From: a bacterium HR29
Lineage (GTDB): Bacteria; Chloroflexota; Dehalococcoidia; Tepidiformales; Tepidiformaceae
Reading direction: 5' to 3'
Assembly (NCBI GenBank): GCA_002898215.1
Contig: BEIF01000002.1
Coordinates: 310,001 to 374,000, forward strand
Length of the DNA stretch: 64,000 nucleotides
Position 1 is the first letter of the stretch, and each line of letters opens with the position of its first letter. A program made the position numbers and the translations under genes. The notes beneath the pieces are model-generated. The model had not been told where the DNA came from, made no database searches, and saw nothing but the letters and a program-made list of their open reading frames with translations. Shown piece by piece: positions 1 through 64,000 of the stretch.

Positions 1-172
1 AAGCGGTGCTCCCCTGCCAGTTCCAATACGCACCCCCTTCTGCTCGTGCTCGGGTTCCCTCGCAGCCCCGGCCCGCCTATCCTACCCCTCGGTCGAACGC
101 CGCAACAAGACGCCACCAATTCGATCCGAAGCTTTCACCGTTCGGCGCCTGCGTTCGGGCGACAATTTCGGT

Positions 173-691
173 GTGGACGGTAGCGTGGCGCAATTCACGG
201 TTGGCGACACGGTAAGCGTTTCGACCGAGGCCGGACCTCCGCTACGCGCCCGGGTGGTCGAGACAGGGCACGGCCGCCTCGTGCTCGAGTTCGAGGACGA
301 GGTCGTTACCGGGAGGCCGGCATCGAGGCGCCGCAGTCCGCGCTATCCTGCCGAGCTTCCGTGCGCGGTGGTGCTGCCCGAAGGCGGCACCCTCCCCGCG
401 CGCACCCTCGACCTCTCGGACTCTGGCGTTGCACTCCTGCTCACCCGAGCGCCGCGCACCGGTTGGTTCTGGGTGGAGTTCGGCCGCCAGCGTCCCCTGA
501 GGGTGCGGGTCGAGGTCGTGACGGTCGAGGATACCCTCCTCGGCTACGTCCACCACTGTCGCTTCCAGTTCGACACCATGGAGGCACGCCAGGCGATTGC
601 ATCGCTCGTGGCCGCCTGCCGCGACCGGTTCGCCGTCGGACAGCGTGCGGTGGCCCTACGGCGGCTCGGCCCCCTCCATCCCAACCCCTAG
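173..691 (+). CDS. PilZ domain protein
   Basis: This 172-residue protein probably binds cyclic di-GMP and acts as a cytoplasmic effector of motility, surface or exopolysaccharide functions. The two hallmarks of a PilZ domain are visible: an Arg-rich RxxxR element at residues 53-57 and the downstream D-x-S-x-x-G element at residues 80-85 (D80LSDSG). About 45 residues of beta-rich sequence precede the PilZ core, as in YcgR-like proteins. The start is a GTG without a convincing Shine-Dalgarno; a second in-frame GTG lies 12 bases downstream. No partner enzyme is adjacent. It converges with the next gene with a 17-base gap. Confidence 0.75.
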   Translation: MDGSVAQFTVGDTVSVSTEAGPPLRARVVETGHGRLVLEFEDEVVTGRPASRRRSPRYPAELPCAVVLPEGGTLPARTLDLSDSGVALLLTRAPRTGWFWVEFGRQRPLRVRVEVVTVEDTLLGYVHHCRFQFDTMEARQAIASLVAACRDRFAVGQRAVALRRLGPLHPNP

Positions 692-708
692 GCGGCCCGG
701 CTTCGAGA

Positions 709-1533
709 TCAGCGGCGCGGGGTGAGCACGGCCGCGGCCAGCCGTCGCCGCCCTGCTTCGCGCCACGCGTGCCAGGGCAGCCGCGATGCCCACCAGACGA
801 GCGCCCACGAACCGGCGACGACCACCCCTCCGAAGACCATGTCGAAGAAGAAGTGGTTGCCCGTCACGGTGACGGACCACCACATGGCCGCCGCGAGCGC
901 GACGGCCGCGCCGCGCAGCAGGCGGTTTCGCGTGGCCCGCCATATCGCCGCCGAGGCCAAGGCGATCCATCCGAAGTGGTAGCTGGGGACGGCGGCGAAG
1001 TCGTTCACGAATGGGCCCGGCTGGAAGTAGTGGACGCCGCTCGCAGCACCGTGCACCGTGTCCACGAAGCCGAAGTCGTACCCGTACAGCTCCAGCAGCC
1101 GCGGCGGGGCAGCGGGGAGGATCCAATACGCTGCCAGCCCGAAGAGCCCCGAGACGGCCATCACGTTGCGCACGAACCGGAAGCTCCGCAGGTCGCGGAA
1201 GAGAAGCCATACGCCCACCAGGCCCAACACCGGGAAGTGCAGCCAGGCGTAGATGAAGTTCGCGGCCTGCAACAGGAGCTCCCGGTCCAGCACCGCCGCC
1301 TGCCAGACCGGTTCGTAAAAGATGCCGAGGCGCTGCTCGAAGCGCACGATCTCGAGCGAGCGCCGGACAGCTTCGTCCACCGCCGGCGGGCGCATCCCCC
1401 GCAGCAGAAAGTAGATCCCTAAGAAGGCGAGCGTGAAGGCGAACTCCGCCCCCGCGACGGCGAGCCGTCGCCGCCGGTTCGGAACCCACCATTCGCGAAG
1501 CCGAATGCCGAGCTGCCCCCACGCCCCGGCCAT
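709..1533 (-). CDS. PAP2-superfamily membrane phosphatase/transferase (inositolphosphotransferase-like)
   Basis: A 274-residue integral membrane protein of the PAP2 superfamily, nearest to the Aur1/Ipt1-like branch. The C-terminal phosphatase-type signatures are S184-Y-H186 and H227 followed by D231, the usual His/His/Asp catalytic set. Several hydrophobic segments are evident (about 26-44, 88-112, 122-141, 186-200, 207-224, 232-249). It probably handles a lipid phosphate or prenyl phosphate head group in the membrane, but the substrate cannot be read from sequence. The ATG at 1533 is chosen because the upstream in-frame extension runs antisense through the next gene and has no coding character. 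It is transcribed divergently from the small Cys4 protein. Confidence 0.8.
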   Translation of the reverse strand: MAGAWGQLGIRLREWWVPNRRRRLAVAGAEFAFTLAFLGIYFLLRGMRPPAVDEAVRRSLEIVRFEQRLGIFYEPVWQAAVLDRELLLQAANFIYAWLHFPVLGLVGVWLLFRDLRSFRFVRNVMAVSGLFGLAAYWILPAAPPRLLELYGYDFGFVDTVHGAASGVHYFQPGPFVNDFAAVPSYHFGWIALASAAIWRATRNRLLRGAAVALAAAMWWSVTVTGNHFFFDMVFGGVVVAGSWALVWWASRLPWHAWREAGRRRLAAAVLTPRR

Positions 1534-1648
1534 CGGCACCGTTCGCACGCTGTTCACGGTCTGTTCAATTGTCGGCGGTACCCTCCTTCCGGGAAACCCC
1601 GGGCCGCCCCTATTTCGGCGTTGGTACCCAACCTGCCAACGGAGTAGG

Positions 1649-1906
1649 ATGGAGCCGATGGGTGACACCGAACTCCGCGCAACACCGCTGCCGGTGAACA
1701 TGGAGCTCACGAAGCTGTTCCGCTGCGCGCGCTGTGGCATCTCGTATTCGCCGAGTAAGTCCACGAGCTCGCTCCGGCTCACGTACTGCAGCTTCTTCTG
1801 CGAGCTCGGCGACCTCGGCTTCTCCATGTCCGGTCTGGAGCACATGCAGCTCCGTCCGCGGCAGGACAGCGTGGAGCCGCCGAGCCCGGTCGGCGCCCGC
1901 GATTGA
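1649..1906 (+). CDS. Small Cys4 zinc-finger-like protein, function unknown
   Basis: An 85-residue protein with Cys26-x2-Cys29 and Cys47-x3-Cys51, a spacing that suits one zinc-binding knuckle. The stretch between the Cys pairs is Ser/Thr-rich and the C-terminal tail is Pro-rich and probably disordered. A GGAG about 5 bases before the ATG supports the start; a second in-frame ATG follows at codon 4. I do not recognise a named family. It is divergent from the PAP2 gene and followed by a decayed region. Expression as a stand-alone unit is likely. Confidence 0.6.
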   Translation: MEPMGDTELRATPLPVNMELTKLFRCARCGISYSPSKSTSSLRLTYCSFFCELGDLGFSMSGLEHMQLRPRQDSVEPPSPVGARD

Positions 1907-1910
1907 GGCT

Positions 1911-2296
1911 CACGCCGTCTCCCTGTCGCGTTCTTCCTCGAACACCCGCTCCGCGAAGGACAACAGCACCGGGCTGAGCGGCGATGCTGGCTGTGCTCAG
2001 ACCCGTCGCGGGAGGCCCACCGCCCGGCCCAGCAGCACGTCCGCCCGCGGGGTCGCCCGGTCGAGCCGAACCATGTCGGCGACCTCGGGATACGGCAGCT
2101 TCACTGCGACCTCGCGGCGGTCGCGAAGCCGCGCGGGGCGCCCCTGCGCCAGGGACGCCACCGGGGTGGGCTCGGCCTCGAAAGGGACGAAGAACGACTC
2201 CAGGCTCGCGCCGAGCTCCTCTTCGGTCGCCCCCCGGATGACTGCGAGCGGCCGGGGCGGCACGAGATGCTGCTACTGCGAAAGCCAGCCGACGTA
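1911..2296 (-). pseudogene. Decayed coding remnant with internal stops
   Basis: On the minus strand one frame reads as protein-like sequence across this interval but is broken by a TAG near 2276 and a TGA near 1999. Between the stops it holds about 87 residues with acidic, hydrophobic and Pro composition typical of real protein (beginning VPPRPLAVIRGATEEELGAS, ending GRAVGLPRRV). After the second stop the same frame continues for about 28 residues, ending in FAERVFEEERDRETA. Antisense shadows in this genome are Arg/Ser-rich and do not look like this. I cannot name the family. The degraded gene may extend further upstream in other frames. Confidence 0.4.
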
Positions 2297-2663
2297 GGGA
2301 CATCGGCGCGAGGTCGCTCCGCGTCCCGATGAACTGCCTGCTCTTCACCTACAGGCGCTCGAGGGGCACCGCGGTCTCGTGGAGCTTGCCCGCAGCCCAT
2401 TCGTGTGGGGCTTCCCGTGCTGCGGGCTCGTCTGGCTTGAGGCGCCGCGGGCGTCGCCGGGTGGCCTTGTACCCGATGTCGATGCGTGCTGCCGTGCCTA
2501 CCACCCGCGATGGCCGGCGCAGGCGCCTGAGCCCCTCGACCCTCGCTCCGACCCCCTTCGGGGGTCCCAATGGCGGGCGAAGACCCTCGTCATCGTCTCA
2601 TCCTGGATGACCCTCCCCGGGAGCCGCCGTACCATACGAGGCGTACCGGTAGGGAGAGGTTCG
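2297..2663. other. No recognisable gene; possible upstream part of the decayed gene
   Basis: No frame here has convincing coding character. Minus-strand fragments near 2300-2350 could be the frameshifted start of the remnant below 2296. The last 15 bases hold the Shine-Dalgarno (AGGGAGAGG at 2651-2659) of the following gene. Confidence 0.4.
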
Positions 2664-3695
2664 GTGGAGACGTACAACATCACCGTCGTCGGTGCGACCG
2701 GGCTCGTTGGCCGCGAATTCCTGAAGGTCCTGGACGAGCGCCGCATCCCCGTGGGGCGGCTTCGGCTGTTGGCCTCGAAGCGCTCGGCGGGCACCGTGAT
2801 CACCTTCCGTGGGCAAGCCATCACCGTCGAAGAGACGACCGAGGAGTCCTTCGGGCCGGACGACCACATCGTCTTCCTCTCCGCCTCTGGCGAGGCGTCA
2901 CGGCGCTTCGCGCCCATTGCCCGTGCGGCGGGCTGCTTCGTGATCGACGATTCCAGCGCGTTCCGCATGGACCCCTCGGTGCCGCTTGTCATCCCCGAGG
3001 TGAACGCCGACGACCTGGAATGGCATGAGGGCATCGTCAGCCAGCCGAACTGCACCACCACGCCCATGGTGATGGCCCTGGCGCCCATCCACCGCGTGAA
3101 CCCGCTGAAGCGGATCGTCGTCGCCACCTACCAGGCGGTGGCCGGCGCGGGTGCCGCGGCGGTCGAAGGGCTGAAGAGCGAAACGAGGGCTGCCCTCGAA
3201 GGCCGCCGGGAGCCGTCTGGCACGCAGAAGCGGGAGATCGCCTTCAACGCCGTCCCCCAGATCGACGCCTTCGCCGAGGACGGCTACACGAAGGAAGAGC
3301 TGAAGATGGCGAATGAGACGCGGAAGATCCTCCACGCGCCGGACATCGCCATCAGCGCGACCTGCGTCCGCGTTCCCACCTTGTTTGGGCACGCCATGGC
3401 TGTGTGGGCGGAGTTCGAGCGTCCCATTTCCCTCGACGAGGCGCGAGCCCTCATCGCCTCGGCGCCGGGGGTCACCCTCGTCGACGACCCGGCCGCCGAG
3501 CGGTATCCGACGCCCCACGATGCCACCGGCAACGACCTCGTCCTCGTCGGCCGTCTCCGCGCCGACACGGCTCATCCGGGCGGGATCGCCTTCTGGACGG
3601 TAACCGATAGCATCCGGAAGGGCGCGGCCACAAATGTGGTGCAGATCATCGAGGAGGCGGATCGTCGCGACCTTATCCGTCGAGCGGCCCGCTGA
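2664..3695 (+). CDS. asd: Aspartate-semialdehyde dehydrogenase
   Basis: Catalyses NADPH-dependent reduction of aspartyl phosphate to aspartate semialdehyde, the branch-point step to lysine/diaminopimelate, threonine and methionine. The 343-residue product has the N-terminal dinucleotide-binding motif GATGLVG (residues 10-16), and the active-site cysteine is Cys130 in SQPNCTTTPM. The later CVRVPTLFGHA segment carries the substrate-binding Arg and general-base His typical of the family. Length matches bacterial Asd. The GTG at 2664 is preceded 4 bases away by a strong AGGGAGAGG; upstream in-frame sequence lacks coding character. It stands alone, 57 bases ahead of an unrelated hydrolase. Confidence 0.95.
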   Translation: METYNITVVGATGLVGREFLKVLDERRIPVGRLRLLASKRSAGTVITFRGQAITVEETTEESFGPDDHIVFLSASGEASRRFAPIARAAGCFVIDDSSAFRMDPSVPLVIPEVNADDLEWHEGIVSQPNCTTTPMVMALAPIHRVNPLKRIVVATYQAVAGAGAAAVEGLKSETRAALEGRREPSGTQKREIAFNAVPQIDAFAEDGYTKEELKMANETRKILHAPDIAISATCVRVPTLFGHAMAVWAEFERPISLDEARALIASAPGVTLVDDPAAERYPTPHDATGNDLVLVGRLRADTAHPGGIAFWTVTDSIRKGAATNVVQIIEEADRRDLIRRAAR

Positions 3696-3752
3696 CCGTA
3701 GCCCGCGCCCCCGCTAGCATGCAGCCGACCGCACCTTCGTTCGGAGGTTCGC

Positions 3753-4568
3753 ATGCCCACGGTCCCGGTTCGCGACCTGATGATGTACTACGAGGAAGCC
3801 GGCTCCGGCGACCCGCTCCTCCTCATCATGGGCCTGGGCGGCGACCTCCAGGCGTGGGCCAACCAGGTCCCGGCCCTGGCGCAGCACTTCCGAGTCATCA
3901 CCTTCGACAACCGCGGCGCGGGCCGCACCAGCGCGCCTGACCGTCCCTACTCGATCGAACAGATGGCAGCCGACACCGTTGCCCTCCTCGATCGGTTGGG
4001 GGTCGACCGCGCCCACGTCCTCGGCTTCAGCATGGGCGGCTACATCGCCCAAGAACTCGCCCTCCATTACCCGAAGCGCGTCGGGAAGCTCATCCTGCTC
4101 GCGACGGCGCCGGACATCGACGGCTTCGGGCGCAACCTCCTCCGCAACTTCATCGATATCCGCCGTTCGAACCTGAGCCGGGAGCAATTCGCCCGCTTCA
4201 TGGCCACCTGGCTGTACAGCCCCGAGCTGCTCGACGACGAGCGGCGGCTCGAGCGCGCCATCGCCACCGTGCTGGCGAACCCGTACCCGCAGAGGGACCA
4301 CGCCTTCATCCGCCAAGCGGAGGCGATCCTGAATTGGCGTCCCGCCGGGCGGCAACGGGAGATCCAGCACGAAACGCTCGTCGTTTGCGGGAAGGACGAC
4401 ATCCTCGTCCCGCCGCGGAACAGCCGGCGCCTGGCCGAACTCCTTCCGAAGGCGAGGCTCGTGGAGCTCCCCGGCGCCCACGTGGGCTGCATGGAGTACC
4501 CCGAGCTCTATAACCCGGCCTTCCTCGAGTTCCTCGGGGTCGCTGCCGCCGCTCCGGCTGCCTCCTGA
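3753..4568 (+). CDS. Alpha/beta-fold hydrolase
   Basis: A 271-residue single-domain alpha/beta hydrolase without signal peptide. The nucleophile elbow is GFSMGG with Ser93; the acid is in GKDD near residue 210 and the His in PGAHVG near 240. An oxyanion-hole segment, IMGLGGD (25-31), lies in the usual place. The closest visible type is the 3-oxoadipate-enol-lactonase/BioH-like esterase group, but the substrate is not identifiable. The C-terminal Ala/Pro tail overlaps the 3' end of the convergent adenine methylase gene by 61 bases. Confidence 0.85.
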   Translation: MPTVPVRDLMMYYEEAGSGDPLLLIMGLGGDLQAWANQVPALAQHFRVITFDNRGAGRTSAPDRPYSIEQMAADTVALLDRLGVDRAHVLGFSMGGYIAQELALHYPKRVGKLILLATAPDIDGFGRNLLRNFIDIRRSNLSREQFARFMATWLYSPELLDDERRLERAIATVLANPYPQRDHAFIRQAEAILNWRPAGRQREIQHETLVVCGKDDILVPPRNSRRLAELLPKARLVELPGAHVGCMEYPELYNPAFLEFLGVAAAAPAAS

Positions 4569-5434
4569 ACGTCCCGAAGGGTGGAGGCCACCTCCGGGCG
4601 GTGGAAGTTCGTCACCAGCAGCTCGGGGATGGGCGACCGCCCGTTCCCTTTCGAGTTGATGGCTCTCGGCATCGGAACGGTCTGCAGGTCGTAACCCTTG
4701 GCTTCGTACAGCCTCAGGATGCTGGGGTGAGCTGAATTCGAAAGCGCCGCCGCCACGCCTCGGGCACTCAGGCGCTCGAAGCAGGCTGCCAGCCTCGCCT
4801 GTTCCTCGGGCCCGAAGCCATCGCTGGTGTACTTGGTGAAGTGCGCGGTGGCGCTCAACGGGTGGTACGGCGGGTCGAGGTAGACGAAGTCGCCCGGCTG
4901 GGCGCGCTCGCAGGCGCTTTCGAAGTCCTCGGCCGTGAGTTGTGCTGTTCGGAGCGCCCGGGAGCACTCCCGCAGCCGCTCGGCGTCGAGGATTCGCGGG
5001 TTGGCGTACCGGCCGTAGGGGACGTTGAACCGGCCTGCGCCGTTGACTCGGAACAGCCCGTTGTAGCAGGTGCGGTTCAGGAAGATGAGCCAGGCTGCCG
5101 CGGCAACGTCGCTCGCGGGCCGGTGGTCACGGACGGCGTAGTAGAGCGCTCGCCGCTCCTCGGGGGTGGCGCGGTCGAACGCCGCCGCGAGCGGCTCGAG
5201 CGCGGCGATCACCTCCTCCACCGCGTCGCGCACGGCGCGGAAGGCATCGATGAGGAGCCGGTTGCTGTCGGAGAGGAAGGCCGAGCCCAGCAGCCCGCGT
5301 TCTTCGAAGGCGAAGAACACCGCCCCACCGCCAAGGAACGGTTCGTGGTAGCGGAGAAACGGCGGTGCCATCGCCGCGAGCTTCGGCGCCAGCTTCCCCT
5401 TGCCGCCCGCCCACTTCAGGAATGGCTGCGCCAT
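4508..5434 (-). CDS. dam: D12-class DNA N6-adenine methyltransferase (Dam-like)
   Basis: Transfers a methyl group from S-adenosylmethionine to adenine N6 in DNA. The 308-residue protein has the N-terminal FLKWAGGKGKL segment, AdoMet motif I E31PFLGGGA and catalytic DPPY at 187-190, in the order motif X, I, IV typical of the alpha group (D12 class). No restriction endonuclease or specificity subunit is adjacent, so it is an orphan methylase; its target site is unknown. It starts 4 bases after the stop of the LutB-like gene on the same strand, suggesting cotranscription with the lut genes, and its 3' end overlaps the convergent hydrolase by 61 bases. Confidence 0.9.
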   Translation of the reverse strand: MAQPFLKWAGGKGKLAPKLAAMAPPFLRYHEPFLGGGAVFFAFEERGLLGSAFLSDSNRLLIDAFRAVRDAVEEVIAALEPLAAAFDRATPEERRALYYAVRDHRPASDVAAAAWLIFLNRTCYNGLFRVNGAGRFNVPYGRYANPRILDAERLRECSRALRTAQLTAEDFESACERAQPGDFVYLDPPYHPLSATAHFTKYTSDGFGPEEQARLAACFERLSARGVAAALSNSAHPSILRLYEAKGYDLQTVPMPRAINSKGNGRSPIPELLVTNFHRPEVASTLRDVQEAAGAAAATPRNSRKAGL

Positions 5435-5438
5435 ACGT

Positions 5439-7175
5439 TCATCCAGCCCCGCGGAGGACGATGGTCAGCCGCTCGCTTCCGTGGATGCCCCGGACGATCT
5501 GCTTCTCGATGTCCGCCGTGCGGCTCGCACCCGTGAGGATGAGCGCCTCGCCATCTCCGAGGAATGGCTCCAGGTCGGCAGGGTAGGGCACGACCCGGTC
5601 GGCATCGACCAGCACGACCACCCGGTCGGCTCTCAGCAGGCCCCGTCGGTCGGCTGCCTCGGCGGTGAGGAGGACGCTGCCGGTCGCCGCGACCGCGGCT
5701 GCGGCCTCCACCGTGCGGTCGCCCGGCTCCGGCGTGTAGGCATCGGTCACCTCGGCGCCGAGGGTGGCTGCCCGTTCGCGGAAGGTGACCAACAACGGCT
5801 CGGGGCGCCGGAGCGGAGGGGGAGGCGGTGGCGGCTCGCCGGCCGGGCCGGCGGGCGCCAGGCTCGCGGGCGTGTGAATGGGACCGAGCGGCGGGAGCGT
5901 GCGCGGGTCGCCTGGCCGCGGCCGCCGGAGGAGCCGGGCGGCCCGCCAGAGCCAGCGGCCCGCGGCGATGGCAGTTCGGCCGCGGCCGCGCCCGAAGGCC
6001 GCCGCCCAGGCGCGCCACGCCAGCCGTTCGACGGCTGGCGTGTGCTCCGCCTGGGCGGCGTCTGCCCGCAGCTCCAGCAGCATGCGGTGGAGTGGGATCC
6101 CGACCGGGCACACTTCCGTGCAGCGGCCGCAAAGGGACGACGCGAACGGAAGGTCTGCGTAGCGACCGTCGCGCCAGAGGAGCGGCGACAGGACGGCCCC
6201 TACCGGCCCCATGTACACGGAGCCGTAGGAGAGTCCGCCTGCCACCCGGTACACGGGGCAGGCGTTCATGCAGGCCCCGCAGCGGATGCAGCGCAGCAGG
6301 TCGCGGTAGCGCGGGTCCGCAGCGATGGCGGAACGGCCGTTGTCGACGAACACGACGTGCCGTTGTTGCCCGGGCAGCGGGTCGGCCACGAAGTGTGTGA
6401 AGGCGGTCAGCGGCTGCGCCGTCGCGCTTGGCGCGAGGACCTGGAGGACCGCCAGGGCGGCTGCCTCGTCGGGGACGACCTTCTCCAAGCCCGTCACGAC
6501 GATGTGGAGCTGCGGATGGCTCACGCCGAGGGCGACGTTCCCCTCGTTCTCCACGATCACCACTCGGCCGGAAGAGGCGATGACGGCGTTGGCGCCGGTG
6601 ATCGCGGCGTCGCACTCCTCGAAGAACCGTGCGACCGTGTCCCGGACGAGGCGCGAGAGTCGTTGGGGGTCGTCATCGGTGGCGTCGTGGCCCGCGCGCG
6701 CCAGCAGCTCGCGGATGCGGGTCCTGTTCAGGTGGAGCGCCGGCGCTGTGATGTGGCTTGGGCCGCGTCCCTCGAGGTCGACGATGTACTCCCCGATGTC
6801 CGTTTCCAGCACATCGATGCCGCGTTGGCGCAAGGCCCGCGTGAGTCCGATCTCCTCCGCGACCATCGACTTCGATTTCGCCACCCGCCGCGCCCGCCGG
6901 AGGAGGTGCTGCACGATGCCGACGGCCTCGGATGCCGTGGCCGCGCGGTGATAGTGGATGCCGCGGCGTTCGAACGCCTCCCGGAGGCGCGCGTGCAGCC
7001 CTTCCAGGTCGGCCACGGACGCGGCCCGGGCACGGGCCGCCGCCTCGCGCGCGTCGGGGGGCATGCCCGCCAGTGCCTCGGCCGAATCCTCGACCAGCTT
7101 CCGCAGGATGGGCGCCAGCACGGCCTCCGGCTGCGCCGTTTCGATCTCCGACTTGGCCCGTTCGCGGTAGCTCAT
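5439..7175 (-). CDS. lutB: LutB-like iron-sulfur protein with a C-terminal LUD segment
   Basis: Probable electron-transfer subunit of the LutABC-type L-lactate oxidation complex in the cytoplasm. The 578-residue protein has an N-terminal LUD domain (about 50-280, including SKSMVAEEIG and the S201SGRVV region), then two 4Fe-4S clusters at C296IRCGACMNAC and C349GRCTEVC. A Pro-rich linker follows (about 440-470), and then a C-terminal region (480-578) that resembles the tail of a LutC/LUD domain with ILTGASRTADIE. The ATG overlaps the lutA stop (tcATGA), so translation is coupled. No separate lutC is seen nearby; the C-terminal segment may replace it. Confidence 0.85.
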   Translation of the reverse strand: MSYRERAKSEIETAQPEAVLAPILRKLVEDSAEALAGMPPDAREAAARARAASVADLEGLHARLREAFERRGIHYHRAATASEAVGIVQHLLRRARRVAKSKSMVAEEIGLTRALRQRGIDVLETDIGEYIVDLEGRGPSHITAPALHLNRTRIRELLARAGHDATDDDPQRLSRLVRDTVARFFEECDAAITGANAVIASSGRVVIVENEGNVALGVSHPQLHIVVTGLEKVVPDEAAALAVLQVLAPSATAQPLTAFTHFVADPLPGQQRHVVFVDNGRSAIAADPRYRDLLRCIRCGACMNACPVYRVAGGLSYGSVYMGPVGAVLSPLLWRDGRYADLPFASSLCGRCTEVCPVGIPLHRMLLELRADAAQAEHTPAVERLAWRAWAAAFGRGRGRTAIAAGRWLWRAARLLRRPRPGDPRTLPPLGPIHTPASLAPAGPAGEPPPPPPPLRRPEPLLVTFRERAATLGAEVTDAYTPEPGDRTVEAAAAVAATGSVLLTAEAADRRGLLRADRVVVLVDADRVVPYPADLEPFLGDGEALILTGASRTADIEKQIVRGIHGSERLTIVLRGAG

Positions 7176-7885
7176 GAGAGCGACCTCGCCAAGAGCTCGG
7201 CGACCGTCCACCCTTCGAGCTCCATCCCCAGTCCGCGAGCGGCGGACTCGACGTGGAGGAGGCAGGAGAGGTCGGTGGACACGAGGACGCGTGCGCCCGA
7301 GGCGGCGGCGTCCGCAGCCTTGGCGGAGGCCAGAGCGGCTGCGACTTCCGGGAGCTTGACGCAGAAGGTTCCTCCGAACCCGCAGCATTCGGCCTCGTAC
7401 CGGAGCCGCCGAACTTCGAGCCCCTCGACCCGTGCGAGCAACCCCAGCACGGTCTCCGTGAGGCCGAGCTCCCGTCTGGCGTGGCAGCTGTCGTGGTAGG
7501 CGACCACGCCGCGCAGCCGGAAGGAGAGCCGTTCGGCGTTGGGGTGCGCCGCGACGTAGGCGGTGAACTCTCGCACCCGGCTGGCACGCTCTCCGGCCAC
7601 CGGTGAGTTGGGGAACAGGGTCCGCCATTCGTGCGCGGCCATGGCTGCACAGGACCCCGAAGGGATCACGACGGCATCGAATCCGCGCACCGAGCGTACC
7701 GCTTCGGCGGCCACCTGACAGGCTTCGCGCCGTGCTCCGGCATTGAAAGCAGGCTGTCCGCAGCAGAGGCCTGCCAGCGTGGTCACTTCGTCGCCGAGCC
7801 GCTCGAGAACGGTACGGGCGGCGGCCGCGTCGGCCGGGCGGGCCAAGCTGACGTAGCAGGGCACGAAGAGGGCAACCCTCGCCAT
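7172..7885 (-). CDS. lutA: LutA-like (Fe-S)-binding CCG-domain protein
   Basis: A 237-residue protein of the LutA/GlpC/HdrB-type cysteine-rich domain family, which binds an unusual Fe-S cluster and passes electrons from lactate or glycolate oxidation. Both CCG motifs are present: C41CGQPAFN and C167CGFGGTF, each with the expected upstream cysteines (C10 region, C80, C134). It is the first gene of an apparent lutA-lutB-dam unit, with lutB starting inside its stop codon. The gene is divergent from an MFS exporter with a 116-base intergenic region. Confidence 0.88.
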   Translation of the reverse strand: MARVALFVPCYVSLARPADAAAARTVLERLGDEVTTLAGLCCGQPAFNAGARREACQVAAEAVRSVRGFDAVVIPSGSCAAMAAHEWRTLFPNSPVAGERASRVREFTAYVAAHPNAERLSFRLRGVVAYHDSCHARRELGLTETVLGLLARVEGLEVRRLRYEAECCGFGGTFCVKLPEVAAALASAKAADAAASGARVLVSTDLSCLLHVESAARGLGMELEGWTVAELLARSLS

Positions 7886-8001
7886 GCCCGCACGCTACGA
7901 TTCGGCCTCGCCAGCCGCAAGCAGGAACGGAGTGCCCTTCGCGCCGGACGGAAGATTTCTGCTAGCCTAACAGCACGCCCTTGACGTGAAGGTGAGGTTC
8001 T

Positions 8002-9282
8002 GTGGCCTTCGCCATCGCTCGGCGGACGTTCGCTGCCCTCGGGAACGAGCGCTTCCGTCTCCTCTGGTTCGGGACGCTCTTCTCCTTCCTGGGCATGCAG
8101 ATGCAGATCATCGCCCGGGGATACCTGGCCTACGACCTCACGGGGAAGAACGGCGCCCTGGGGGGCGTGATGCTCGCGTTCGGGGTGCCTCAACTCGTCC
8201 TTTCGCTCTGGGGTGGTGTCATCGCCGACCGGCTCCCCAAGCGGAACGTGCTCGTCGCTGCCCAGTCGGTCATCGCCCTCAACTCGGCCTGGATCGCAGC
8301 CATGATCGCCACGGGCCAGATCGCCTACTGGATGCTCATCGTTGCTGGGGTCGTCCAGGGCGTGGGCTTCGCGTTCATCGGGCCGGCGCGCCAGGCGTTC
8401 ATCAGCGACCTCGTGGGCCGGGAGACCATCGGCAACGCCGTCGTCCTGCAGCAGATGAGCATGAACGGTACCCGAGTCATCGGTCCTTCGTTGGCGGGGT
8501 TCTTCATCGCCGTTCCGTTCATCGGGCTGGCCGGCGTGTACGCTCTCACCACGGTCGGCTTCTTCATCGCGATGATGACGATGCTCCGCCTCCCCCGGGG
8601 CGACCCTGCACCGGGCGCCCGCGATCATTCGCCGCTCGCCGACCTCCGCGACGGGCTCCGCTACGTTCGCCGAAAGCCGGCCGTGCTCCAGCTCATCCTG
8701 GTTTCGTTCGCCGTGGTGATGCTCGGCTTCCCCTACCAGTCCTTCCTGCCGTCGGTGGCGGCGAGCGTCTACGACGTCGGCTCGACCGGCCTCGGAGCCC
8801 TCTCCTCCGCCGCGGCGATCGGCGCGGTGGCGGCGACGGTGGCGGTCGCCACCTTCGCCGACCATCCGCGCGCCTGGCATCTGCAGCCGGTCGCCGGTAT
8901 CGCTTTCGGTGGGGCCCTGGTGGTGCTCGGTCTTGTGGACCGCTTCGAAGCGGGGATGGTGACGATGCTCTTCGTGGGCGGTCTCGCCGCCGCCTTCCAG
9001 TCCCTCAACAACTCCCTCACGATGATGTTCACCGACCACGAGTACCATGGCCGCGTGCAGTCGATGACGATGATGAGCTGGAGCCTTTTCGGCATCGCGG
9101 CGCTCCCCATCGGGGTCGTCGCCGACCACATCGGCATCCGGGAAACCCTCTCGCTTATGGGGCTGGCCTGCATCGCCAGCGTGATCCTCATCCACGGCTA
9201 CGCGCGGCTCCGGCATGGCGATGCTATCCGGCCGGTCGCTCCTGGTGCTCCGGCGCCGCAGACCCTTCGCAGCCAGCGCTGA
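8002..9282 (+). CDS. MFS transporter (MFS_3/EntS-type exporter)
   Basis: A 426-residue membrane protein with twelve predicted hydrophobic segments in two six-helix halves. The first half has the loop motif GGVIADRLPKRNVL between TM2 and TM3, characteristic of the major facilitator superfamily. The overall pattern (FLGMQMQIIARGYLAYDLTG at the N-terminus) is that of the EntS/MFS_3 group of proton-driven exporters of siderophores or drugs. The substrate is unknown. The GTG start has an AAGGTGAGG ribosome site 5 bases upstream. Confidence 0.88.
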   Translation: MAFAIARRTFAALGNERFRLLWFGTLFSFLGMQMQIIARGYLAYDLTGKNGALGGVMLAFGVPQLVLSLWGGVIADRLPKRNVLVAAQSVIALNSAWIAAMIATGQIAYWMLIVAGVVQGVGFAFIGPARQAFISDLVGRETIGNAVVLQQMSMNGTRVIGPSLAGFFIAVPFIGLAGVYALTTVGFFIAMMTMLRLPRGDPAPGARDHSPLADLRDGLRYVRRKPAVLQLILVSFAVVMLGFPYQSFLPSVAASVYDVGSTGLGALSSAAAIGAVAATVAVATFADHPRAWHLQPVAGIAFGGALVVLGLVDRFEAGMVTMLFVGGLAAAFQSLNNSLTMMFTDHEYHGRVQSMTMMSWSLFGIAALPIGVVADHIGIRETLSLMGLACIASVILIHGYARLRHGDAIRPVAPGAPAPQTLRSQR

Positions 9283-9336
9283 GGCCCTGTCGCCGATTGC
9301 GTCCAAGGAAGGGCGCCCGTACGATGCTCGGCTACC

Positions 9337-10239
9337 ATGGGCGAGGGGCGCCGGCGGACGCGTCGAGCGATCCTGGCTGGGGGTGCGGCTGCAGCCGCCG
9401 CCGCCGCGGCCGTAGCCTTCGGCTTCGGGTCCTGGCTCGGCGGCGATTCGTCGCCTCCCCCGCCTGAGACCCTGCTCGTTGTGGACGACCGCGACCCGTT
9501 CGGCCGACCGCGGGTCGTCCGCCGGCCGACGGCGACGCCCACCCCCTCCCCCACGGCAACGCCCACCCCTGAGCCCACGCCGACCCCGACTCCGACTCCC
9601 GCACCTTCGCGCCGCCCCGCCTGGGACCCGCAGACGCTCGCCTCGATCCTCCGCGCAGGGCCCCCCGATCGCCCGGCCGTCGCCCTCACCATCGACGACG
9701 GATGGACAGCGCGCGACGAGGTCCTCGCCGTTCTGAAGGAGCTACGGGTGAGGGCGACGTTCTTCCTCGCCGGTCGGGCCGTCGCCGGCGACCCGGGATT
9801 CATCGCACGCGCCCTCGACGCCGGCATGGAGCTCGCGAACCACACCTGGGACCACTACCTCCTGACCGACAAGTCGTTCGAGTACGTGCAGAACGACATC
9901 CTGCAGCTCGAGCAGTTCGTTCGAGATGCGGCGCCCGGCGCCACGACCATCCCGTACATGCGCCCCTCGGGAGGCGCCGTCAATGAAACCGTCGTCGCGG
10001 CTGCCGCCTCCCTCGGCTACCGGGTGGTCCTCTGGAGCGGCAGCTCTGGCGACGGACTGCAGAGCACCACGCCGGAACAGATGGTGGCCAACGTGCTGGC
10101 CGCGGCGCGCCCGGGGGCGATCATCCTCACGCACTTCGGGCCTCGCCTCCAGGTGGCCCTCCCGGCCATGGTCGAAGGGCTGCGAGGCCTCGGCCTCGAG
10201 CCGGTCACGCTTTCGGAGCTGCTCGGTCCCGCCGGGTAA
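9337..10239 (+). CDS. Membrane-anchored polysaccharide deacetylase (NodB homology)
   Basis: A 300-residue exported or membrane-anchored carbohydrate esterase family 4 enzyme, likely removing N-acetyl groups from peptidoglycan or another cell-surface glycan. Residues 8-10 are basic and 11-34 form a signal anchor. Residues 63-92 are a Thr-Pro repeat linker. The NodB domain follows with T118IDDG (metal Asp), H169 and H173 in NHTWDH (zinc triad) and the motif-3 Arg in MRPSGG. The later LTHFG element supplies the catalytic His. The linker should project the catalytic domain away from the membrane. Confidence 0.9.
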   Translation: MGEGRRRTRRAILAGGAAAAAAAAAVAFGFGSWLGGDSSPPPPETLLVVDDRDPFGRPRVVRRPTATPTPSPTATPTPEPTPTPTPTPAPSRRPAWDPQTLASILRAGPPDRPAVALTIDDGWTARDEVLAVLKELRVRATFFLAGRAVAGDPGFIARALDAGMELANHTWDHYLLTDKSFEYVQNDILQLEQFVRDAAPGATTIPYMRPSGGAVNETVVAAAASLGYRVVLWSGSSGDGLQSTTPEQMVANVLAAARPGAIILTHFGPRLQVALPAMVEGLRGLGLEPVTLSELLGPAG

Positions 10240-10294
10240 AGGCGGCGCGAGCCCGGACGCACCGGAACCACCGGCGCCGATATCCTGGAGGCGG

Positions 10295-10933
10295 ATGACC
10301 GCCGACCTGCCCGACGAGCGTCCCCAGCGCCGGCGCGAGTACCGCGGCCCCTTCTCCACGCTCGGGGCAGCGGTTCTCATCGTGTTCTCCGTCGGCCTCC
10401 TCCTGTGGTACTTCCAGTTCCGGCCTCCGGCGGAATCCGCTGGCGGGGGCGATGCCTTCGGCATCGTGCCGCTACCGACCGGACTCGCTCCGGAAGGCGA
10501 ACGTCCCGCTGCCCGTGAGGGGCGGCTCGCTCCCGACTTCATCCTTCCTACCCTCGACGGGGGCACAATCCGCCTCTCCGACTTCCGCGGGCGATGGGTG
10601 CTGCTCAACTTCTGGGCGAGCTGGTGCGGGCCCTGCCGCAAAGAGACGCCCGAGCTTCAGCTCCGCGCCGAGCGGGAGGCCGCGTTCGGCCTCGCCGTCA
10701 TCGGCGTGAACCTCCAGGAGACGGACGAGGCGGCGCGGCGCTTCGCTGCCGAATTCGCCGTCTCCTACCCCATCGCCCTCGACCGGGACGGCTCCGTGGC
10801 GCAAGGTTACGGCGTCGCCGCGCTCCCGGTGACATTCGTCATCGACCCCGACGGCCGCATCGCTGCTATCGAGCGTGGGCAGGTGACCGCTGAGCGGCTC
10901 GATGCCTGGGGGAAGGAGTTCTGGGCCCGATGA
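10295..10933 (+). CDS. resA: TlpA/ResA-like thioredoxin, membrane anchored
   Basis: A 212-residue thiol-disulfide oxidoreductase with a single N-terminal transmembrane anchor (about 21-40) and a periplasm-side TlpA-like thioredoxin domain. The redox site is W110-C111-G-P-C114, preceded by the family segment LLNFWAS, and the cis-Pro is in ALPVTFVID. It probably keeps apocytochrome c haem-binding cysteines reduced. The ATG is supported by CTGGAGG; the next gene, ResB, starts inside its stop codon (ATGA), which strongly ties it to system II cytochrome c maturation. Confidence 0.88.
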   Translation: MTADLPDERPQRRREYRGPFSTLGAAVLIVFSVGLLLWYFQFRPPAESAGGGDAFGIVPLPTGLAPEGERPAAREGRLAPDFILPTLDGGTIRLSDFRGRWVLLNFWASWCGPCRKETPELQLRAEREAAFGLAVIGVNLQETDEAARRFAAEFAVSYPIALDRDGSVAQGYGVAALPVTFVIDPDGRIAAIERGQVTAERLDAWGKEFWAR

Positions 10934-12615
10934 CGTCTCTTCGGCGGACCCTCTCCCCGCCAGCGTTCGCCCTTGCAGACCCGTTCAGGCCTCTGTGGGC
11001 GCTGCTCACCAACGTGAAGTTCGCGCTCCTCCTCGTGGGCACGGCTGCCGGTGCGGGGCTGCTGGCCGTCGTCATCCCGCAGATGCCCGGGCCGATGCGC
11101 GGCAACCCCGCCGGGCGCAGCGCCTGGCTCGAGCTCCAGCGCGAGACCTTCGGGCCCCTCACCACGCCCATGGAGCGCTGGGGGCTCTTCGAGGTCTACC
11201 ACACCTGGTGGTTCAACGGCCTGTGGGTGCTCATCATCTTCGCCGTCACGGTCTGCACCGTCAGCCGCTTCCCTCCCATCTGGCGCTCCATCCACCGCCC
11301 CCCGCTGCGGGTGCCCGAAGCGTACTTCGAGCGCGCGCGGTTCCGCGCGACCGTCGAGGCGCACGTTCCTCCCGAGCAGGTGGTCGCGGCCCTGCGGCGC
11401 CGTCACTTCGTCGTGCGCGAAGCCTCGCGCACCGGTCGCTCCGTCGAGCTCTTCGCCGACCGGTTCCCGTGGGCACAGTACGGGACGTTCCTCAGCCACC
11501 TGGCACTGCTCCTCCTTCTGGTGGGGGGCGTGCTCACGAAGTTCGCCGGGTTCGAACGCGTGCTCGCGCTGGCCGAGACCGGCGCCGCTGCGCCCGTGTT
11601 CGATGAGCCGGGCCCGGGCCAGATCTTCGTCGAGATGCGGGACGCGGTTCGCGGCATCGACGGCGAGGGGAACATCATCGACTTCCGGAGCCTCATCACG
11701 GTGCGGCGCGGCGGCGAGGTGGTCACGTGCACGGTAACCGTGAACGGGCCGTGCGAGGCCTTCGGGTACCGCTTCCACCAGGCCGCCTTCATCGACGACC
11801 TCGCTCGCCTCCGCATCATCGGCCCCGACGGACGACCCCTCTACGACGACGTCTTCGACTTCAACGGCGATGTTCTCTTCGTCCCCAGGCTCCGAATCTG
11901 GCACGAAGGGCGCCTCGTGCTCGACCGTCCGATTCCCCAGATGGCGACCGACCCTGGCCCCACCGACGATCGCGCCGACGACTTCGCCCTCGCATCCATC
12001 GCCGTGCCTGGCGGCCGGGGCGATGCTGCCGGGATCACCGTCGCCTGGCGACGAACCGGTGGCACGCTGTTCGTCATCGCCGGCGATGCTGCCGACGAGG
12101 CTCACCCCTTGCCGCCCGGACGGACCGTTTCCTTCGCCAGCGGACTCCAGGTGATGTTCGCTGGCGAGGTCGCCATCCCCTTCCGTCAGGTGGTCGACCT
12201 CCCGGGTGCCATCGATGTACCGGTGACGGTTCAGATGGCCCGCGACGGGGTCGGCCAGCCGTTTCTCTACTTCGTGGGGGTGGACGAAGCGCCGCTGGCA
12301 CTCCTTCCGGGCGAATCGGCGACCACGTCGGCCGGGTACACGTTCACCTTCGTCGGTCCTGTGGAGGGCGCGGGCATCGACGTCCGCCGCGACCCCGGCG
12401 ATACGTTCATTTGGGTAGCGGTGGCCCTCGCCCTCTTCGGCCTCGGCCTTACCTTCTACGTGCCCCGCCGCCGGCTGTGGGTCCGCGTCACGGCCGACCG
12501 CGTCCAGTTCGCCGGCCTCGCCGACCGGATGAGCAGGTTCGACCGTGAGCTTGCGCAGCTTGCCGACGAGCTGCAGCGAGCGGCCCCGGGAGCTCACCAC
12601 CAGGGGCGAACGTAA
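10930..12615 (+). CDS. resB: ResB/Ccs1 cytochrome c biogenesis protein
   Basis: A 561-residue membrane protein of the ResB (Ccs1) family, half of the system II haem-delivery and attachment complex. Hydrophobic segments occur near residues 24-45, 96-116 and 191-207, followed by a large extracytoplasmic domain of about 280 residues and a last helix near 495-512. The segment FLSHLALLLLLVGG carries a conserved His expected to ligate haem. Its partner CcsA/ResC is not within the window. Translationally coupled to the thioredoxin; the 3' end overlaps the convergent MurT gene by 22 bases. Confidence 0.9.
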   Translation: MTSLRRTLSPPAFALADPFRPLWALLTNVKFALLLVGTAAGAGLLAVVIPQMPGPMRGNPAGRSAWLELQRETFGPLTTPMERWGLFEVYHTWWFNGLWVLIIFAVTVCTVSRFPPIWRSIHRPPLRVPEAYFERARFRATVEAHVPPEQVVAALRRRHFVVREASRTGRSVELFADRFPWAQYGTFLSHLALLLLLVGGVLTKFAGFERVLALAETGAAAPVFDEPGPGQIFVEMRDAVRGIDGEGNIIDFRSLITVRRGGEVVTCTVTVNGPCEAFGYRFHQAAFIDDLARLRIIGPDGRPLYDDVFDFNGDVLFVPRLRIWHEGRLVLDRPIPQMATDPGPTDDRADDFALASIAVPGGRGDAAGITVAWRRTGGTLFVIAGDAADEAHPLPPGRTVSFASGLQVMFAGEVAIPFRQVVDLPGAIDVPVTVQMARDGVGQPFLYFVGVDEAPLALLPGESATTSAGYTFTFVGPVEGAGIDVRRDPGDTFIWVAVALALFGLGLTFYVPRRRLWVRVTADRVQFAGLADRMSRFDRELAQLADELQRAAPGAHHQGRT

Positions 12616-13967
12616 CCGCGGCGCGCGAGCAGCTCCCGCAGCTCCAGCATGGCCGTGTAGGTGGCGAGGACGAACACCTCCTCGCCCGGTCTCACCGAGG
12701 CCAGCACCGCCTCGAGCAGCTGAGAGGGCGTTCGGACCACGGCTTCCGGTTCGGGCCAGCCGGCGTACACCAACCGGAGGGCCATGTCCTCGGAGCGGTC
12801 GCCGCCGGCCCAGCAGCGGCCGACCCGGCCGGCGAGGCGTTCGTAGTCCACGTCCCACACCCAGCTCGGGTCCTGGCCGTCCGCGAAACGGTCGTTGAGC
12901 AGCGCAGCCACCGCCAGGGGCCGTTCGACCATGGCGAGGAGGTGGAGCACCTGGTTGGCTCCGGCGGGGTTCTTCGTCAGGAAGAGACGCAGCACCCGGC
13001 CTTCCACCTCGACGCGCTCCTGACGGCCGAAGGCAGGGGCAGCCGCCGCCAGCCCATTGCGGATGGCCTCGGGTCCGATTCCGAGTACGCGGGCTGCGGA
13101 GGTAGCGGCCAGCGCGTTCCAAACGTTGTACAGACCCGTCAGCCGGAGACGTAGGGGCCCAATCCCCGAGACCTCGAAACGCGCGTCGTCGAGGGAGAGC
13201 GAAACGTCCGTCGCTGCGGTGTCGGGCCTGGGGCGTCGGCGGCCGCACCCCGGGCAGTGCCAGTGCCCGATGTGCGCGAAGAACCGACGCTCGTAGGCGA
13301 AGCTCGTCCCGCATGCGCGGCACCACCGGGCGTCGGCAGCGCCGGCATCGGCCGAGGCCAAGCGAGCGTCTTCGATGCCGAACCAATGCACCGGCCCGTC
13401 CCATCCGGAGGCGAGCTCGGCCACGGACGGGTCGTCCGCGCAGAGGACGAGGACGGCATCGCGGGGCGCAGCCTCGAGGGCTTCTCGCCAGAAGGCGGCC
13501 ACCGATTCCACCTCTCCGTACCGGTCGAGCTGGTCGCGGAAGAGGTTGGTGAAAACCATCGCTCGGGGACGGAGGAGGCTCGCAGCGCGGGGCAGCGTCG
13601 CCTCGTCGGTCTCGAAAAGGCCGATGCTTCCGGGTCCCGTCCGCAGTTGGCCCGCCAGGGTGCTCTCGGCGAGGAGCGCGCTGGCGATGCCGCGGGTGAG
13701 GTTCGACCCCTCTCGGTTGTGGACGTAAGGCCGCCGCGCTGCCTCTAGCACGGCGGCGAGGAGGCGGGCGGCCGTCGTCTTCCCGTTCGTGCCGGTGATG
13801 AGCACGCACCCGCCCCCGAGCTGCCCGGCGTACCGAGCGAGGAGCGCAGGGCAAACCCGCTCGGCCACCAGCCCCGGTAGGGCGGTGCCGCCCCGCCGAG
13901 CGAGGCGGCGCGCCACGAACCCCGCCGCCTTGCCTGCCGCCACCGCGGCCCGAGCCCGTGCGTCCAT
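12594..13967 (-). CDS. murT: MurT-type Mur ligase (lipid II isoglutaminyl synthase subunit)
   Basis: MurT with the amidotransferase GatD amidates the D-Glu of lipid II. The 457-residue protein has the ATP-binding motif G59TNGKT, the SNLTRGIASA segment, the NLFRDQLDRYGE element, a zinc ribbon with C216-x2-C219 and C238-x2-C241 inserted in the central domain, and the C-terminal DUF1727 domain with NPAGANQVL and ending in ATYTAMLELR. All of these are MurT hallmarks. GatD, usually encoded next to it, is absent from the window. Its 5' neighbour is a divergent Nudix-like gene. Confidence 0.9.
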   Translation of the reverse strand: MDARARAAVAAGKAAGFVARRLARRGGTALPGLVAERVCPALLARYAGQLGGGCVLITGTNGKTTAARLLAAVLEAARRPYVHNREGSNLTRGIASALLAESTLAGQLRTGPGSIGLFETDEATLPRAASLLRPRAMVFTNLFRDQLDRYGEVESVAAFWREALEAAPRDAVLVLCADDPSVAELASGWDGPVHWFGIEDARLASADAGAADARWCRACGTSFAYERRFFAHIGHWHCPGCGRRRPRPDTAATDVSLSLDDARFEVSGIGPLRLRLTGLYNVWNALAATSAARVLGIGPEAIRNGLAAAAPAFGRQERVEVEGRVLRLFLTKNPAGANQVLHLLAMVERPLAVAALLNDRFADGQDPSWVWDVDYERLAGRVGRCWAGGDRSEDMALRLVYAGWPEPEAVVRTPSQLLEAVLASVRPGEEVFVLATYTAMLELRELLARRGYVRPWW

Positions 13968-14023
13968 GGCCCCAGCCTAGCACCCGGGCGCTCCCGCGCC
14001 TTGCTCCGCGATACAGTAGCTCC

Positions 14024-14437
14024 GTGGCCGACCTCGCTGAACGGCAGCCGGGGGTCGCGGTAATCGCTCTCGACCGCTGGGGCCGCGCCCTGCTCGTGCG
14101 CGACGAACGCGGCCTGCTCGCGCTCCCCGCCGCGCCGCTCGGACCGGACGAGCCTCCCGATGCCGCCGCCCTTCGGCTCTTCGAAGCGGTGGCGGGCGTG
14201 GTGCTCGAACAGCTCCGCCTCGCCCGTGTCTGGCGGGCCGCCGAGGTCCCCGCAGTGCTTCCCTGGCCCGAGGTCCACCTGTACTTCGACGACCCCGACC
14301 TCGACCCGGCGGTACTGCCGTGCGAGGCCCGCGCGGTGGGACCCGACGAAGTCGGCGGGCTGCCACTCGACCCGTGGGTTCGCAGCATCCTGGAGGCCTT
14401 CTTCGAGAGCCCGGCGTACCGAGCCCTCTTCCACTGA
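14024..14437 (+). CDS. Nudix-fold-like protein with degenerate Nudix box
   Basis: A 137-residue protein whose layout (a beta strand with IALDRWGRALLVRDE, then an acidic Pro-rich turn, then a helix in place of the Nudix box) resembles a Nudix hydrolase. The consensus GX5EX7REUXEEXGU is not satisfied: the helix has AALRLFEAVAGVV, so Nudix catalysis is doubtful. It starts with GTG in the 56-base gap between it and MurT and has only a weak ribosome site. It could be a binding protein or an inactive paralogue. It precedes the CorC-type gene by 46 bases and may be cotranscribed with it. Confidence 0.5.
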   Translation: MADLAERQPGVAVIALDRWGRALLVRDERGLLALPAAPLGPDEPPDAAALRLFEAVAGVVLEQLRLARVWRAAEVPAVLPWPEVHLYFDDPDLDPAVLPCEARAVGPDEVGGLPLDPWVRSILEAFFESPAYRALFH

Positions 14438-14483
14438 CCATGTGTGCCCCGTCGCCATCCCTGTCCCCGCGAGGTGACCCTCA

Positions 14484-15824
14484 ATGAACGACCAGCTCCT
14501 TCTCCTCCTCGGAGTGATGGCCGTCGCCCTCCTGCTCGCGTTGAACGCCGTCTTCGTCGCGGCCGAATTCGCCTTCGTCGGCGTACGGCGAACGCGGGTC
14601 GAACAGCTGGCATCCGCGGGCCACACGCGTGCGAGGCTGCTCCTCAGCGCGTTGCGCGACCTCGATGCCACCATCGCTGCTACCCAGCTCGGGATCACCA
14701 TGTGCGGGCTCGCTCTCGGCTGGATCGGCGAGCCCGTTCTCGCCCGGCTCATCGAGGGCGCCATCGGCGGGGCGCTCGCTTGGGCACCCGAGCACACCGC
14801 GGGCATCACGGCCACCGTCCTCGCCTTCCTTCTGGTAACCACGGCCGTCATCGTGTTCGCCGAGCTCGCTCCGAAGACGATCGCCCTCTCGCAAACGGAG
14901 CGGGTGGGGCTCGCCGTGGCCGCGCCCGTGCTCGCCTTCTCGCGCCTCTTTCGCCCCTTCGTCTGGTTCCTCCACCGTTCCGGCGCGCTGGTGGTGCGAG
15001 CACTCGGGGTCCCGCGGCGGACTCCCGAGGGCGAGACGCTCGACCCCGAGGAGCTGCAGCTGGTCATCGAAGCCTCCGCACGCGCCGGTTTCCTCTCCGA
15101 GTCGGAGCTCCTCCTGGCCCGCCGCGCTCTCGAGTTCAGCGAGATCCGCGCCGACCAGGTGATGGTTCCTCGCACCGAGGTCGTCGCCATCGATGTCACC
15201 GCCACACTCGACGAGGTGCTGGCCGTCATCGAACGGCACCAACACACTCGCTACCCCGTGTACGAAGGCGACATCGACCACGTCGTGGGGGTCCTCGATG
15301 CGAAGCGGCTGCTTCCCTTGCTCGCCCGCGGCGAGACGGCTTGGCTGCCTATCGTCCGCCCGGCAGTCGTCGTGCCGAGCTCGGTCGGTGTCGACGTCGC
15401 CATCGCCGAGATGCGAAGAAGTCAAACCCAGTTTCTCGTGCTCGTGGACGAGCACGGGGGCACCGCCGGCATCCTCACCGCCGACGAGCTCCTGTACCGC
15501 CTGGTCGGCCGGCTCGGTGGTCAGCCGGGAGCCGAACTCATTCGCCCCCTGGCTTCCGGCAACTTCCTCCTCGCGGGTCTCGCCCTCGTCGCCGATGTCG
15601 AGGACACCCTCGGCGTCGAGCTCTCCGACGAGGACTACGACACCGTCGGTGGGTTCGTCATGGCGAAGCTCGGACGGATTCCGCGCGTGGGCGACCGCGT
15701 CGAAGCTGGCGGCTACGAGTTCCGGGTGCTCGCCATGGACGGACGCCGCGTGGACCGCGTCCTCGCTATCCGACGTGAGGGCCACCGCCTGGCCCCGCCG
15801 AAGCGGCGGGAGCCGGAGCGCTGA
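14484..15824 (+). CDS. CNNM/CorC-family membrane protein (hemolysin-C-like, DUF21-CBS)
   Basis: A 446-residue protein with an N-terminal DUF21 domain of about four hydrophobic segments (7-30, 60-80, 95-125, 135-160), a CBS pair (about 210-330, with VMVPRTEV and LVDEHGGTAGI) and a C-terminal CorC_HlyC domain (about 345-430, with DTVGGFVMAKLGRIP). CNNM/CorC proteins bind Mg-ATP at the CBS pair and export Mg2+ or affect cobalt resistance. Many are annotated as hemolysins without haemolytic function. The C-terminus overlaps the convergent queG by 59 bases. Confidence 0.9.
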   Translation: MNDQLLLLLGVMAVALLLALNAVFVAAEFAFVGVRRTRVEQLASAGHTRARLLLSALRDLDATIAATQLGITMCGLALGWIGEPVLARLIEGAIGGALAWAPEHTAGITATVLAFLLVTTAVIVFAELAPKTIALSQTERVGLAVAAPVLAFSRLFRPFVWFLHRSGALVVRALGVPRRTPEGETLDPEELQLVIEASARAGFLSESELLLARRALEFSEIRADQVMVPRTEVVAIDVTATLDEVLAVIERHQHTRYPVYEGDIDHVVGVLDAKRLLPLLARGETAWLPIVRPAVVVPSSVGVDVAIAEMRRSQTQFLVLVDEHGGTAGILTADELLYRLVGRLGGQPGAELIRPLASGNFLLAGLALVADVEDTLGVELSDEDYDTVGGFVMAKLGRIPRVGDRVEAGGYEFRVLAMDGRRVDRVLAIRREGHRLAPPKRREPER

Positions 15825-16971
15825 CCGTCAGGGCCAACGCGATCTCCTCGCGCACCCAGGGGTCGGTCTCCAGCGGCGCGCGCGCTTCGAGCGCAGCGCG
15901 CGCCTCGTCGGCCGCCGGGGCGACGGAATCGGCGAACCGCTCGATACAGCGTCCCAACGCCCAGGCTGCGTGTCCCCGCACCAGGGGTGAGCGGTCTTCG
16001 AGGGCGCGGATCAGGGCTGGGACATCCTCCGGCAGGCCGACGTTCCCGAGCGCCACGCAGGCGTTCCGCACCAGGCCGTCGCGCTTCGCCCGCATCAGCG
16101 GTCGTCCCTGAAAGCGTCGCCGGAACTCCTCGTCGTCGAGGCCGATGAGCTCGGCCAGCCGTGGGTAGGCGTGGTCGTAGGTCGGCGGCAGGAAGTCGGG
16201 ATGGCTTTCGAACCGGTGTGTGCCCACCGGACAGCCTTCGAGGCATTCGTCGCAGCCGAAGACCCAGGAACCGAACTTCGCCCGCAGCCCCCGCGGAATC
16301 GGCCCGCGGTTCTCGATCGTGTGGTACGAGATGCAGAGGCGGCTGTCGATGCGGCCATCCGGCGAAATGGCCCCCGTGGGGCAGGCGACGATGCACCGCA
16401 CGCACGCGCCGCAAGTTTTCCCGATGCGAGGGTCGGGCTCCAACTCCAACGTGGTGGCGACGGCGCCCAGGAGCATCCACGGCCCGAAACCCGGCACCAG
16501 CAGCATCGTCGACTTCCCGAGCCAGCCCATCCCGGCCGCGAGGGCGAAGGGGCGCTCCAGGAGCGGGCCGTAGTCGACGGTGGCCCTCGCGTCGGCCCCG
16601 AACTCCTCGCGAATCGCCCGGGCCAGGCGCCGGAGGCGTTTCTCGAAGGTGCGGTGGTAATCACGCCCCCAGGCGTATCGGGCGACGCGCCCTCGTGCTC
16701 CCGGGGGCGAATCGGCGGGCGGGTCCGGCTCGGGCGAATGGCAGGGGAGCCCCGCCACGATGACCGACTTGGCTCCGGCGAGGAACGTCTCGGGGTCCGT
16801 AGCCCGGGCGAGCCATTCCGGCGTCATCCACGCCATGTCGGCCAACCGCCCCTCCTCCCAGGCGGCGCGGGCAGCCGTGAACGCCTTCCGCAACGGTTCG
16901 GCGCGGGCGACCCGAACGGTGGCGAAGCCCTCTGCTCGGGCCAGCTCGAGCACGCGCGCCTTCGCTTCCAT
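15766..16971 (-). CDS. queG: Epoxyqueuosine reductase with C-terminal HEAT repeats
   Basis: Performs the last step of queuosine synthesis, reducing epoxyqueuosine to queuosine in tRNA with a cobalamin cofactor. The 401-residue protein has the catalytic region ATVDYGPLLERPFALAAGMG (Asp in VDYGP), and two 4Fe-4S motifs, C-GAC-VRC-IVAC (about 212-222) and FGCDECLEGCP (about 257-267). Residues 305-385 are Ala/Arg-rich helical HEAT-like repeats, as in the long QueG form. It is another cobalamin user in a window with cobalt uptake genes. The ATG at 16971 is the first Met at which homology-like sequence begins. Confidence 0.92.
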   Translation of the reverse strand: MEAKARVLELARAEGFATVRVARAEPLRKAFTAARAAWEEGRLADMAWMTPEWLARATDPETFLAGAKSVIVAGLPCHSPEPDPPADSPPGARGRVARYAWGRDYHRTFEKRLRRLARAIREEFGADARATVDYGPLLERPFALAAGMGWLGKSTMLLVPGFGPWMLLGAVATTLELEPDPRIGKTCGACVRCIVACPTGAISPDGRIDSRLCISYHTIENRGPIPRGLRAKFGSWVFGCDECLEGCPVGTHRFESHPDFLPPTYDHAYPRLAELIGLDDEEFRRRFQGRPLMRAKRDGLVRNACVALGNVGLPEDVPALIRALEDRSPLVRGHAAWALGRCIERFADSVAPAADEARAALEARAPLETDPWVREEIALALTVSAPAPAASAGPGGGPHVG

Positions 16972-17012
16972 GCTCCTCAGCCTAGGGCTTCCGCGGAGCG
17001 TCCGGTACCCGC

Positions 17013-17711
17013 TCAGAAGCGGAGTTCGAAGCGGCGGAAGAGCTCCCGATATCGTCCGTCCGGCCCTCGCCAGCTTTCCCGGACGTACCGCATGAAGTCG
17101 TCCTTGTCCGTGAACTGGCTGGCGTGGGCTGCCAGGGCGGCGATCTTCCGTTCGACGACGTCCGTGATGTCGACCTCGAAGTTCGGGTGGTTCGTGCCCC
17201 AGAGGAGCACCTCCTGCACCTTGTGGGTTTCCAGCCCCTCCGCGAGGTGTTCCGGGAAATTCAGGTGGTCGCGTGCCGCTGGGTAGATCGCATCGAGTGC
17301 GGCCGTCCCCGTGATGCGGTGGTCGGCGTGGTTGATGAAGCTGTCCCGGATGATGATGTCCGTCGGGTCGTGGGTGAGAACCGTGTGCGGCCGGTACCAC
17401 CGGAGCATTCGCACGAGCTCCCCGAGGAAGGCGCGGTCGTAGACCAGCTCGCCGTCTTCGTGGTCGAGGAAGAAGACGTCCTCGACTCCCATCCGGCGGC
17501 AGGCTTCGCGCTGCTCCTCCCGCCGGATGGCAGCCAGTCGCTTCGGGTCCATGCTCCGGTCCGAGGTTCCCTTCGCGCCGTTCGTGCAGACGAGGAACGC
17601 CACCTTCCACCCCGCGGCGACAAGGTGCATGACGTATCCCGCGCAGCCGAAATCCCCGTCGTCGGGGTGGGCAGCGATGACGAGGGCACGGCGGTCTTCG
17701 TGAGCGGACAT
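17013..17711 (-). CDS. PIG-L family deacetylase
   Basis: A 232-residue zinc-dependent N-deacetylase of the PIG-L/LmbE family, acting on N-acetylglucosaminyl conjugates such as precursors of low-molecular-weight thiols, or on glycans. The metal-binding A14HPDD motif is at residues 14-18, and the second metal element NHADH carries His128, Asp130 and His131. No glycosyltransferase or ligase of a thiol pathway is adjacent, so the substrate is open. The ATG at 17711 has GGGGGT upstream; an alternative ATG lies 21 bases earlier. It is divergent from lexA, sharing a 137-base promoter region, and lies 41 bases before queG, so the two may be cotranscribed. Confidence 0.85.
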   Translation of the reverse strand: MSAHEDRRALVIAAHPDDGDFGCAGYVMHLVAAGWKVAFLVCTNGAKGTSDRSMDPKRLAAIRREEQREACRRMGVEDVFFLDHEDGELVYDRAFLGELVRMLRWYRPHTVLTHDPTDIIIRDSFINHADHRITGTAALDAIYPAARDHLNFPEHLAEGLETHKVQEVLLWGTNHPNFEVDITDVVERKIAALAAHASQFTDKDDFMRYVRESWRGPDGRYRELFRRFELRF

Positions 17712-17770
17712 GTCGAGACCCCCGCTCACCATTCTCGCCCGCTGGCCAGCGAGCGGCCACGGAAGCCGGA

Positions 17771-17781
17771 TGTTCGGAACA
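17771..17781. promoter_or_regulatory. Inverted repeat TGTTCGGAACA between PIG-L gene and lexA
   Basis: A perfect 5-1-5 palindrome sits just upstream of the lexA -35 hexamer and about 60 bases before the PIG-L start. Its half sites (GTTC/GAAC) resemble LexA half sites in inverted order, so it could be a second operator for a regulator acting on either gene. Function inferred from position only. Confidence 0.35.
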
Positions 17782-17784
17782 GCG

Positions 17785-17814
17785 TTGACGATAATTGCGG
17801 GGCCCTGGTAGAGT
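17785..17814 (+). promoter_or_regulatory. Putative sigma-70 promoter of lexA
   Basis: TTGACG (17785-17790) and TAGAGT (17809-17814) are separated by 18 bases and fit the housekeeping consensus well. The LexA operator begins 6 bases after the -10 element, the expected place for repression. Confidence 0.6.
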
Positions 17815-17819
17815 TTCGG

Positions 17820-17833
17820 CGAACATCCGTTCG
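17820..17833. promoter_or_regulatory. LexA operator (SOS box) CGAACATCCGTTCG
   Basis: The 14-base dyad CGAAC-N4-GTTCG matches the Gram-positive/Bacillus-type SOS box and lies 16 bases before the lexA ATG, directly downstream of the -10 element. This is the classic autorepression arrangement. Confidence 0.8.
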
Positions 17834-17848
17834 CAAGGCCGGCCTGCA

Positions 17849-18487
17849 ATGCAAGACCTCTCTCCCCGCCAGATGAAGATCCTCGAGTTCCTCCGGTCTT
17901 ACATCGAGGAGCGGGATTATCCGCCTTCGATCCGCGAAATCCAGGAAGCCTGCGGCATCAGCAGCACGTCCGTCGTCGACTACAACCTCCGCAAGTTGGA
18001 GGAGAAGGGGTACATCCGCCGCGACCGGGACATCTCGCGGGGCATCGAGCTGCTCGGCCCGAACGGCCGCCGCCCGCGCATCGTGGAGGTGCCCATCCTC
18101 GGCACGATCGCTGCCGGCCAGCCCATCCCTGTGCCCACCGCCGACACCTGGCAAACGCAAGCGGTGGAGACGATCGCTGTCACCGAAGAGCTCCTCCGCG
18201 GCAAGACGAACGTTTTCGCCCTGAGGGTGAAAGGGACCTCGATGATCGAGGACCTCATCGACGACGGCGACATCGTGTTCCTCGAGCCGGTGACGACGGT
18301 GCGGGACGGGGACCGCGTCGCCGTTTGGCTGAAGGACCGCCAGGAGGTGACGCTGAAGCGCATCTATCGCGAGGGGAACCGGGTCCGCCTGCAGCCGGCC
18401 AACCGGAACATGGCGCCGATCTACACCGACCCCGAGAACGTCGAAATTCAGGGCCGCTTCATCTCCTCGCTCCGCCCGGCCGACTAG
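17849..18487 (+). CDS. lexA: LexA SOS-response repressor
   Basis: Represses SOS genes and is inactivated by RecA-stimulated self-cleavage. The 212-residue protein has an N-terminal winged helix (PPSIREIQEACGISSTSVVDYN), an Ala89-Gly90 cleavage site in GTIAAGQP, the catalytic Ser131 in KGTSM and Lys170 in VTLKR. The ATG at 17849 gives the usual LexA N-terminus; a longer in-frame reading would run through the operator. An SOS box overlaps its promoter, so it is autoregulated. The following ABC ATPase starts only 15 bases after its stop. Confidence 0.96.
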   Translation: MQDLSPRQMKILEFLRSYIEERDYPPSIREIQEACGISSTSVVDYNLRKLEEKGYIRRDRDISRGIELLGPNGRRPRIVEVPILGTIAAGQPIPVPTADTWQTQAVETIAVTEELLRGKTNVFALRVKGTSMIEDLIDDGDIVFLEPVTTVRDGDRVAVWLKDRQEVTLKRIYREGNRVRLQPANRNMAPIYTDPENVEIQGRFISSLRPAD

Positions 18488-18502
18488 GCGTCCCGCCCTT
18501 CA

Positions 18503-19522
18503 ATGGCCGCCCCTATCCTCGCCGTCCGCGGCCTCTCCGTTCGATATCGCTCGAAGGACGGGGAAACGTACGCCCTCGACGAAGTCAGCCTCGAACTGGC
18601 GCCGGGGGGCATCACCGCTGTGGTGGGCGAATCCGGCTGCGGAAAGTCCACCCTCGCCCTGGCCATCGTAGGGCTTCTGCCCGATGCCGCCGAGGTGCTC
18701 GGCGGTACGGTGGAGTACCGCGGCCGGGACCTGCTGACTCTCCCCGAATCGGAGCTGAGGAGCATCCGGGGCCGGCGGATCGCGGTCATCTTCCAGGACC
18801 CCGTGGCGGGCCTGAATCCTGTCCTCACCGTCGGCGATCAGGTCGCCGAGATCCTCACGGCCCACCTGCGGATGTCGCGGCGGGAGGCGAGGCGCCGCGC
18901 CGTCGATGTCCTCGAACACGTCGGCCTCCCCGACCCGGAACGCATCGCCCGGGCCTACCCCTTCCAACTTTCGGGCGGGATGTGCCAGCGGGTGATGATC
19001 GCCATCGCGACGGCGCTCGACCCCGAGATCCTCATCGCCGACGAGCCCACCAGCGCGCTCGATGTCACCGTGCAGGCACAGATTCTCCGGGAGATCGAGC
19101 GGCTGCGGCGCGAACGCGGCATGGCCGTCCTCCTCATCACCCACGATTTCGGTGTCGTGGCCCAGATGGCCGACGAGGTCTCGGTGATGTACGCGGGGCG
19201 CATCGTGGAACGAGGCCGGGTGGATACGCTCATGAAGCGCCCGCGTCACCCCTACGCCTACGCTTTGCTCAGCACGCTCCCCGGCGCGAACCGCCCCGAC
19301 CGGCCGCTGCCTTCCATCCCCGGGTCACCGCCGGAACTGTCGGAGCGAGCGGTGCACTGTCCGTTCGTTCCCCGCTGCTGGAAGGCCCTCGCTCGCTGCC
19401 GGACCGAGCCACCGCCGCACTTCGCGCACGCCGGGCCCGGTCACGAGGTCGCCTGTTACAACCCGGTCTGGCACGGGGACGACGCTAGTTCGAGCGCCTC
19501 CCAGAGCTCGGGCGAAAGGTGA
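18503..19522 (+). CDS. Oligopeptide/dipeptide ABC transporter ATP-binding protein (OppD/DppD-like)
   Basis: A 339-residue ATPase of the peptide/nickel import family. Walker A is GESGCGKST (42-50), the signature is LSGGMCQRV, Walker B is ILIADEPT and the H-loop is LLITHDF. The C-terminal oligo_HPY extension carries the Cys-rich segment [14 protein letters not shown] that binds a 4Fe-4S cluster in DppD. Its permeases and binding protein are not nearby, so it may serve a transporter encoded elsewhere. It follows lexA by 15 bases and could be cotranscribed. The 3' end overlaps the convergent HAD gene by 67 bases. Confidence 0.9.
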
Positions 19523-20202
19523 GCGATCGACCGGTCGGGCAGGGCGGGCGGCGCCTCCGGCAGTTTCAGTCGCCCGCGGTGGATCCACGTTGCCGTCAGC
19601 CCGCTGGCCTTCGCCCCGCCGATGTCCGCGTAGAGGTTGTCCCCGACCATCCAGGCGCGGTGCGGCTCGGCTCCCACCGACCGTAATGCATGTCCGAAGA
19701 CGAGGGGTGATGGTTTCCCGGCTCCGAACTCCCCCTCGATGACGATGACGTCGAAGTACCGCGCCAGCCCGAAGCGCTCCACCTTGTCGCGCTGGAGGGC
19801 CGCAGGTCCGTTCGTGAGCAGCCCGAGGCGGAACCCCTCGGTGCGGAGCCGTTCCAGCGTCTCGTACGTGTCGGCGAACGGCTGCAGCCGCGCTCGGTGC
19901 TCCTCCCCGTAACGCCGGGAGATGCGCGGCGCCCAGCCCGGGTCGAGACCTTCCGCGAGCAACGCCTGGCGAATGACCCGCTCCCTCGCCTCCTCGAGGC
20001 GGACGCGCCAGTGGGCTACCGCGCCCTCGTCCCGCCAGAACTCCGTGGCTTCCCGGCGGATGGCCTCTCGCAGCCGCTCCGGTTCGCAACCGAGCGGCGG
20101 GCACACCTCCGCCAGGACGACGGCCCAGGCCGCCTGCATGGCGGCGAACCCGTCGAGCAGCGTGTCGTCGAGATCGAAGAAGAGGGCCGTTGGCCGTTCC
20201 AT
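19456..20202 (-). CDS. HAD-superfamily hydrolase (YjjG/phosphoglycolate phosphatase-like)
   Basis: A 248-residue HAD phosphatase with motif I F9-D10-L-D12-D-T, motif II LLTNGP, Lys of motif III in GAGKPSP and motif IV MVGDNLYADIGGAK. The helical cap between motifs I and II makes it a type C1 enzyme of the YjjG or haloacid dehalogenase-like group. Substrate unknown; a small phosphate monoester or nucleotide is likely. The ATG at 20202 has GGGAGCGG just upstream. Confidence 0.87.
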   Translation of the reverse strand: MERPTALFFDLDDTLLDGFAAMQAAWAVVLAEVCPPLGCEPERLREAIRREATEFWRDEGAVAHWRVRLEEARERVIRQALLAEGLDPGWAPRISRRYGEEHRARLQPFADTYETLERLRTEGFRLGLLTNGPAALQRDKVERFGLARYFDVIVIEGEFGAGKPSPLVFGHALRSVGAEPHRAWMVGDNLYADIGGAKASGLTATWIHRGRLKLPEAPPALPDRSIAHLSPELWEALELASSPCQTGL

Positions 20203-20267
20203 CCGCTCCCAGTTTCGCACAGCCCGCTGCGAGGAGAACGTTGCCCTTCTTTCGAGCAATCGCTGGT

Positions 20268-20297
20268 CGTTGCAAGCGTTTGCGTCAGGAACGACAA
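20268..20297. promoter_or_regulatory. Inverted repeat upstream of cbiMN
   Basis: GTCGTT and AACGAC flank 18 bases that also contain the repeated word TTGC (TTGCAAGCGTTTGCG). It lies 43 bases before cbiMN and could be an operator for a metal or cobalamin regulator. No cobalamin riboswitch is visible in this short leader. Function is a guess. Confidence 0.3.
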
Positions 20298-20339
20298 TGG
20301 CCCCGGAGTCCTAGCACACTCAGCCGGAGCCGCGCTGCG

Positions 20340-21365
20340 ATGTTCCCTGCGCCCTTCCTCCTTCACGCACCCGACGGCTTCTTCTCCGTTCCCGTCTCCG
20401 TTGCCTTCTGGGTCGTCACGGCGGCTGTCCTCGCCATCTCCGTCCGCGAGGCGAACCGGAGCCTCGAGGAGCGGACGGTCCCGACCCTCGGCGTGCTGGC
20501 CGCGTTCATCTTCGCTGCCCAGATGGTGAATTTTCAGGTGGCCGGCGGCACATCAGGCCACCTGTTGGGGGGCGTGCTCGCCGCCGTCCTCCTCGGCCCC
20601 TGGGCGGGGAGCATCGTGATGGCCAGCGTCATCGCCGTCCAGGCGCTCGTCTTCCAGGACGGCGGGCTGGTCGTGATGGGCGCCAACATCTTCAACATGG
20701 GGATCATCGGCACGCTGGGTGGGTACGTCGTCTACCGGGCCATCGCAAGTCTGGGGCGCGGCTGGCGCTGGCAGCTCGGCGCCGCTGCTGTCGCGGCTTG
20801 GTTCGCCGTCGAGGCTGCGGCGGTCGTGACCGCCTTCCAGCTCGCCCTCTCGGACACCAGCCCGCTGAACGTGGCGCTGCCCGCGATGGCGGGCGTCCAC
20901 GCGCTCATCGGCCTCGGCGAGGCTGCGATCACCGTCGCCGCGCTCGCCTTCATCGCCTCGGTCCGCCCCGACCTGCTACAGGCGCGCGAGCGTGCCATCG
21001 CCGCCGGCGGCGAGGGGCACGCCGGTGGGCTTCGTGGCGCGCTCCGTTCCGGCCCGGCCTGGCTTGCCGCCGGTATCGTCGCGTCCGCCCTCGTCGTGGT
21101 CGTGCTGGCGCCGTTCGCCTCGGCCGACCCCGACGGCCTCCAGCGGGTGGCGACCGACTACGGCTTCGACACCGTGGCGCAGGCGAACCCGTACGAAATC
21201 CTTCCCGGCTACACGGTCCCCGGCCTCGGAGGGACGGCGTCGACGGTGGTCTCCGGCCTGCTCGGGGTGCTCCTCGTCCTGGCGGTGGTGCTCGGCGCGG
21301 CGAGGATCGTCGCTGCCCGGCGGGCCGCGCGACTCCAGCGTGAGGAGGCGTCCTCCACCGCATGA
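20340..21365 (+). CDS. cbiM: Cobalt ECF transporter substrate-binding component, CbiM-CbiN fusion
   Basis: Integral membrane cobalt-binding component of an energy-coupling-factor importer. The 341-residue protein has the CbiM core (about 8-215, with HAPDGFFS and the internal NFQVAGGTSGHLLGG motif that forms the metal site) followed by a hydrophobic helix, an A-DPDGLQ segment and a last helix typical of CbiN/PDGLE domains, so CbiM and CbiN are fused. The metal-binding His is at position 9 rather than at residue 2; no usual start codon exists just before it. The cbiQ ATG overlaps its stop. Confidence 0.88.
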   Translation: MFPAPFLLHAPDGFFSVPVSVAFWVVTAAVLAISVREANRSLEERTVPTLGVLAAFIFAAQMVNFQVAGGTSGHLLGGVLAAVLLGPWAGSIVMASVIAVQALVFQDGGLVVMGANIFNMGIIGTLGGYVVYRAIASLGRGWRWQLGAAAVAAWFAVEAAAVVTAFQLALSDTSPLNVALPAMAGVHALIGLGEAAITVAALAFIASVRPDLLQARERAIAAGGEGHAGGLRGALRSGPAWLAAGIVASALVVVVLAPFASADPDGLQRVATDYGFDTVAQANPYEILPGYTVPGLGGTASTVVSGLLGVLLVLAVVLGAARIVAARRAARLQREEASSTA

Positions 21366-22165
21366 GCGGTCTCGCGCTCGACCGCTACCTCCCGCGGGAG
21401 AGCCCCATCCATGCCCTCGATGCGCGGGTGAAGTTCCTCGTGGCTGTCGCCTTCATCCTCGCCGTCAGCCTGCTTCCCGCGGGAGCGTTCGCGTCCATCG
21501 CGATCGCCTGGGCGGCGATCGCGCTCGCCTCCGGTGCGGCGAAACTCGGCCCCTTTCGCCCCACCCGCAACGCCTTCTTCGCCCTGCCGTTCGTACTCGC
21601 CGCACTGCCGCTGGTGTTTACGCGCCCGGGTGAAGAGCTGTTCGCCCTGCCCCTCGGCGTGTTCACCCTCCGCGTTTCGGTCGAGGGGCTCGTCGCGTTC
21701 CTCACGATTGCTTCGAAGAGCTGGGTCGCGGTACAGGCGGCGCTGCTCCTCGCCTACACCACCCCGTTCCACGACCTCGTGGACGCGCTGCGGGCGCTTC
21801 GGCTCCCGACCATCTTCGTGACGACCGTCTCCTTCATGTACCGCTACCTGGCTGTCCTCTCCGACGAGGCGTCGCGCATGCTCCGCGCCCGCGCCGCCCG
21901 CTCGGGGAGCCGCGGCGGCCGCAGCGGTGGAAGGCTCCGCTGGCGCGCCGTGGTCGCCGGCCGAATCGTCGGTGCGCTCTTCATCCGCGCCTACGAGCGT
22001 AGCGAGCGCGTCTACCAGGCCATGCTCGCCCGCGGCTTCGAGGGGACGGTCCGCCCCCGCGCTTCCCGCGCGCTCCGCCGGCGGGAGTGGGCCGCGCTCG
22101 CACTCGCCGCGGCGCTCCTCGCCTCCTTCGAGGCTGCAGCCCACCTTTGGATTCCTGCGGTATGA
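21362..22165 (+). CDS. cbiQ: Cobalt ECF transporter T component CbiQ
   Basis: A 267-residue transmembrane coupling protein of the EcfT/CbiQ family with about five to six hydrophobic segments. The two coupling-helix signatures with Ala-Arg-Gly-type sequence are visible as LRARAARSGSRGG and AMLARGFEG. It connects the ATPase CbiO to the CbiMN unit. Start overlaps the cbiM stop by ATGA, and cbiO starts within its own stop, so the three genes form one tightly coupled operon. Confidence 0.9.
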   Translation: MSGLALDRYLPRESPIHALDARVKFLVAVAFILAVSLLPAGAFASIAIAWAAIALASGAAKLGPFRPTRNAFFALPFVLAALPLVFTRPGEELFALPLGVFTLRVSVEGLVAFLTIASKSWVAVQAALLLAYTTPFHDLVDALRALRLPTIFVTTVSFMYRYLAVLSDEASRMLRARAARSGSRGGRSGGRLRWRAVVAGRIVGALFIRAYERSERVYQAMLARGFEGTVRPRASRALRRREWAALALAAALLASFEAAAHLWIPAV

Positions 22166-22923
22166 ACCCCGCTGCAGCGGCCGATGCCCGCTCGGTGGAG
22201 CCACCCGACCCGGCCCGCTGGATCGAGGTCGAGCACCTCCATTTCGTCTATCCGAACGGGTACGAGGCCCTGAAGGGGATCGACCTCGTCATCGCTCGCG
22301 GCGAAAAGGTCGCGATCATCGGACCGAACGGTGCCGGCAAGAGCACGTTCCTCCTCCACCTCAACGGCATCCATCTCCCGTCCCACGGGCGCGTTCGTGT
22401 CGCCGGCATCGAAGTGACCCGCGCGACAGTGAAGCGCGTCCGGGCGGAGGTCGGGCTCGTCTTCCAGGACCCCGACGACCAGCTCTTCAGCCCGACGGTC
22501 TTCGAGGATGTCGCCTTCGGTCCCATCCACATGGGCCTATCGCCCGAAGAGGTACACCGCCGTGTCGAGGCCGCGCTCGCGAAGGTCGGGATGAGCGGCT
22601 TCGAACGCCGGGCGCCGTTCCACCTCTCCTTGGGGCAGCGGAAGCGCGTCGCCCTGGCCACGGTCCTTTCGATGGAGCCGAGCGTGCTCGTCTTGGACGA
22701 GCCCTCGGCTGGCCTCGACCCGCGTGGGCGCCGCGAGCTCATCGGCCTCCTGCGCACCTTCGATGAGACGCTGATCGCCAGCACCCATGACATGCGGCTC
22801 GTGGCCGAGGTGTTCCCTCGGACGGTCATCCTCGACGACGGCCGCATCGCCGCGGATGGGCCGACGGAGTTCATCCTGGCCGACGACGTCCTCCTCGAGG
22901 CCCACGGCCTGGAGCGGCCCTGA
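22162..22923 (+). CDS. cbiO: Cobalt ECF transporter ATPase CbiO
   Basis: A 253-residue ABC ATPase that drives the CbiMN-CbiQ importer. Walker A is GPNGAGKST, the Q-loop VFQDPDDQLFSPTV contains the diagnostic D-D-Q-L-F sequence of ECF ATPases, the signature is LSLGQRKRVA and Walker B VLVLDEPSAGLDPRG. Start ATG overlaps the cbiQ stop (ATGA). The gene ends 6 bases before the convergent ileS. Confidence 0.93.
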   Translation: MNPAAAADARSVEPPDPARWIEVEHLHFVYPNGYEALKGIDLVIARGEKVAIIGPNGAGKSTFLLHLNGIHLPSHGRVRVAGIEVTRATVKRVRAEVGLVFQDPDDQLFSPTVFEDVAFGPIHMGLSPEEVHRRVEAALAKVGMSGFERRAPFHLSLGQRKRVALATVLSMEPSVLVLDEPSAGLDPRGRRELIGLLRTFDETLIASTHDMRLVAEVFPRTVILDDGRIAADGPTEFILADDVLLEAHGLERP

Positions 22924-22929
22924 GGGGTG

Positions 22930-25900
22930 TCACGCCGCCGGCGTGTTCCGCCGTACCGCCAACGTCACCTGCTCGCCCTCGAGGTCGTGCGTCACGACGA
23001 ACGCATCGGGCGGCGGCTCTCCGCGGAGCAGCTCCGTCGAAAGGGTTTCGGCGGCGATGAAGGCGCCGTGCTCGCGCATCACCCGGTCGACGTCGGCCCC
23101 GCCCACGTACCAGGTCGTGATGCGGTCGGTGAGCTCGAAGCCAGCTTCTCTCCGCATGTCTTGGATGCGGCGGACGAGCTCACGGGCCAACCCTTCGTCG
23201 GCCAACTCGGGGGTGATGGTGGTGGTGATCGCGACGGTGTATCCCCCTTCCGCCGCCGCGGCGTACCCGTCGGCCTCGTGGAGCTCCAGAATGATGTCCT
23301 CCGGCTCCACGAGGCAGCCGGCGAGCTCCAATGAGCGGCCCCGCCGGACGGCGTCAGCCACCTCCTCCGCCGGCATGGCAGCCAGTGCCTCGCGGATCGC
23401 CGGCAGCGCCGACCCGTACTTTTTGCCGAGCGACGGGAGGTTCGGCTTCACGCTGTACCGCACGACCTCCCGTTCGTCCTCGAGGATACGAAGCGCCTTC
23501 GCGTTCAGCTCCTCAAGGATGAGGTGGTCGTGCTTCCGCAGCACCTCCGCTTCGGCGGGCGAGCGCGGTTTCACCGCCACTTCGAAGACCGGCTGCCGCA
23601 CCTTCAGGCGCGCCTTGGCCCGGGCTGCCCGGCCGAGCGAGCAGACCCGCTTCACGAGCTGCGTCTCGGCGTTCAGCCGCTCGTCGACGAGCGAACGGTC
23701 GGGCTGGGGCCAAGCAGCGAGGTGGACGCTGATTGGAGCCTCTGGGTCGAGCGTCCGTACCAGGTTCTGCCAGAGCTCTTCGGCCACGAATGGCGTGAAG
23801 GGCGCGAGCAGCTTCGCCAGCGTGACCAACGCGGTGTAGAGGGTGAAGTACGCCGCCTGTTTCTCCCGGTCGTCGGGGCGGACGCCTCGCCAGAAGCGCC
23901 GGCGGCTCCGCCGGACGTACCAGTTGGAAAGGTCGTCGACGAACGCCTCGATGGCCCGCCCGGCGGCGGTGGGGTCGTATCCCTCGAGTTCGCGGGTCAC
24001 GCGGTCGACGAGGGCGTTCAGCTCGCTCAGAAGCCAGCGGTCGAGCTCCGGGAGCGGGCCGTCGGGCCGCTGGCGCGGGTCGACCCGGTCGATGTTCGCG
24101 TACGAAACGAAGAAGCTGTAGGTGTTCCACAGCGTCAGGAGGAAGCGCCGCAGGCACTCCTCCACCAGGGCCGCGCTGAACCGCCGCGGCGAACCCGCGG
24201 GGGTGGCGGTGTACATGTACCACCGCACCGCGTCTGCCCCGTGGGCCTCGATGACGTCCCAGGGCTCCACGACGTTGCCCCGGCTCTTCGACATCTTCTG
24301 GCCCTTCTCGTCGAGGATGTGCCCCAAGACGATGACGTTCCGGAAGGCGATCCCCTCCGGTACTGCGCCCACGGCGTGGAGGAGCGTGGCCTCGGCGTGG
24401 AGGGTGTAGAACCAGCCACGGGTCTGGTCGATCGCTTCGCAGATGAAGTCCGCCGGGAAGTGTCGCTGGAACTCCTCCCGGTGCTCGAAGGGGTAGTGCC
24501 ACTGGGCGTAGGGCATGGCCCCGCTGTCGAACCACGCGTCGGCCACCTCCGGCACGCGCCGCATTTCGCCCCCGCACGCCTCGCAGCGGAGCAGGATCTC
24601 GTCGATGAACGGCCGGTGGAAGTCATCGAGCCGAGCGGCCTTGTCGGGTTCCACCGCCCGGGCCACCAATTCCGCGCTGGAGCCGATGCACGTCTGGGCT
24701 CCGCACACGGTACAAACCCAGAAGGGGAGCGGCGTGCCCCAGTACCGTTCTCGGCTCACCGCCCAATCGACGTTGTTCTCCAACCAGTTGCCGAAACGGC
24801 CGTGCTTCACGTGTCCCGGGTACCAGTTGATGCGCTCGTTGTTGGCGATGAGCGCGTCCTTGTGCCGCGTCGTGCGGATGTACCAGCTCGGCTTGGCGTA
24901 GTACAGGAGCGGCGTGCCACACCGCCAGCAGAAGGGGTACGTGTGGCGAATGGTCTCGCTCCGCAGCAGCAGCCCCCGCGCCTTCAGGTCGGCCAGCACG
25001 TCGCGGTCGGCGTCCTTCACGAACTTTCCTCCGCCCGGCAGGCCGGCCGCCATAATCCCGCGCGTGTCCACCGGCTGGACGAAGAGGAGCCCCTCGCGCT
25101 TGCCGGCTTCGAAGTCCTCCGCCCCGAAGGCGGTCGCCACGTGCACGATGCCGGTTCCGTCTTCGAGCGACACGAAGTCGGCCCCGATGACGCGGCGGAG
25201 ACCGTCGGTCCCGGTGCCGTCGGGCAACGGCTGCAGCCGTCCCTCGGCATCGAATCGGCGGGCTGGCACCCCGGCATCCTCCGGCCGGTAGAGCGGCTCG
25301 TAGCGCAGCCCCACCAGCATCCGGCCGGGCAGGACCATCAGGGGCGAAGGCGCGTCCGGCCCCAGCACCCGCTGGGCGAGCGCCTCGGCCACCACCAGCC
25401 GTTCGTCGCCCACCTCGTAGACGCCGTACGGCGCATCCGGCCTCACCGCCAGGGCCACGTTCCCGGGTAGCGTCCAGGGAGTCGTCGTCCAGGCGACGAG
25501 GAAGAGACGGTCCCCCATCGGTCGGTCTTGGGGGTGGCCCCGTTCGAAGAGGGCTTCGTCCGTCACCCGGAACTTCACGAAGACCGACGGGTCGGGGACG
25601 TTCTCCTCGTAGCCCTGGGCTACCTCGTGGTCGCTCAGGCTCGTCCCGCAGCGCGGGCAGTGGGGCGTCGTGCGGTAGTCCTGGTAGATGAGCCCGGCGT
25701 CCCAGAGCTGCTTGAAGACCCACCAGCACGACTCGATGTACGAGTTGTGCCAGGTGACGTACGGGTTCTCCATGTCGGCCCAGAAGCCGATCCGCTCGGA
25801 GAGCTTCGTCCAATCTTCGACGTATCGGCTGACGCTCTCCTTGCACCGCTCGTTGAAGGCGGCGATGCCGTAGGCTTCGATTTCGGGCTTCGACTTCAGC

Positions 25901-26202
25901 CCCAGCTCCTTTTCGATCTCCAGCTCCACGGGGAGGCCGTGCGTATCCCACCCGCCTTTCCGGGGCACGCGGTACCCCTGCATGGTCTTGAAGCGGGGGA
26001 TGAGGTCCTTGAAGACGCGAGACAGTACGTGATGGATCCCGGGGCGGTTGTTCGCCGTCGGGGGGCCCTCGTAGAACACGAAGAGCCGGTCGGCCGGGCG
26101 CTCTTCGACGCTCCGGCGAAAGATCTCCTCCCGCCGCCAGAACTCCAGAATCCGCTCTTCCAGCTCGGGAAAGCGGACTTTCGGGTCGACGGGCCTGAAC
26201 AT
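22930..26202 (-). CDS. ileS: Isoleucyl-tRNA synthetase, eukaryote-like type
   Basis: Charges tRNA-Ile. The 1090-residue enzyme has the class I HIGH-like element in GPPTANNRPGIHHV (residues 47-59), KMSKS at 636-640, an editing domain between them with TTPWTLPGN, and the C-terminal anticodon-binding domain. It lacks the bacterial C-terminal zinc finger layout and instead ends in the long domain (ITTTITPELADEGLARELVR) found in eukaryotic and type 2 bacterial IleRS, a class often naturally less sensitive to mupirocin. The ATG at 26202 begins the conserved N-terminus; longer readings are not supported. No T-box leader was seen. Confidence 0.95.
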   Translation of the reverse strand: MFRPVDPKVRFPELEERILEFWRREEIFRRSVEERPADRLFVFYEGPPTANNRPGIHHVLSRVFKDLIPRFKTMQGYRVPRKGGWDTHGLPVELEIEKELGLKSKPEIEAYGIAAFNERCKESVSRYVEDWTKLSERIGFWADMENPYVTWHNSYIESCWWVFKQLWDAGLIYQDYRTTPHCPRCGTSLSDHEVAQGYEENVPDPSVFVKFRVTDEALFERGHPQDRPMGDRLFLVAWTTTPWTLPGNVALAVRPDAPYGVYEVGDERLVVAEALAQRVLGPDAPSPLMVLPGRMLVGLRYEPLYRPEDAGVPARRFDAEGRLQPLPDGTGTDGLRRVIGADFVSLEDGTGIVHVATAFGAEDFEAGKREGLLFVQPVDTRGIMAAGLPGGGKFVKDADRDVLADLKARGLLLRSETIRHTYPFCWRCGTPLLYYAKPSWYIRTTRHKDALIANNERINWYPGHVKHGRFGNWLENNVDWAVSRERYWGTPLPFWVCTVCGAQTCIGSSAELVARAVEPDKAARLDDFHRPFIDEILLRCEACGGEMRRVPEVADAWFDSGAMPYAQWHYPFEHREEFQRHFPADFICEAIDQTRGWFYTLHAEATLLHAVGAVPEGIAFRNVIVLGHILDEKGQKMSKSRGNVVEPWDVIEAHGADAVRWYMYTATPAGSPRRFSAALVEECLRRFLLTLWNTYSFFVSYANIDRVDPRQRPDGPLPELDRWLLSELNALVDRVTRELEGYDPTAAGRAIEAFVDDLSNWYVRRSRRRFWRGVRPDDREKQAAYFTLYTALVTLAKLLAPFTPFVAEELWQNLVRTLDPEAPISVHLAAWPQPDRSLVDERLNAETQLVKRVCSLGRAARAKARLKVRQPVFEVAVKPRSPAEAEVLRKHDHLILEELNAKALRILEDEREVVRYSVKPNLPSLGKKYGSALPAIREALAAMPAEEVADAVRRGRSLELAGCLVEPEDIILELHEADGYAAAAEGGYTVAITTTITPELADEGLARELVRRIQDMRREAGFELTDRITTWYVGGADVDRVMREHGAFIAAETLSTELLRGEPPPDAFVVTHDLEGEQVTLAVRRNTPAA

Positions 26203-26275
26203 TGCAGCCTCCCCAACCGGGTGTTTCGATACCACAGGACCGCACGTGAGCGCGGGACGTACGTAGGAAATGGTG

Positions 26276-27373
26276 ATGGCTCCGCGGCTTGACGGCCACC
26301 GCCCGCGGCCCGACAGGTGCGGGGCGGTACTGCTCCATCGTATCCCGCTGGCCGCGCTCCTCGCGGTCGCGCTCGCCGCTGCCTGCGCTCGAAGCGAACG
26401 CGAACCTCCAGCGCCCACTCCGGTGGCGGGCACCCCGACCGTGGCCGCCACGGCCCCCGCGGGCACGCCCGAGGCGTCGCCGGCCGAGGTGCGCGTCGCC
26501 TACCTCAACCTGATGAGCCCCATCGTGGTCGATGTGACCGACCCGGTCGCCAGCGAGACCTTCGCCGAGCGTCTGGGGATGGTCATCGACGCGGCCCGCG
26601 TCGTCACGCCCGACATCTTCGCCGTGAGCGAGGCCACCTGGACGAAACAGCACGGCTCCGCCTGGGCGAAGCTCGCCGCCGGTCTCGCCATGGAGGGGTC
26701 GTCGTTCGCACGGGCAACGCCCTGGTTTCCCGGCCAGAGCGAGGAGGAGAGCGACGCCCTCCGCGACCTCGTCGGCTTCGAAGAAGGGGAGTACCTCCTC
26801 GTCCGCAGCCCCTACGCCATCCTCCGCTCCGAACGGAAGACCCTGAACCCGCGCGTTTCGGAAGCCGAGGCCCGCGCTGCCCTCCACGTCGTGGTCCGTG
26901 GGCCGGGCAGCCTCGGCGAGTTCGACGTCTACGTGGCCCGTCTCGCCGGAAACGAAGAAACGCGCCTCGCCCAGGCCCGCGACCTCCTCGTCTGGGTGGA
27001 ACTGACCCGGGGGCGGGGCCTCGTGCTCCTCTTTCTGGGCCTCGAATCGCCGCCCGACAGCCCCGTGGCCCGCCTCTTCACCGAGCGTGGCTATCTCGAC
27101 GTCGCCGCCCCGTTCGGAGCTTTGCCGACGTGCTGCCGACCCACCGTCCTCTCCGAGACTCCGCAGCCGCCCCTCTCCGTTCGCACCGACTACATCTTCA
27201 CCAACGGGTGGCCTGCCTCCGCGGTGGTCACCTTCGCCGAGGAGCCGCGCGTACTCGAAGGGGGCAAGCTGCTCTACGCCAGCGACCATGCCGGGCTCGC
27301 CGCTGCCATCCCCGTGCCCGAGTCCGTCAGGCAGGAGGGAGCTCCGGACGCGACGTCAGCGCCAGGGCCGTAA
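26276..27373 (+). CDS. Exported lipoprotein of the endonuclease/exonuclease/phosphatase type
   Basis: A 365-residue predicted lipoprotein: hydrophobic signal (18-36) followed by the lipobox LAAAC37 and a Pro/Thr-rich spacer. The mature domain has the layout of the DNase I-like EEP superfamily: VRVAYLNLM at the start, DIFAVSEATW (the catalytic Glu strand), and YASDHAGLAAAIP at the end (the Ser-Asp-His motif). Phosphodiesterase activity on an extracellular substrate is an inference; the central motifs are divergent. The ATG at 26276 has AGGAA 6 bases upstream; another ATG is two codons earlier. The 3' end overlaps the convergent lipoprotein gene by 18 bases. Confidence 0.7.
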   Translation: MAPRLDGHRPRPDRCGAVLLHRIPLAALLAVALAAACARSEREPPAPTPVAGTPTVAATAPAGTPEASPAEVRVAYLNLMSPIVVDVTDPVASETFAERLGMVIDAARVVTPDIFAVSEATWTKQHGSAWAKLAAGLAMEGSSFARATPWFPGQSEEESDALRDLVGFEEGEYLLVRSPYAILRSERKTLNPRVSEAEARAALHVVVRGPGSLGEFDVYVARLAGNEETRLAQARDLLVWVELTRGRGLVLLFLGLESPPDSPVARLFTERGYLDVAAPFGALPTCCRPTVLSETPQPPLSVRTDYIFTNGWPASAVVTFAEEPRVLEGGKLLYASDHAGLAAAIPVPESVRQEGAPDATSAPGP

Positions 27374-28090
27374 GAGGGACGCTACCGTCTCGGGCGCCAC
27401 GGGGCTCTCGGCGGGCACGGTCACGACGACGCGCGTACCGTCGACGTCGGTTTCGGCCCGGCGGCCGTTCGGGAAGGGCTCCGCTCCTTCCAAGCTGCCG
27501 GCGGCGATGGCGAACGCCGGCGCGTCGAAGCGTGCCCCGGGGTCGACGAGGCCCCCTTTCGCCACTGGCGCGTCGGTGGTCCAGAACTCCAGCAGGTAGC
27601 CGTCGGCCGGCCGACCTCGCCCCAGCTCGACCCGTCGCAGCGCCGCGAGCCCCCGGTAGCCGTCGAACACCTCGGGTGCGGGCACTGCCAGGACGATGCC
27701 TCCGCGGACCGCTGCCCGTAAGGCTCCGGCGGGGAAGGGCGCGTCGGGCGAGGCGACGCTCAACGGGATGGCGAGCAGCGGGAGCGGGGGCGCGGTGCTC
27801 CTCAGTCGGTTGCGAATAGCCAGCTCTTCCGGCGTCAGCGTTCCCCCCGTCCCTCCGAAGAGCCGCGCGACCTCATCGAGCGTTTCCTCCGGCGCGGGTT
27901 GGTAGAGGAAGAAGGCCGCGCTCGACCCGACGACCTCCAGTGCTGCGCTCGGCGGCGTCGGACTTGTTGACGGCGGTGACGCCGTGGACGCTGGCGTTGC
28001 CGTGGGCGGCTGCGAGCCACCGTCTCCGCAGGCCGGGAGGGTCAGCATCGCGGCGGCGAAGAGGAGGACGAGGGCGCGGGCTGCCCGCAT
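27356..28090 (-). CDS. Predicted lipoprotein, function unknown
   Basis: A 244-residue lipoprotein with signal peptide and lipobox TLPAC21, then a 25-residue Pro/Thr/Ser linker. The mature part alternates hydrophobic strands and acidic loops (SAAFFLYQPAPEETLDEVAR, later GTRVVVTVPA) and shows no catalytic motif I can name. The ATG at 28090 has a GGAGGCGC ribosome site. It follows the CopD-like gene on the same strand by 65 bases and could be cotranscribed. Confidence 0.7.
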   Translation of the reverse strand: MRAARALVLLFAAAMLTLPACGDGGSQPPTATPASTASPPSTSPTPPSAALEVVGSSAAFFLYQPAPEETLDEVARLFGGTGGTLTPEELAIRNRLRSTAPPLPLLAIPLSVASPDAPFPAGALRAAVRGGIVLAVPAPEVFDGYRGLAALRRVELGRGRPADGYLLEFWTTDAPVAKGGLVDPGARFDAPAFAIAAGSLEGAEPFPNGRRAETDVDGTRVVVTVPAESPVAPETVASLLRPWR

Positions 28091-28155
28091 GAGCGCCTCC
28101 TTCGCGAACCCTGCCTTCAGGCTGCCGCACCCGGACCCCGTGCGCCAGCCGCCCC

Positions 28156-28695
28156 TCACATCTCCTGCAGCGAATACTCTCCCACGCTCAGCGTCACGCC
28201 GAGGGCCATGATGGCGAGCGTGATGAGGAGCGTGAGCATACTCAACGTCATCGAAAGCCGCCGAAGCCGGGCAAGCTCTTCCTCCGACACCCGCTCCCCG
28301 TTCGCCTGCCGCTCCAAGAGGTCGAGCTGCCGCGGACCGATGGAGAAGATGTGGAATCCCACCAGCACCAGCATGACCAGCAGCAAGGCCATCTTGATGG
28401 TGAATATCCACCCGTAGCGCAGGTCGAGGAACCCGACCTCGTCGCCTACGCCCCAATAGTCGCGCCAGGTGGAGATGAGGTACGTGCCTGCGATGAGGAT
28501 GAGGCCCAGCCCCACGCCGCCGATGTAGCCGAATCGGCGCGTGATCGTCCGCATCGCCTTCACCCGCGTGGGCACATCGGCGATCCCCCGCGAGGCGGGC
28601 ACCCATGCGAAGGCGAGAAAGAACTGCGGTCCCACCCACAGGGCGACGCCGAGGACGTGAAGCCAAACCATCAGGATGCGGATTCCGTTCTCCAT
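28156..28695 (-). CDS. CopD/DUF2269-like four-helix membrane protein
   Basis: A 179-residue membrane protein with four hydrophobic helices (about 5-30, 57-77, 97-118, 147-168). The first helix carries LMVWLHVLGVALWVGPQFF, with the His and Trp-Val-Gly pattern typical of CopD and related uncharacterised haem- or copper-linked membrane proteins. A role in copper tolerance or in a respiratory assembly step is possible but not shown by the context. Confidence 0.7.
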   Translation of the reverse strand: MENGIRILMVWLHVLGVALWVGPQFFLAFAWVPASRGIADVPTRVKAMRTITRRFGYIGGVGLGLILIAGTYLISTWRDYWGVGDEVGFLDLRYGWIFTIKMALLLVMLVLVGFHIFSIGPRQLDLLERQANGERVSEEELARLRRLSMTLSMLTLLITLAIMALGVTLSVGEYSLQEM

Positions 28696-28748
28696 CGCTC
28701 CCTCTCGTGCGCTGTGACGCGCCGTTCGAGAGGCTACGATACAGGGAG

Positions 28749-29642
28749 ATGTTCGAATCGATCGACGACGTCCGCCGACTCCTCGCCGGCCAGAACTACT
28801 TCGCCGACCGCGAAATCGCGACGGTCGTCTTTCTGGCGGCGAAGCTGCAGAAGCCGATCTTCCTCGAGGGTGAAGCCGGCGTCGGAAAGACCGAAATCGC
28901 CAAAGCCCTCGCCGCCGGGATGGGCTCGCCCCTCATCCGTCTGCAGTGTTACGAGGGGCTCGACGCCCATCACGCCCTGTACGAATGGAACTACGCGAAG
29001 CAGCTCCTCCGCATCAAGCTCGCCGAGGCGGGAGGAGAGGACGCGCACGCCGTCGAACGTGAGCTCTTCAGCCGCGACTACCTCATCCCGCGGCCGCTCC
29101 TCCAGGCGCTCCTGGCCGACGGCCCGAACCCGCCCGTCCTCCTCATCGACGAGGTGGACCGGGCCGACGAGGAGTTCGAGGCGTTCCTCCTCGAAATCCT
29201 CGCCGACTTCCAGATCTCCATCCCCGAGCTCGGCACGATCCGTGCCCATCGGCCGCCCTTCGTGGTCCTCACGAGCAACCGCACGCGGGAGATTCACGAC
29301 GCCCTGAAGCGCCGTTGCCTCTATCTCTGGATCGGCTACCCCAGCTTCGAACGGGAGCTGGCTATCGTCCGGGCGAAGGTTCCCGGCATCGATGAGCGTC
29401 TGGCTGCGCAGCTCTGCGCCTTCATGCAGCGCCTCCGCCAGGAGGACTTCTACAAGAAGCCGGGGGTGGCCGAGACCATCGACTGGGGGATGGCGCTGGT
29501 CGCACTCCATCGCGACGCGCTCGACGAGGAGACGATCGAAGCCACGCTCGGCTGCATCTTCAAATACGCCGAGGACATCGAGGCCTTCCGGCGTCGCGGC
29601 CTTTGGCAGCGCTTCCTCGCCGAGCTTCCCCAACGCGCCTGA
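28749..29642 (+). CDS. MoxR-family AAA+ ATPase
   Basis: A 297-residue MoxR/CoxD-type AAA+ chaperone that assembles or activates metalloenzymes. Walker A is GEAGVGKT (41-48), Walker B LLIDEVDR (131-138), sensor 1 is FVVLTSNRT and an Arg finger lies in LKRRCLYLWI. Proteins of this class normally act with a von Willebrand factor A protein encoded next to them; none is seen here, so it is separated from its partner in this genome. The ATG is preceded by AGGGAG. Confidence 0.88.
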   Translation: MFESIDDVRRLLAGQNYFADREIATVVFLAAKLQKPIFLEGEAGVGKTEIAKALAAGMGSPLIRLQCYEGLDAHHALYEWNYAKQLLRIKLAEAGGEDAHAVERELFSRDYLIPRPLLQALLADGPNPPVLLIDEVDRADEEFEAFLLEILADFQISIPELGTIRAHRPPFVVLTSNRTREIHDALKRRCLYLWIGYPSFERELAIVRAKVPGIDERLAAQLCAFMQRLRQEDFYKKPGVAETIDWGMALVALHRDALDEETIEATLGCIFKYAEDIEAFRRRGLWQRFLAELPQRA

Positions 29643-29763
29643 GGGCGGCAAGCGCGCAGGCTCCCGTTTGCTACCCTAAAGACCGAGGGCAATCTCTCGC
29701 GGAGGTGCTCCGTTCGCGTACCGACCGCCCGACCACCCCTTCCTCGAGCGGCTCTCGCAGCAG

Positions 29764-32700
29764 GTGTTGTTCGCGGCGGGCCCCATCGGCTCGTCCATCC
29801 TCGCTCTGCGCCCGCCACCGAACTACGGCGGGAAGGACGGCTGTAACGAATACCTCGTCATCTCCGACCCCGAAGCCGTCGCTCGCATCCAGCGCAGCTT
29901 CTACGCCGTCGGCTGCGATGCCGTCGACAGCGTCAGCTTCGGCGCGAACCGCGTCGTCCTCTCGGAGTATGGGCTCGAAGACCGCGTTCGCGAACTCAAC
30001 CGCCTTGCAGCCCAGCAGATCGGCAAGGTTCGCGACGAGTTCTCGACCCCGGAGTGGCCACGCTACAGCTTCGGGACCATGGGGCCCGGCACGAAGCTCC
30101 CCTCGCTCGGCCACATCACCTGGGACGAGCTCGTGCCGAGCTACCGCGAGCAGGCCATCGGGCTCATCGAGGGCGGCATCGACGTCCTCAAGGTCGAAAC
30201 CTGCCAGGACCTCCTCCAGACGAAGGCGGCGTTGGCCGGCATCGCCGAAGCCTTCGACCATCTGAAGGTCAGGCTGCCGGTCATCGTCTCCGTCACCATC
30301 GAGACGACGGGGACGATGCTCCTCGGGTCCGACATCGCTTGCGCCCTCACCGTGCTGGAAGCGCTCGACCTGGTGGATGTCATCGGGATCAACTGCGCCA
30401 CCGGCCCCGAGCAGATGGTGGAGCACGTCCGCTACCTTGCCGAGCACTGCCGTCGTCCGGTCTTCGTGGGGCCGAACGCCGGCCTTCCGCAAATCGTTGA
30501 TGGGCAGGCGTGCTACCCCCTCTCACCGGAAGAGTTCGCCCGATACCAGCGCATCTTCGTCGAGGAGTTCGGCACGAACATCGCTGCCGGCTGTTGTGGC
30601 ACGACGCCCGCCCACTTCGAAGCCGCGATCCGGGCCATCGGCCGCCGGCCGCCGAAGCCGCGTTCGCCGGTGTACGAACCTGCCTGCGCCTCGCTCTACA
30701 CGAGCGTCCCCTTCCGCCAGGAAGCCTCGGTGCTGGTGGTGGGCGAGCGAATGAACGCCACCGGCTCCAAGGCGTTCCGCGAACGGCTGCTCGCTGGCGA
30801 CCTCGACGGAATGGTCGCGCTCGCCCGCGAGCAGGCTGCCGAAGGTGCGCACGTGCTCGACGTGATGGTCGACTACGTCGGTCGTGACGGCGTCGCCGAC
30901 ATGGAACGGCTCGTGGCTGCCCTCCGGACCCAGACGACTCTGCCTTTGGTCTTCGACTCAACGGAGCCGCCAGTGATCGAAGCGGCGCTGAAGCTCTACG
31001 GCGGCAAGGCGATCGTCAACTCCATCAACCTGGAGGACGGCGGCGCGAAGCTTCACCGTCTCCTGCCCATTATCAAGCGGCACGGCGCCGCTGCCGTCGC
31101 CCTCGTCATCGACGAGGAAGGCCAAGCGCGGACCGCCGAGTGGAAGCTGCGCGTTGCCCGCCGCATCTGGGACATCGCCGTCAACCAGTACGGGATGGAG
31201 CCCAGCGACCTCCTCTTCGATATGCTCACCTTCCCCATCGGCACCGGGCAGGAGGAGGTTCGTCGCGACGCCCTCGAAACCCTCGAGGCCATCCGAGCCT
31301 TCAAGCTCGAACACCCCGAGTCCCTCACTATCCTTGGGGTCTCGAACGTCTCCTTCGGGCTCAAGCCGGCCGCCCGCCGGGTGCTCAACTCCGTCTTCCT
31401 CCACGAAGCGCGCCGCGCCGGCCTCGATGCCGCCATCGTCAACGCGCGCCAGATTCTGCCCCTCAACCGCATCCCCGAGGAACAGGTCGAAGCGGCGCTC
31501 GACCTCATCTACGACCGGCGGCGGCCTCCCACCCCCGAGGAGCCCGACGGCTACGACCCCCTCGTCCGCTTCATGGCCCTCTTCGAAGGCGTCGAAAACG
31601 AGCGCCTCGAACGGGTCGACCGCAGCTCCCTCCCAGTGGAAGAGCGGCTGAAGCAGCGAATCATCGACGGCGACCGTCGCGGGCTCGAAGCCGACTTGGA
31701 GGAAGCGCTCCAGCGGTACGACCCGCTCGCCATCATCAACGACATCCTCCTCGAGGGGATGAAAGTGGTCGGCGACCTCTTCGGGGCCGGCAAGATGCAG
31801 CTTCCTTTCGTGCTCCAGAGTGCGGAAACGATGAAGGCCGCCGTCGCCTACCTCCAGCCGCGCATGGAGCGCGTGGAAGGAAAGTCGAAGGGGAAGATTG
31901 TCCTCGCCACCGTCAAGGGCGACGTCCACGATATCGGCAAGAACCTCGTCGACATCATCCTGAGCAATAACGGCTACACGGTCTACAACCTCGGCATCAA
32001 ACAGCCGATTCAGAACATCATCGAGAAGGCGCTGGAGGTCGATGCCGACGCCATCGGGCTGAGCGGGCTCCTGGTGAAGAGCACCGTCGTCATGCGGGAA
32101 GACCTGGAAGAGCTGAACGCGCGCGAGCTCTTCCACTTCCCGGTGCTGCTCGGCGGCGCGGCCCTCACCCGCAGATACGTCGAAGAGGAGCTGCGGCGGG
32201 TGTACAAGGGCCAGGTGTTCTACTGCCAGGACGCCTTCGAGGGGCTCCAGACTCTCGACCGGTTGCTGGGTAACCGCGGCGAGGCGGAGCCGCCTGCCTC
32301 CCAGCCCGGCTCAGCGACTGGAGGCGAGGGCGAGTCCGAGGACACGGGGTACGAACCAGTGCGGCTGTCCGGACCCGGTGCTCCGCTCCCGCCCGAGGCC
32401 TTCGAGTACGCCCGCAGCAACGTTCGACGCGACGTCCCGGTCCCGAAGCCGCCCTTCTGGGGAGTTCGCGTCGTGAAAGGCATCCCGCTGCGGGAGATCT
32501 ACCCCTACATCAACGAGGTAGCGCTCTTCCGCGGTCAGTGGCAGTACCAGAAGGGGAAGCGCAGCGACGAGGAGTACGAGCGGTTCATCGAGGAGGAGGT
32601 GCGCCCCATCTTCCGCCGTTGGCAGGAGCGGGCTATCGCCGAGGGGCTCCTCATTCCTCAAGTGGTGTACGGCTACTTCATGTGCCAGGCCGACAAGAAC

Positions 32701-33246
32701 GACCTCATCGTCTGGCCGCGGGTGGAGAACGGCCGTCCGGCGGGCGAGCCGGTGCGCTTCCATTTCCCCCGCCAGCCCACCGGCCGGCGTCTTTGCATCG
32801 CCGACTTCTTCCGGGACGTCGAGAGCGGTGAGTACGACACCGTCGCCTTCACGCTCGTAACCGTCGGCCCGCGGGCGAGCGAGTTCGCCCGCGAGCTCTT
32901 CGAACGGAACGAGTACCGGGATTACCTCCACTGGCACGGCTTCGCCGTCGAGACGGCCGAGGCGCTGGCCGAGTACTGGCACAAGCGCGTCCGCGAGGAG
33001 CTCGGCATCGCCGGCAAGGATAAGCCGACCATTCGGGAGCTCTTCGCCCAGGGCTACCAGGGGGCGCGGTACTCGTTCGGCTACCCTGCCTGTCCCGACC
33101 TGGAGGAGCAGGCGAAGATCGCCCAGCTCCTCGACCCCTCGCGGATCGGCGTCGAGCTGAGCGAGACGTTCCAGTGGCACCCTGAACAGACCACGAGTGC
33201 GATCATCGTGCACCATCCCGAGGCGCGGTACTTCGTTATCCGCTGA
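29764..33246 (+). CDS. metH: Cobalamin-dependent methionine synthase
   Basis: Transfers methyl from methyltetrahydrofolate via methylcobalamin to homocysteine. The order is: homocysteine-binding TIM barrel (zinc ligands Cys211 and Cys277-Cys278), pterin-binding domain (about 325-600, starting VVGERMNATGS), cobalamin cap and B12 domain with D720-V-H722-D-I-G, an acidic Gly/Ser linker, and the AdoMet reactivation domain (about 900-1160, with REIYPYINEVALFRGQWQY). Full length is about 1160 residues. The GTG at 29764 is the first usual start, but protein-like sequence in the same frame continues upstream to a TAA at 29677 and a strong GGAGG lies at 29701, so the true N-terminus is probably about 17-25 residues longer. 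Confidence 0.93.
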   Translation: MLFAAGPIGSSILALRPPPNYGGKDGCNEYLVISDPEAVARIQRSFYAVGCDAVDSVSFGANRVVLSEYGLEDRVRELNRLAAQQIGKVRDEFSTPEWPRYSFGTMGPGTKLPSLGHITWDELVPSYREQAIGLIEGGIDVLKVETCQDLLQTKAALAGIAEAFDHLKVRLPVIVSVTIETTGTMLLGSDIACALTVLEALDLVDVIGINCATGPEQMVEHVRYLAEHCRRPVFVGPNAGLPQIVDGQACYPLSPEEFARYQRIFVEEFGTNIAAGCCGTTPAHFEAAIRAIGRRPPKPRSPVYEPACASLYTSVPFRQEASVLVVGERMNATGSKAFRERLLAGDLDGMVALAREQAAEGAHVLDVMVDYVGRDGVADMERLVAALRTQTTLPLVFDSTEPPVIEAALKLYGGKAIVNSINLEDGGAKLHRLLPIIKRHGAAAVALVIDEEGQARTAEWKLRVARRIWDIAVNQYGMEPSDLLFDMLTFPIGTGQEEVRRDALETLEAIRAFKLEHPESLTILGVSNVSFGLKPAARRVLNSVFLHEARRAGLDAAIVNARQILPLNRIPEEQVEAALDLIYDRRRPPTPEEPDGYDPLVRFMALFEGVENERLERVDRSSLPVEERLKQRIIDGDRRGLEADLEEALQRYDPLAIINDILLEGMKVVGDLFGAGKMQLPFVLQSAETMKAAVAYLQPRMERVEGKSKGKIVLATVKGDVHDIGKNLVDIILSNNGYTVYNLGIKQPIQNIIEKALEVDADAIGLSGLLVKSTVVMREDLEELNARELFHFPVLLGGAALTRRYVEEELRRVYKGQVFYCQDAFEGLQTLDRLLGNRGEAEPPASQPGSATGGEGESEDTGYEPVRLSGPGAPLPPEAFEYARSNVRRDVPVPKPPFWGVRVVKGIPLREIYPYINEVALFRGQWQYQKGKRSDEEYERFIEEEVRPIFRRWQERAIAEGLLIPQVVYGYFMCQADKNDLIVWPRVENGRPAGEPVRFHFPRQPTGRRLCIADFFRDVESGEYDTVAFTLVTVGPRASEFARELFERNEYRDYLHWHGFAVETAEALAEYWHKRVREELGIAGKDKPTIRELFAQGYQGARYSFGYPACPDLEEQAKIAQLLDPSRIGVELSETFQWHPEQTTSAIIVHHPEARYFVIR

Positions 33247-33285
33247 CCTTCCGCCGGGGCCGCCCAGCCGGTACCCTTCGTTGCC

Positions 33286-34071
33286 ATGGGACTCCTCGAA
33301 GGCAAGAAGGCCCTCATCTTCGGCGTCGCCAACGACCACTCCATCGCTTGGGGCATCGCCCAGGCCTTCCACCGAGAGGGAGCGGAGCTGGGCTTCGCCT
33401 ACACCGTCGAGGCGCTCGAAAAGCGTGTCGTGCCCCTCGCCCAAAGCCTCGGCGCGGACTTCGTCCGCTACTGTGACATCCGCTCCGACGAGTCCATCGC
33501 CGAAACGTTCGCCGCCGCGGCCGAACGCTTCGGTCGTTGCGACATCCTCATCCACTCGGTCGCCTACGCGCCCCAGGAAGACCTCCGCGCCCGCTTCGTC
33601 GAGACGAGCCGCGATGGCTTCCTGTTGGCGCACGACATCTCGGTCTATTCGCTCATCGCCCTCACCCGTGCCGCGCGCCCCATCATGGACGGCGGCGGCT
33701 CGGTGCTCACCCTCACGTACTACGGGGCGGTGAAGGTGGTCCCGAAGTACAAGGTGATGGGCGTTGCCAAGGCGGCGCTCGAGGCCACCGTGCGGTACCT
33801 CGCCGAGGACCTCGGTCCCGAAGGAATCCGGGTGAACGCCATCAGCGCCGGCCCCATTCGCACCCTCGCCGCCAGCGGGATCTCCGGGTTCCGCACCTTC
33901 CAGAAGGCCTTCGCTACGGTAGCTCCTCTCCGGCGGCAGGTCACCATCCACGATGTCGGTAACGCTGCCGTCTTCCTCTGCAGCGATGCCGCATCGGCCA
34001 TCACCGGCGAAATCCTCTACGTCGACGCCGGGTACAACATCATGGGCATGCCGCCGCTCGACGACGAGTGA
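33286..34071 (+). CDS. fabI: Enoyl-[acyl-carrier-protein] reductase (NADH)
   Basis: Reduces enoyl-ACP in the last step of each fatty-acid elongation cycle. The 261-residue SDR-type enzyme has the FabI cofactor segment [13 protein letters not shown] rather than the classical SDR GxxxGxG, the HSVAYAP strand and the catalytic Y-x6-K in [11 protein letters not shown]. The ending [16 protein letters not shown] is typical of FabI and a known diazaborine/triclosan-target fold. The following acetyltransferase starts within its stop codon (GTGA). Confidence 0.95.
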
Positions 34072-34628
34072 CCTCCCCGTTCGCGCGCATCGAACCGTAC
34101 GACCGCTCCCGCCACGCCGAGGGGCCCTGGCAGGTGGTGGCGGCCGTCTTCGACGAGTACGGCTTCCCGTTCGCCGCTTTCGATTACGATGCCGACCTCC
34201 GTGAACCGGAGCAGTGGTATCCCCCCGATCGGGGAGGTATGGCGGTCGCCGTGGACGGGGCGGGCGACGTCGTCGGCTGCGTCGCCGTCGAGGGGAACCC
34301 TGGTGGCGTCTTCGAACTGCACCGGCTCTACGTGCTCGCCAGGGCTCGCCGCCGGGGTATCGGCGAGGCCCTCGTCCGCTGGGCGGTCGCCCGCGCGCGG
34401 GAGCTTGGGGGCGTCGCCCTGGTAGCCTACTCGGACATCGCCTTCACCGATGCGCATCGCTTGTACGAGCGGCTCGGCTTTCGGCGTTTCCGCTTCCGGT
34501 ACGCGCCCGACCCCTGGCGCAGCCGTGAATGGGGCTTTCGCCTCGACCTCGCCTCCGCTCAGTCGCAGGCTGCGCCACCCACGGCGATCGCGTGCGAAGC
34601 GAAGAGTGGGTCGCGGTCGGCGAAGTAG
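34068..34628 (+). CDS. GNAT-family N-acetyltransferase
   Basis: A 186-residue acetyltransferase with the acetyl-CoA-binding motif A segment [20 protein letters not shown] (R-R-G-I-G) and the downstream [13 protein letters not shown] typical of GNAT enzymes. The substrate is unknown. GTG start overlaps the fabI stop, so translation is coupled, although a metabolic link is not obvious. The last 25 residues are low-complexity and overlap the convergent fusion-protein gene by 70 bases. Confidence 0.85.
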
Positions 34629-36040
34629 AGCACGATGTGCACGCGGTAGCAGCCTGGGGCGTCGAAGACGATCGTCGCCGAGCTCTCCCCTGCGTCCAGG
34701 AACTGTCCGCCGCTCGCGCTCCACTGCGCTTGCAAGAACGCTGTCCCGTCGAGCCCCGTTGAGGCGTTCACGAGCGTAACCTGTTCGCCCACCTCGGCCG
34801 ATGCCGGCCCCGAAATGCGTGCTTGCGGGTCAGCCGGCGTCGGCGTGGCGGTCGGCGTCGAGGTGGGTGTGGGTGTCGGCGTGGGCGGAACGGGAGTTGG
34901 CGTCGCGGTCGCCGGCACGCGCGTCGGGGGCCGCGCCGTGGGCGAGGTCGCAGCCGTGGCGGTTGCGGCGGCTCCCGCTGGCCGGGGCGTCGGCGTCGAT
35001 GTCGCGGTCGCCGTCGGCGAAGCTGGGCCGGGCGTCCGTTCCCCAGCGACCTGGTGCGTCGGGGCCGGCGTCTCGGTGCCGCTCCTGGAAGCGGGTGGCG
35101 ACGAGTCGCCGTTGCCCGTGAGGAACGAGGCCCCCACCAACGCCAGCCCGCCGGCTACGAGCAAGCCCCCGAGCACGGTGAGCACGGTGTTCACCCGCTC
35201 ACCGCCACGACCCCCCTGAGGCAGGTAGCCGATCTCCCGCGCGAACTCGACGACCGCCCGCTCGAACCGTTCCGGGGATTCCAGGTTTGCGGCATGCCCG
35301 GCTCCCTCCAGCGTGACGGCTCGCGCGAGGCCTGGCGGCAGCGCTTTCAGGAGCTTCGGAGCGTTCTCGACGAATTCGGTGTCCCGGTCGCCGATGACCA
35401 CCAACACCGGCACCTGCAGCTCGCGCAGCCGCTCGACCGCGTTGACGTTCGCCACCAGCTCGGCGGCGGTGTGCGCGATCCCCTGGGGCGTCAACCGGTC
35501 GAAGTCTTCGGTAAGGAGCTGCTTCGCGCGCTCGGGCAGGCGTCGCGAATGCGCAGGGTACAGCCGCGTCGACTTCAGGAACGCCGTCCCTTCGCGGCGA
35601 ACCCGCTCCGCGAGGGCTTCGAGGTTGGCCCGCGCCTCTTCGCGCCAGACCGCATCGCCGGCGGCGGAGTTCGAGTTGATCACGATGACGCCCGCCGTCC
35701 TCTCCGGATGTTCGAGGGCGAAGAGGAGCGCGAGCGCCCCGCCCAGGGAGTGGCCGCAGAGGAGGGCCTGGCGATACCCCAGCTCGTCGAACAGACCGAG
35801 GAGGCGTTCCAGTGCCCGCTCCGGCCGATAGGCAGCGGGGTGGTCCGGCGCGTCGGAGTCACCATGGCCGAGGAGCTCCACCGTCGTGACCTCGAAGTAC
35901 TGCCGGAGTCCCTCGATGTTGTCGGCGAAGGAGGCGCTGCTGGCGGTGAAGCCGTGAAGGAGGACGATCGGCGGCCCCTCGGCCGCGCCCCGAAAGACGA
36001 AGTACGCGATCCGTTCGCCGGGCGGGCCGAACAGCGGCAT
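34559..36040 (-). CDS. Alpha/beta hydrolase fused to a TM helix, Pro-Thr linker and PKD-like domain
   Basis: A continuous 493-residue frame. Residues 1-272 are a complete alpha/beta hydrolase: LLHGFTASSASF oxyanion region, GHSLGG with Ser98, acid in GDRD (218/220), GAGHA with His249. Residues 284-309 form one transmembrane helix. Residues 320-404 are a Pro/Thr/Ala linker with repeated Pro-Thr pairs, and 405-493 form an Ig/PKD-like beta domain (ISGPASAEVGEQVTL ... [12 protein letters not shown]). With no N-terminal signal the hydrolase should face the cytoplasm and the PKD-like domain the outside. An in-frame GTG at the TM start could allow internal initiation, but no stop separates the two halves. 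The ATG at 36040 is chosen since upstream sequence is antisense to the next gene. Confidence 0.8.
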   Translation of the reverse strand: MPLFGPPGERIAYFVFRGAAEGPPIVLLHGFTASSASFADNIEGLRQYFEVTTVELLGHGDSDAPDHPAAYRPERALERLLGLFDELGYRQALLCGHSLGGALALLFALEHPERTAGVIVINSNSAAGDAVWREEARANLEALAERVRREGTAFLKSTRLYPAHSRRLPERAKQLLTEDFDRLTPQGIAHTAAELVANVNAVERLRELQVPVLVVIGDRDTEFVENAPKLLKALPPGLARAVTLEGAGHAANLESPERFERAVVEFAREIGYLPQGGRGGERVNTVLTVLGGLLVAGGLALVGASFLTGNGDSSPPASRSGTETPAPTHQVAGERTPGPASPTATATSTPTPRPAGAAATATAATSPTARPPTRVPATATPTPVPPTPTPTPTSTPTATPTPADPQARISGPASAEVGEQVTLVNASTGLDGTAFLQAQWSASGGQFLDAGESSATIVFDAPGCYRVHIVLYFADRDPLFASHAIAVGGAACD

Positions 36041-36118
36041 GTGCCGAATGTATTCGGCCCCGCGCCTTCGCGAAAGCGCCGCCGCGGCTGTACCGTTCCC
36101 TCGGCTACGATGGTCCCC

Positions 36119-36532
36119 ATGGACCTCGACTTCGCGCTCGTGGCTGACTACGCAGAAGTGATCGCCGGCAAGCTCTACCTCATGGGCGGCGGTTGGGACA
36201 CCCTCCACGTTCCGAACGTCCCCGCCGCTATCCGCTTCGCCGTCGCGCTCGGCGTCCGGTTCGAATGGGACGAGACGAACCGGCAGGTGCCCATCCGCGT
36301 CACCGTCGAAGACGACGACGGTGCGGCCTACGCTCGCGCCGAGGGCTCCGTCTCCGTCGGCCGGCCGCCCGATCTGCCGCCGGGAAGCCCGCAGGTCGCG
36401 AAGCTGGCGCTCGTCCTTGGCCTCTCCCTGCCCCGGTACGGCGGGTACCGGGTGCTCGTCACCGCGGGGGAAGGGGAAGCCGAGCGGACCCGCTCGCTGC
36501 CGTTCCGGCTGGTTCGCGCCCCTACGGTGTGA
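36119..36532 (+). CDS. DUF6941-like protein
   Basis: A 137-residue protein beginning DLDFALVADYAEVIAGKLYL followed by MGGGWDTLHVP, the pattern of a small conserved bacterial family of unknown function (DUF6941-like). It is predicted to be mostly beta (FAVALGVRFEW, QVPIRVTVEDDDG) and to be cytoplasmic. An upstream in-frame ATG three codons earlier is an alternative start. The 3' end overlaps the convergent lipoprotein gene by 11 bases. Confidence 0.65.
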   Translation: MDLDFALVADYAEVIAGKLYLMGGGWDTLHVPNVPAAIRFAVALGVRFEWDETNRQVPIRVTVEDDDGAAYARAEGSVSVGRPPDLPPGSPQVAKLALVLGLSLPRYGGYRVLVTAGEGEAERTRSLPFRLVRAPTV

Positions 36533-37004
36533 CTTCGAACGCCCAGCTCACCAGCTGGCGGGGCGGCTCGTTCAGGTTGAACGGGTTCTGCACCGCCACC
36601 GCCGCCTCATGGACCCCCAACGGCAAGCCCTCGGGCGGCTGGTAGCACGCCGTCCCTTCCTGCGAATCCAGCGTCGAGAGGTACCACACCAGCCGGTCCG
36701 TCACCTCCACGCCGTCGACAGCCATCCGGAACCAGAGGGTTCGTTCCGGCAGCCCGCCGAAACTGGCTCGAACGCAGACGCCTCGCGGTGCCTGGAGGCC
36801 GTCGCTGCGGGTCTCGGCCTGCGAGACACGCGAAGCGTGAGCCGGAGTCACCGCGAGCACGTTCCCTCCCAGCGAAGGCGGCGGTCCGAACGGGTCCTCG
36901 GTCGGCGTCGGCGACGCCGTTCCTCCCCCGTCGGAGCCTCCGCACGCCCCGACCACTGCGGCGATGGCGGCGAGAGCGGCAATCAGTAACACCGAGCGGC
37001 GCAC
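36522..37004 (-). CDS. Small predicted lipoprotein
   Basis: A 160-residue lipoprotein from a GTG start with signal peptide and lipobox VVGAC21, a short Gly/Ser/Thr-Pro spacer, and a beta-rich mature domain ending QLVSWAFEVTP. Two Cys in the mature part (in GVCVRASFG and GTACYQPPE) could form a disulfide. The motif LPLGVHEAAVAV resembles an Ig-like extracellular domain. No named family recognised. Confidence 0.65.
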   Translation of the reverse strand: MRRSVLLIAALAAIAAVVGACGGSDGGGTASPTPTEDPFGPPPSLGGNVLAVTPAHASRVSQAETRSDGLQAPRGVCVRASFGGLPERTLWFRMAVDGVEVTDRLVWYLSTLDSQEGTACYQPPEGLPLGVHEAAVAVQNPFNLNEPPRQLVSWAFEVTP

Positions 37005-37478
37005 GTCGCGAAGGCTACCAGAGGCTGCCGCCTCGGGCGACGCGGTACGGCGAGCCGTTGGCGTTCCCACTACCGATGCAGACGGCGGAGGTGAACGCGT
37101 GCGGCGGTGGCCGCTCCTCGAGCCCTCTCCCGCTCTCCCGACCGAGCTCGGTCGTGTCGTTCCCCTCCCGTAGGCTCCCCGCGCTGCGCGCCTTCGACCG
37201 CTTCCCCATGCCCTCACCGACCCGGCGATTCCATCGTGGGCTTCCCCGGGGCGGAACCCCGGAGGAGTTCGCGGCCGGCCAGGGAGCGGGCCGCTGCCTC
37301 GCCGAAGCCGAAGCCGGAGGCGCGGCTTCGGGACGGCTCCACCTGGGGTGGCCTTGCGGGATCTCCGAACAAAGATGCCGCAGCCGTCTCGGTCCGGTCC
37401 CGATTGACCGGCCCCGCGACCGCTGCGACACTCCCACGTCGTGGACGCCGCGAACGAGCCGACTCGCCGGGCGCAGGC
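37005..37478. other. 474-base intergenic stretch upstream of ktrB
   Basis: No gene is convincing here. The sequence is very GC-rich with several possible stem-loops (for example CCGGGGcggaaCCCCGG near 37248-37264) and an unusually long leader for ktrB. I looked for c-di-AMP riboswitch elements (GGGGTGAAT, CAGCTAACC), which regulate some potassium transporters, and did not find them. Confidence 0.4.
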
Positions 37479-38873
37479 ATGACCGTCCGCCGCCCGATTC
37501 GCCGGCGCCTGATGGGCACGCACGTGGCCACCGTGCGGGCTCCCCGGCCTGCGCGGGCGGTGGGCAGCGGCTCGGTCCAGTTTCTGCTCGGCTTCGGGAG
37601 CATCCTCGGCGTAGGAACGCTGCTCCTCTCCCTCCCCGTGTCCACCGAATCCGGGCATGCGACGCCGGTTCTCGACGCGTTCTTCACCGCCACGTCGGCC
37701 CTCTGTGTCACTGGCCTGGTGGTGGTCGATACCCAGGCCCACTGGAACTTCTTCGGCGAGGCCGTAATCCTCGCCCTCATCCAAATCGGCGGGCTTGGCT
37801 ACATGGCCGGCGCGAGCGTGGTGCTCTGGATCATCGGCGGCCGGCTGGGCGTTCGTGACCAGTACATGCTCCGCCTCTATTACGGCGCCCCCACCATGGG
37901 CGAAACGTTGACGTTCGTCCGACGCGTGGTGCTCTACGCGGTCGGCTTCGAAGCGGTGGGTGCGCTCGTCCTCTTCCTCGCCTTCGGCATGGCCGGCGTG
38001 GGATGGGCCCGCTCCGTTTGGTGGGGCATCTTCCACGCCCTTTCGGCCTTCAACAACGCCGGCTTCAACGTCACCGGCGTCGACCTCATCCCCTTTGCCG
38101 ACGTCCCGTACGTCATCATCCCCCACGCCATCCTCATCGTCTTCGGCGGATTGGGAGCGGTCCCTGTCCTGACAGCCCTTCAGCGCCGGTCGTGGCGGCG
38201 CCTGAATCTCGACTCGCGGCTCATCTTCGTGACGTCGGCCTGCCTCATCCTGGGCGGTACTGCCTTCATCGCCGCGGCGGAGTGGCGCAACGAGGCGACG
38301 CTCGGCGCCCTCTCGCCGTGGCACCGCATCGATGTCGCCTTCTTCCAGGCGGTCACGCCTCGCACGGCTGGCTTTTCGGCGATCGACATCGGCAAGGCGA
38401 GCGAAGAGTCGCTCTTCTTCCTCCTCGGCCTCATGTTCATCGGTGGCGCGGCCGGGTCGACCGCCGGGGGTATCAAGGTCGGAACGTTGGCGATCCTCAT
38501 CGCCGCGGTGGTGGCGGTGCTGTTGGGCCGGGACGAGGTGTCGGCCTTCGGCCGCCGCGTCCACCGAGGAGTCATCTTGCAGGCGCTCGCCATCGTGGTG
38601 ACCTTCCTGGCGATGCTCTTCGTGCTCACGGTGGCGCTCTTGGCCACGACCGACTTCGACTCCTTGGCCACCCTCTTCGAAGTGCAGAGCGCGATGGGGA
38701 CCGTGGGGCTCTCGACGGGCATCACCCCCTCGGTGGGCGCGGCAGGGAAGGTGATCCTCATCGTCGGGATGCTCTTCGGGCGCTTCGGTCCCCTGGTGAT
38801 GGTCCTCGAAATGACGCGGGTCCGCCGGAAATCGATCTTCCGCCTGCCGGAAGATAGCATTCGCCTCGGATAA
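37479..38873 (+). CDS. ktrB: Potassium uptake membrane subunit KtrB/TrkH family
   Basis: A 464-residue K+ transporter subunit with the fourfold M1-P-M2 repeat. Selectivity-filter-like segments are visible as TATSALCVTGL, LSAFNNAGFNVTG, VTPRTAGFSAID and MGTVGLSTGITP, each centred on the key Gly. It translocates K+, often coupled to Na+, and assembles on a KtrA ring. ktrA follows 9 bases downstream with its own AAGGAGTTCCC ribosome site, so they form an operon. Confidence 0.93.
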   Translation: MTVRRPIRRRLMGTHVATVRAPRPARAVGSGSVQFLLGFGSILGVGTLLLSLPVSTESGHATPVLDAFFTATSALCVTGLVVVDTQAHWNFFGEAVILALIQIGGLGYMAGASVVLWIIGGRLGVRDQYMLRLYYGAPTMGETLTFVRRVVLYAVGFEAVGALVLFLAFGMAGVGWARSVWWGIFHALSAFNNAGFNVTGVDLIPFADVPYVIIPHAILIVFGGLGAVPVLTALQRRSWRRLNLDSRLIFVTSACLILGGTAFIAAAEWRNEATLGALSPWHRIDVAFFQAVTPRTAGFSAIDIGKASEESLFFLLGLMFIGGAAGSTAGGIKVGTLAILIAAVVAVLLGRDEVSAFGRRVHRGVILQALAIVVTFLAMLFVLTVALLATTDFDSLATLFEVQSAMGTVGLSTGITPSVGAAGKVILIVGMLFGRFGPLVMVLEMTRVRRKSIFRLPEDSIRLG

Positions 38874-38882
38874 GGAGTTCCC

Positions 38883-39527
38883 ATGGATGTCGCCATCCTT
38901 GGCCTCGGGCGCTTCGGCACCCAGCTCGCCCGAGAGCTCGTTCGCCTCGGCGTCCAGGTCCTCGCGGTCGATCGCGACGAGGAGCGGGTCAACGAGGTAG
39001 TCGAAGAGGTCTTCCTCGCCGCCCAGGGGAACGTCGCCGACGTCGAGTTTCTGGAGTCATTGGGCCTGCACAGCTACGACTCCGTGGTCGTCGCCATCGG
39101 CAACGACGTTGCGACGAGCGTCCTCGTAACCCTCACGCTGAAGCAGCACCTCCGCCACCGCCACGTGGTCGCCAAGGCTCGCGACGACCAGCACACCCGG
39201 GCGTTGGAGCTGGCAGGGGCGGACGTCGTTACGAATCCGGAGAAGGAGGCGGCCATTCGCTTGGCCCATACCCTCGGCGCCCGGACCGTGAGCGACTACA
39301 TGGCCCTGGTGGGCGACTACGGCCTGGCGCGTGTCCGCGCGCCCGTGAGCGCGCATGGCCACACGCTCGAAGAGCTGGACATCGGCAAGCGTTACAAGGT
39401 TTTCCTGGTGGCCCGCATCCGGGGCGACAAGGTGAGCTTCAACCCGGCGCTGGACGAGGTGGTCCAACCTGGCGATGCCTGGATCGTCGCCGGTCGGGAC
39501 GCCGACATCCGCGAGCTGCAGCGGTAG
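38883..39527 (+). CDS. ktrA: Potassium uptake regulatory subunit KtrA (TrkA-N/TrkA-C)
   Basis: A 214-residue cytoplasmic RCK protein gating KtrB. The Rossmann motif G7LGRFG with following acid D29-R-D (VLAVDRDEE) binds NAD(H)/ATP, and residues about 140-214 form the RCK_C (TrkA-C) domain, the site at which c-di-AMP inhibits KtrA homologues in other bacteria. Whether it does so here is an inference; a c-di-AMP riboswitch elsewhere in this window shows the signal may be used. Strong ribosome site AAGGAG upstream. Confidence 0.93.
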   Translation: MDVAILGLGRFGTQLARELVRLGVQVLAVDRDEERVNEVVEEVFLAAQGNVADVEFLESLGLHSYDSVVVAIGNDVATSVLVTLTLKQHLRHRHVVAKARDDQHTRALELAGADVVTNPEKEAAIRLAHTLGARTVSDYMALVGDYGLARVRAPVSAHGHTLEELDIGKRYKVFLVARIRGDKVSFNPALDEVVQPGDAWIVAGRDADIRELQR

Positions 39528-39590
39528 GCCCTCTCGACACGCTCCGCGGTATCGGGCAGTCTTGCCGCGAGACCTCCGGGGAGGGGCGTC

Positions 39591-40040
39591 ATGGCGGCCG
39601 AGTTCACTCCAGCCCTTGCTTCTCTGCTCTTCGAGCAGGCGCCCGACGGCATCATTTTCGCCGACCGCGACGGAGTCATCCGCGCCTGGAACGCCGCCGC
39701 CGAGCGGATCTTCGGCTTCCGACGCGAGCACGCCGTGGGCCAGAGCCTCGACCTCATCATCCCCGAGCAGTTCCGGGAGGCGCACTGGCGGGGCTACCGT
39801 CGGGCCATCGAAGAAGCTTCCACCAAATACGAGGGCCGTCACATGCCCACCCGTTCCCATCGGGCCGACGGCTCCACCCTCTACGTCGAGCTGAGCTTTT
39901 CCATCGTCACGGAAGGCGGGCGGGCCATCGGCGCGCTCGCCCACGTGCGCGACATCACCGAGCGGTTCCAGCGGGAGCGCGAGAACCGAAAACGAATGCA
40001 GGAGCTCGAACGTCGACTGGAAGCGCTGCAGACGGGGTAG
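39591..40040 (+). CDS. Stand-alone PAS-domain protein
   Basis: A 149-residue protein made of one PAS domain (about 8-122): LFEQAPDGIIFADRDGVIRA, WNAAAERIFGFRREHAVGQ, ending HVRDITERFQRE. A charged helical tail (122-149) could form a coiled coil but carries no output domain, so it would have to signal through a partner. The wide pocket may hold a ligand such as haem or flavin; no diagnostic Cys of LOV is seen. It converges with the HEAT protein gene at a 3-base gap. Confidence 0.8.
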   Translation: MAAEFTPALASLLFEQAPDGIIFADRDGVIRAWNAAAERIFGFRREHAVGQSLDLIIPEQFREAHWRGYRRAIEEASTKYEGRHMPTRSHRADGSTLYVELSFSIVTEGGRAIGALAHVRDITERFQRERENRKRMQELERRLEALQTG

Positions 40041-40043
40041 GGC

Positions 40044-40448
40044 TCAGCCGCTCCGCAGCGCCTTCAGGGCCTCGTTGACCGCGAGGGGTACGCTCTCCTC
40101 CGGGAAGGGCTTCGTAAGCGCTTCCACCACCGGCGTGAGCGTCGGCGTGACGAGTGAACGCAGGACGTGGTGCGCGCCTTCACGGAACCAGGGAGACTCC
40201 ACCCGCTGCAGGAGCCGCTCGAGCAGGGGTATCACCGCTGCTTCGCGCAGTTCGATGAGCGCCACGGCCGCCAGCCAGCGAACTCCGCCGTCCTCGTCTT
40301 CCAGCGCATCCAGCAAGGCGGGAATGGCTGCCGGGTCCCGCAGGGCCGCCAGCTCCCGGCAAGCACGGGCCCGTTCGGTGTCGCTGCCGTTCCGCAGCCG
40401 TTCGATAAGCTGCTCGCTGGTGCGCGGCTCCGACCGTTCGCTCGTCAC
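40044..40448 (-). CDS. HEAT-repeat protein
   Basis: A 134-residue helical repeat protein: two to three HEAT units are visible (LAALRDPAAIPALLDALEDE, WLAAVALIELREAAVIPLLERLL). Likely a protein-binding scaffold; no catalytic motif. The GTG start is supported by a GAGGAGGCG ribosome site. It lies 115 bases downstream of the class II RNR gene on the same strand, with its promoter region between. Confidence 0.7.
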   Translation of the reverse strand: MTSERSEPRTSEQLIERLRNGSDTERARACRELAALRDPAAIPALLDALEDEDGGVRWLAAVALIELREAAVIPLLERLLQRVESPWFREGAHHVLRSLVTPTLTPVVEALTKPFPEESVPLAVNEALKALRSG

Positions 40449-40563
40449 AGGCGCCTCCTCGCACGAACGTGTGTGGCATGTGCCCCTAACCCTGCCATGA
40501 TGGCCGCCCCGCTGCCAAGCGCCAGTCGACACCGAACGGATTCCCCCTTCGGGCCCCCGAGCG

Positions 40564-42354
40564 TCACGTCGAGCAGATGCGGCACTCGCCAGTGAACTCC
40601 GCATGTGCGACGGCGCGTTCGCCGGCCACGAACGAGGGCACGCGCCCCAGCTCGAGCACCTGCTCACCCCGGCACCCGTAGCGGAAGACCGTGATCCCCT
40701 TGCAGCCCAGCTCGTAGGCCAACCTGAAGACCTCCCGTACGGCCTCCACCGAGGCGTTGGAGGGCAGGTTCACCGTCTTCGAAACGGCGTTGTCCGTGTG
40801 CCGCTGGAAGGCGGCTTGCATCCGCACGTGCCAGGCCGGCTCCAAGTCGAGCGCGACCGGGAAGAGCCGACGGATATGCTCCGGCACCTCCGCGACGTTG
40901 CGCACGGAGCCGGTCGCCTCCACGCGCTTCAGCACCGCCTCAGGGTCGAGACCTTCGCGGCGGAGCGCCCGGACGAAGAGCTGGTTGACTTCGGGGAGGT
41001 CCTGTCCGTCGAGCACGGTACGGTGATAGGCCAGGGCGAAGAGCGGCTCGATACCGCTCGAGGTCCCCGCGATGATGCTGATGGTCCCGGTCGGCGCGAC
41101 GGTGGTCACCGTGGCGTTGCGCAGCGGCGGTAGGCCCCTCGCCTTCCACACGCTCCGCTCGAAGTTCGGGAAAGGGCCACGCTCCCTCGCGAGCAATGCC
41201 GATGCCTCCCGAGCTCCCTGGGCGATGCGCTCCATGAGGCGTTCCGCAAACGAGAGCGCCTCGTCCGAGTCGTACGGGATGCCGAGCTCGATCAGGGCAT
41301 CGGCGAAACCCATCACGCCCAAGCCGATCTTGCGGTTCGCCTTCGTCATCTCCGCGATGGCCGGGAGGGGGAAACGGTTCACTTCGATCACGTCGTCGAG
41401 GAAGCGCACCGCTAGCTGCACGAGCTCGTCGAGCCGCTGCCAGTCGAAGGCGCCCCCTTCCGCCAGCCGGGCGAGGTTGATGGAGCCGAGGTTGCACGAT
41501 TCGTACGGGAGGAGCGGCTGTTCGCCGCAGGGATTGGTGGCCTCGATTCGGCCAGCCTCCGGCGTCGGGTTGTGCCGGTTCACCTCATCGATGAAGAGCA
41601 GCCCCGGGTCGCCGTTCCGCCACGCCGCCTGACAGATGAGCTCCCACAGCTCGCGGGCGTCGACCGTCCTCACCCGCTCGCCGGTGCGGGGGTTGACGAG
41701 CGGGAACTCCGTCCCTCGTTCGATCGCCTCCATGAAGGCGTCGCTCACCGCCACGGAGAGGTTGAAGTTCGTCAGCGCGGTCCGGTCGTCCTTCACGGTG
41801 ACGAAGGTCTCGATGTCCGGATGTTCCACGGCGAGGACGCCCATGTTCGCCCCGCGACGGCGTCCGCCCTGCTTGATGACGTCGGTGGCAACGTCGAACA
41901 CGCGCATGAAGGAGACCGGACCAGACGCCACGCCACCCGTCTCCGCCACCACGTCGCCCGCTGGCCGGAGGCGGGAGAAGGAAAACCCCGTTCCGCCGCC
42001 CGTCTGATGGATGATCGCCATCTCGGCTACGGCGCCGAAGATGCCGGGGATGCTGTCGGGCACCGGGAGGACGAAGCAGGCCGAAAGCTGGCCGATGGCG
42101 GTGCCGGCGTTCATCAGCGTCGGAGAGTTGGGGAGGAACCATCGGCCGGCCATCGCTTCGTAGAAGGCGGCCTCCCAACGGGTTCGCTCCTGGGGGCGGA
42201 AGCGCTCCTCGGCCAGGGCGACCGCAGCCGCCACCCGGCGGAAAAGCTCCTCGGGCGTCTCGATGACCCGCCCTTCGGCATCCTTCCGCAGGTAGCGGTG
42301 GCGGAGCACCGCCAGGGCGTTCGGCGTCAGCCCTAGGTCGTCCATCGGCTCCAT
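40564..42354 (-). CDS. nrdJ: Adenosylcobalamin-dependent (class II) ribonucleotide reductase
   Basis: Reduces ribonucleotides to deoxyribonucleotides with a radical generated from adenosylcobalamin, needing no oxygen or iron subunit. The 596-residue protein has Cys93 in SACFVLP, the thiyl-radical cysteine Cys276 in N274PCGE, the pairing cysteine in ESCNLGSINLA, the PTGTISIIAG element and a C-terminal Cys pair GECRIC that shuttles electrons. No ATP-cone is seen at the N-terminus, as in the short class II form. The ATG at 42354 is favoured; a second ATG is three codons later. Needs the cobalamin supplied in part by the cbi operon. Confidence 0.94.
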   Translation of the reverse strand: MEPMDDLGLTPNALAVLRHRYLRKDAEGRVIETPEELFRRVAAAVALAEERFRPQERTRWEAAFYEAMAGRWFLPNSPTLMNAGTAIGQLSACFVLPVPDSIPGIFGAVAEMAIIHQTGGGTGFSFSRLRPAGDVVAETGGVASGPVSFMRVFDVATDVIKQGGRRRGANMGVLAVEHPDIETFVTVKDDRTALTNFNLSVAVSDAFMEAIERGTEFPLVNPRTGERVRTVDARELWELICQAAWRNGDPGLLFIDEVNRHNPTPEAGRIEATNPCGEQPLLPYESCNLGSINLARLAEGGAFDWQRLDELVQLAVRFLDDVIEVNRFPLPAIAEMTKANRKIGLGVMGFADALIELGIPYDSDEALSFAERLMERIAQGAREASALLARERGPFPNFERSVWKARGLPPLRNATVTTVAPTGTISIIAGTSSGIEPLFALAYHRTVLDGQDLPEVNQLFVRALRREGLDPEAVLKRVEATGSVRNVAEVPEHIRRLFPVALDLEPAWHVRMQAAFQRHTDNAVSKTVNLPSNASVEAVREVFRLAYELGCKGITVFRYGCRGEQVLELGRVPSFVAGERAVAHAEFTGECRICST

Positions 42355-42369
42355 CCTCGCCCTGGCAGA

Positions 42370-42408
42370 GGCGGCCCTGCAAGCATTCGTTTCGCGGCTG
42401 ACGGGACC
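42370..42408. repeat. Imperfect direct repeat, copy 1 (nrdJ-hsp20 intergenic)
   Basis: A 39-base unit, GGCGG...GGGACC, repeated with 33 of 39 bases identical at 42452-42490, 82 bases away in the same orientation. Both copies lie in the 270-base region between the divergent nrdJ and hsp20 genes and are nearer nrdJ. They may be regulatory or part of a structured leader of nrdJ. Confidence 0.55.
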
Positions 42409-42451
42409 TTCACGTCTCCGCGCGGACACGTGCTTTGCGGACAGCAGCGGG

Positions 42452-42490
42452 GGCGGCGCCGCGAGCATTCGTCTCTCGGCTGGCGGGACC
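42452..42490. repeat. Imperfect direct repeat, copy 2 (nrdJ-hsp20 intergenic)
   Basis: Second copy of the 39-base unit found at 42370-42408. The most conserved part is AGCATTCGT and CGGCTGgCGGGACC. I find no other copies in the window. Confidence 0.55.
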
Positions 42491-42624
42491 GGTACCGGCG
42501 CCCCAGCCGGAGCTGAGCGGGAACGATGGACCGTTCGGGGCTGGAAATTGGGGTCGCTCGGCCCTCGGAACGGCGGTGACGGTAGCTACCCTCGCAATCG
42601 GAATCCCACAGCGAGGAGGTCGGA

Positions 42625-43065
42625 ATGGCGCGCGAAGTCGTCACGTGGGACCCCTTCCGCGAACTTGCAGCCTGGCGCGAACGGCTGCAGCGCCTCTTCG
42701 GTGAGTGGCCGGAGGTCGGCGAGTTCGAGGGCACGGCCGGTCTGGCCATCGACGTCTACCAGGACGACCGGGGCTACGTCGTGAAGGCGGCGGTTCCCGG
42801 CGTCAAGCCCGAGGACGTGGAGATCACGGTCGACGACGACGTGCTCCGCATCAAGGCGGAATCGAAGCAGGAGGAGGAGGTGAAGGAGGACCGGTATCTC
42901 CGCCGCGAGATCCGCTGGGGTGCGGTGCAGCGTGCGCTGCGCCTGCCGCCGGACGTCGACGTCGACAAGATCGAGGCGAGCTTCGAGAACGGCATCCTGA
43001 CGCTCCGGCTGCCGAGGAAGCCGGAGGCGAAGCCCCGCACGATCAAGGTGCAAGCGAAGGGCTGA
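42625..43065 (+). CDS. hsp20: Hsp20/alpha-crystallin small heat-shock protein
   Basis: A 146-residue ATP-independent holdase. The alpha-crystallin domain spans about residues 36-138, with DIYQDDRGYVVKAAVPGVKPEDVEI (split by my reading at PGVKPED), the R-E-I-R-W beta strand, and the hallmark A-x-x-x-n-G-I-L-T-L (ASFENGILTL). The short acidic N-terminus binds clients. A GAGGAGG ribosome site precedes the ATG. Upstream is the divergent nrdJ region with the repeated unit. A strong hairpin follows the gene. Confidence 0.93.
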   Translation: MAREVVTWDPFRELAAWRERLQRLFGEWPEVGEFEGTAGLAIDVYQDDRGYVVKAAVPGVKPEDVEITVDDDVLRIKAESKQEEEVKEDRYLRREIRWGAVQRALRLPPDVDVDKIEASFENGILTLRLPRKPEAKPRTIKVQAKG

Positions 43066-43098
43066 GTGGCCGAGACCGGACGGCCGCCAACACGGAAG

Positions 43099-43127
43099 GA
43101 CAGGCCGGGGTTGCTTCCCGGCCTGTC
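43099..43127 (+). terminator. Hairpin terminator after hsp20
   Basis: GACAGGCCGGG (43099-43109) pairs perfectly with CCCGGCCTGTC (43117-43127) across a 7-base loop. No T-run follows, so it may act as a bidirectional or Rho-assisted terminator for hsp20 and the convergent DUF2267 gene. Confidence 0.6.
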
Positions 43128-43149
43128 TGCCATTCCTACGAGGGCCCCA

Positions 43150-43575
43150 TCAGGCGCGCTCGAGCAGCTCCCGCACGCCTTTCGGGAGAGACTGGAACAC
43201 GTCTTCCACTTCGCCAGCGCTAACGTGTTTCCGAAGCACTGCCCATGCGGCGGGGATCGCCTTTTCCGGGTCGATGGTCTTCACCGGGCAGCGCTCCATG
43301 AAACGGGCGACGAATTCGTCGCCGCCACGTTCGTGGAGCAGGTCGTGTCCTGGGTCCCAGCCCTCGTAGAAGAAGCCCCGCAGTAGGACCGGGAGCTGCG
43401 CCGCCAACTGTGCAGCTTCGTCGACCTGCAGGTGGTCGCGGAGAAGCTGAAGGAACGTCCGCAGCGCTTGGAAGCCATGGTGGCGGTCCGAGCCCATCCG
43501 CTCCGCCACTTCGTCGATCCAGGTGTAGGTGAGTTGTACCGTCTCGTCGATACCTTCGAGTCCGCGTTCCGCCAT
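43150..43575 (-). CDS. DUF2267 protein
   Basis: A 141-residue mostly helical protein of the DUF2267 family, matched by the ordering of FLQLLRDHLQVDEAAQLAAQLP, LRGFFYEGWDPG and a repeated second unit, WAVLRKHVSAGEVEDVFQSLP. Function unknown. DUF2267 proteins often lie near stress or acid-tolerance genes, which fits the neighbour hsp20, although it is convergent with that gene here. Confidence 0.82.
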   Translation of the reverse strand: MAERGLEGIDETVQLTYTWIDEVAERMGSDRHHGFQALRTFLQLLRDHLQVDEAAQLAAQLPVLLRGFFYEGWDPGHDLLHERGGDEFVARFMERCPVKTIDPEKAIPAAWAVLRKHVSAGEVEDVFQSLPKGVRELLERA

Positions 43576-43924
43576 CGCTCACCTCCGTCCTTGGGAATCA
43601 CACTTTCCGCTCTCCAGCGTAGGGGAGCAGGGGAAGCCCCGAACCGCCGATCGGCCCCGGACGGCGGGGCCGATGGTGCCGTGATGGGATGGAGGAGGTG
43701 GCGAGGTCTCGAGGCTCGGCGCCGGGTCCCCCTCGCGACGGTCGGGGGCCACGGCCTCGCCTGGGGTTGGCGGCGCCGCGTCTCCGCATCGTCCGCTGGC
43801 AGCGGCTCGGCCCGCACCGGCTAGCGCGGAAGCCTCCTCCAAGCGCCGTTCGGAGTGTGAGCCCTCGGTGCGGATGGGCGGCAACCGTTGCCAGGTTCAC
43901 GCCCCGAAGGACGGCGCGGTCCCC
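43576..43924. other. 349-base gene-free stretch with a terminator-like hairpin
   Basis: I see no convincing gene. A perfect 9-base stem, ATCGGCCCC (43650-43658) and GGGGCCGAT (43666-43674) with a 7-base loop, lies downstream of thiC and may end its transcript. The rest is GC-rich sequence with short open frames dominated by Arg and Pro. Confidence 0.4.
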
Positions 43925-45247
43925 TCAACTCCCCGAGCCTCGGTGCACGCCGAGCTCCACCTTCTCCCCCCTCCGGAGGACCGCCTCCACCAGGTTCATG
44001 GGGCAGAAGGGCCCACACATGCTGCACGCCTTCGTCATAGAGCCTCGTTCCTCCTTCAGGCGGCGGGCCTCCTCGGGGAAGAGGCAGAGGGCGAACTGCC
44101 CCTCCCAGTCCAAGCGGTAGCGAGCCTCGGACATGCGCCGGTTCCGCTCCAGCGCTCGAGGGTTACCCCGGGCCACGTCCGCGGCGTGGGCGGCGATCTT
44201 GAAGGCGATGACCCCTTCCTTCACGTGCTCCACCGTGGGCAGGCCCAGGTGCTCCGCGGGGGTGAGGTAGCAGAGCATGTCCGCCCCCAGCCACCCTGCC
44301 ATGGCCCCACCGATGGCCCCGGCGATGTGGTCGAAGCCAGCGGCAGTGTCCACGGGGAGCATCCCCAGGATGTAGAAGGGCGCGCCCCCGGTCAGCTTCT
44401 TCTGCACCTGGACGTTGGTGGCGATCTCGTTCAAGGGGATGTGCCCTGGGCCCTCCACCATGGCCTGGACCCCTGCCCGCCGGGCCCTCTCCGCCAGCTC
44501 CCCGATGGTGAGGAGCTCGGCGACTTGGGCGCGGTCGGTGCTGTCCGCCAACGACCCCGGCCGAAGCCCGTCCCCGAGGGAGAGGGTCATGTCGTAGGTA
44601 CGGGCGATGTCCAGGAGGTCGTCGAAGCGGGCGTAGAGAGGGTTCTCCTCTCCGCGGTGGAGCATCCAGGCGGCCATGAGCCCGCCTCCTCGGCTCACAA
44701 TGCCCGTGGTTCGCGAGGTGTGACGGTACGCCTCCAAGCTCTTCAGGGTCACGCCGACGTGAACGGTGATGTAGTCGACCCCTTCCTGTCCGTGCTCCTC
44801 GATGACCTCGAAGAGCTCGTCCGCGGACATGTCGAAGAAGCTCTTCCGTCGGGCGGCCCGGAACTCCGCCTCGTAGATGGGCACCGTACCCAGGGGGACG
44901 GTGGCCACCTCCAGGATGCGCCGCCTGACCGCCTTGAGGTCGCCCCCCGTGGAGAGGTCCATCACCGTATCCGCTCCGTACGCGATGGCTACCCGGGCCT
45001 TCTCCACCTCCTCCTCCGGGTTCACGTAGTCATAAGAGGTCCCGAGATTGGCGTTCACCTTGACGGAGAGGCCCTCCCCGATGCCCTTGAAGTCCCGGAG
45101 GGTGTGGTGATTGGGGTTCCGCGGGATGACGATCCGCCCCGCCGCCACTCTCTCCCGGACGAACTCGGGGGAAACCCCTTCCTGTTCGGCCACGTACGCC
45201 ATCTCGTCGGTGACGATGCCTCGCTTCGCTGCTTCAAGCTGGGTCAT
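43925..45247 (-). CDS. thiC: Phosphomethylpyrimidine synthase, short type
   Basis: Radical-SAM enzyme that rearranges aminoimidazole ribotide to hydroxymethylpyrimidine phosphate for thiamine. The 440-residue protein has NLGTSYDYVN, DLSTGGDL, TVHVGVT, SRGGGL, EGPGHIPL and the C-terminal cluster C408-SM-C411-GPF-C415. The spacing is CX2CX3C, one residue shorter than CX2CX4C of the long ThiC form, and the N-terminal extension of that form is missing, as in the short ThiC of clostridia and archaea. Arg codons here are mainly CGG/AGG, unlike the CGC preference of neighbouring genes, suggesting transfer. A TPP riboswitch lies 660 bases upstream on the same strand. Confidence 0.95.
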   Translation of the reverse strand: MTQLEAAKRGIVTDEMAYVAEQEGVSPEFVRERVAAGRIVIPRNPNHHTLRDFKGIGEGLSVKVNANLGTSYDYVNPEEEVEKARVAIAYGADTVMDLSTGGDLKAVRRRILEVATVPLGTVPIYEAEFRAARRKSFFDMSADELFEVIEEHGQEGVDYITVHVGVTLKSLEAYRHTSRTTGIVSRGGGLMAAWMLHRGEENPLYARFDDLLDIARTYDMTLSLGDGLRPGSLADSTDRAQVAELLTIGELAERARRAGVQAMVEGPGHIPLNEIATNVQVQKKLTGGAPFYILGMLPVDTAAGFDHIAGAIGGAMAGWLGADMLCYLTPAEHLGLPTVEHVKEGVIAFKIAAHAADVARGNPRALERNRRMSEARYRLDWEGQFALCLFPEEARRLKEERGSMTKACSMCGPFCPMNLVEAVLRRGEKVELGVHRGSGS

Positions 45248-45910
45248 GCCTTTCCTCCCGAGAGGTCAATGGCTGCCGCGTCCCGCCACGGGGAACGCCA
45301 GCGCGGTTCCGCTCGCATCGTGTAGGGACCAGTAGCGCCCTGCCCGACCTCCGAGCGCGACGGGGGTGCCGGCCTTCCCTTCGCCCGGGAAGGGGGAACG
45401 CCCGCGCGCCGCAGGTCCGGAGAGCCGAGGAAAACAGGCGGGGTTTGCTGTCCCGCCCGAACCGGGGACGGCGGAGGCTCCTCCGCCCCTGGGAGGCCCT
45501 GCCTCCGTCGCCGGAAGGGGAACGGTCAGCGCGCAGCCGGAGCAAGCGGACGTGCATCAGCGGCACGCGGTCGGCGCGTCGGACGGACGCCGGCTCCGGT
45601 CGGTCGTTCGGAGGTGAGGGCGGTCGGGAGCGGCGCATTCGTGCGGCCGTCCGCCTTCCGCGGGCCCCGGCTGAGCTGGCACGCCATCGGCCCGCCCCGC
45701 CCCACGCCCCCCTCCCTCTGCCAACGGCGCGTTCCGTGCGGTCGACGAGCCCCTGGCGTGTCCAGCGCGGTCCTCGGGGCGTTGGCCGCGAGAATCCGGC
45801 GACCGACGCGTCGCTCCCTCCGCGGGCGACCGTTGTTCGGGTTGCTCCGAGGGGAGCCGGCCGGTGCGGTCCGAAGAGGGGGAGCGAGGTCCATGAAGGG
45901 GGGTCGTGCA
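45248..45910 (-). other. Long untranslated leader between TPP riboswitch and thiC
   Basis: About 660 bases with no convincing gene on either strand. The frame that fills it on the minus strand (45234-45911) is Arg-rich and shows no third-position GC bias. Several strong hairpins occur, for example CCTTCCC/GGGAAGG near 45372-45393 and GGCGGAG/CTCCGCC near 45471-45488. The thiC ribosome site GGGAGGAAAGG lies right before its ATG. The stretch may be a structured leader, contain an unrecognised RNA, or be the scar of a lost gene. Confidence 0.4.
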
Positions 45911-45911
45911 T

Positions 45912-46004
45912 AGGCTTCCCTCCGCCGGCATTACCCGGATCAGGTTCCGAGGGTTGCTGGGAAGGACCCAGCTCTCAGCCCTTCGATTCGGGCACCCCTA
46001 GCCT
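45912..46004 (-). promoter_or_regulatory. TPP riboswitch (THI element)
   Basis: On the minus strand all conserved THI-box blocks are present in order: GGGGTGCCC, GGCTGAGAG, CAACCCTCGGAACCTGATCC (shown to 20), GGTAATGCC, GCGGAGGGAAGCC. The aptamer is complete, with P1 formed by GGCT and AGCC. Thiamine pyrophosphate binding should reduce expression of thiC, but the coding start lies 660 bases downstream, so the expression platform is not obvious. Confidence 0.93.
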
Positions 46005-46196
46005 GCCAAGCCGTCGCCATTATACGCCCGGAGGAGGGGCGCGTCTGCCGCACACCGCCGCGCGTCGGGCTCCGCTCGGCCTTCGGCATTTCTTGCCTCC
46101 TTCTCGGCGCCTGGGCGCTCGGGGGCATCTTCGTTCGACGGTCGCGTCCCTGAGCCGTTGTCCCTCACGGCATCGGGTGCGCGCGAAACGCCGGCG

Positions 46197-46220
46197 GGCC
46201 GGGTCTGGTGGCCCGGCCCG
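46197..46220 (-). terminator. Hairpin terminator after the exported protein gene
   Basis: GGGCCGGG and CCCGGCCC pair across an 8-base loop, 30 bases beyond the stop of the gene ending at 46250. On the minus strand it is followed by GGCGTTT, a weak T-rich tail. Confidence 0.55.
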
Positions 46221-46249
46221 CCGACAACGGATGGAGCCGTGAACCAGCG

Positions 46250-46975
46250 TCAGTAGCGGAACGAAGTGGTTGTGCTCGTCGAGCTCGAGGAGTCCGAATC
46301 CGAATCGTCAGGCTTGCCGAACCATCCGTGGCGATGGTGCCCGCGGCCGAATCCCTTGAAGGCCGGAACGGCGTCGATGATGGAGTCGAGGTTCGCGGTG
46401 AAGCTCTCGAGCTTCGCGTCCGCCTCCTCCTGGGTAATCCGGCCGTTGGCGACGGCTTCGTCGAGCTTCGCCTTGACCTGGTCCGTGAGGAAGGTCTTCA
46501 GCTCGTCGCGCGACTTGCCGTGCGCCTCGGCGATCTGCGCCAGCGACTTCCCACTCTGAATCTCGCTCCGGAGGGTGGCCACGTCGGTGCCGAGGAAGGT
46601 CGCCAGCTCCTCGAGGCTCGTTCCGCACAAGCCGGGACCGAAGCCGAAGCGGCCGAACCCGCGCGGTACTCCGAACCACACGGTATCGGAGCTCTCGATC
46701 TTCTCGCGGATGGCGTCGGCGGTCTCCTGGCTGATGACCCCCTCCTGGACGAGCTGGTCGAGCTGCTCGAGGTTCGTGTCCTTGATGGCCTGCTTCAGCG
46801 TGTCGACGTCGACCCCCAGGCGGTTGGCCAGGCTCTGGAGGTACGCCTCCTTGCGGTCCGTCTCGCTGCCGTTGGTCTGGGCGAAGACGGTGATGACGCC
46901 GCCGGCGATGACCACGGCCAGCAGGGCCGCGGCCAATCCGACGAGCAGGGCGGGGAACTTCCGGTGCGTGGTCAT
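46250..46975 (-). CDS. Exported or membrane-anchored helical protein, possible two-component target
   Basis: A 241-residue protein with an N-terminal signal or anchor (9-32) and charged helical repeats with the recurring pattern G-V-I-S/T-Q-E-E/T-A-D (about 80-100 and 180-200), then a His-rich GRGHHRHG segment and a Ser/Thr tail. The repeats resemble DUF2680 and similar SHOCT-like stress proteins, but I cannot assign a family. Upstream lies a repeated TGAGAG block similar to one upstream of the adjacent response regulator, so it is likely part of its regulon, and it may act in an envelope stress response. Confidence 0.65.
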   Translation of the reverse strand: MTTHRKFPALLVGLAAALLAVVIAGGVITVFAQTNGSETDRKEAYLQSLANRLGVDVDTLKQAIKDTNLEQLDQLVQEGVISQETADAIREKIESSDTVWFGVPRGFGRFGFGPGLCGTSLEELATFLGTDVATLRSEIQSGKSLAQIAEAHGKSRDELKTFLTDQVKAKLDEAVANGRITQEEADAKLESFTANLDSIIDAVPAFKGFGRGHHRHGWFGKPDDSDSDSSSSTSTTTSFRY

Positions 46976-47089
46976 AGGCTATGTACCTCCTCTGTCGAGC
47001 TGAGGGGTCCGCTCTGGTCGTTCATGCAGCCTCCTATCGGTGGTGTCCGGGCGCCCGCCCGGCACCCTCGACCGTAAAGGCAGTCTCTC

Positions 47090-47129
47090 AGCCTTCCCTG
47101 AGAGCTTCATGAGAAGGCTCTCACCGTAT
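47090..47129 (-). promoter_or_regulatory. Probable response-regulator operator upstream of the exported protein gene
   Basis: On the minus strand GTGAGAGCC, TCTCATGAAG, CTCTCA and CTGAGAGAC follow each other within 40 bases; the two outer TGAGAG words are exactly 33 bases (about three helix turns) apart, the pattern of tandem sites for an OmpR-type dimer. A related TGAGAG occurs before the adjacent response-regulator gene. Confidence 0.5.
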
Positions 47130-47220
47130 CCGGGCCTTTACCTGAGCTCATGGCTCGAAGGGAGCCGCCCTTCGCCGTGCCGGTTCGAAGGGGCTTCTCG
47201 GCTACGTTGCCGCGAGGGAG

Positions 47221-48471
47221 TTACGCGGCCGGGAGCGTGACCTCGAATCGCGCCCCGCCTTCCGGGCTCTCGCGGACCTCGATGCGGCCCCGGTGCGCCT
47301 CGGCGATGCTCTTCGCGATGGCGAGCCCGAGCCCGGTGCCGGGCAACGCCCGAGCCTCCGGTCCCCGGTAGAAGCGCTCGAACACGCGCTCCCGGAGCTC
47401 GGGAGGAATTCCGGGGCCGCTGTCGTCGACGTCGACGACCCATCGCCCCCCTTCGCGCTGGGCACGCACCCGCACACGGCCGCCCCGCGGCGTGTACTTG
47501 AGAGCGTTGTCGAGGAGGATGGCGACGAGTTGGCGCAGGCGCGTGCGGTCCGCGGTGATGCTGCCCGGCTCCGCTTCCGCCGCGATGTCGACCCCGCGCG
47601 CGGCGGCGATGGCCTCGCGGTCGCGCAGAAGCTCTTCGAGGAACGGGCGGAGCTCGAACGTCTCCCGCTTGAGGGGCAGCCGGTCTTCGTCGGCTCGGGC
47701 CAGCGTGAGCAAATCGTCCACCAGCCGTGACAGCTGTGTCGCTTCGTCGGCAAGCGCAGCGACCTGGTCGATGTTCTCCTCGATCGTCTGGTTGGGGTGG
47801 CGCAAGAGGAGCTCCGCGTTCGCCTTGATGACGGCCACAGGCGTGCGGAGCTCGTGGGAGGCGTCGGAAATGAAGCGGCGCTGCGACTCCAATGTCCGGC
47901 GGATGGGCACGAGCGCGCGACCGGCCAGCCAGAACCCACCGGCCGCGGAGAGCAACAGTCCGGCGCCTCCGGCCAGGGCGAACGTGAGGGCCAGGCGGCG
48001 CAACTGGAAGTCACGCGCCTCCAGGGAACGGCCAGCCACGAAGGTTATCTCGCCCAGGGGAGTGGACGCCGCAGCCGACTTCAGTCGGTAGCGCGCTCCG
48101 TCAACGGAGACGTCCCGCGCCGACCCCGGGTGCTCCGCCAGCTCCGCGAGCGGCAGCTCCTCCTCTTCTAGCCTGCTCGGGTTGGCGAGCACGTTCCCAG
48201 CGGGGCCGACGAGCACGTAGAACACGTCCGTCGAGAGCACCTCCGACTCCGTCTCCGGGGCGAACCGGCGCCCCCGTGGCACGCCTTCGGCGATGACCTC
48301 CCGCACCGGTGCCCGAAGTAGCTGTGCGAGCGCCCGGTCGAGCGAGTCATCGATCTCCCGGTCGATGGAGCGAGCGAGCAGCACGTACGCACCGATGCCG
48401 AGCACCAGCAGGATCGCTGCCAGCACTCCCGTGTAGTAGGCCGTGAGCCGAATGCGCGCAGCTTCAAACAC
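47221..48471 (-). CDS. Sensor histidine kinase
   Basis: A 416-residue two-component sensor with an N-terminal TM (about 14-34), a periplasmic loop, a second TM (about 163-184), a HAMP-like linker, DHp with phosphoacceptor His206 in SHELRTPV, and a HATPase_c domain with DNALKYT (N box), DSGPGIP (G1), FERFYRG (F box) and GTGLGLAI (G2). It phosphorylates the response regulator encoded just upstream. The GTG start overlaps the regulator stop by 8 bases (GTGTTTGA). The pair most resembles the CusS/QseC-like EnvZ family; the signal is unknown. Confidence 0.93.
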   Translation of the reverse strand: MFEAARIRLTAYYTGVLAAILLVLGIGAYVLLARSIDREIDDSLDRALAQLLRAPVREVIAEGVPRGRRFAPETESEVLSTDVFYVLVGPAGNVLANPSRLEEEELPLAELAEHPGSARDVSVDGARYRLKSAAASTPLGEITFVAGRSLEARDFQLRRLALTFALAGGAGLLLSAAGGFWLAGRALVPIRRTLESQRRFISDASHELRTPVAVIKANAELLLRHPNQTIEENIDQVAALADEATQLSRLVDDLLTLARADEDRLPLKRETFELRPFLEELLRDREAIAAARGVDIAAEAEPGSITADRTRLRQLVAILLDNALKYTPRGGRVRVRAQREGGRWVVDVDDSGPGIPPELRERVFERFYRGPEARALPGTGLGLAIAKSIAEAHRGRIEVRESPEGGARFEVTLPAA

Positions 48472-49147
48472 GCTCGCCTCGAATCGCGTACCCTGCCCCG
48501 CGCACGGTGCGGATGAGCTTCGGCTCGAAGTCCTTGTCGACCTTCGTGCGCAGGTAGTGGATGTAGGTGTCGACGATGTTCGACTCGATGGCGGCATCGT
48601 AATGCCACACCATGTCGAGCAGCTGCGAGCGGGTGAGCACCTGGCCGGGATGCCGCATGAGCGCCTCCAGCAGGGCGAACTCCTTCGCCGTCAGCTCGAT
48701 CCGTCTCCCCTGCCGGCGAGCCTCGCGGGCGCGCAGATCCAGCTCCAGGTCCCCCACGCGCAACACGTGGGGTTCGGATGCGGACATGCGCGCCCGACGG
48801 TCGAGCGCCCTCAGCCGTGCCAGCAGCTCGGAGAGCGCGAACGGCTTCACCAGGTAGTCGTCGGCCCCCGCATCCAGCCCGGCAACCCGGTCGGGGATGG
48901 CGTCCCGCGCCGTGAGCATCAGGATGGGGGTGGTGCGCCCCTTGGCGCGCAGCTCCCGCGCCACGCTGAAACCGTCTTTCCCGGGCAGCATCACGTCGAG
49001 GATGATGGCGTCGTACTCCTCCACGAGCGCTTGGTAGAGCCCGTCCTCTCCGTCGTAAACGACATCGACGACGTGCCCCTCCTCTTCGAGGACACGCCGG
49101 ACCGCAGCCGCCAGCCGTCGTTCGTCTTCGACGAGCAGGATGTGCAC
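48464..49147 (-). CDS. OmpR/PhoB-type response regulator
   Basis: A 227-residue regulator with receiver Asp51 (LDVMLPG), acidic E7/D8, switch Thr in LTARD and Lys in VKPF, followed by a winged-helix DNA-binding domain (about 130-225, with LTAKEFALLEALMRHPGQVLT and the recognition segment SNIVDTYIHYLRTKV). It forms an operon with the overlapping kinase gene. A TGAGAG word about 45 bases before its start suggests autoregulation. Confidence 0.94.
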   Translation of the reverse strand: MHILLVEDERRLAAAVRRVLEEEGHVVDVVYDGEDGLYQALVEEYDAIILDVMLPGKDGFSVARELRAKGRTTPILMLTARDAIPDRVAGLDAGADDYLVKPFALSELLARLRALDRRARMSASEPHVLRVGDLELDLRAREARRQGRRIELTAKEFALLEALMRHPGQVLTRSQLLDMVWHYDAAIESNIVDTYIHYLRTKVDKDFEPKLIRTVRGAGYAIRGERV

Positions 49148-50118
49148 GCTTCCATTACAGCAGCGGCGCCCGACTTCCGCATGAAAAATCTCTCATGGAG
49201 CATCGGGGCGGTCAGCCGGAGGCCAGGAGCTGCGCGACCGCCGCGGCCCCCAGGTCGGTGGTGCGCACCACTTCCGGCCCGTCGCGCGCGGCCCGACATC
49301 GCAGCGGCCCGCTGGCCGGGAGCGCGAGTCAGGCGCGGGAGCGACAACGGCGTCGCCGCACGGGGTCGCTCCCGTCCGATGGGTGGGGCCGAGGCCGCTG
49401 TGTTCGGTCTTGGGCCGTCGCGGTCGGCGCGCCGGGCGCCAGGTACGGCCGTGCCAACTCTGTCGGATGTCACACCCCCGCCGGCGATGGGCCCGTACGT
49501 GGCCCTCCGAGCGACCCCTCGGTGGTCCCCCGCTCCTCGGCGCCGGCCGCCTTCCGAGCTCCGCCCCGGCCGATGCGACGTTTTTCCCGCCGTCGAACCA
49601 GAAAGCCGCCACCGCTGAGTGGCTGCGCTTGACCGCCGCGGACGCGGGACCCTTCCCAGGGCGATGCCGAGATGACCGGCTATGCGCGCCCGAAACCGCG
49701 CGCGTCGGGGAAGAGACTCCTGCCGAGAACCGCCCCCGGGGGAGCAGGCCCGCGGACGAGGCCGGGACGTTGGAGCGGCGCTGCTTGCCACGGCCTTCGG
49801 GAGCGCCGCGCGAAACGCGGCAGCCTCGCGCCCGGGCCGGTGGAACAGCGACCCTCCGGGGCTCCGGCCCGTCCCGCAGGGCAGGACGCCAGCCCTTGCC
49901 CGTGACGTCGGAATCCGCGAGCCTCCTTTGCCGGTCTGGCCGTCTGTTCGAACGCGCAGTGAGCCGGGTATTTGAAAAGGCGAGCAAGCGCCCTCGCGCC
50001 GTCGACGACCGAGCTCGTTGGCCGCCTGCGCTTGCAGGGCTGCATCGGCTGTGGCTCCGCCCAGAAGGCTCCGGTTGCTCCGGCCCTCAGGGAGCCGTCT
50101 CGCCGCAAGCACGAAAGC
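49148..50118. other. 970-base gene-poor region with a possible coding remnant
   Basis: No intact gene is visible. On the minus strand about 39 codons ending at 49212 (reading LPASGPLRC then EVVRTTDLGAAAVAQLLASG before a TGA) look like the genuine C-terminus of a protein, but a stop lies immediately upstream and no frame continues it, so it may be the end of a decayed gene. The CTCTCA word at 49190-49195 is a likely regulator site. Several GC hairpins occur elsewhere. No known structural RNA was recognised. Confidence 0.4.
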
Positions 50119-50196
50119 TGGTCGGGGTGCCCAGATTTGAACTGGGGACCTCTGCGTCCCGAACGCAGCGCTCTGGCCAGGCTGAGCTACACCCCG
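50119..50196 (-). tRNA. tRNA-Pro (anticodon CGG)
   Basis: On the minus strand CGGGGTG (50196-50190) pairs with CACCCCG (50129-50123). The D arm has TAGCTCAG, the anticodon stem is CTGCG/CGCAG around the loop TTCGGGA (CGG at 34-36), and the T arm is CCCAG TTCAAAT CTGGG. Discriminator A and an encoded CCA end the gene at 50119. It reads CCG proline codons. Confidence 0.93.
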
Positions 50197-50255
50197 ACCC
50201 ACCCGAATCGTAGCAGCGCCCGCCAGCTCACGAAAGGCGCTGAACGCCGACTGCC

Positions 50256-51569
50256 CTACCGCTGGGGCGGCCCGTTCCGGTTGGCCTTCTTGAGGACGTA
50301 GTACGTAGCCGCGCGGAGGATCGCGTCCCGCCGTCGCTTCGCGAGCGGGGCAGCGTTCGATTCCCCCCTGGCGCAGAACTCGGCCAAGGGCGCGATCACC
50401 CGGTCCCACGAGAGCTCGTCGGCGATCGCTGCCAGGTTTCGTCGGCATTCCGCCGCGAAGTCCGCGTCGTCCAACACCCGTTCGATGGCCCTCGACACCG
50501 CCTCGACATCCCGCTCGGGGACGGCCACGCCGAGCGGGTCGCGCTCCACCCGCTCGGCGAGGACGTCCCCGCGCGTGCACACCAACGGGAGCTGCGCTCG
50601 AAAGGCGTCGACGTACCGTGTCCGAAAGGCGAACCGGCTCTCGACCGTCTCGTAGCCCAAACAGATCCCCGCGTCGGCCTCGGCCAGGTAGGAGTCAATC
50701 GCGTCGTACGGAACCCAGCCCGGGAGGAAGAACACCGACTTCCCCTCGATACCGAGCTCGCGCGCCTTTGCGACCGCTGCCCGCAGCTTCCCCGCGTTCG
50801 GCCCGAAAACGTAGTCGGGGTGGTCGACGCCCATGAAGACCAGCCGGAGGTCGCCTCGCTTCTGGCCGAGCCGGTGCACGGCCTCGATGGCGGTGATGGG
50901 GTCGTTCCAGTCCGTGACCGCGCCGTGCCAGAGGAGGATGCGGTCGTTCGGGCCGATGCCCGGCACCACCCCGCGCATCGCCGGACCGTTCGGCGAGAGC
51001 GGCGTCGGGGGCACGCCGTAGGGGACGACCCCGACCAGGCTCCGCACGCTCGGGTCCCGTTCGTACACCTGCGACGGGAGGAGGGCCAGCGCCACCAGCA
51101 TCCCGATCCAGTGGTCCCGCTGCCGCTCATCGGCGCAGAAGATGTAGTCGGCCATCGTGAGTTGAAGGTTCACGTACCACCGGTTGCTGGCCGACCAAAC
51201 TCTCCGCCAGCGGGGGGCGATGTCTCGCTCGGCCAGCTCGAGCCATTCGATGAGGAGCGGCGTGTAGCCATCGAACGCCAAAAGCGTGCGCCCCATGAGG
51301 GCGATGAAGTAGGGAGGGAAGTTCCGCGCGATGGCGACGTCGTGCTGTCGCGCCAGGCGCACCAGCTCCCAGTTCGAACGGTAATCGACGATGCGAACCG
51401 ACGGTTCCGGGGGCGTCACCGGGTCCTGCCCCGCGGGACGTGCGAGCGTGACCCGCGCCTCGGGGAGCGCCCTCGCCAAGGCGCCTGCGATCTGGTACGC
51501 CCGAATGCCCGGGCTCGCCATCCGCGGCCCCACGGCTGCCCGGCTGATGACGAGGATCGAACGGCTCAT
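50256..51569 (-). CDS. Family 4-like glycosyltransferase A
   Basis: A 437-residue GT-B-type glycosyltransferase. The N-terminal half begins ILVISRAAVGPRMASPGIRA, the acceptor-side loop; the C-terminal half has LLWHGAVTDWNDP and the terminal nucleotide-sugar-binding region with ADAGICLGYET and TRGDVLAERV. It is a paralogue of the gene encoded immediately upstream; its ATG overlaps that gene's stop (ATGA). Both probably build an exported polysaccharide or glycolipid in the cytoplasm; acceptor unknown. Confidence 0.85.
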   Translation of the reverse strand: MSRSILVISRAAVGPRMASPGIRAYQIAGALARALPEARVTLARPAGQDPVTPPEPSVRIVDYRSNWELVRLARQHDVAIARNFPPYFIALMGRTLLAFDGYTPLLIEWLELAERDIAPRWRRVWSASNRWYVNLQLTMADYIFCADERQRDHWIGMLVALALLPSQVYERDPSVRSLVGVVPYGVPPTPLSPNGPAMRGVVPGIGPNDRILLWHGAVTDWNDPITAIEAVHRLGQKRGDLRLVFMGVDHPDYVFGPNAGKLRAAVAKARELGIEGKSVFFLPGWVPYDAIDSYLAEADAGICLGYETVESRFAFRTRYVDAFRAQLPLVCTRGDVLAERVERDPLGVAVPERDVEAVSRAIERVLDDADFAAECRRNLAAIADELSWDRVIAPLAEFCARGESNAAPLAKRRRDAILRAATYYVLKKANRNGPPQR

Positions 51570-52873
51570 GGCTTGGTCGCCCAGACGTACACGGCTCTTC
51601 GTCCCAGGTAGGCTGCGATGCGCTGCACGAGGCCCGGGAAACGCTCGGCCTTCGGCGAAATCGGGTCCCAGCCGTCGCGGCAGAACTCGATCAGTGGCCG
51701 TTGGGTGACCTCCCACTGCAGCTCCGCCCTGGCTGCGGCCAGGTTGCGCCGGCATCGCTCCCAGAAGGCTTTATCGTCGGCGAGCTTCGCGATCGCCCTT
51801 GCCAGGGCCTCGGCATCCTGCTGAGGGACCACGATGCCCCACCCGCGGCGTTCCACCTCCTCGGCGAGGATGTCCCCGTGGGTGCAGATGAACGGCCGCT
51901 CGGCCCAGATGAGGTCGAGGAAGCGGGTGCGGTGGGCGTACCGGGTCTCGAGGTTGTCCCAGTACGTGCACACGCCGATATCGGCCTCCAGCACGTAGCG
52001 TGCTGCCTCTTCGTGCGAAACCCAGCCCTCCTCGAAGAACACCGTCCGCCCGAGCTGGCCGTTGGCCGCCGCGATGGCCTTCGCGTTCTGGAACCGCGGC
52101 CCTTTCCCAAGGTCGCCGATCCCCGGGTAGCTGGCTCCCAGGAAGAGGAGTTTGATGTCGTCCCGGCCCAACCGCCGCAGCGCCTCGAGCAGCGTCCCGG
52201 GGTCGTACCACTGGATGATGCCCCCGTTCCACACCAGGATCGTGTCCTTCTCTCGGAAACCCGGGTGCACGCCGCGCAGCACTCGCGGGCCGGACCAATC
52301 CGGGGGCTCGCGCCGGACCCCGTGGGGCGCCGAGTCGATGAGCCGCCGCAGCGTTCGGTCGGCAGCGTAGGCCCGGTTCGAAACGATACCGAGGGAGAAC
52401 ATCGTGCCGAGGTAGCTGTCCCGCTGGCGTTCGTTGTTGCAGATGACGAAATCTGCCGCCGTGAGCTGCATCGCCAGCCAGGTGCGCGTCCGCTCCACCC
52501 AGGCGCGACGCCCGAAGCCGTGGTAGTGCTGAAGGCCGACCTCCATCCACTCCATCGCGTACTGGGAGAAGAGGTCGGCCACGAAGCGCTTCTGGAAAAA
52601 GAACGGTGCTATCTGCGGCGGCAGCCCCGAAGAGATGATGATGTCGTGCTCCGCCACCAGGCGGAGGATGTTCTTCGAGGTCCAGGGCACGACGCGATAG
52701 GGGGCGTCCGGCGGGGCGGAGGCGTCGCCGTTCTGGCCGGCCAAGGTCACCTCGGCGCCTGGCACCTGCTCCGCGAGCACCTGCGCCTGCGCCGAGGCAC
52801 GGATCCCCGGCGCCGACATGTGCGGCCCCACGTTCCCCCGACAGATGATGAGGATGCGTCGGCCCCGCGCCAC
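51566..52873 (-). CDS. Family 4-like glycosyltransferase B
   Basis: A 435-residue paralogue of the downstream transferase, starting ILIICRGNVGPHMSAPGIRA and sharing the motif order: ILVWNGGIIQWYDPG in the hinge, VLEADIGVCTYWDNLETR and ICTHGDILAEEVERRGWG in the sugar-nucleotide domain. First gene of the pair on this strand. The two probably arose by tandem duplication and act on successive sugars or on related glycans. Confidence 0.85.
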   Translation of the reverse strand: MARGRRILIICRGNVGPHMSAPGIRASAQAQVLAEQVPGAEVTLAGQNGDASAPPDAPYRVVPWTSKNILRLVAEHDIIISSGLPPQIAPFFFQKRFVADLFSQYAMEWMEVGLQHYHGFGRRAWVERTRTWLAMQLTAADFVICNNERQRDSYLGTMFSLGIVSNRAYAADRTLRRLIDSAPHGVRREPPDWSGPRVLRGVHPGFREKDTILVWNGGIIQWYDPGTLLEALRRLGRDDIKLLFLGASYPGIGDLGKGPRFQNAKAIAAANGQLGRTVFFEEGWVSHEEAARYVLEADIGVCTYWDNLETRYAHRTRFLDLIWAERPFICTHGDILAEEVERRGWGIVVPQQDAEALARAIAKLADDKAFWERCRRNLAAARAELQWEVTQRPLIEFCRDGWDPISPKAERFPGLVQRIAAYLGRRAVYVWATKP

Positions 52874-52987
52874 GGCCCGAATGGTACGGTACGCGGCCCT
52901 ACGCGCTATTGCCCGCTTGCCTCTGGCGCGCGGAGGGCGATACTAGCTCCATTCGGGGGCGGTCAACACCTTGGGGGCAAGGACGCC

Positions 52988-53731
52988 GTGGCTCGGACTC
53001 CCGGACGCATCGTCGTCGACCTCGGTTGCGGGTTCCGCAAGCACCCGGGCTCCCTCGGCGTCGACATCGCCCCGCTTCCCGGCGTGGACGTTCGCGCCGA
53101 CATCACCCGCACCCTCCCCTTCCGCGACTCCTCCGTCGACGAGGTCCACGCCTCGCACGTCCTCGAACACCTGGACGACCTGGTGAGCTTCCTCAACGAG
53201 GTGTACCGCATCTGCAAGCCCGGGGGGCTCGTCCACTTCCGCTTCCCCCATGGCTCCTCGAACTACATCACCTGGAAGGACCCGACTCACCAGCGAGCCC
53301 TCTTCCTCGACACGCTCGCCTACTTCGACCCCTACACGCCGGACGGGTTCCTCTTCCACTACTACCACCGGGCGCGCTTCCGCATCGTCCGCAAGCGCCT
53401 CACCTTTAACTTGAACACGGACACCTTCGCGCCGCCGAGCCGTTTTCGACGCGTGCTGGGTCGCATTCTCGACGCCCTCGCGAACCGCAGCCCCCGCGCC
53501 CAGTACTACTGCGAGCGGTTCTGGGGGCACCTCTTCGGCATCGAAGAGGCGCACATCTGGCTCCGGGCCATCAAGCCCTGGCCTCCCGAGGAGGCCCACG
53601 GTGCCGCCGCCGAGGCGGAGGCGGAGCCTATCGGCCCCGGGTCGCCGCAGCTTCCTCCGGATGGGACGACTCGGGCGAAGCGCTCGGCAACTCGATCCAC
53701 CGCTCCGCCCACGCCGACACCGCCTCGATGA
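52988..53731 (+). CDS. SAM-dependent methyltransferase (Methyltransf_11-like)
   Basis: A 247-residue class I methyltransferase. AdoMet motif I is VVDLGCGFRKH (residues about 9-19), the acidic loop gives GVDI, motif II is DEVHASHVLEHL and motif III is LNEVYRICKPGGLVHF. The HYYHRARFRI segment and C-terminal helices cover the acceptor. The location beside two glycosyltransferases suggests methylation of a sugar or surface glycan. The GTG start follows AAGGA. The last 45 residues are low-complexity Pro/Thr/Ala and overlap the convergent HxlR gene by 104 bases, so the functional protein may end near residue 205. Confidence 0.8.
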   Translation: MARTPGRIVVDLGCGFRKHPGSLGVDIAPLPGVDVRADITRTLPFRDSSVDEVHASHVLEHLDDLVSFLNEVYRICKPGGLVHFRFPHGSSNYITWKDPTHQRALFLDTLAYFDPYTPDGFLFHYYHRARFRIVRKRLTFNLNTDTFAPPSRFRRVLGRILDALANRSPRAQYYCERFWGHLFGIEEAHIWLRAIKPWPPEEAHGAAAEAEAEPIGPGSPQLPPDGTTRAKRSATRSTAPPTPTPPR

Positions 53732-54005
53732 CCGACTGGAGGGCTCGCCCCTTCTCGGTGAGGTGATACTCGACCCTCACGGGCGTTTCCGGGCGCACCA
53801 CCCGCACGACGATGCCCTCCGCCTCGAGCTCCTTCAGCCGCTCCGAGAGCAGGCGGTCGCTCAGCCCCGGCACCGCTTGCCGGAGCTCGCTGAACCGAAC
53901 AGCGTCGTGCAGCATCGCCCGCAGAATCGCCCCCGTCCATCGCCGGCCGATCAGTTCGACGGCACGGTGAAATCGAGGGCAGAACGCGCCGGATTCCTCC
54001 GCCAT
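53628..54005 (-). CDS. HxlR-family transcriptional regulator
   Basis: A 125-residue winged-helix regulator. It has the HxlR layout: FHRAVELIGRRWTGAILRAM, FSELRQAVPGLSDRLLSERL (recognition helix region) and the beta wing VRVEYHLTEKG. Such proteins respond to aldehydes, redox or ligands and usually repress a neighbouring gene. It lies 14 bases downstream of the degenerate kinase gene on the same strand, so they may share a transcript. The 3' end overlaps the methyltransferase gene by 104 bases. Confidence 0.88.
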   Translation of the reverse strand: MAEESGAFCPRFHRAVELIGRRWTGAILRAMLHDAVRFSELRQAVPGLSDRLLSERLKELEAEGIVVRVVRPETPVRVEYHLTEKGRALQSVIEAVSAWAERWIELPSASPESSHPEEAAATRGR

Positions 54006-54019
54006 ACGCCGCGATCGTA

Positions 54020-55309
54020 TCACGCTCCCGACTTCGCCGCTCCGGAGGCTTCCGAGACGCTGCTCGTTCGCGGCAGCCGAATCACCACCCTCCCCGGCGC
54101 TTCTTCGAGCACGCTCCCGCCGTGGAGCGCGACGATGCGCCTTGCTACCTCCGTGCTGATGTTCGGACCCGGCGGAAGGTCGGAGGCGGGCGGCGGCCCT
54201 TCGATGGTGCAGGCCAGCTCCGTACCCTCCGAAGAGATGCTGAGCCGGGCCGGCACGGAACCGCGGCGTACCAGCCCGCCCACGAACGCGGCCAGGGCCC
54301 GGCGCAGGCGCGGTACGTCCCCGAACACGGTGGCGTCGCCGCCGGTGGTCTCGATGACCGGCGTGACTTCGCTCCGCACCGCCCGCACTTCGGTTACCGC
54401 AGCCTCGGCGATGGCCCGCAGGTCGGCCTCTTCCCGTACCAGGGTGAGCCCGTCGGTCTCGAGTGCTGCGTAATCGAGGAGGTCCTCCACCAGGCTCGTG
54501 AGGCGGCGCACGCTCCGCGCGATCTCCTGTGCCAGGGGAGCGAGGGAAGGGTCGCCGCTCGCCGGAAGGTCTCGCGAAAGCATGTCCGCGGCCAGCGCCA
54601 GGGCCGTCAGTGGCCCCCGCAGCTCGTTGGTGGCCGCGCCGAGCAGTTCGCGCCGCTCCTCGGCGAGGCGGCTGGCTGCGAGCGCGAGCTCTCGAGATTC
54701 CCGCGCTGCCTGGCGTACGCGTCGCATGGTCGCGAGGGTGCGCGCCGCAAGCGCCAGCGTCGCCGCCAGGGCGACCATCCCTAGCCCGAAGAGCACGAAC
54801 GCGCCGACCGTGGCTCGGAGCTGTGCATCGCGGCGGCTTTCGACGTGCCTTTCGAGCCGTGCGACGAGCTCCTCTCCTGCCTCTCCGAACGCGGAGAAGA
54901 GCTCCGCCGAGCGGCCGGTTTGGGCGAGCGCCGCCGCGCCCTCCCGGTTGCCGGCCTCGGCCATCGCGATGAGGATGGCCGGGCCCTCCCGCACCCATCG
55001 CTCGAACGCCTGCCCTACCTCTTCCGCTGCCGGCTCCCGGTCCTGGAGATGCGCGAACTCTTCCCGCGCGGCCGCGGTGGCCGCTTCGTACTCTGCTCGA
55101 AGCCCCGGTCCTCCACTGAGCAGGTACGCCAGGGCCGACGCTCTCGCGTCCGCTGCCAGTGCCAACGCCTGGTGCGCGCGGGCCAACATCCGTTCGGCCT
55201 CGTACGTCTGCTCTTCGGCCGAATCCGCGATGTGGACGGCCGCCAGCGGCGCCCCGATGGCTGCCCCCAGGAGCAGCGCGATCGCCAGGAGTTCCCCCGC
55301 CCACCGCAT
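54020..55309 (-). CDS. Degenerate sensor histidine kinase lacking the phosphoacceptor His
   Basis: A 429-residue protein with TM segments at about 6-26 and 168-190, a helical periplasmic domain of about 130 residues (CHASE3-like), then a DHp-like helix pair and an ATPase-like domain. In place of the conserved S-H-E-L-R-T-P-L the sequence reads T227-N228-ELRGPL, so the phosphorylated His is Asn228. The N-box Asn is also missing (ALAAFVGGLVRRG), and the G1 box is E370GPPP. Overall length and order are otherwise those of a HisKA/HATPase kinase, so it may be a pseudokinase or phosphatase-only sensor. The gene precedes an HxlR regulator. Confidence 0.78.
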   Translation of the reverse strand: MRWAGELLAIALLLGAAIGAPLAAVHIADSAEEQTYEAERMLARAHQALALAADARASALAYLLSGGPGLRAEYEAATAAAREEFAHLQDREPAAEEVGQAFERWVREGPAILIAMAEAGNREGAAALAQTGRSAELFSAFGEAGEELVARLERHVESRRDAQLRATVGAFVLFGLGMVALAATLALAARTLATMRRVRQAARESRELALAASRLAEERRELLGAATNELRGPLTALALAADMLSRDLPASGDPSLAPLAQEIARSVRRLTSLVEDLLDYAALETDGLTLVREEADLRAIAEAAVTEVRAVRSEVTPVIETTGGDATVFGDVPRLRRALAAFVGGLVRRGSVPARLSISSEGTELACTIEGPPPASDLPPGPNISTEVARRIVALHGGSVLEEAPGRVVIRLPRTSSVSEASGAAKSGA

Positions 55310-55432
55310 CGCACGGGCCTCCGGATACCGGCAACCCTACTCCGGCGGTCATGCCCGTACAAGGATCGGGATCGGCCGCCGTGCGGCGGTCGGCTTGTCC
55401 CTCCCGGCAAGCCCCGGCATTGTGAACGCTGC

Positions 55433-55948
55433 ATGCGCCCTTTCGCCTGGTTCCTCCTCGGCGCCCTTGCCGGTATCGTCGGCACGGTCATGTTCTACAC
55501 CCTCGACCCCATCTTCCGGGGGGACGAGGGGGAGACTTCGGGCGGGGGCAACCTCCGCCTCGTCATGGATGCCGAAGCGGTCTCCACCCTGGTCGAGCGC
55601 GTGGGGGCCGACCTCGCCGAGCCCGTCGCCGGCCGGGTCGAAATCGAGGCGCGCGCCGTGGTCGAAACTTCGGGCCTCGTCGACCTGGAGCTCGAGGTCC
55701 GGGATGACCGTCAGCTCATCGCCTCCGGAGCGGCAGCCTTCGACCCCGAGATCGCCGACGGTGCCCTCGCGTTCACCGTCGTTCGGGATGGACTGCCAGG
55801 CCTCGTGGACGCCCAGGCCCTCGCCGAAGGGATGAGCCGGGAGCTCGCTGGCTGGCTCGACCAGGTTGCCATGGACCGCCCCTACCGGGTCGTGGCTATC
55901 GCCACGGCCGACGGCCGCCTCGCGGTGGAGATCGCCTTCCGCGACTAA
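55433..55948 (+). CDS. Single-TM protein, function unknown
   Basis: A 171-residue protein with an N-terminal TM helix (about 4-24) and a beta/alpha soluble part, with RVEIEARAVVETSGLVDLEL, IASGAAAFDPEIADGALAFT and RLAVEIAFRD. I do not recognise a domain. Topology suggests an outside-facing soluble part. The ribosome site is poor. Its stop overlaps the stop of the convergent VIT1-type gene by 4 bases. Confidence 0.6.
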   Translation: MRPFAWFLLGALAGIVGTVMFYTLDPIFRGDEGETSGGGNLRLVMDAEAVSTLVERVGADLAEPVAGRVEIEARAVVETSGLVDLELEVRDDRQLIASGAAAFDPEIADGALAFTVVRDGLPGLVDAQALAEGMSRELAGWLDQVAMDRPYRVVAIATADGRLAVEIAFRD

Positions 55949-57117
55949 CTGATCCCGGTCGAAACGCCGATTCCCCGGCCGATGCCGAAGGTGATACCCG
56001 CGGCCGAAAGCCCGAAGGCCACCATCCGGGCGGCCGAGAACCAGACGTCCCGACCGGTGAACACGCTCGTGATTGCCCCCGTAAGCACCAGTCCGAGCGT
56101 GCTGGCGACTACGCTCCCGGCCACGCCCGCGAACCCGGAGAGGAAGAGCCAGGGGACCACCGGGAACGCGGCTCCCACGCTGAAGGTGAGGAAGGAGGCG
56201 GCCGCCGCCACCCACGGGTTCTGGCCGTGATCGTCGGGCGAAATTCCCAGCTCTTCGCGGGAGAGCGTCTCGAGTGCGGCCTTCTGGTCGGCGATGATTC
56301 GCCGCGCGGTTGCGCGCGCCTCCTCCTCGGGGATCCCTCGCGACATGTAGATGAGCGTGAGCTCCTCGATCTCCTCGTCCGGGAGGTGGCGGATCTCGTC
56401 CAGCTCGATGCGCACTTGTCGTTCGATGAGCTCCGCTCCGCTGCGCACGCTGATCCATTCGCCCAGGGCCATGCTGAGCGACCCGGCGAGGAGGCCGGCG
56501 ATCCCCGAAAGGAGCACGATCTCCGGTCCCGGGCTCGCCCCGGCAACGCCCATCACCAGCGAAAGGTTGGAAACGAGCCCGTCGTTCGCACCGAGCACCG
56601 CCGCCCGCAATGCGTTCCCCGTCGCTGCCCCGTGACGTCCTTCGATCCTGGCGATGTCGATGGCCGACGTCCGCCGCACGCCCTGCCGGGCGATCTCCCG
56701 GAAGACGCGCGCATGGGAACGCTCGTCCGCCGGGAGGCCGTGGGCCACGGCCTCCGGCTGGTCGTCGTACATGGAGTAGGCGGCGACTTCCATTTCGGCG
56801 ACGATCGGTGCCACCAGGTTGGTGCCGAAGTGCCGGGCCAGCCAACCCAGAACCCGCACCCGCAGCGACGGCCGGTACGACGGAATGGGTTCGCCCGCTT
56901 CGCGCAGCTTCTCCTCCCAGAGATGGCGGTGCCGCCGCTCGCTTTCGGCCAGACGCTCGTACACGAGCTTCAGGTGCGGGTCTCGCTCCGCCTCGGCCAT
57001 CGATCGGTACAGGGCCTCGCCGTCCACTTCGTCGCGGAGGTTTCGCCGGAACCGCTTGATGTCCTCGGGAGAGGGCGGGCGAGCCGGGGCCGCTGCTTCA
57101 CCACGCACCCGATTCAT
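55945..57117 (-). CDS. Ferritin-like/VIT1 family iron or manganese transporter
   Basis: A 390-residue protein with an N-terminal ferritin-like (rubrerythrin-type) domain, about residues 20-165, with clustered ligands EVDGEALY, ERLAESERRHRHLWEE, EMEVAAYSMYDD and DERSHARVF. The C-terminal CCC1/VIT1 domain (about 185-390) has five hydrophobic segments and the signature LGANDGLVSNLSLV and ALGEWISVRSGAEL. Such fusions, as in bacterial MbfA/ErbA-type proteins, export Fe2+ or Mn2+ and sense it with the ferritin-like domain. The ATG at 57117 overlaps the stop of the gamma-glutamylcyclotransferase gene. Confidence 0.9.
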   Translation of the reverse strand: MNRVRGEAAAPARPPSPEDIKRFRRNLRDEVDGEALYRSMAEAERDPHLKLVYERLAESERRHRHLWEEKLREAGEPIPSYRPSLRVRVLGWLARHFGTNLVAPIVAEMEVAAYSMYDDQPEAVAHGLPADERSHARVFREIARQGVRRTSAIDIARIEGRHGAATGNALRAAVLGANDGLVSNLSLVMGVAGASPGPEIVLLSGIAGLLAGSLSMALGEWISVRSGAELIERQVRIELDEIRHLPDEEIEELTLIYMSRGIPEEEARATARRIIADQKAALETLSREELGISPDDHGQNPWVAAAASFLTFSVGAAFPVVPWLFLSGFAGVAGSVVASTLGLVLTGAITSVFTGRDVWFSAARMVAFGLSAAGITFGIGRGIGVSTGIS

Positions 57118-57587
57118 GGCATGACCTCCTCGCTGGCTAGCGATTGGAGCCAGGCGACGTACTCGGCTGGCAGGCCGTGCTCGCGGGCGCCCTCGAGGAG
57201 GGTGGCCAGGTAGCGTGCGCTCGGGCGGCCTTCGCCGCGGGGCGTCACCACGCGGTACAGTTGCGCCCGCACCGGCCACCCGTCCGCACTTACCACCTCC
57301 AGCGTGAGGCGCCGGTATCGCTGCTCGTCCACATCCTCGTAATCGTCGAGGATGGCCCAGTGCTCGGGGTGGAGTCGCCAGAGGACGCCCCAGACCGTCG
57401 AGCCAGGTTCGGGGAGCACATCGGCTACCCAGCCGCCCCAGTACCGACTGGGTAGGTCGAACGCGAGTCGATACCCCTCCAGCCGGGCCGGGCCGTACGC
57501 CGTTGCGCCCGGACAGCGCGTCGCCATTTGGCGCGCGGACATGTTGGAGCCGTAGGCGAAGTACCAGCTGCCGTCCTGACGTTCCAT
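57114..57587 (-). CDS. Gamma-glutamylcyclotransferase family protein
   Basis: A 157-residue AIG2/GGCT-fold enzyme that releases 5-oxoproline from gamma-glutamyl amides. The substrate-binding Y9FAYGSNM motif is at residues 9-16 and the likely catalytic Glu84 is in DDYEDVDEQRYRR. It is the first gene of a pair whose second member, the VIT1-type transporter, starts inside its stop codon. A metabolic connection to iron transport is not obvious. Confidence 0.88.
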   Translation of the reverse strand: MERQDGSWYFAYGSNMSARQMATRCPGATAYGPARLEGYRLAFDLPSRYWGGWVADVLPEPGSTVWGVLWRLHPEHWAILDDYEDVDEQRYRRLTLEVVSADGWPVRAQLYRVVTPRGEGRPSARYLATLLEGAREHGLPAEYVAWLQSLASEEVMP

Positions 57588-57716
57588 CCTCAGGCGACCA
57601 CTTTACCCCGCGACCGCCGCTCGAAGCCTTCGGCTACGCTTGGGGGATCCATTCGACGAAACGAATGCCAGGATGGAGCACCCATCGGGTAGACTGGGGG
57701 GACCAGGAGGTGTGCT

Positions 57717-59423
57717 ATGTCGGACGGGACCGCCGTTCAGCCCACCCTCTTCGCCCCGGAGGTGCTGGCCAGCCTTTCGCGCAAGCTTCACGCCTGGGAG
57801 GAGGGCACCCTGGCGAAGACCCTCCAGCGCCAGCCGGAACGGAACGTCGAGTTCGCCACGAGCAGCATGCCGGTGCAGCGGCTGTACACGCCGCTCGATG
57901 TCGCTGACCTCGACTACGAGCGCGACCTCGGTTTCCCGGGCGAATACCCCTTCACCCGCGGCATCCAGCCCACGATGTATCGCGGCCGCATCTGGACGAT
58001 GCGGCAGTACGCCGGCTTCGGCACCGCGGAGGAATCGAACCAGAAGTTCCGCTACCTCCTGAGCCAGGGGCAGACTGGGCTTTCGGTTGCGTTCGACCTG
58101 CCCACCCAGTTGGGCTACGACTCCGATGACCCGATGGCCATCGCCGAGGTCGGGCAGGTAGGCGTCGCCATCGACTCCCTCTACGACATGGAGACCCTGT
58201 TCGAAGGCATCCCGCTGGACAAGGTCTCCACGAGCATGACCATCAACGCCCCCGCGGCCGTCCTCCTTGCCATGTACATCGTGACCGCCGAGAAGCAGGG
58301 AGTTCCTCCCGAGAAGCTCAACGGCACGGTCCAGAACGACGTCCTGAAGGAGTACATCGCGCGGGGGACGTACATCTTCCCGCCCGGCCCAAGCATTCGT
58401 CTGGCGGCGGACATCATCGAGTACTGCGCCAAGTACGTCCCCAACTGGAACACCATCAGCGTCAGCGGCTACCACATGCGCGATGCGGGGGCGACGGCGG
58501 CACAGGAGATCGGTTTCACCTTCGCCAACGCCTGCACCTACGTCGACGCCGCCTTGGCCCGTGGGCTCGATATCGACGAATTCGCGCCGCGGATCAGCTG
58601 GATATTCAACACCCACAACAACTTCTTCGAGGAGATCGCGAAGTACCGTGCCCTGCGCCGCCTCTGGGCGCGCATCATGAAGGAGCGGTACGGGGCGAAG
58701 GACCCGCGCTCCATGATGCTCCGCACCCACACGCAGACGGGCGGCAGCACCCTGATGGCGCAGCAGCCCGAGAACAACATCGTGCGGGCCGCCATTCAGT
58801 GCCTCGCGGCCGTCATCGGTGGCGTGCAGAGCATCGCTTTGAGCTGCTTCGACGAGGCCCTCGCCCTTCCCACCGACGAAGCCCAGCGCATCGCCCTGCG
58901 CACCCAGCAGATCATCGCCCACGAGACCGGCGTCACCGACACGGTCGACCCGATGGCCGGCAGCTACTTCGTCGAGTACCTCACCAACCGCCTCGAAGAG
59001 CAGGCGAAGGAGTACATGCGCCAGATCGAGGAGATGGGCGGAGCTGTACGCGCCATCGAATCGGGCTGGATCCAGGCACAGATTGCCGAAGCAGCCTGGA
59101 AGTACCAGCGGCTGGTCGACGAAGGGAAGGCCATCATCGTCGGGGTCAACGCCTACACCGAGGGCGGGGAGCAGCCACCCACCATCTTCCGGGTGGATAA
59201 GCGGCTCGTGGAGCACCAGTTGAAGCGGCTGGAGCACCACCGCCGCGAGCGTGATCCCGAGGCGGTACGCCGGACACTCGACGAGCTGGAACGCGCCTGC
59301 CGGGGGAACGACAACCTGATGCCGTACATCATCGAGGCGGTCCGGGCCTACGCCACGCTCGGCGAAATCTGCGGCACCATGCGGAAGGTGTTCGGCGAAT
59401 ACCGGCCGCCCACGGTCATCTAG
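57717..59423 (+). CDS. Acyl-CoA mutase large subunit (methylmalonyl-CoA mutase-like)
   Basis: A 568-residue TIM-barrel subunit of the B12-dependent acyl-CoA mutase family. It matches methylmalonyl-CoA mutase throughout: [69 protein letters not shown] and [17 protein letters not shown]. The C-terminal cobalamin-binding domain (DxHxxG) is absent, so a separate small subunit is needed and is not in the window. Substrate could be methylmalonyl-CoA or a related acyl-CoA. A CCAGGAGGTG ribosome site is right upstream. Confidence 0.92.
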
Positions 59424-59443
59424 GGCTCCGCAGGGGAAGACCT

Positions 59444-59474
59444 CGAGGGCGGGGGAATCGCTTCCCCGCCCTCG
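59444..59474 (+). terminator. Hairpin terminator after the mutase gene
   Basis: CGAGGGCGGGGGAA (59444-59457) pairs with TTCCCCGCCCTCG (59462-59474), one bulged G, 4-base loop, 20 bases past the stop. No T-tract follows on this strand; it likely separates the mutase gene from the convergent tRNA gene. Confidence 0.6.
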
Positions 59475-59496
59475 GTCCGTGTGTGGCGTTCCGGTG

Positions 59497-59572
59497 TGGT
59501 GGGCCCGGTAGGATTCGAACCTACGGCCAACCGGTTATGAGCCGGCCGCTCTCACCGCTGAGCTACGGGCCC
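59497..59572 (-). tRNA. tRNA with CAU anticodon (tRNA-Met, possibly tRNA-Ile2)
   Basis: On the minus strand GGGCCCG (59572-59566) pairs with CGGGCCC (59507-59501). The anticodon loop is CTCATAA (CAT) on a CCGG/CCGG stem, and the T arm is TAGGTTCGAATCCTA. The discriminator A and encoded CCA end the gene at 59497. Elongator tRNA-Met is the simplest call; the same anticodon is used by lysidine-modified tRNA-Ile, which cannot be excluded by eye. Confidence 0.9.
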
Positions 59573-59623
59573 CGCGGCGAGTATAGCCCCGAAACGGCGG
59601 CAGCGTGGACGAGCCGCTGCCTG

Positions 59624-59959
59624 CTACCAGCGGCGCCCGCGCCCACCGCCTCGCTGCGTGCCGAACGAGGGGCGCGGGGAGCTGGGTCGGTAGCAGTCGC
59701 TGCAGTAGACCGGTCGGTCTCCGCGCGGCTCGAACGGGAGCTGAGCTTCCCGGCCGCAGGAAGCGCAGACGGCGGAATACGTGGTCCGCTGGGACCGGTG
59801 TCCCCCCGAGGATTCGCCCCGACGAGCGCGCCGGCAGGTGGGGCAGCGCTTCGGCTCGTTCGTGAACCCCTTCGAGGCGTGGAACTCCTGTTCACCCGCG
59901 GTGAACGCGAACGTGGCGCCGCAATCGGCGCAAATCAGGCTTTTGTCGGTGTATGCCAC
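59624..59959 (-). CDS. Double zinc-ribbon protein
   Basis: A 111-residue protein with two treble-clef/zinc-ribbon units: C10-x2-C13 with C39-x2-C42, then C65-x2-C68 with C86-x2-C89. The N-terminal unit, DKSLICADCGATFAFT followed by NEPKRCPTCRRAR, is a type frequent in actinobacterial and Chloroflexota 'zinc-ribbon domain' proteins thought to act in transcription or RNA handling. A Gly/Arg-rich tail may bind nucleic acid. Start ATG encodes MAYTDKS. Confidence 0.8.
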   Translation of the reverse strand: MAYTDKSLICADCGATFAFTAGEQEFHASKGFTNEPKRCPTCRRARRGESSGGHRSQRTTYSAVCASCGREAQLPFEPRGDRPVYCSDCYRPSSPRPSFGTQRGGGRGRRW

Positions 59960-60163
59960 CCGACGACCTCCAACCAGAATTTCGGACCCCTTCGGTCATC
60001 GGGCGGGGGTAGTCGCCTCCCAGCGAGGCCGATGCGACGAGGGTTACCTGCGCGCAGGCTACCAGGTTTCCAGCCCCCTGCCAAGCGCGACCCCGGAAGC
60101 CCTGGAGACTGGAGCGGAGCCGTGGTACAGTGCAACCGCTACCAGTCAGACGCCCAAAGCCCC

Positions 60164-60189
60164 GTGCCGGGAGGTCGTGCTCCCGGCAC
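60164..60189 (+). promoter_or_regulatory. Perfect stem-loop in the prs leader
   Basis: GTGCCGGGAG (60164-60173) and CTCCCGGCAC (60180-60189) form a 10-base perfect stem with a 6-base loop, 26 bases before the prs start and downstream of a possible -10 box TACAGT (60125-60130). It may be an attenuator, an mRNA-stabilising hairpin, or protein target. Confidence 0.4.
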
Positions 60190-60215
60190 GACCACGTAGG
60201 GAGCCTCGCAGCGCC

Positions 60216-61157
60216 GTGTACAGCGACCTCGCTTGCTTCTCCGGCCGAGCCCATCCCGAACTCGCCCGAGCGATCTGCGAGCGGCTCTGCATCCCGCTTG
60301 GGGATGTCGACGTTTTCGAGTTCTCCAACGAGAACATCTTCGTCCAGTACCGGGAGAACATCCGCATGCGGGATGTCTTCCTCATCCAGCCGTTCGCTCG
60401 ACCGGTGAACACGTCGATCATGGAGCTCCTCATCATGATCGACGCCGCCCGCCGTGCCTCGGCAGGACGCATCACAGCCGTCATCCCCTACTACGCGTAC
60501 GGCCGCTCCGACAAGAAGGACCAACCTCGGGTGCCCATCACCGCCCGTCTCGTGGCGAACCTTCTGGAGACGGCCGGCGCCGACCGCGTCCTCACCATGA
60601 ACCTCCACGCGGGGCAGATTCAAGGCTTCTTCAACGTGCCGGTCGACGAACTCAACGCGCTCTACCCGGTGAGCGCATACCTTCGGTCCCTCGGCCTCGA
60701 AAACTACACGGTCGTCGCGCCCGACGTCGGTGACGAGAAGCGCGCGCGCGACATGGCGGCCCGCCTCGACGCTCCCCTGGCGATCATCGAGAAGCGCCGA
60801 ATCGGCAACACGGGCCGAGCGGAGGCGGTCAACGTCATCGGCGACGTGCGGGGGCGGAACGTCCTCATCATCGACGACGAAATCGATACGGCCGGCACCA
60901 TGGCGGAAGCGGTCCGCATCCTCCGGGAGCACGGCTGCCGCGACGTGATGATCGTCGGGTATCACGCTGTGCTCAGCGGCCCGGCCGTCGACCGCCTGCG
61001 GGAGGCCGCCGTCCGGGAGATCGTCGTCACCGATTCGCTCCCCATTCCCCCCGAGAAGCGCCTGCCGAACATGACCATCATCCCGGTCGCCCCGCTCTTC
61101 GGCGACGCCATCAGCCGCATCCATTCGGGGCAGAGCGTGGGGGCGCTCTTCCAGTAA
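60216..61157 (+). CDS. prs: Ribose-phosphate pyrophosphokinase (PRPP synthetase)
   Basis: Makes PRPP from ribose-5-phosphate and ATP for nucleotide, His and Trp synthesis. The 313-residue class I enzyme has the ATP-site FSNENIFVQYRENIRMRDVF, the R-x-x-x-K-D-Q-P loop in YGRSDKKDQPRVPI, the flexible catalytic loop EKRRIGNTGRAEAVNV and the ribose-5-phosphate loop LIIDDEIDTAGTM. The GTG at 60216 is the first start giving the usual N-terminus. A stem-loop leader lies upstream. Confidence 0.93.
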   Translation: MYSDLACFSGRAHPELARAICERLCIPLGDVDVFEFSNENIFVQYRENIRMRDVFLIQPFARPVNTSIMELLIMIDAARRASAGRITAVIPYYAYGRSDKKDQPRVPITARLVANLLETAGADRVLTMNLHAGQIQGFFNVPVDELNALYPVSAYLRSLGLENYTVVAPDVGDEKRARDMAARLDAPLAIIEKRRIGNTGRAEAVNVIGDVRGRNVLIIDDEIDTAGTMAEAVRILREHGCRDVMIVGYHAVLSGPAVDRLREAAVREIVVTDSLPIPPEKRLPNMTIIPVAPLFGDAISRIHSGQSVGALFQ

Positions 61158-61181
61158 TGCCGTCCGGGAACGGTGGCCCTC

Positions 61182-61361
61182 CTAGAAGCGCCACTCCGGA
61201 ACGCGCACGTGGCACCGCCGGCAATAGCGGTCCGTCGGCTCGTAGGGAGCGGCGCATTCGGGGCATCGGCGCTGTTCGGCAGGCCGGACGAGCACGTACG
61301 ACGGTACCCGCAGCCGCCACACGAGCCGCTGCCACCACGATTCGTAGCCACGTCGAAGCAT
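61182..61361 (-). CDS. 59-residue zinc-ribbon protein controlled by a c-di-AMP riboswitch
   Basis: A tiny protein with Cys33-x2-Cys36 and Cys47-x2-Cys50, a complete zinc ribbon; the first half is basic and aromatic (YESWWQRLVWRLRVPSYVLV) and looks like an amphipathic membrane-surface helix. A GGGAGG ribosome site lies 7 bases before the ATG. It is the first coding sequence after the c-di-AMP riboswitch on the minus strand, about 90 bases downstream. The gene is short, but Cys spacing, ribosome site and codon bias support it. Homologues and function unknown to me. Confidence 0.7.
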   Translation of the reverse strand: MLRRGYESWWQRLVWRLRVPSYVLVRPAEQRRCPECAAPYEPTDRYCRRCHVRVPEWRF

Positions 61362-61450
61362 CGGTGTGCCTCCCGTTCAGTGCCGGTTCCCCGGCGTTCT
61401 CCCGCGAGAGGCAACGTCGGCAGGCTGAGCGGCTGCCGGCCGCCTCTCTC

Positions 61451-61574
61451 ACGCCTACGGGGTTAGCTGCCGGGTTCGGTGGAGAAAGTCACCTATCCCG
61501 CCGTGGCGGGAATTCACCCCACAATGTCGGGTCCCCCGTTCCGCTCGGCAGCGGATTCGGCAGCCCAAGCGTAC
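61451..61574 (-). promoter_or_regulatory. Cyclic-di-AMP riboswitch (ydaO-yuaA type)
   Basis: On the minus strand the aptamer has the diagnostic ydaO blocks in order: a 5' TACGC stem half, GAGCGGAACGGGGGACCC, TTGTGGGGTGAATTCCCGCC, the stem CCGCC/GGCGGGA, then CCGAACCCGGCAGCTAACCC and the 3' GTAGGCGT closing half. The GGGGTGAAT and CAGCTAACC pieces are hallmarks of this class. Bound c-di-AMP normally terminates transcription, and an unpaired GC hairpin region follows. It precedes only the 59-residue zinc-ribbon gene on this strand. Confidence 0.85.
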
Positions 61575-61711
61575 CACACCACTGCAAGCCCCCCGAGCCG
61601 AGCAGATCCGAGAGTCGCCTTCGAACGTAAATCGATCGGTCGACACCTGCGAATCGTTCACGCCACCGCAATTGACCGCCACCCCCACCGACACGTCGGA
61701 AGGAGCGCCAC

Positions 61712-62911
61712 GTGCCGTACTTCGACCCCGCTCGACCGTCGTACCTCGAGAACCCCTACCCCGCCCTCGCCCGCCTTCGCCGCGAAGCTCCCGTTGCCTG
61801 GATTCCTACGCTGCAGGCATGGGTGGTCACCGCCTGGGACCCCCTCGCCGAGGTGCTCCACGACCACGCTTCCTTTTCGGCCGACCCCGCCTCCGCCGGC
61901 GGCGAGTTCGGGGCTCGTGTCCGCGCCTCGCGCGCCCGCATACCCCTGGGCGGTGCCCCCATCATGGGGAATAGCGACCCGCCCCTCCACGACCTGCTCA
62001 GGCGCCGGGTGAACCGCTGGTTCACCCCCGCCGCGGTTGCCAGGCTTCGCGCCGACGTCGAACGCGTCGCCAGCGCCCTTCTCGGTGATCTCCCATCGGA
62101 CGCCCCTGTGGACATCATGGGGAGCTTCGCCGAGCGCCTTCCCGTACAGGTCATCCTCCACCTCCTCGGCGTCCCGGCGTCCCAGCAGGCGGCCTTTCGG
62201 ACGGCCTGCCTGGCTATCATGCGTGCGCGGAACGAAGGCGCCGGGAACCCCGAGGTCGTGGCCGACGCGGCGAACGCCGTGGAGCGCCTTGACCGCGTCT
62301 TGAGGGAAGCTCCTCCGGACAGCCTCATCGGGCGGCTCCGTGGCGAAGCGGTGCCCGAGGAGCTCCCGCCGGAACATCTCCTGATGCTCGTGGTCCACCT
62401 CGCCACCGCCGGCAACGGACCCCTGGCGCTCTTCATCGGCAACGCGGTGCTCGCCCTCGCTGCGAACCCCGAAGCCGCCGAGGCTCTCCGGCAGGGGAGC
62501 GTCTCGTGGGTCGCCGCCCTCGAAGAGCTCGCTCGGTTCGATACGCCCACTCACGTCATCTCCCGTTGGGCGAAGGCGCCCGTCGCGCTCGCCGGCCGTT
62601 CGGTTCGGCCCGGCGACACGGTGCACTTGGTGCTCGGCGCGGCGAACCGCGACCCCGCTCGCTTCTCCGAGCCCGACCGTCTCGATTTCGGCCGCCGGCC
62701 GGGTCGGCACGCCGCCTTCGGCCTCGGCGTTCACTTCTGCCTGGGGGCAAACCTGGCCCGTCTCGAGGCCGAAGTTGCGCTTCGTCTTCTCCTGGAGCGC
62801 TTCCCCGACCTGCGGGTGCTGTCCGTGGAACGGCTCCCGTCCTTCCAGCTCCGCGGTCCGCGCCGGCTCGTTCTCGCGCCTCCCTCGTCCTTCGTGCCCG
62901 TTCGGCCATGA
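61712..62911 (+). CDS. Cytochrome P450
   Basis: A 399-residue soluble bacterial-type P450. The haem-ligand motif FGLGVHFC343LGA and the K-helix ExxR (ELAR in ALEELARF) with the RxxD...ARDP-like meander (AANRDPARFSEPDRLDFGR) are clear. The I-helix oxygen-activating motif is abnormal: where AGxDTT is expected the sequence is AGNGPL, so the acid-alcohol pair is missing. It may use another oxidant (peroxygenase-type) or be redox-impaired. Substrate unknown; no ferredoxin partner adjacent. Divergent from the riboswitch unit. Confidence 0.9.
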   Translation: MPYFDPARPSYLENPYPALARLRREAPVAWIPTLQAWVVTAWDPLAEVLHDHASFSADPASAGGEFGARVRASRARIPLGGAPIMGNSDPPLHDLLRRRVNRWFTPAAVARLRADVERVASALLGDLPSDAPVDIMGSFAERLPVQVILHLLGVPASQQAAFRTACLAIMRARNEGAGNPEVVADAANAVERLDRVLREAPPDSLIGRLRGEAVPEELPPEHLLMLVVHLATAGNGPLALFIGNAVLALAANPEAAEALRQGSVSWVAALEELARFDTPTHVISRWAKAPVALAGRSVRPGDTVHLVLGAANRDPARFSEPDRLDFGRRPGRHAAFGLGVHFCLGANLARLEAEVALRLLLERFPDLRVLSVERLPSFQLRGPRRLVLAPPSSFVPVRP

Positions 62912-62968
62912 AAACGGGGCCCGAACGGCCGCCGAACGGAAGCCAGCTGCCTCCGAGGCTGGGGAGTG

Positions 62969-64000
62969 ATGGGTCACGCGCGTTCCGCCGTTCCGGCCGA
63001 TGACCGCGGCTACCTCCCCTTCATGGCAGGTGGGATCGGCGCAGGGGTGGGCGTGGGCTTCGTGCTGGCAGCGTACGTTCCGTTCGCCGCAGCGGGGCTT
63101 TTGGGCCGCCGCGAGGACGTTCCGTTTCTCGTCCAGGCCCATGGCGCGGCTCAGCTCCAGGGGTGGGCGGGGCTCTTCGTCGCGGGCATGGCCTTCCGGC
63201 TCGCCCCACGGCTCGCCGGTCGGCGCCCCGTCGACGCCCGACTCTCGTGGGCGACGTTCGCCCTGCTCGCCTCGGGAGCCGCCGGGCGCGTCGTCGGGCA
63301 ATCGGTGCCCGGTCTCGAACAGCTCTGCCTTCCCGCGGGTATCGCTGCTGCTCTGGGCATGCTCCTTACCGTCGCGGTCCTCGGCTGGTACCTCCTTCGC
63401 ACCCGACGGCCGGGGGCGTGGACGCTGGGGTTCGCGGCGGGGGCGGCCTGGTGGGCGTGGTGGGCGGCGGCGACGTCCCGCTCGGGGATGCAGCTTGCGG
63501 AGAGGCGCTACCTCCTGTTCCCCGAGCACGATCCGGTGCTGTGGACGGTCATGCTCGGTGCCATCGGCAACTTCGTCTGGGCGGTCCAGTCGCGCAGCGT
63601 GCCGACCTTCTTCGGCCGCGGCCAGCCGTCGATCCGCCGTTTCGCCCTCCCTTGGGCGGCGCTGAACGTCGGCCTCGTCGTCGTCGCTTTGCAGGTCTTC
63701 GAGCCCCTTCGGTCGGCGCGGGCGGAGGGTTCCGGTCTCGCTCTGGCCGCGGCCGGGATGGCCGGCCTCGCCGTGATGGTCGGCGCGTTCCACGCTCGCG
63801 CGCATCGGCTCCGCCCGCGGGCTCGCCCGGCGGCGCGCTACGTCGCGGCAGCGGACTGGTGCGCCCTCGGCGCCGCCGCGGCGCTCCTCTGGGCCGGGGT
63901 GCACACCGCCGCTGCCGGCGTCTATGCCGACCCCGGCCTCCGCGACGCTGCCCGTCACCTCTTCGGCGTGGGCACCATCACCATGCTCATCGTGGGAGTC
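62969..64000 (+). CDS. NnrS-family haem-copper membrane protein (3'-truncated by window)
   Basis: The last gene, open to the window end (344 codons so far). It encodes a polytopic membrane protein with about eight hydrophobic segments so far. The pattern H-G-A-A-Q-L-Q-G-W near residue 52 followed by F-V-A-G-M-A-F-R-L-A-P-R is typical of NnrS, a haem/Cu membrane protein that protects against nitric oxide. The ATG at 62969 follows GGGGAG. The stop lies beyond 64000. Confidence 0.75.
   Translation, partial: MGHARSAVPADDRGYLPFMAGGIGAGVGVGFVLAAYVPFAAAGLLGRREDVPFLVQAHGAAQLQGWAGLFVAGMAFRLAPRLAGRRPVDARLSWATFALLASGAAGRVVGQSVPGLEQLCLPAGIAAALGMLLTVAVLGWYLLRTRRPGAWTLGFAAGAAWWAWWAAATSRSGMQLAERRYLLFPEHDPVLWTVMLGAIGNFVWAVQSRSVPTFFGRGQPSIRRFALPWAALNVGLVVVALQVFEPLRSARAEGSGLALAAAGMAGLAVMVGAFHARAHRLRPRARPAARYVAAADWCALGAAAALLWAGVHTAAAGVYADPGLRDAARHLFGVGTITMLIVGV

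Follow-up and report, generated by a model that had tools for sequence, protein, structure and literature searches.

The locus and its aptamer

The window analysed here, a stretch of 64,000 nucleotides from the bacterium HR29, carries on its minus strand a c-di-AMP (ydaO) riboswitch aptamer followed by a single short gene. The aptamer was recovered by cmscan as a full-length RF00379 match at 61437–61572 (read from 61572 to 61437, model positions 1–134 of 134), with zero non-standard pairs flagged. Its 88.7 bits (E = 2.1e-19) are more than twice the gathering score of 38. The covariance model thereby upholds the ydaO-type aptamer that an earlier, sequence-only reading had placed at 61451–61574 on this strand: its completeness stands, while its 3′ limit had been set about 14 nucleotides too short. 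The genome holds four RF00379 copies in total and encodes one diadenylate cyclase domain (PF02457, 144.6 bits, E = 1.7e-42), a gene whose presence suggests that the host makes c-di-AMP.

Behind the aptamer lies an open reading frame of 59 residues (61182–61361, minus strand), which starts with ATG and is the sole gene on this strand before prs. It coincides exactly with the lone Cys4 coding sequence (61361–61182) named in the earlier reading. A ribosome-binding site, GGAGGC (61368–61373, minus strand), stands six bases ahead of the ATG, and such a site is present in each of the 21 homologues described below, giving the frame the translation signal that its reading as a gene calls for. The convergent neighbour, also as first read, is prs (ribose-phosphate pyrophosphokinase; 60216–61157, plus strand), which ends at 61157 and stays outside the transcript. 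Scanning 61000–61800 returned no sigma-70-type promoter and no terminator. Elsewhere in the window, a TPP riboswitch (RF00059, 76.6 bits) occupies 45900–46009 on the minus strand, and a 111-residue ORF with several CxxC pairs lies near prs (59624–59959, minus strand); it is zinc-ribbon-like and, by eye, unrelated to the 59-residue family.

A family of small zinc-ribbon proteins

A homologue search in 41 genomes gave 16 strong matches, the window's own included, all within the window's own bacterial family; the others show 43–64% identity. A scan of named genomes found homologues in Tepidiforma flava and in other Dehalococcoidia/Chloroflexota assemblies. The total is 21 distinct loci encoding 57–62 residues. 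Among the genomes searched, full-length members are confined to the window's own family (Tepidiforma and relatives, Chloroflexota): samples of the class (294 genomes) and of the phylum (400 genomes) contained none outside it. The remaining matches in these samples are short, restricted to the ribbon and mostly inside longer frames; a longer parent protein was rejected, since the matches inside longer frames cover the ribbon alone. Plasmids and phages yielded no homologue. The genomes of the bacterial family that lack the gene include G012 (one contig, 96% complete) and G006 (98% complete).

GGAGG precedes every start at the 21 loci, and nearly all the proteins end in PEW[RQ][FY]G, of which the window copy lacks the final G. 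Twelve columns are invariant, among them the Tyr and PEW residues and all four cysteines (Cys 33, 36, 47 and 50, forming two CxxC pairs), for which zinc binding is predicted. Pairwise identity at codon positions 1, 2 and 3 is 0.68, 0.71 and 0.52, the third being the least conserved, and the median pN/pS is 0.54. From this pattern of substitution, the ORF is judged to be a real protein family under protein-level constraint.

The window protein passes no Pfam or NCBIfam cut-off, scoring 20.9 against 27.3 for DZR and 19.4 against 25 for Zn_Ribbon_1, and all 16 members scanned show weak matches to DZR and Zn_ribbon_15. The AlphaFold2 model, whose confidence is moderate (pLDDT 70 on average and below 65 in the N-terminal half), has a helix at residues 9–16, then a ribbon of fair confidence. 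Searching solved structures turned up nothing solid: sequence comparison gave E 0.016 at best, and fold comparison gave short zinc knuckles of the RanBP2 type with E no better than 0.8. The hydrophobic moment of the segment that begins with WW averages 0.68, and that of shuffled sequences about 0.34. This N-terminal WWRR stretch comes out amphipathic in most members, with weak values in a few, including 0.43 for the window's. The net charge of the proteins runs from +1 to +7. Because a short amphipathic WWRR segment is joined to a basic zinc ribbon, our best guess is that the protein would act as a peripheral membrane adaptor or as an RNA or complex adaptor.

Linkage between riboswitch and gene

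All 16 strong matches have RF00379 directly upstream, on the same strand of the same genome, and the aptamer's 3′ signature lies 109–153 nucleotides ahead of the start at all 21 distinct loci. The riboswitch had been proposed to control the small protein, and homologues are indeed kept behind it at 21 of 21 loci. Each time RF00379 stands as a cis-regulatory element ahead of a coding sequence, and a conserved hairpin and the ribosome-binding site make up the expression platform. This conservation leads us to conclude that expression of the 59-residue protein is probably under c-di-AMP control. Since aptamer and protein occur together in all 21 loci, the protein very probably belongs to the c-di-AMP response in this group of Chloroflexota.

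The linkage persists despite rearranged neighbours. Upstream and co-oriented prs is seen in 10 of 20 relatives, and in the other 10 the retrieved flanking sequence, short in some cases, did not contain it. In the window, prs faces the riboswitch-ORF unit from the opposite side and converges on it, which is most simply read as a flip of the unit here. A terminator hairpin after the ORF could be aligned in 19 relatives, and 7 of its 12 pairs show compensatory change. This terminator comes straight after the ORF in relatives, and the ORF is therefore the only gene served and the unit monocistronic; the window copy has lost the terminator and 3′ part that its relatives carry. Between stop codon and terminator, most relatives (L061–L087) also hold GUUCCCUCCUC and a hairpin, complementary to some ribosome-binding sites.

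A conserved hairpin and a competing pairing

Right behind the aptamer, the 21 leaders share a hairpin of the form GAGAGGC-(GGCAG...CUGCC)-GCCUCUC. In the window (minus strand), its 5′ arm, GAGAGGC, lies at 61442–61448, and the inner helix is formed by GGCAG (61433–61437), which belongs to a GGCAGCC..CAGCCUGCC segment that is near-invariant in this transcript class, and CUGCC (61419–61423). The 3′ arm, GCCUCUC (61406–61412), is at the same time an anti-ribosome-binding site, able to pair with 61368–61372. Hairpin pairs fit in 97.6% of cells, against 42–46% when slid. Variation in the arms is rare among the 21 leaders, with a single double change, which falls in the inner helix; the covariation measures do not go beyond those of shuffles. 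Across the bacterial family's 111 riboswitches, paralogues show covariation between the arms of the corresponding hairpin (for example GAGAGGC:GCCTCTC, GAGAGAC:GTCTCTC, GGAGGC:GCCTCC). No T-run follows the hairpin in any of the 21 leaders, which places this class outside the canonical terminator type, defined by a hairpin plus T-run between aptamer and gene.

In all 21 leaders the same 3′ arm (GCCUC) also complements the ribosome-binding site (GAGGC), once by way of a double change, and its two pairings are mutually exclusive. At locus L064, UCCUC in the arm faces GAGGA in the site, a G-C pair turned into U-A, which breaks the closing pair of the hairpin and keeps the pairing between arm and site. 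The change is visible only when the arms are matched by motif, and the MAFFT register shows none for the alternative helix, whose direct covariation support is this single event. The base following GGAGG is a C in 20 of 21 genes of the 59-residue class, in 0 of 16 of a 72-residue class described below and in 8 of 34 other riboswitch genes, counts that are uncorrected for the relatedness of the sequences. In fold predictions with the 5′ arm blocked, the probability of arm-to-site pairing averages 0.67 and the accessibility of the site falls from 0.24 to 0.10. Left unconstrained, the full-length leaders of most homologues are predicted to fold into the hairpin (mean 0.70), those of a few into the competing form; for the window sequence, the alternative pairing is predicted only with the 5′ arm blocked. 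Taken together, a conserved hairpin and a competing arm-to-site pairing suggest a translational switch.

Other riboswitch targets in the bacterial family

The first gene behind each of the 111 riboswitches in 24 genomes was clustered. A 72-residue zinc-ribbon protein follows RF00379 in 21 of the 24; the 59-residue family does so in 14 genomes by the automatic rule and in 16 by homology. Further clusters comprise two unnamed families of about 160 residues and glycosyltransferase-like, MFS-like, SulP-like and KamA-like radical SAM proteins, among others. The MFS, SulP and KamA names come from reading the sequences; in Pfam, the glycosyltransferase is just over its cut-off and the radical SAM protein under it. 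In the HR29 genome, one riboswitch precedes a 127-residue ORF and then the KamA-like gene, another an MFS-like gene, and a further one, outside the window (L108, G000:C1:1473880), the 72-residue protein, which is nearly invariant (MPALQEAPP..CPKC..CIMCGYVHE) and whose homologues are widespread in the class. Another genome of the bacterial family, G009, carries eleven RF00379 copies, several ahead of unnamed short proteins.

Proposed mechanism and alternatives

We consider it fairly probable that the locus is a monocistronic c-di-AMP-regulated unit, in which a 3′ arm with two possible partners sets the level of a Cys4 zinc-ribbon adaptor protein. Binding of c-di-AMP to the RF00379 aptamer would decide whether GCCUCUC pairs with the 5′ arm of the hairpin or with the ribosome-binding site of the 59-residue gene, and the pairing chosen would set how much of the small basic protein is made. 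If the ligand-bound form is the hairpin, the ribosome-binding site would be freed and the switch would be ON. The sign leans this way because the terminator-type riboswitches found in these genomes have their terminator, the form expected with ligand, at the position of this hairpin. The protein would most likely use the WWRR amphipathic segment and the ribbon to dock on the membrane, on RNA or on a larger complex, as a peripheral adaptor and one arm of an osmotic or ion-homeostasis response. The most specific version, a family-specific, translational, ligand-activated output whose membrane-peripheral zinc-ribbon microprotein would be a new kind of c-di-AMP effector beside the riboswitch-controlled 72-residue protein, is put forward as a rather doubtful possibility.

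The opposite sign is possible, if on the unlikely side. In an ordinary OFF switch, c-di-AMP would lower expression, as it does for the characterised ydaO riboswitch of the terminator type, for instance because the hairpin halts transcription or because another fold hides the ribosome-binding site, and the kept arm-to-site pairing would be a by-product of Shine-Dalgarno-like and anti-Shine-Dalgarno-like sequence in the two. Such a switch has a precedent in the kdpFABC c-di-AMP riboswitch, the kdp switch of Bacillus thuringiensis being OFF by termination (PMC6488665), and the 72-residue riboswitch gene has a hairpin with a T-run in the same position in several of the same genomes. The hairpin of the 59-residue class, however, is without a T-run, and the double change at L064 saves the alternative pairing at the hairpin's cost, both of which argue against it.

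Two other accounts take the protein out of the centre. That the transcript serves mainly as a regulatory RNA, with a CCCUCCUC stretch and hairpin behind the ORF pairing with remote ribosome-binding sites and the peptide secondary, draws on the presence of GUUCCCUCCUC behind the stop codon in many relatives and on its complementarity to the ribosome-binding site of the 72-residue gene in some, such as G013. It is nevertheless very unlikely, as HR29 itself lacks the CCCUCCUC/GUUCCCUCCUC element at this locus, each genome has just a few copies of the 11-mer, near the backwards-read control, and the ORF is under protein-level constraint. With a per-genome count so close to control, the 3′ CCCUCCUC element was rejected as a trans-acting seed; its antisense strand, read by eye, has no start codon in place. 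Less probable still is a real riboswitch whose ORF is a passenger or a leader peptide without function of its own: the protein's small size and confinement to a single bacterial family would suit a passenger, but its cysteines, Tyr and PEW are invariant over 21 sequences with third-position-biased substitution, and the terminator directly behind it in relatives leaves no other gene to be served.

With the 59-residue protein as the regulated product, an otherwise anonymous microprotein family becomes tied by conserved cis-regulation to a known second messenger, offering a testable entry to its function, and small zinc-ribbon proteins are added to the targets of c-di-AMP riboswitches. Cultured Tepidiforma members carry the unit (Tepidiforma flava), which makes it accessible to experiment. 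Among the open-access papers searched, none was found that reports this target, joins ydaO with a zinc ribbon or joins c-di-AMP with Dehalococcoidia; an earlier mention of the target may exist elsewhere.

Comparison with known systems

Like other members of RF00379 (the ydaO/yuaA leader), the riboswitch described here has a full-length aptamer well over the curated cut-off and a diadenylate cyclase domain in the genome. Its target differs, being a lone small zinc-ribbon protein that has no curated family name, and so does its platform, in which an intrinsic terminator is replaced by a hairpin with a 3′ arm able to compete for the ribosome-binding site. With the zinc ribbons of Pfam (PF12773 DZR, PF13240 Zn_Ribbon_1 and PF17032 Zn_ribbon_15), the protein shares CPxC and CxxC pairs ten residues apart, but it is a single free-standing ribbon with a conserved WWRR N-terminus and a PEW C-terminus. 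A further parallel is the 72-residue protein (MPALQEAPP..CPKC..CIMCGY..): both are small zinc-ribbon proteins encoded directly behind RF00379 in the same genomes, whereas the 72-residue protein differs in sequence, is wider in the class and in many genomes has a terminator-type platform.
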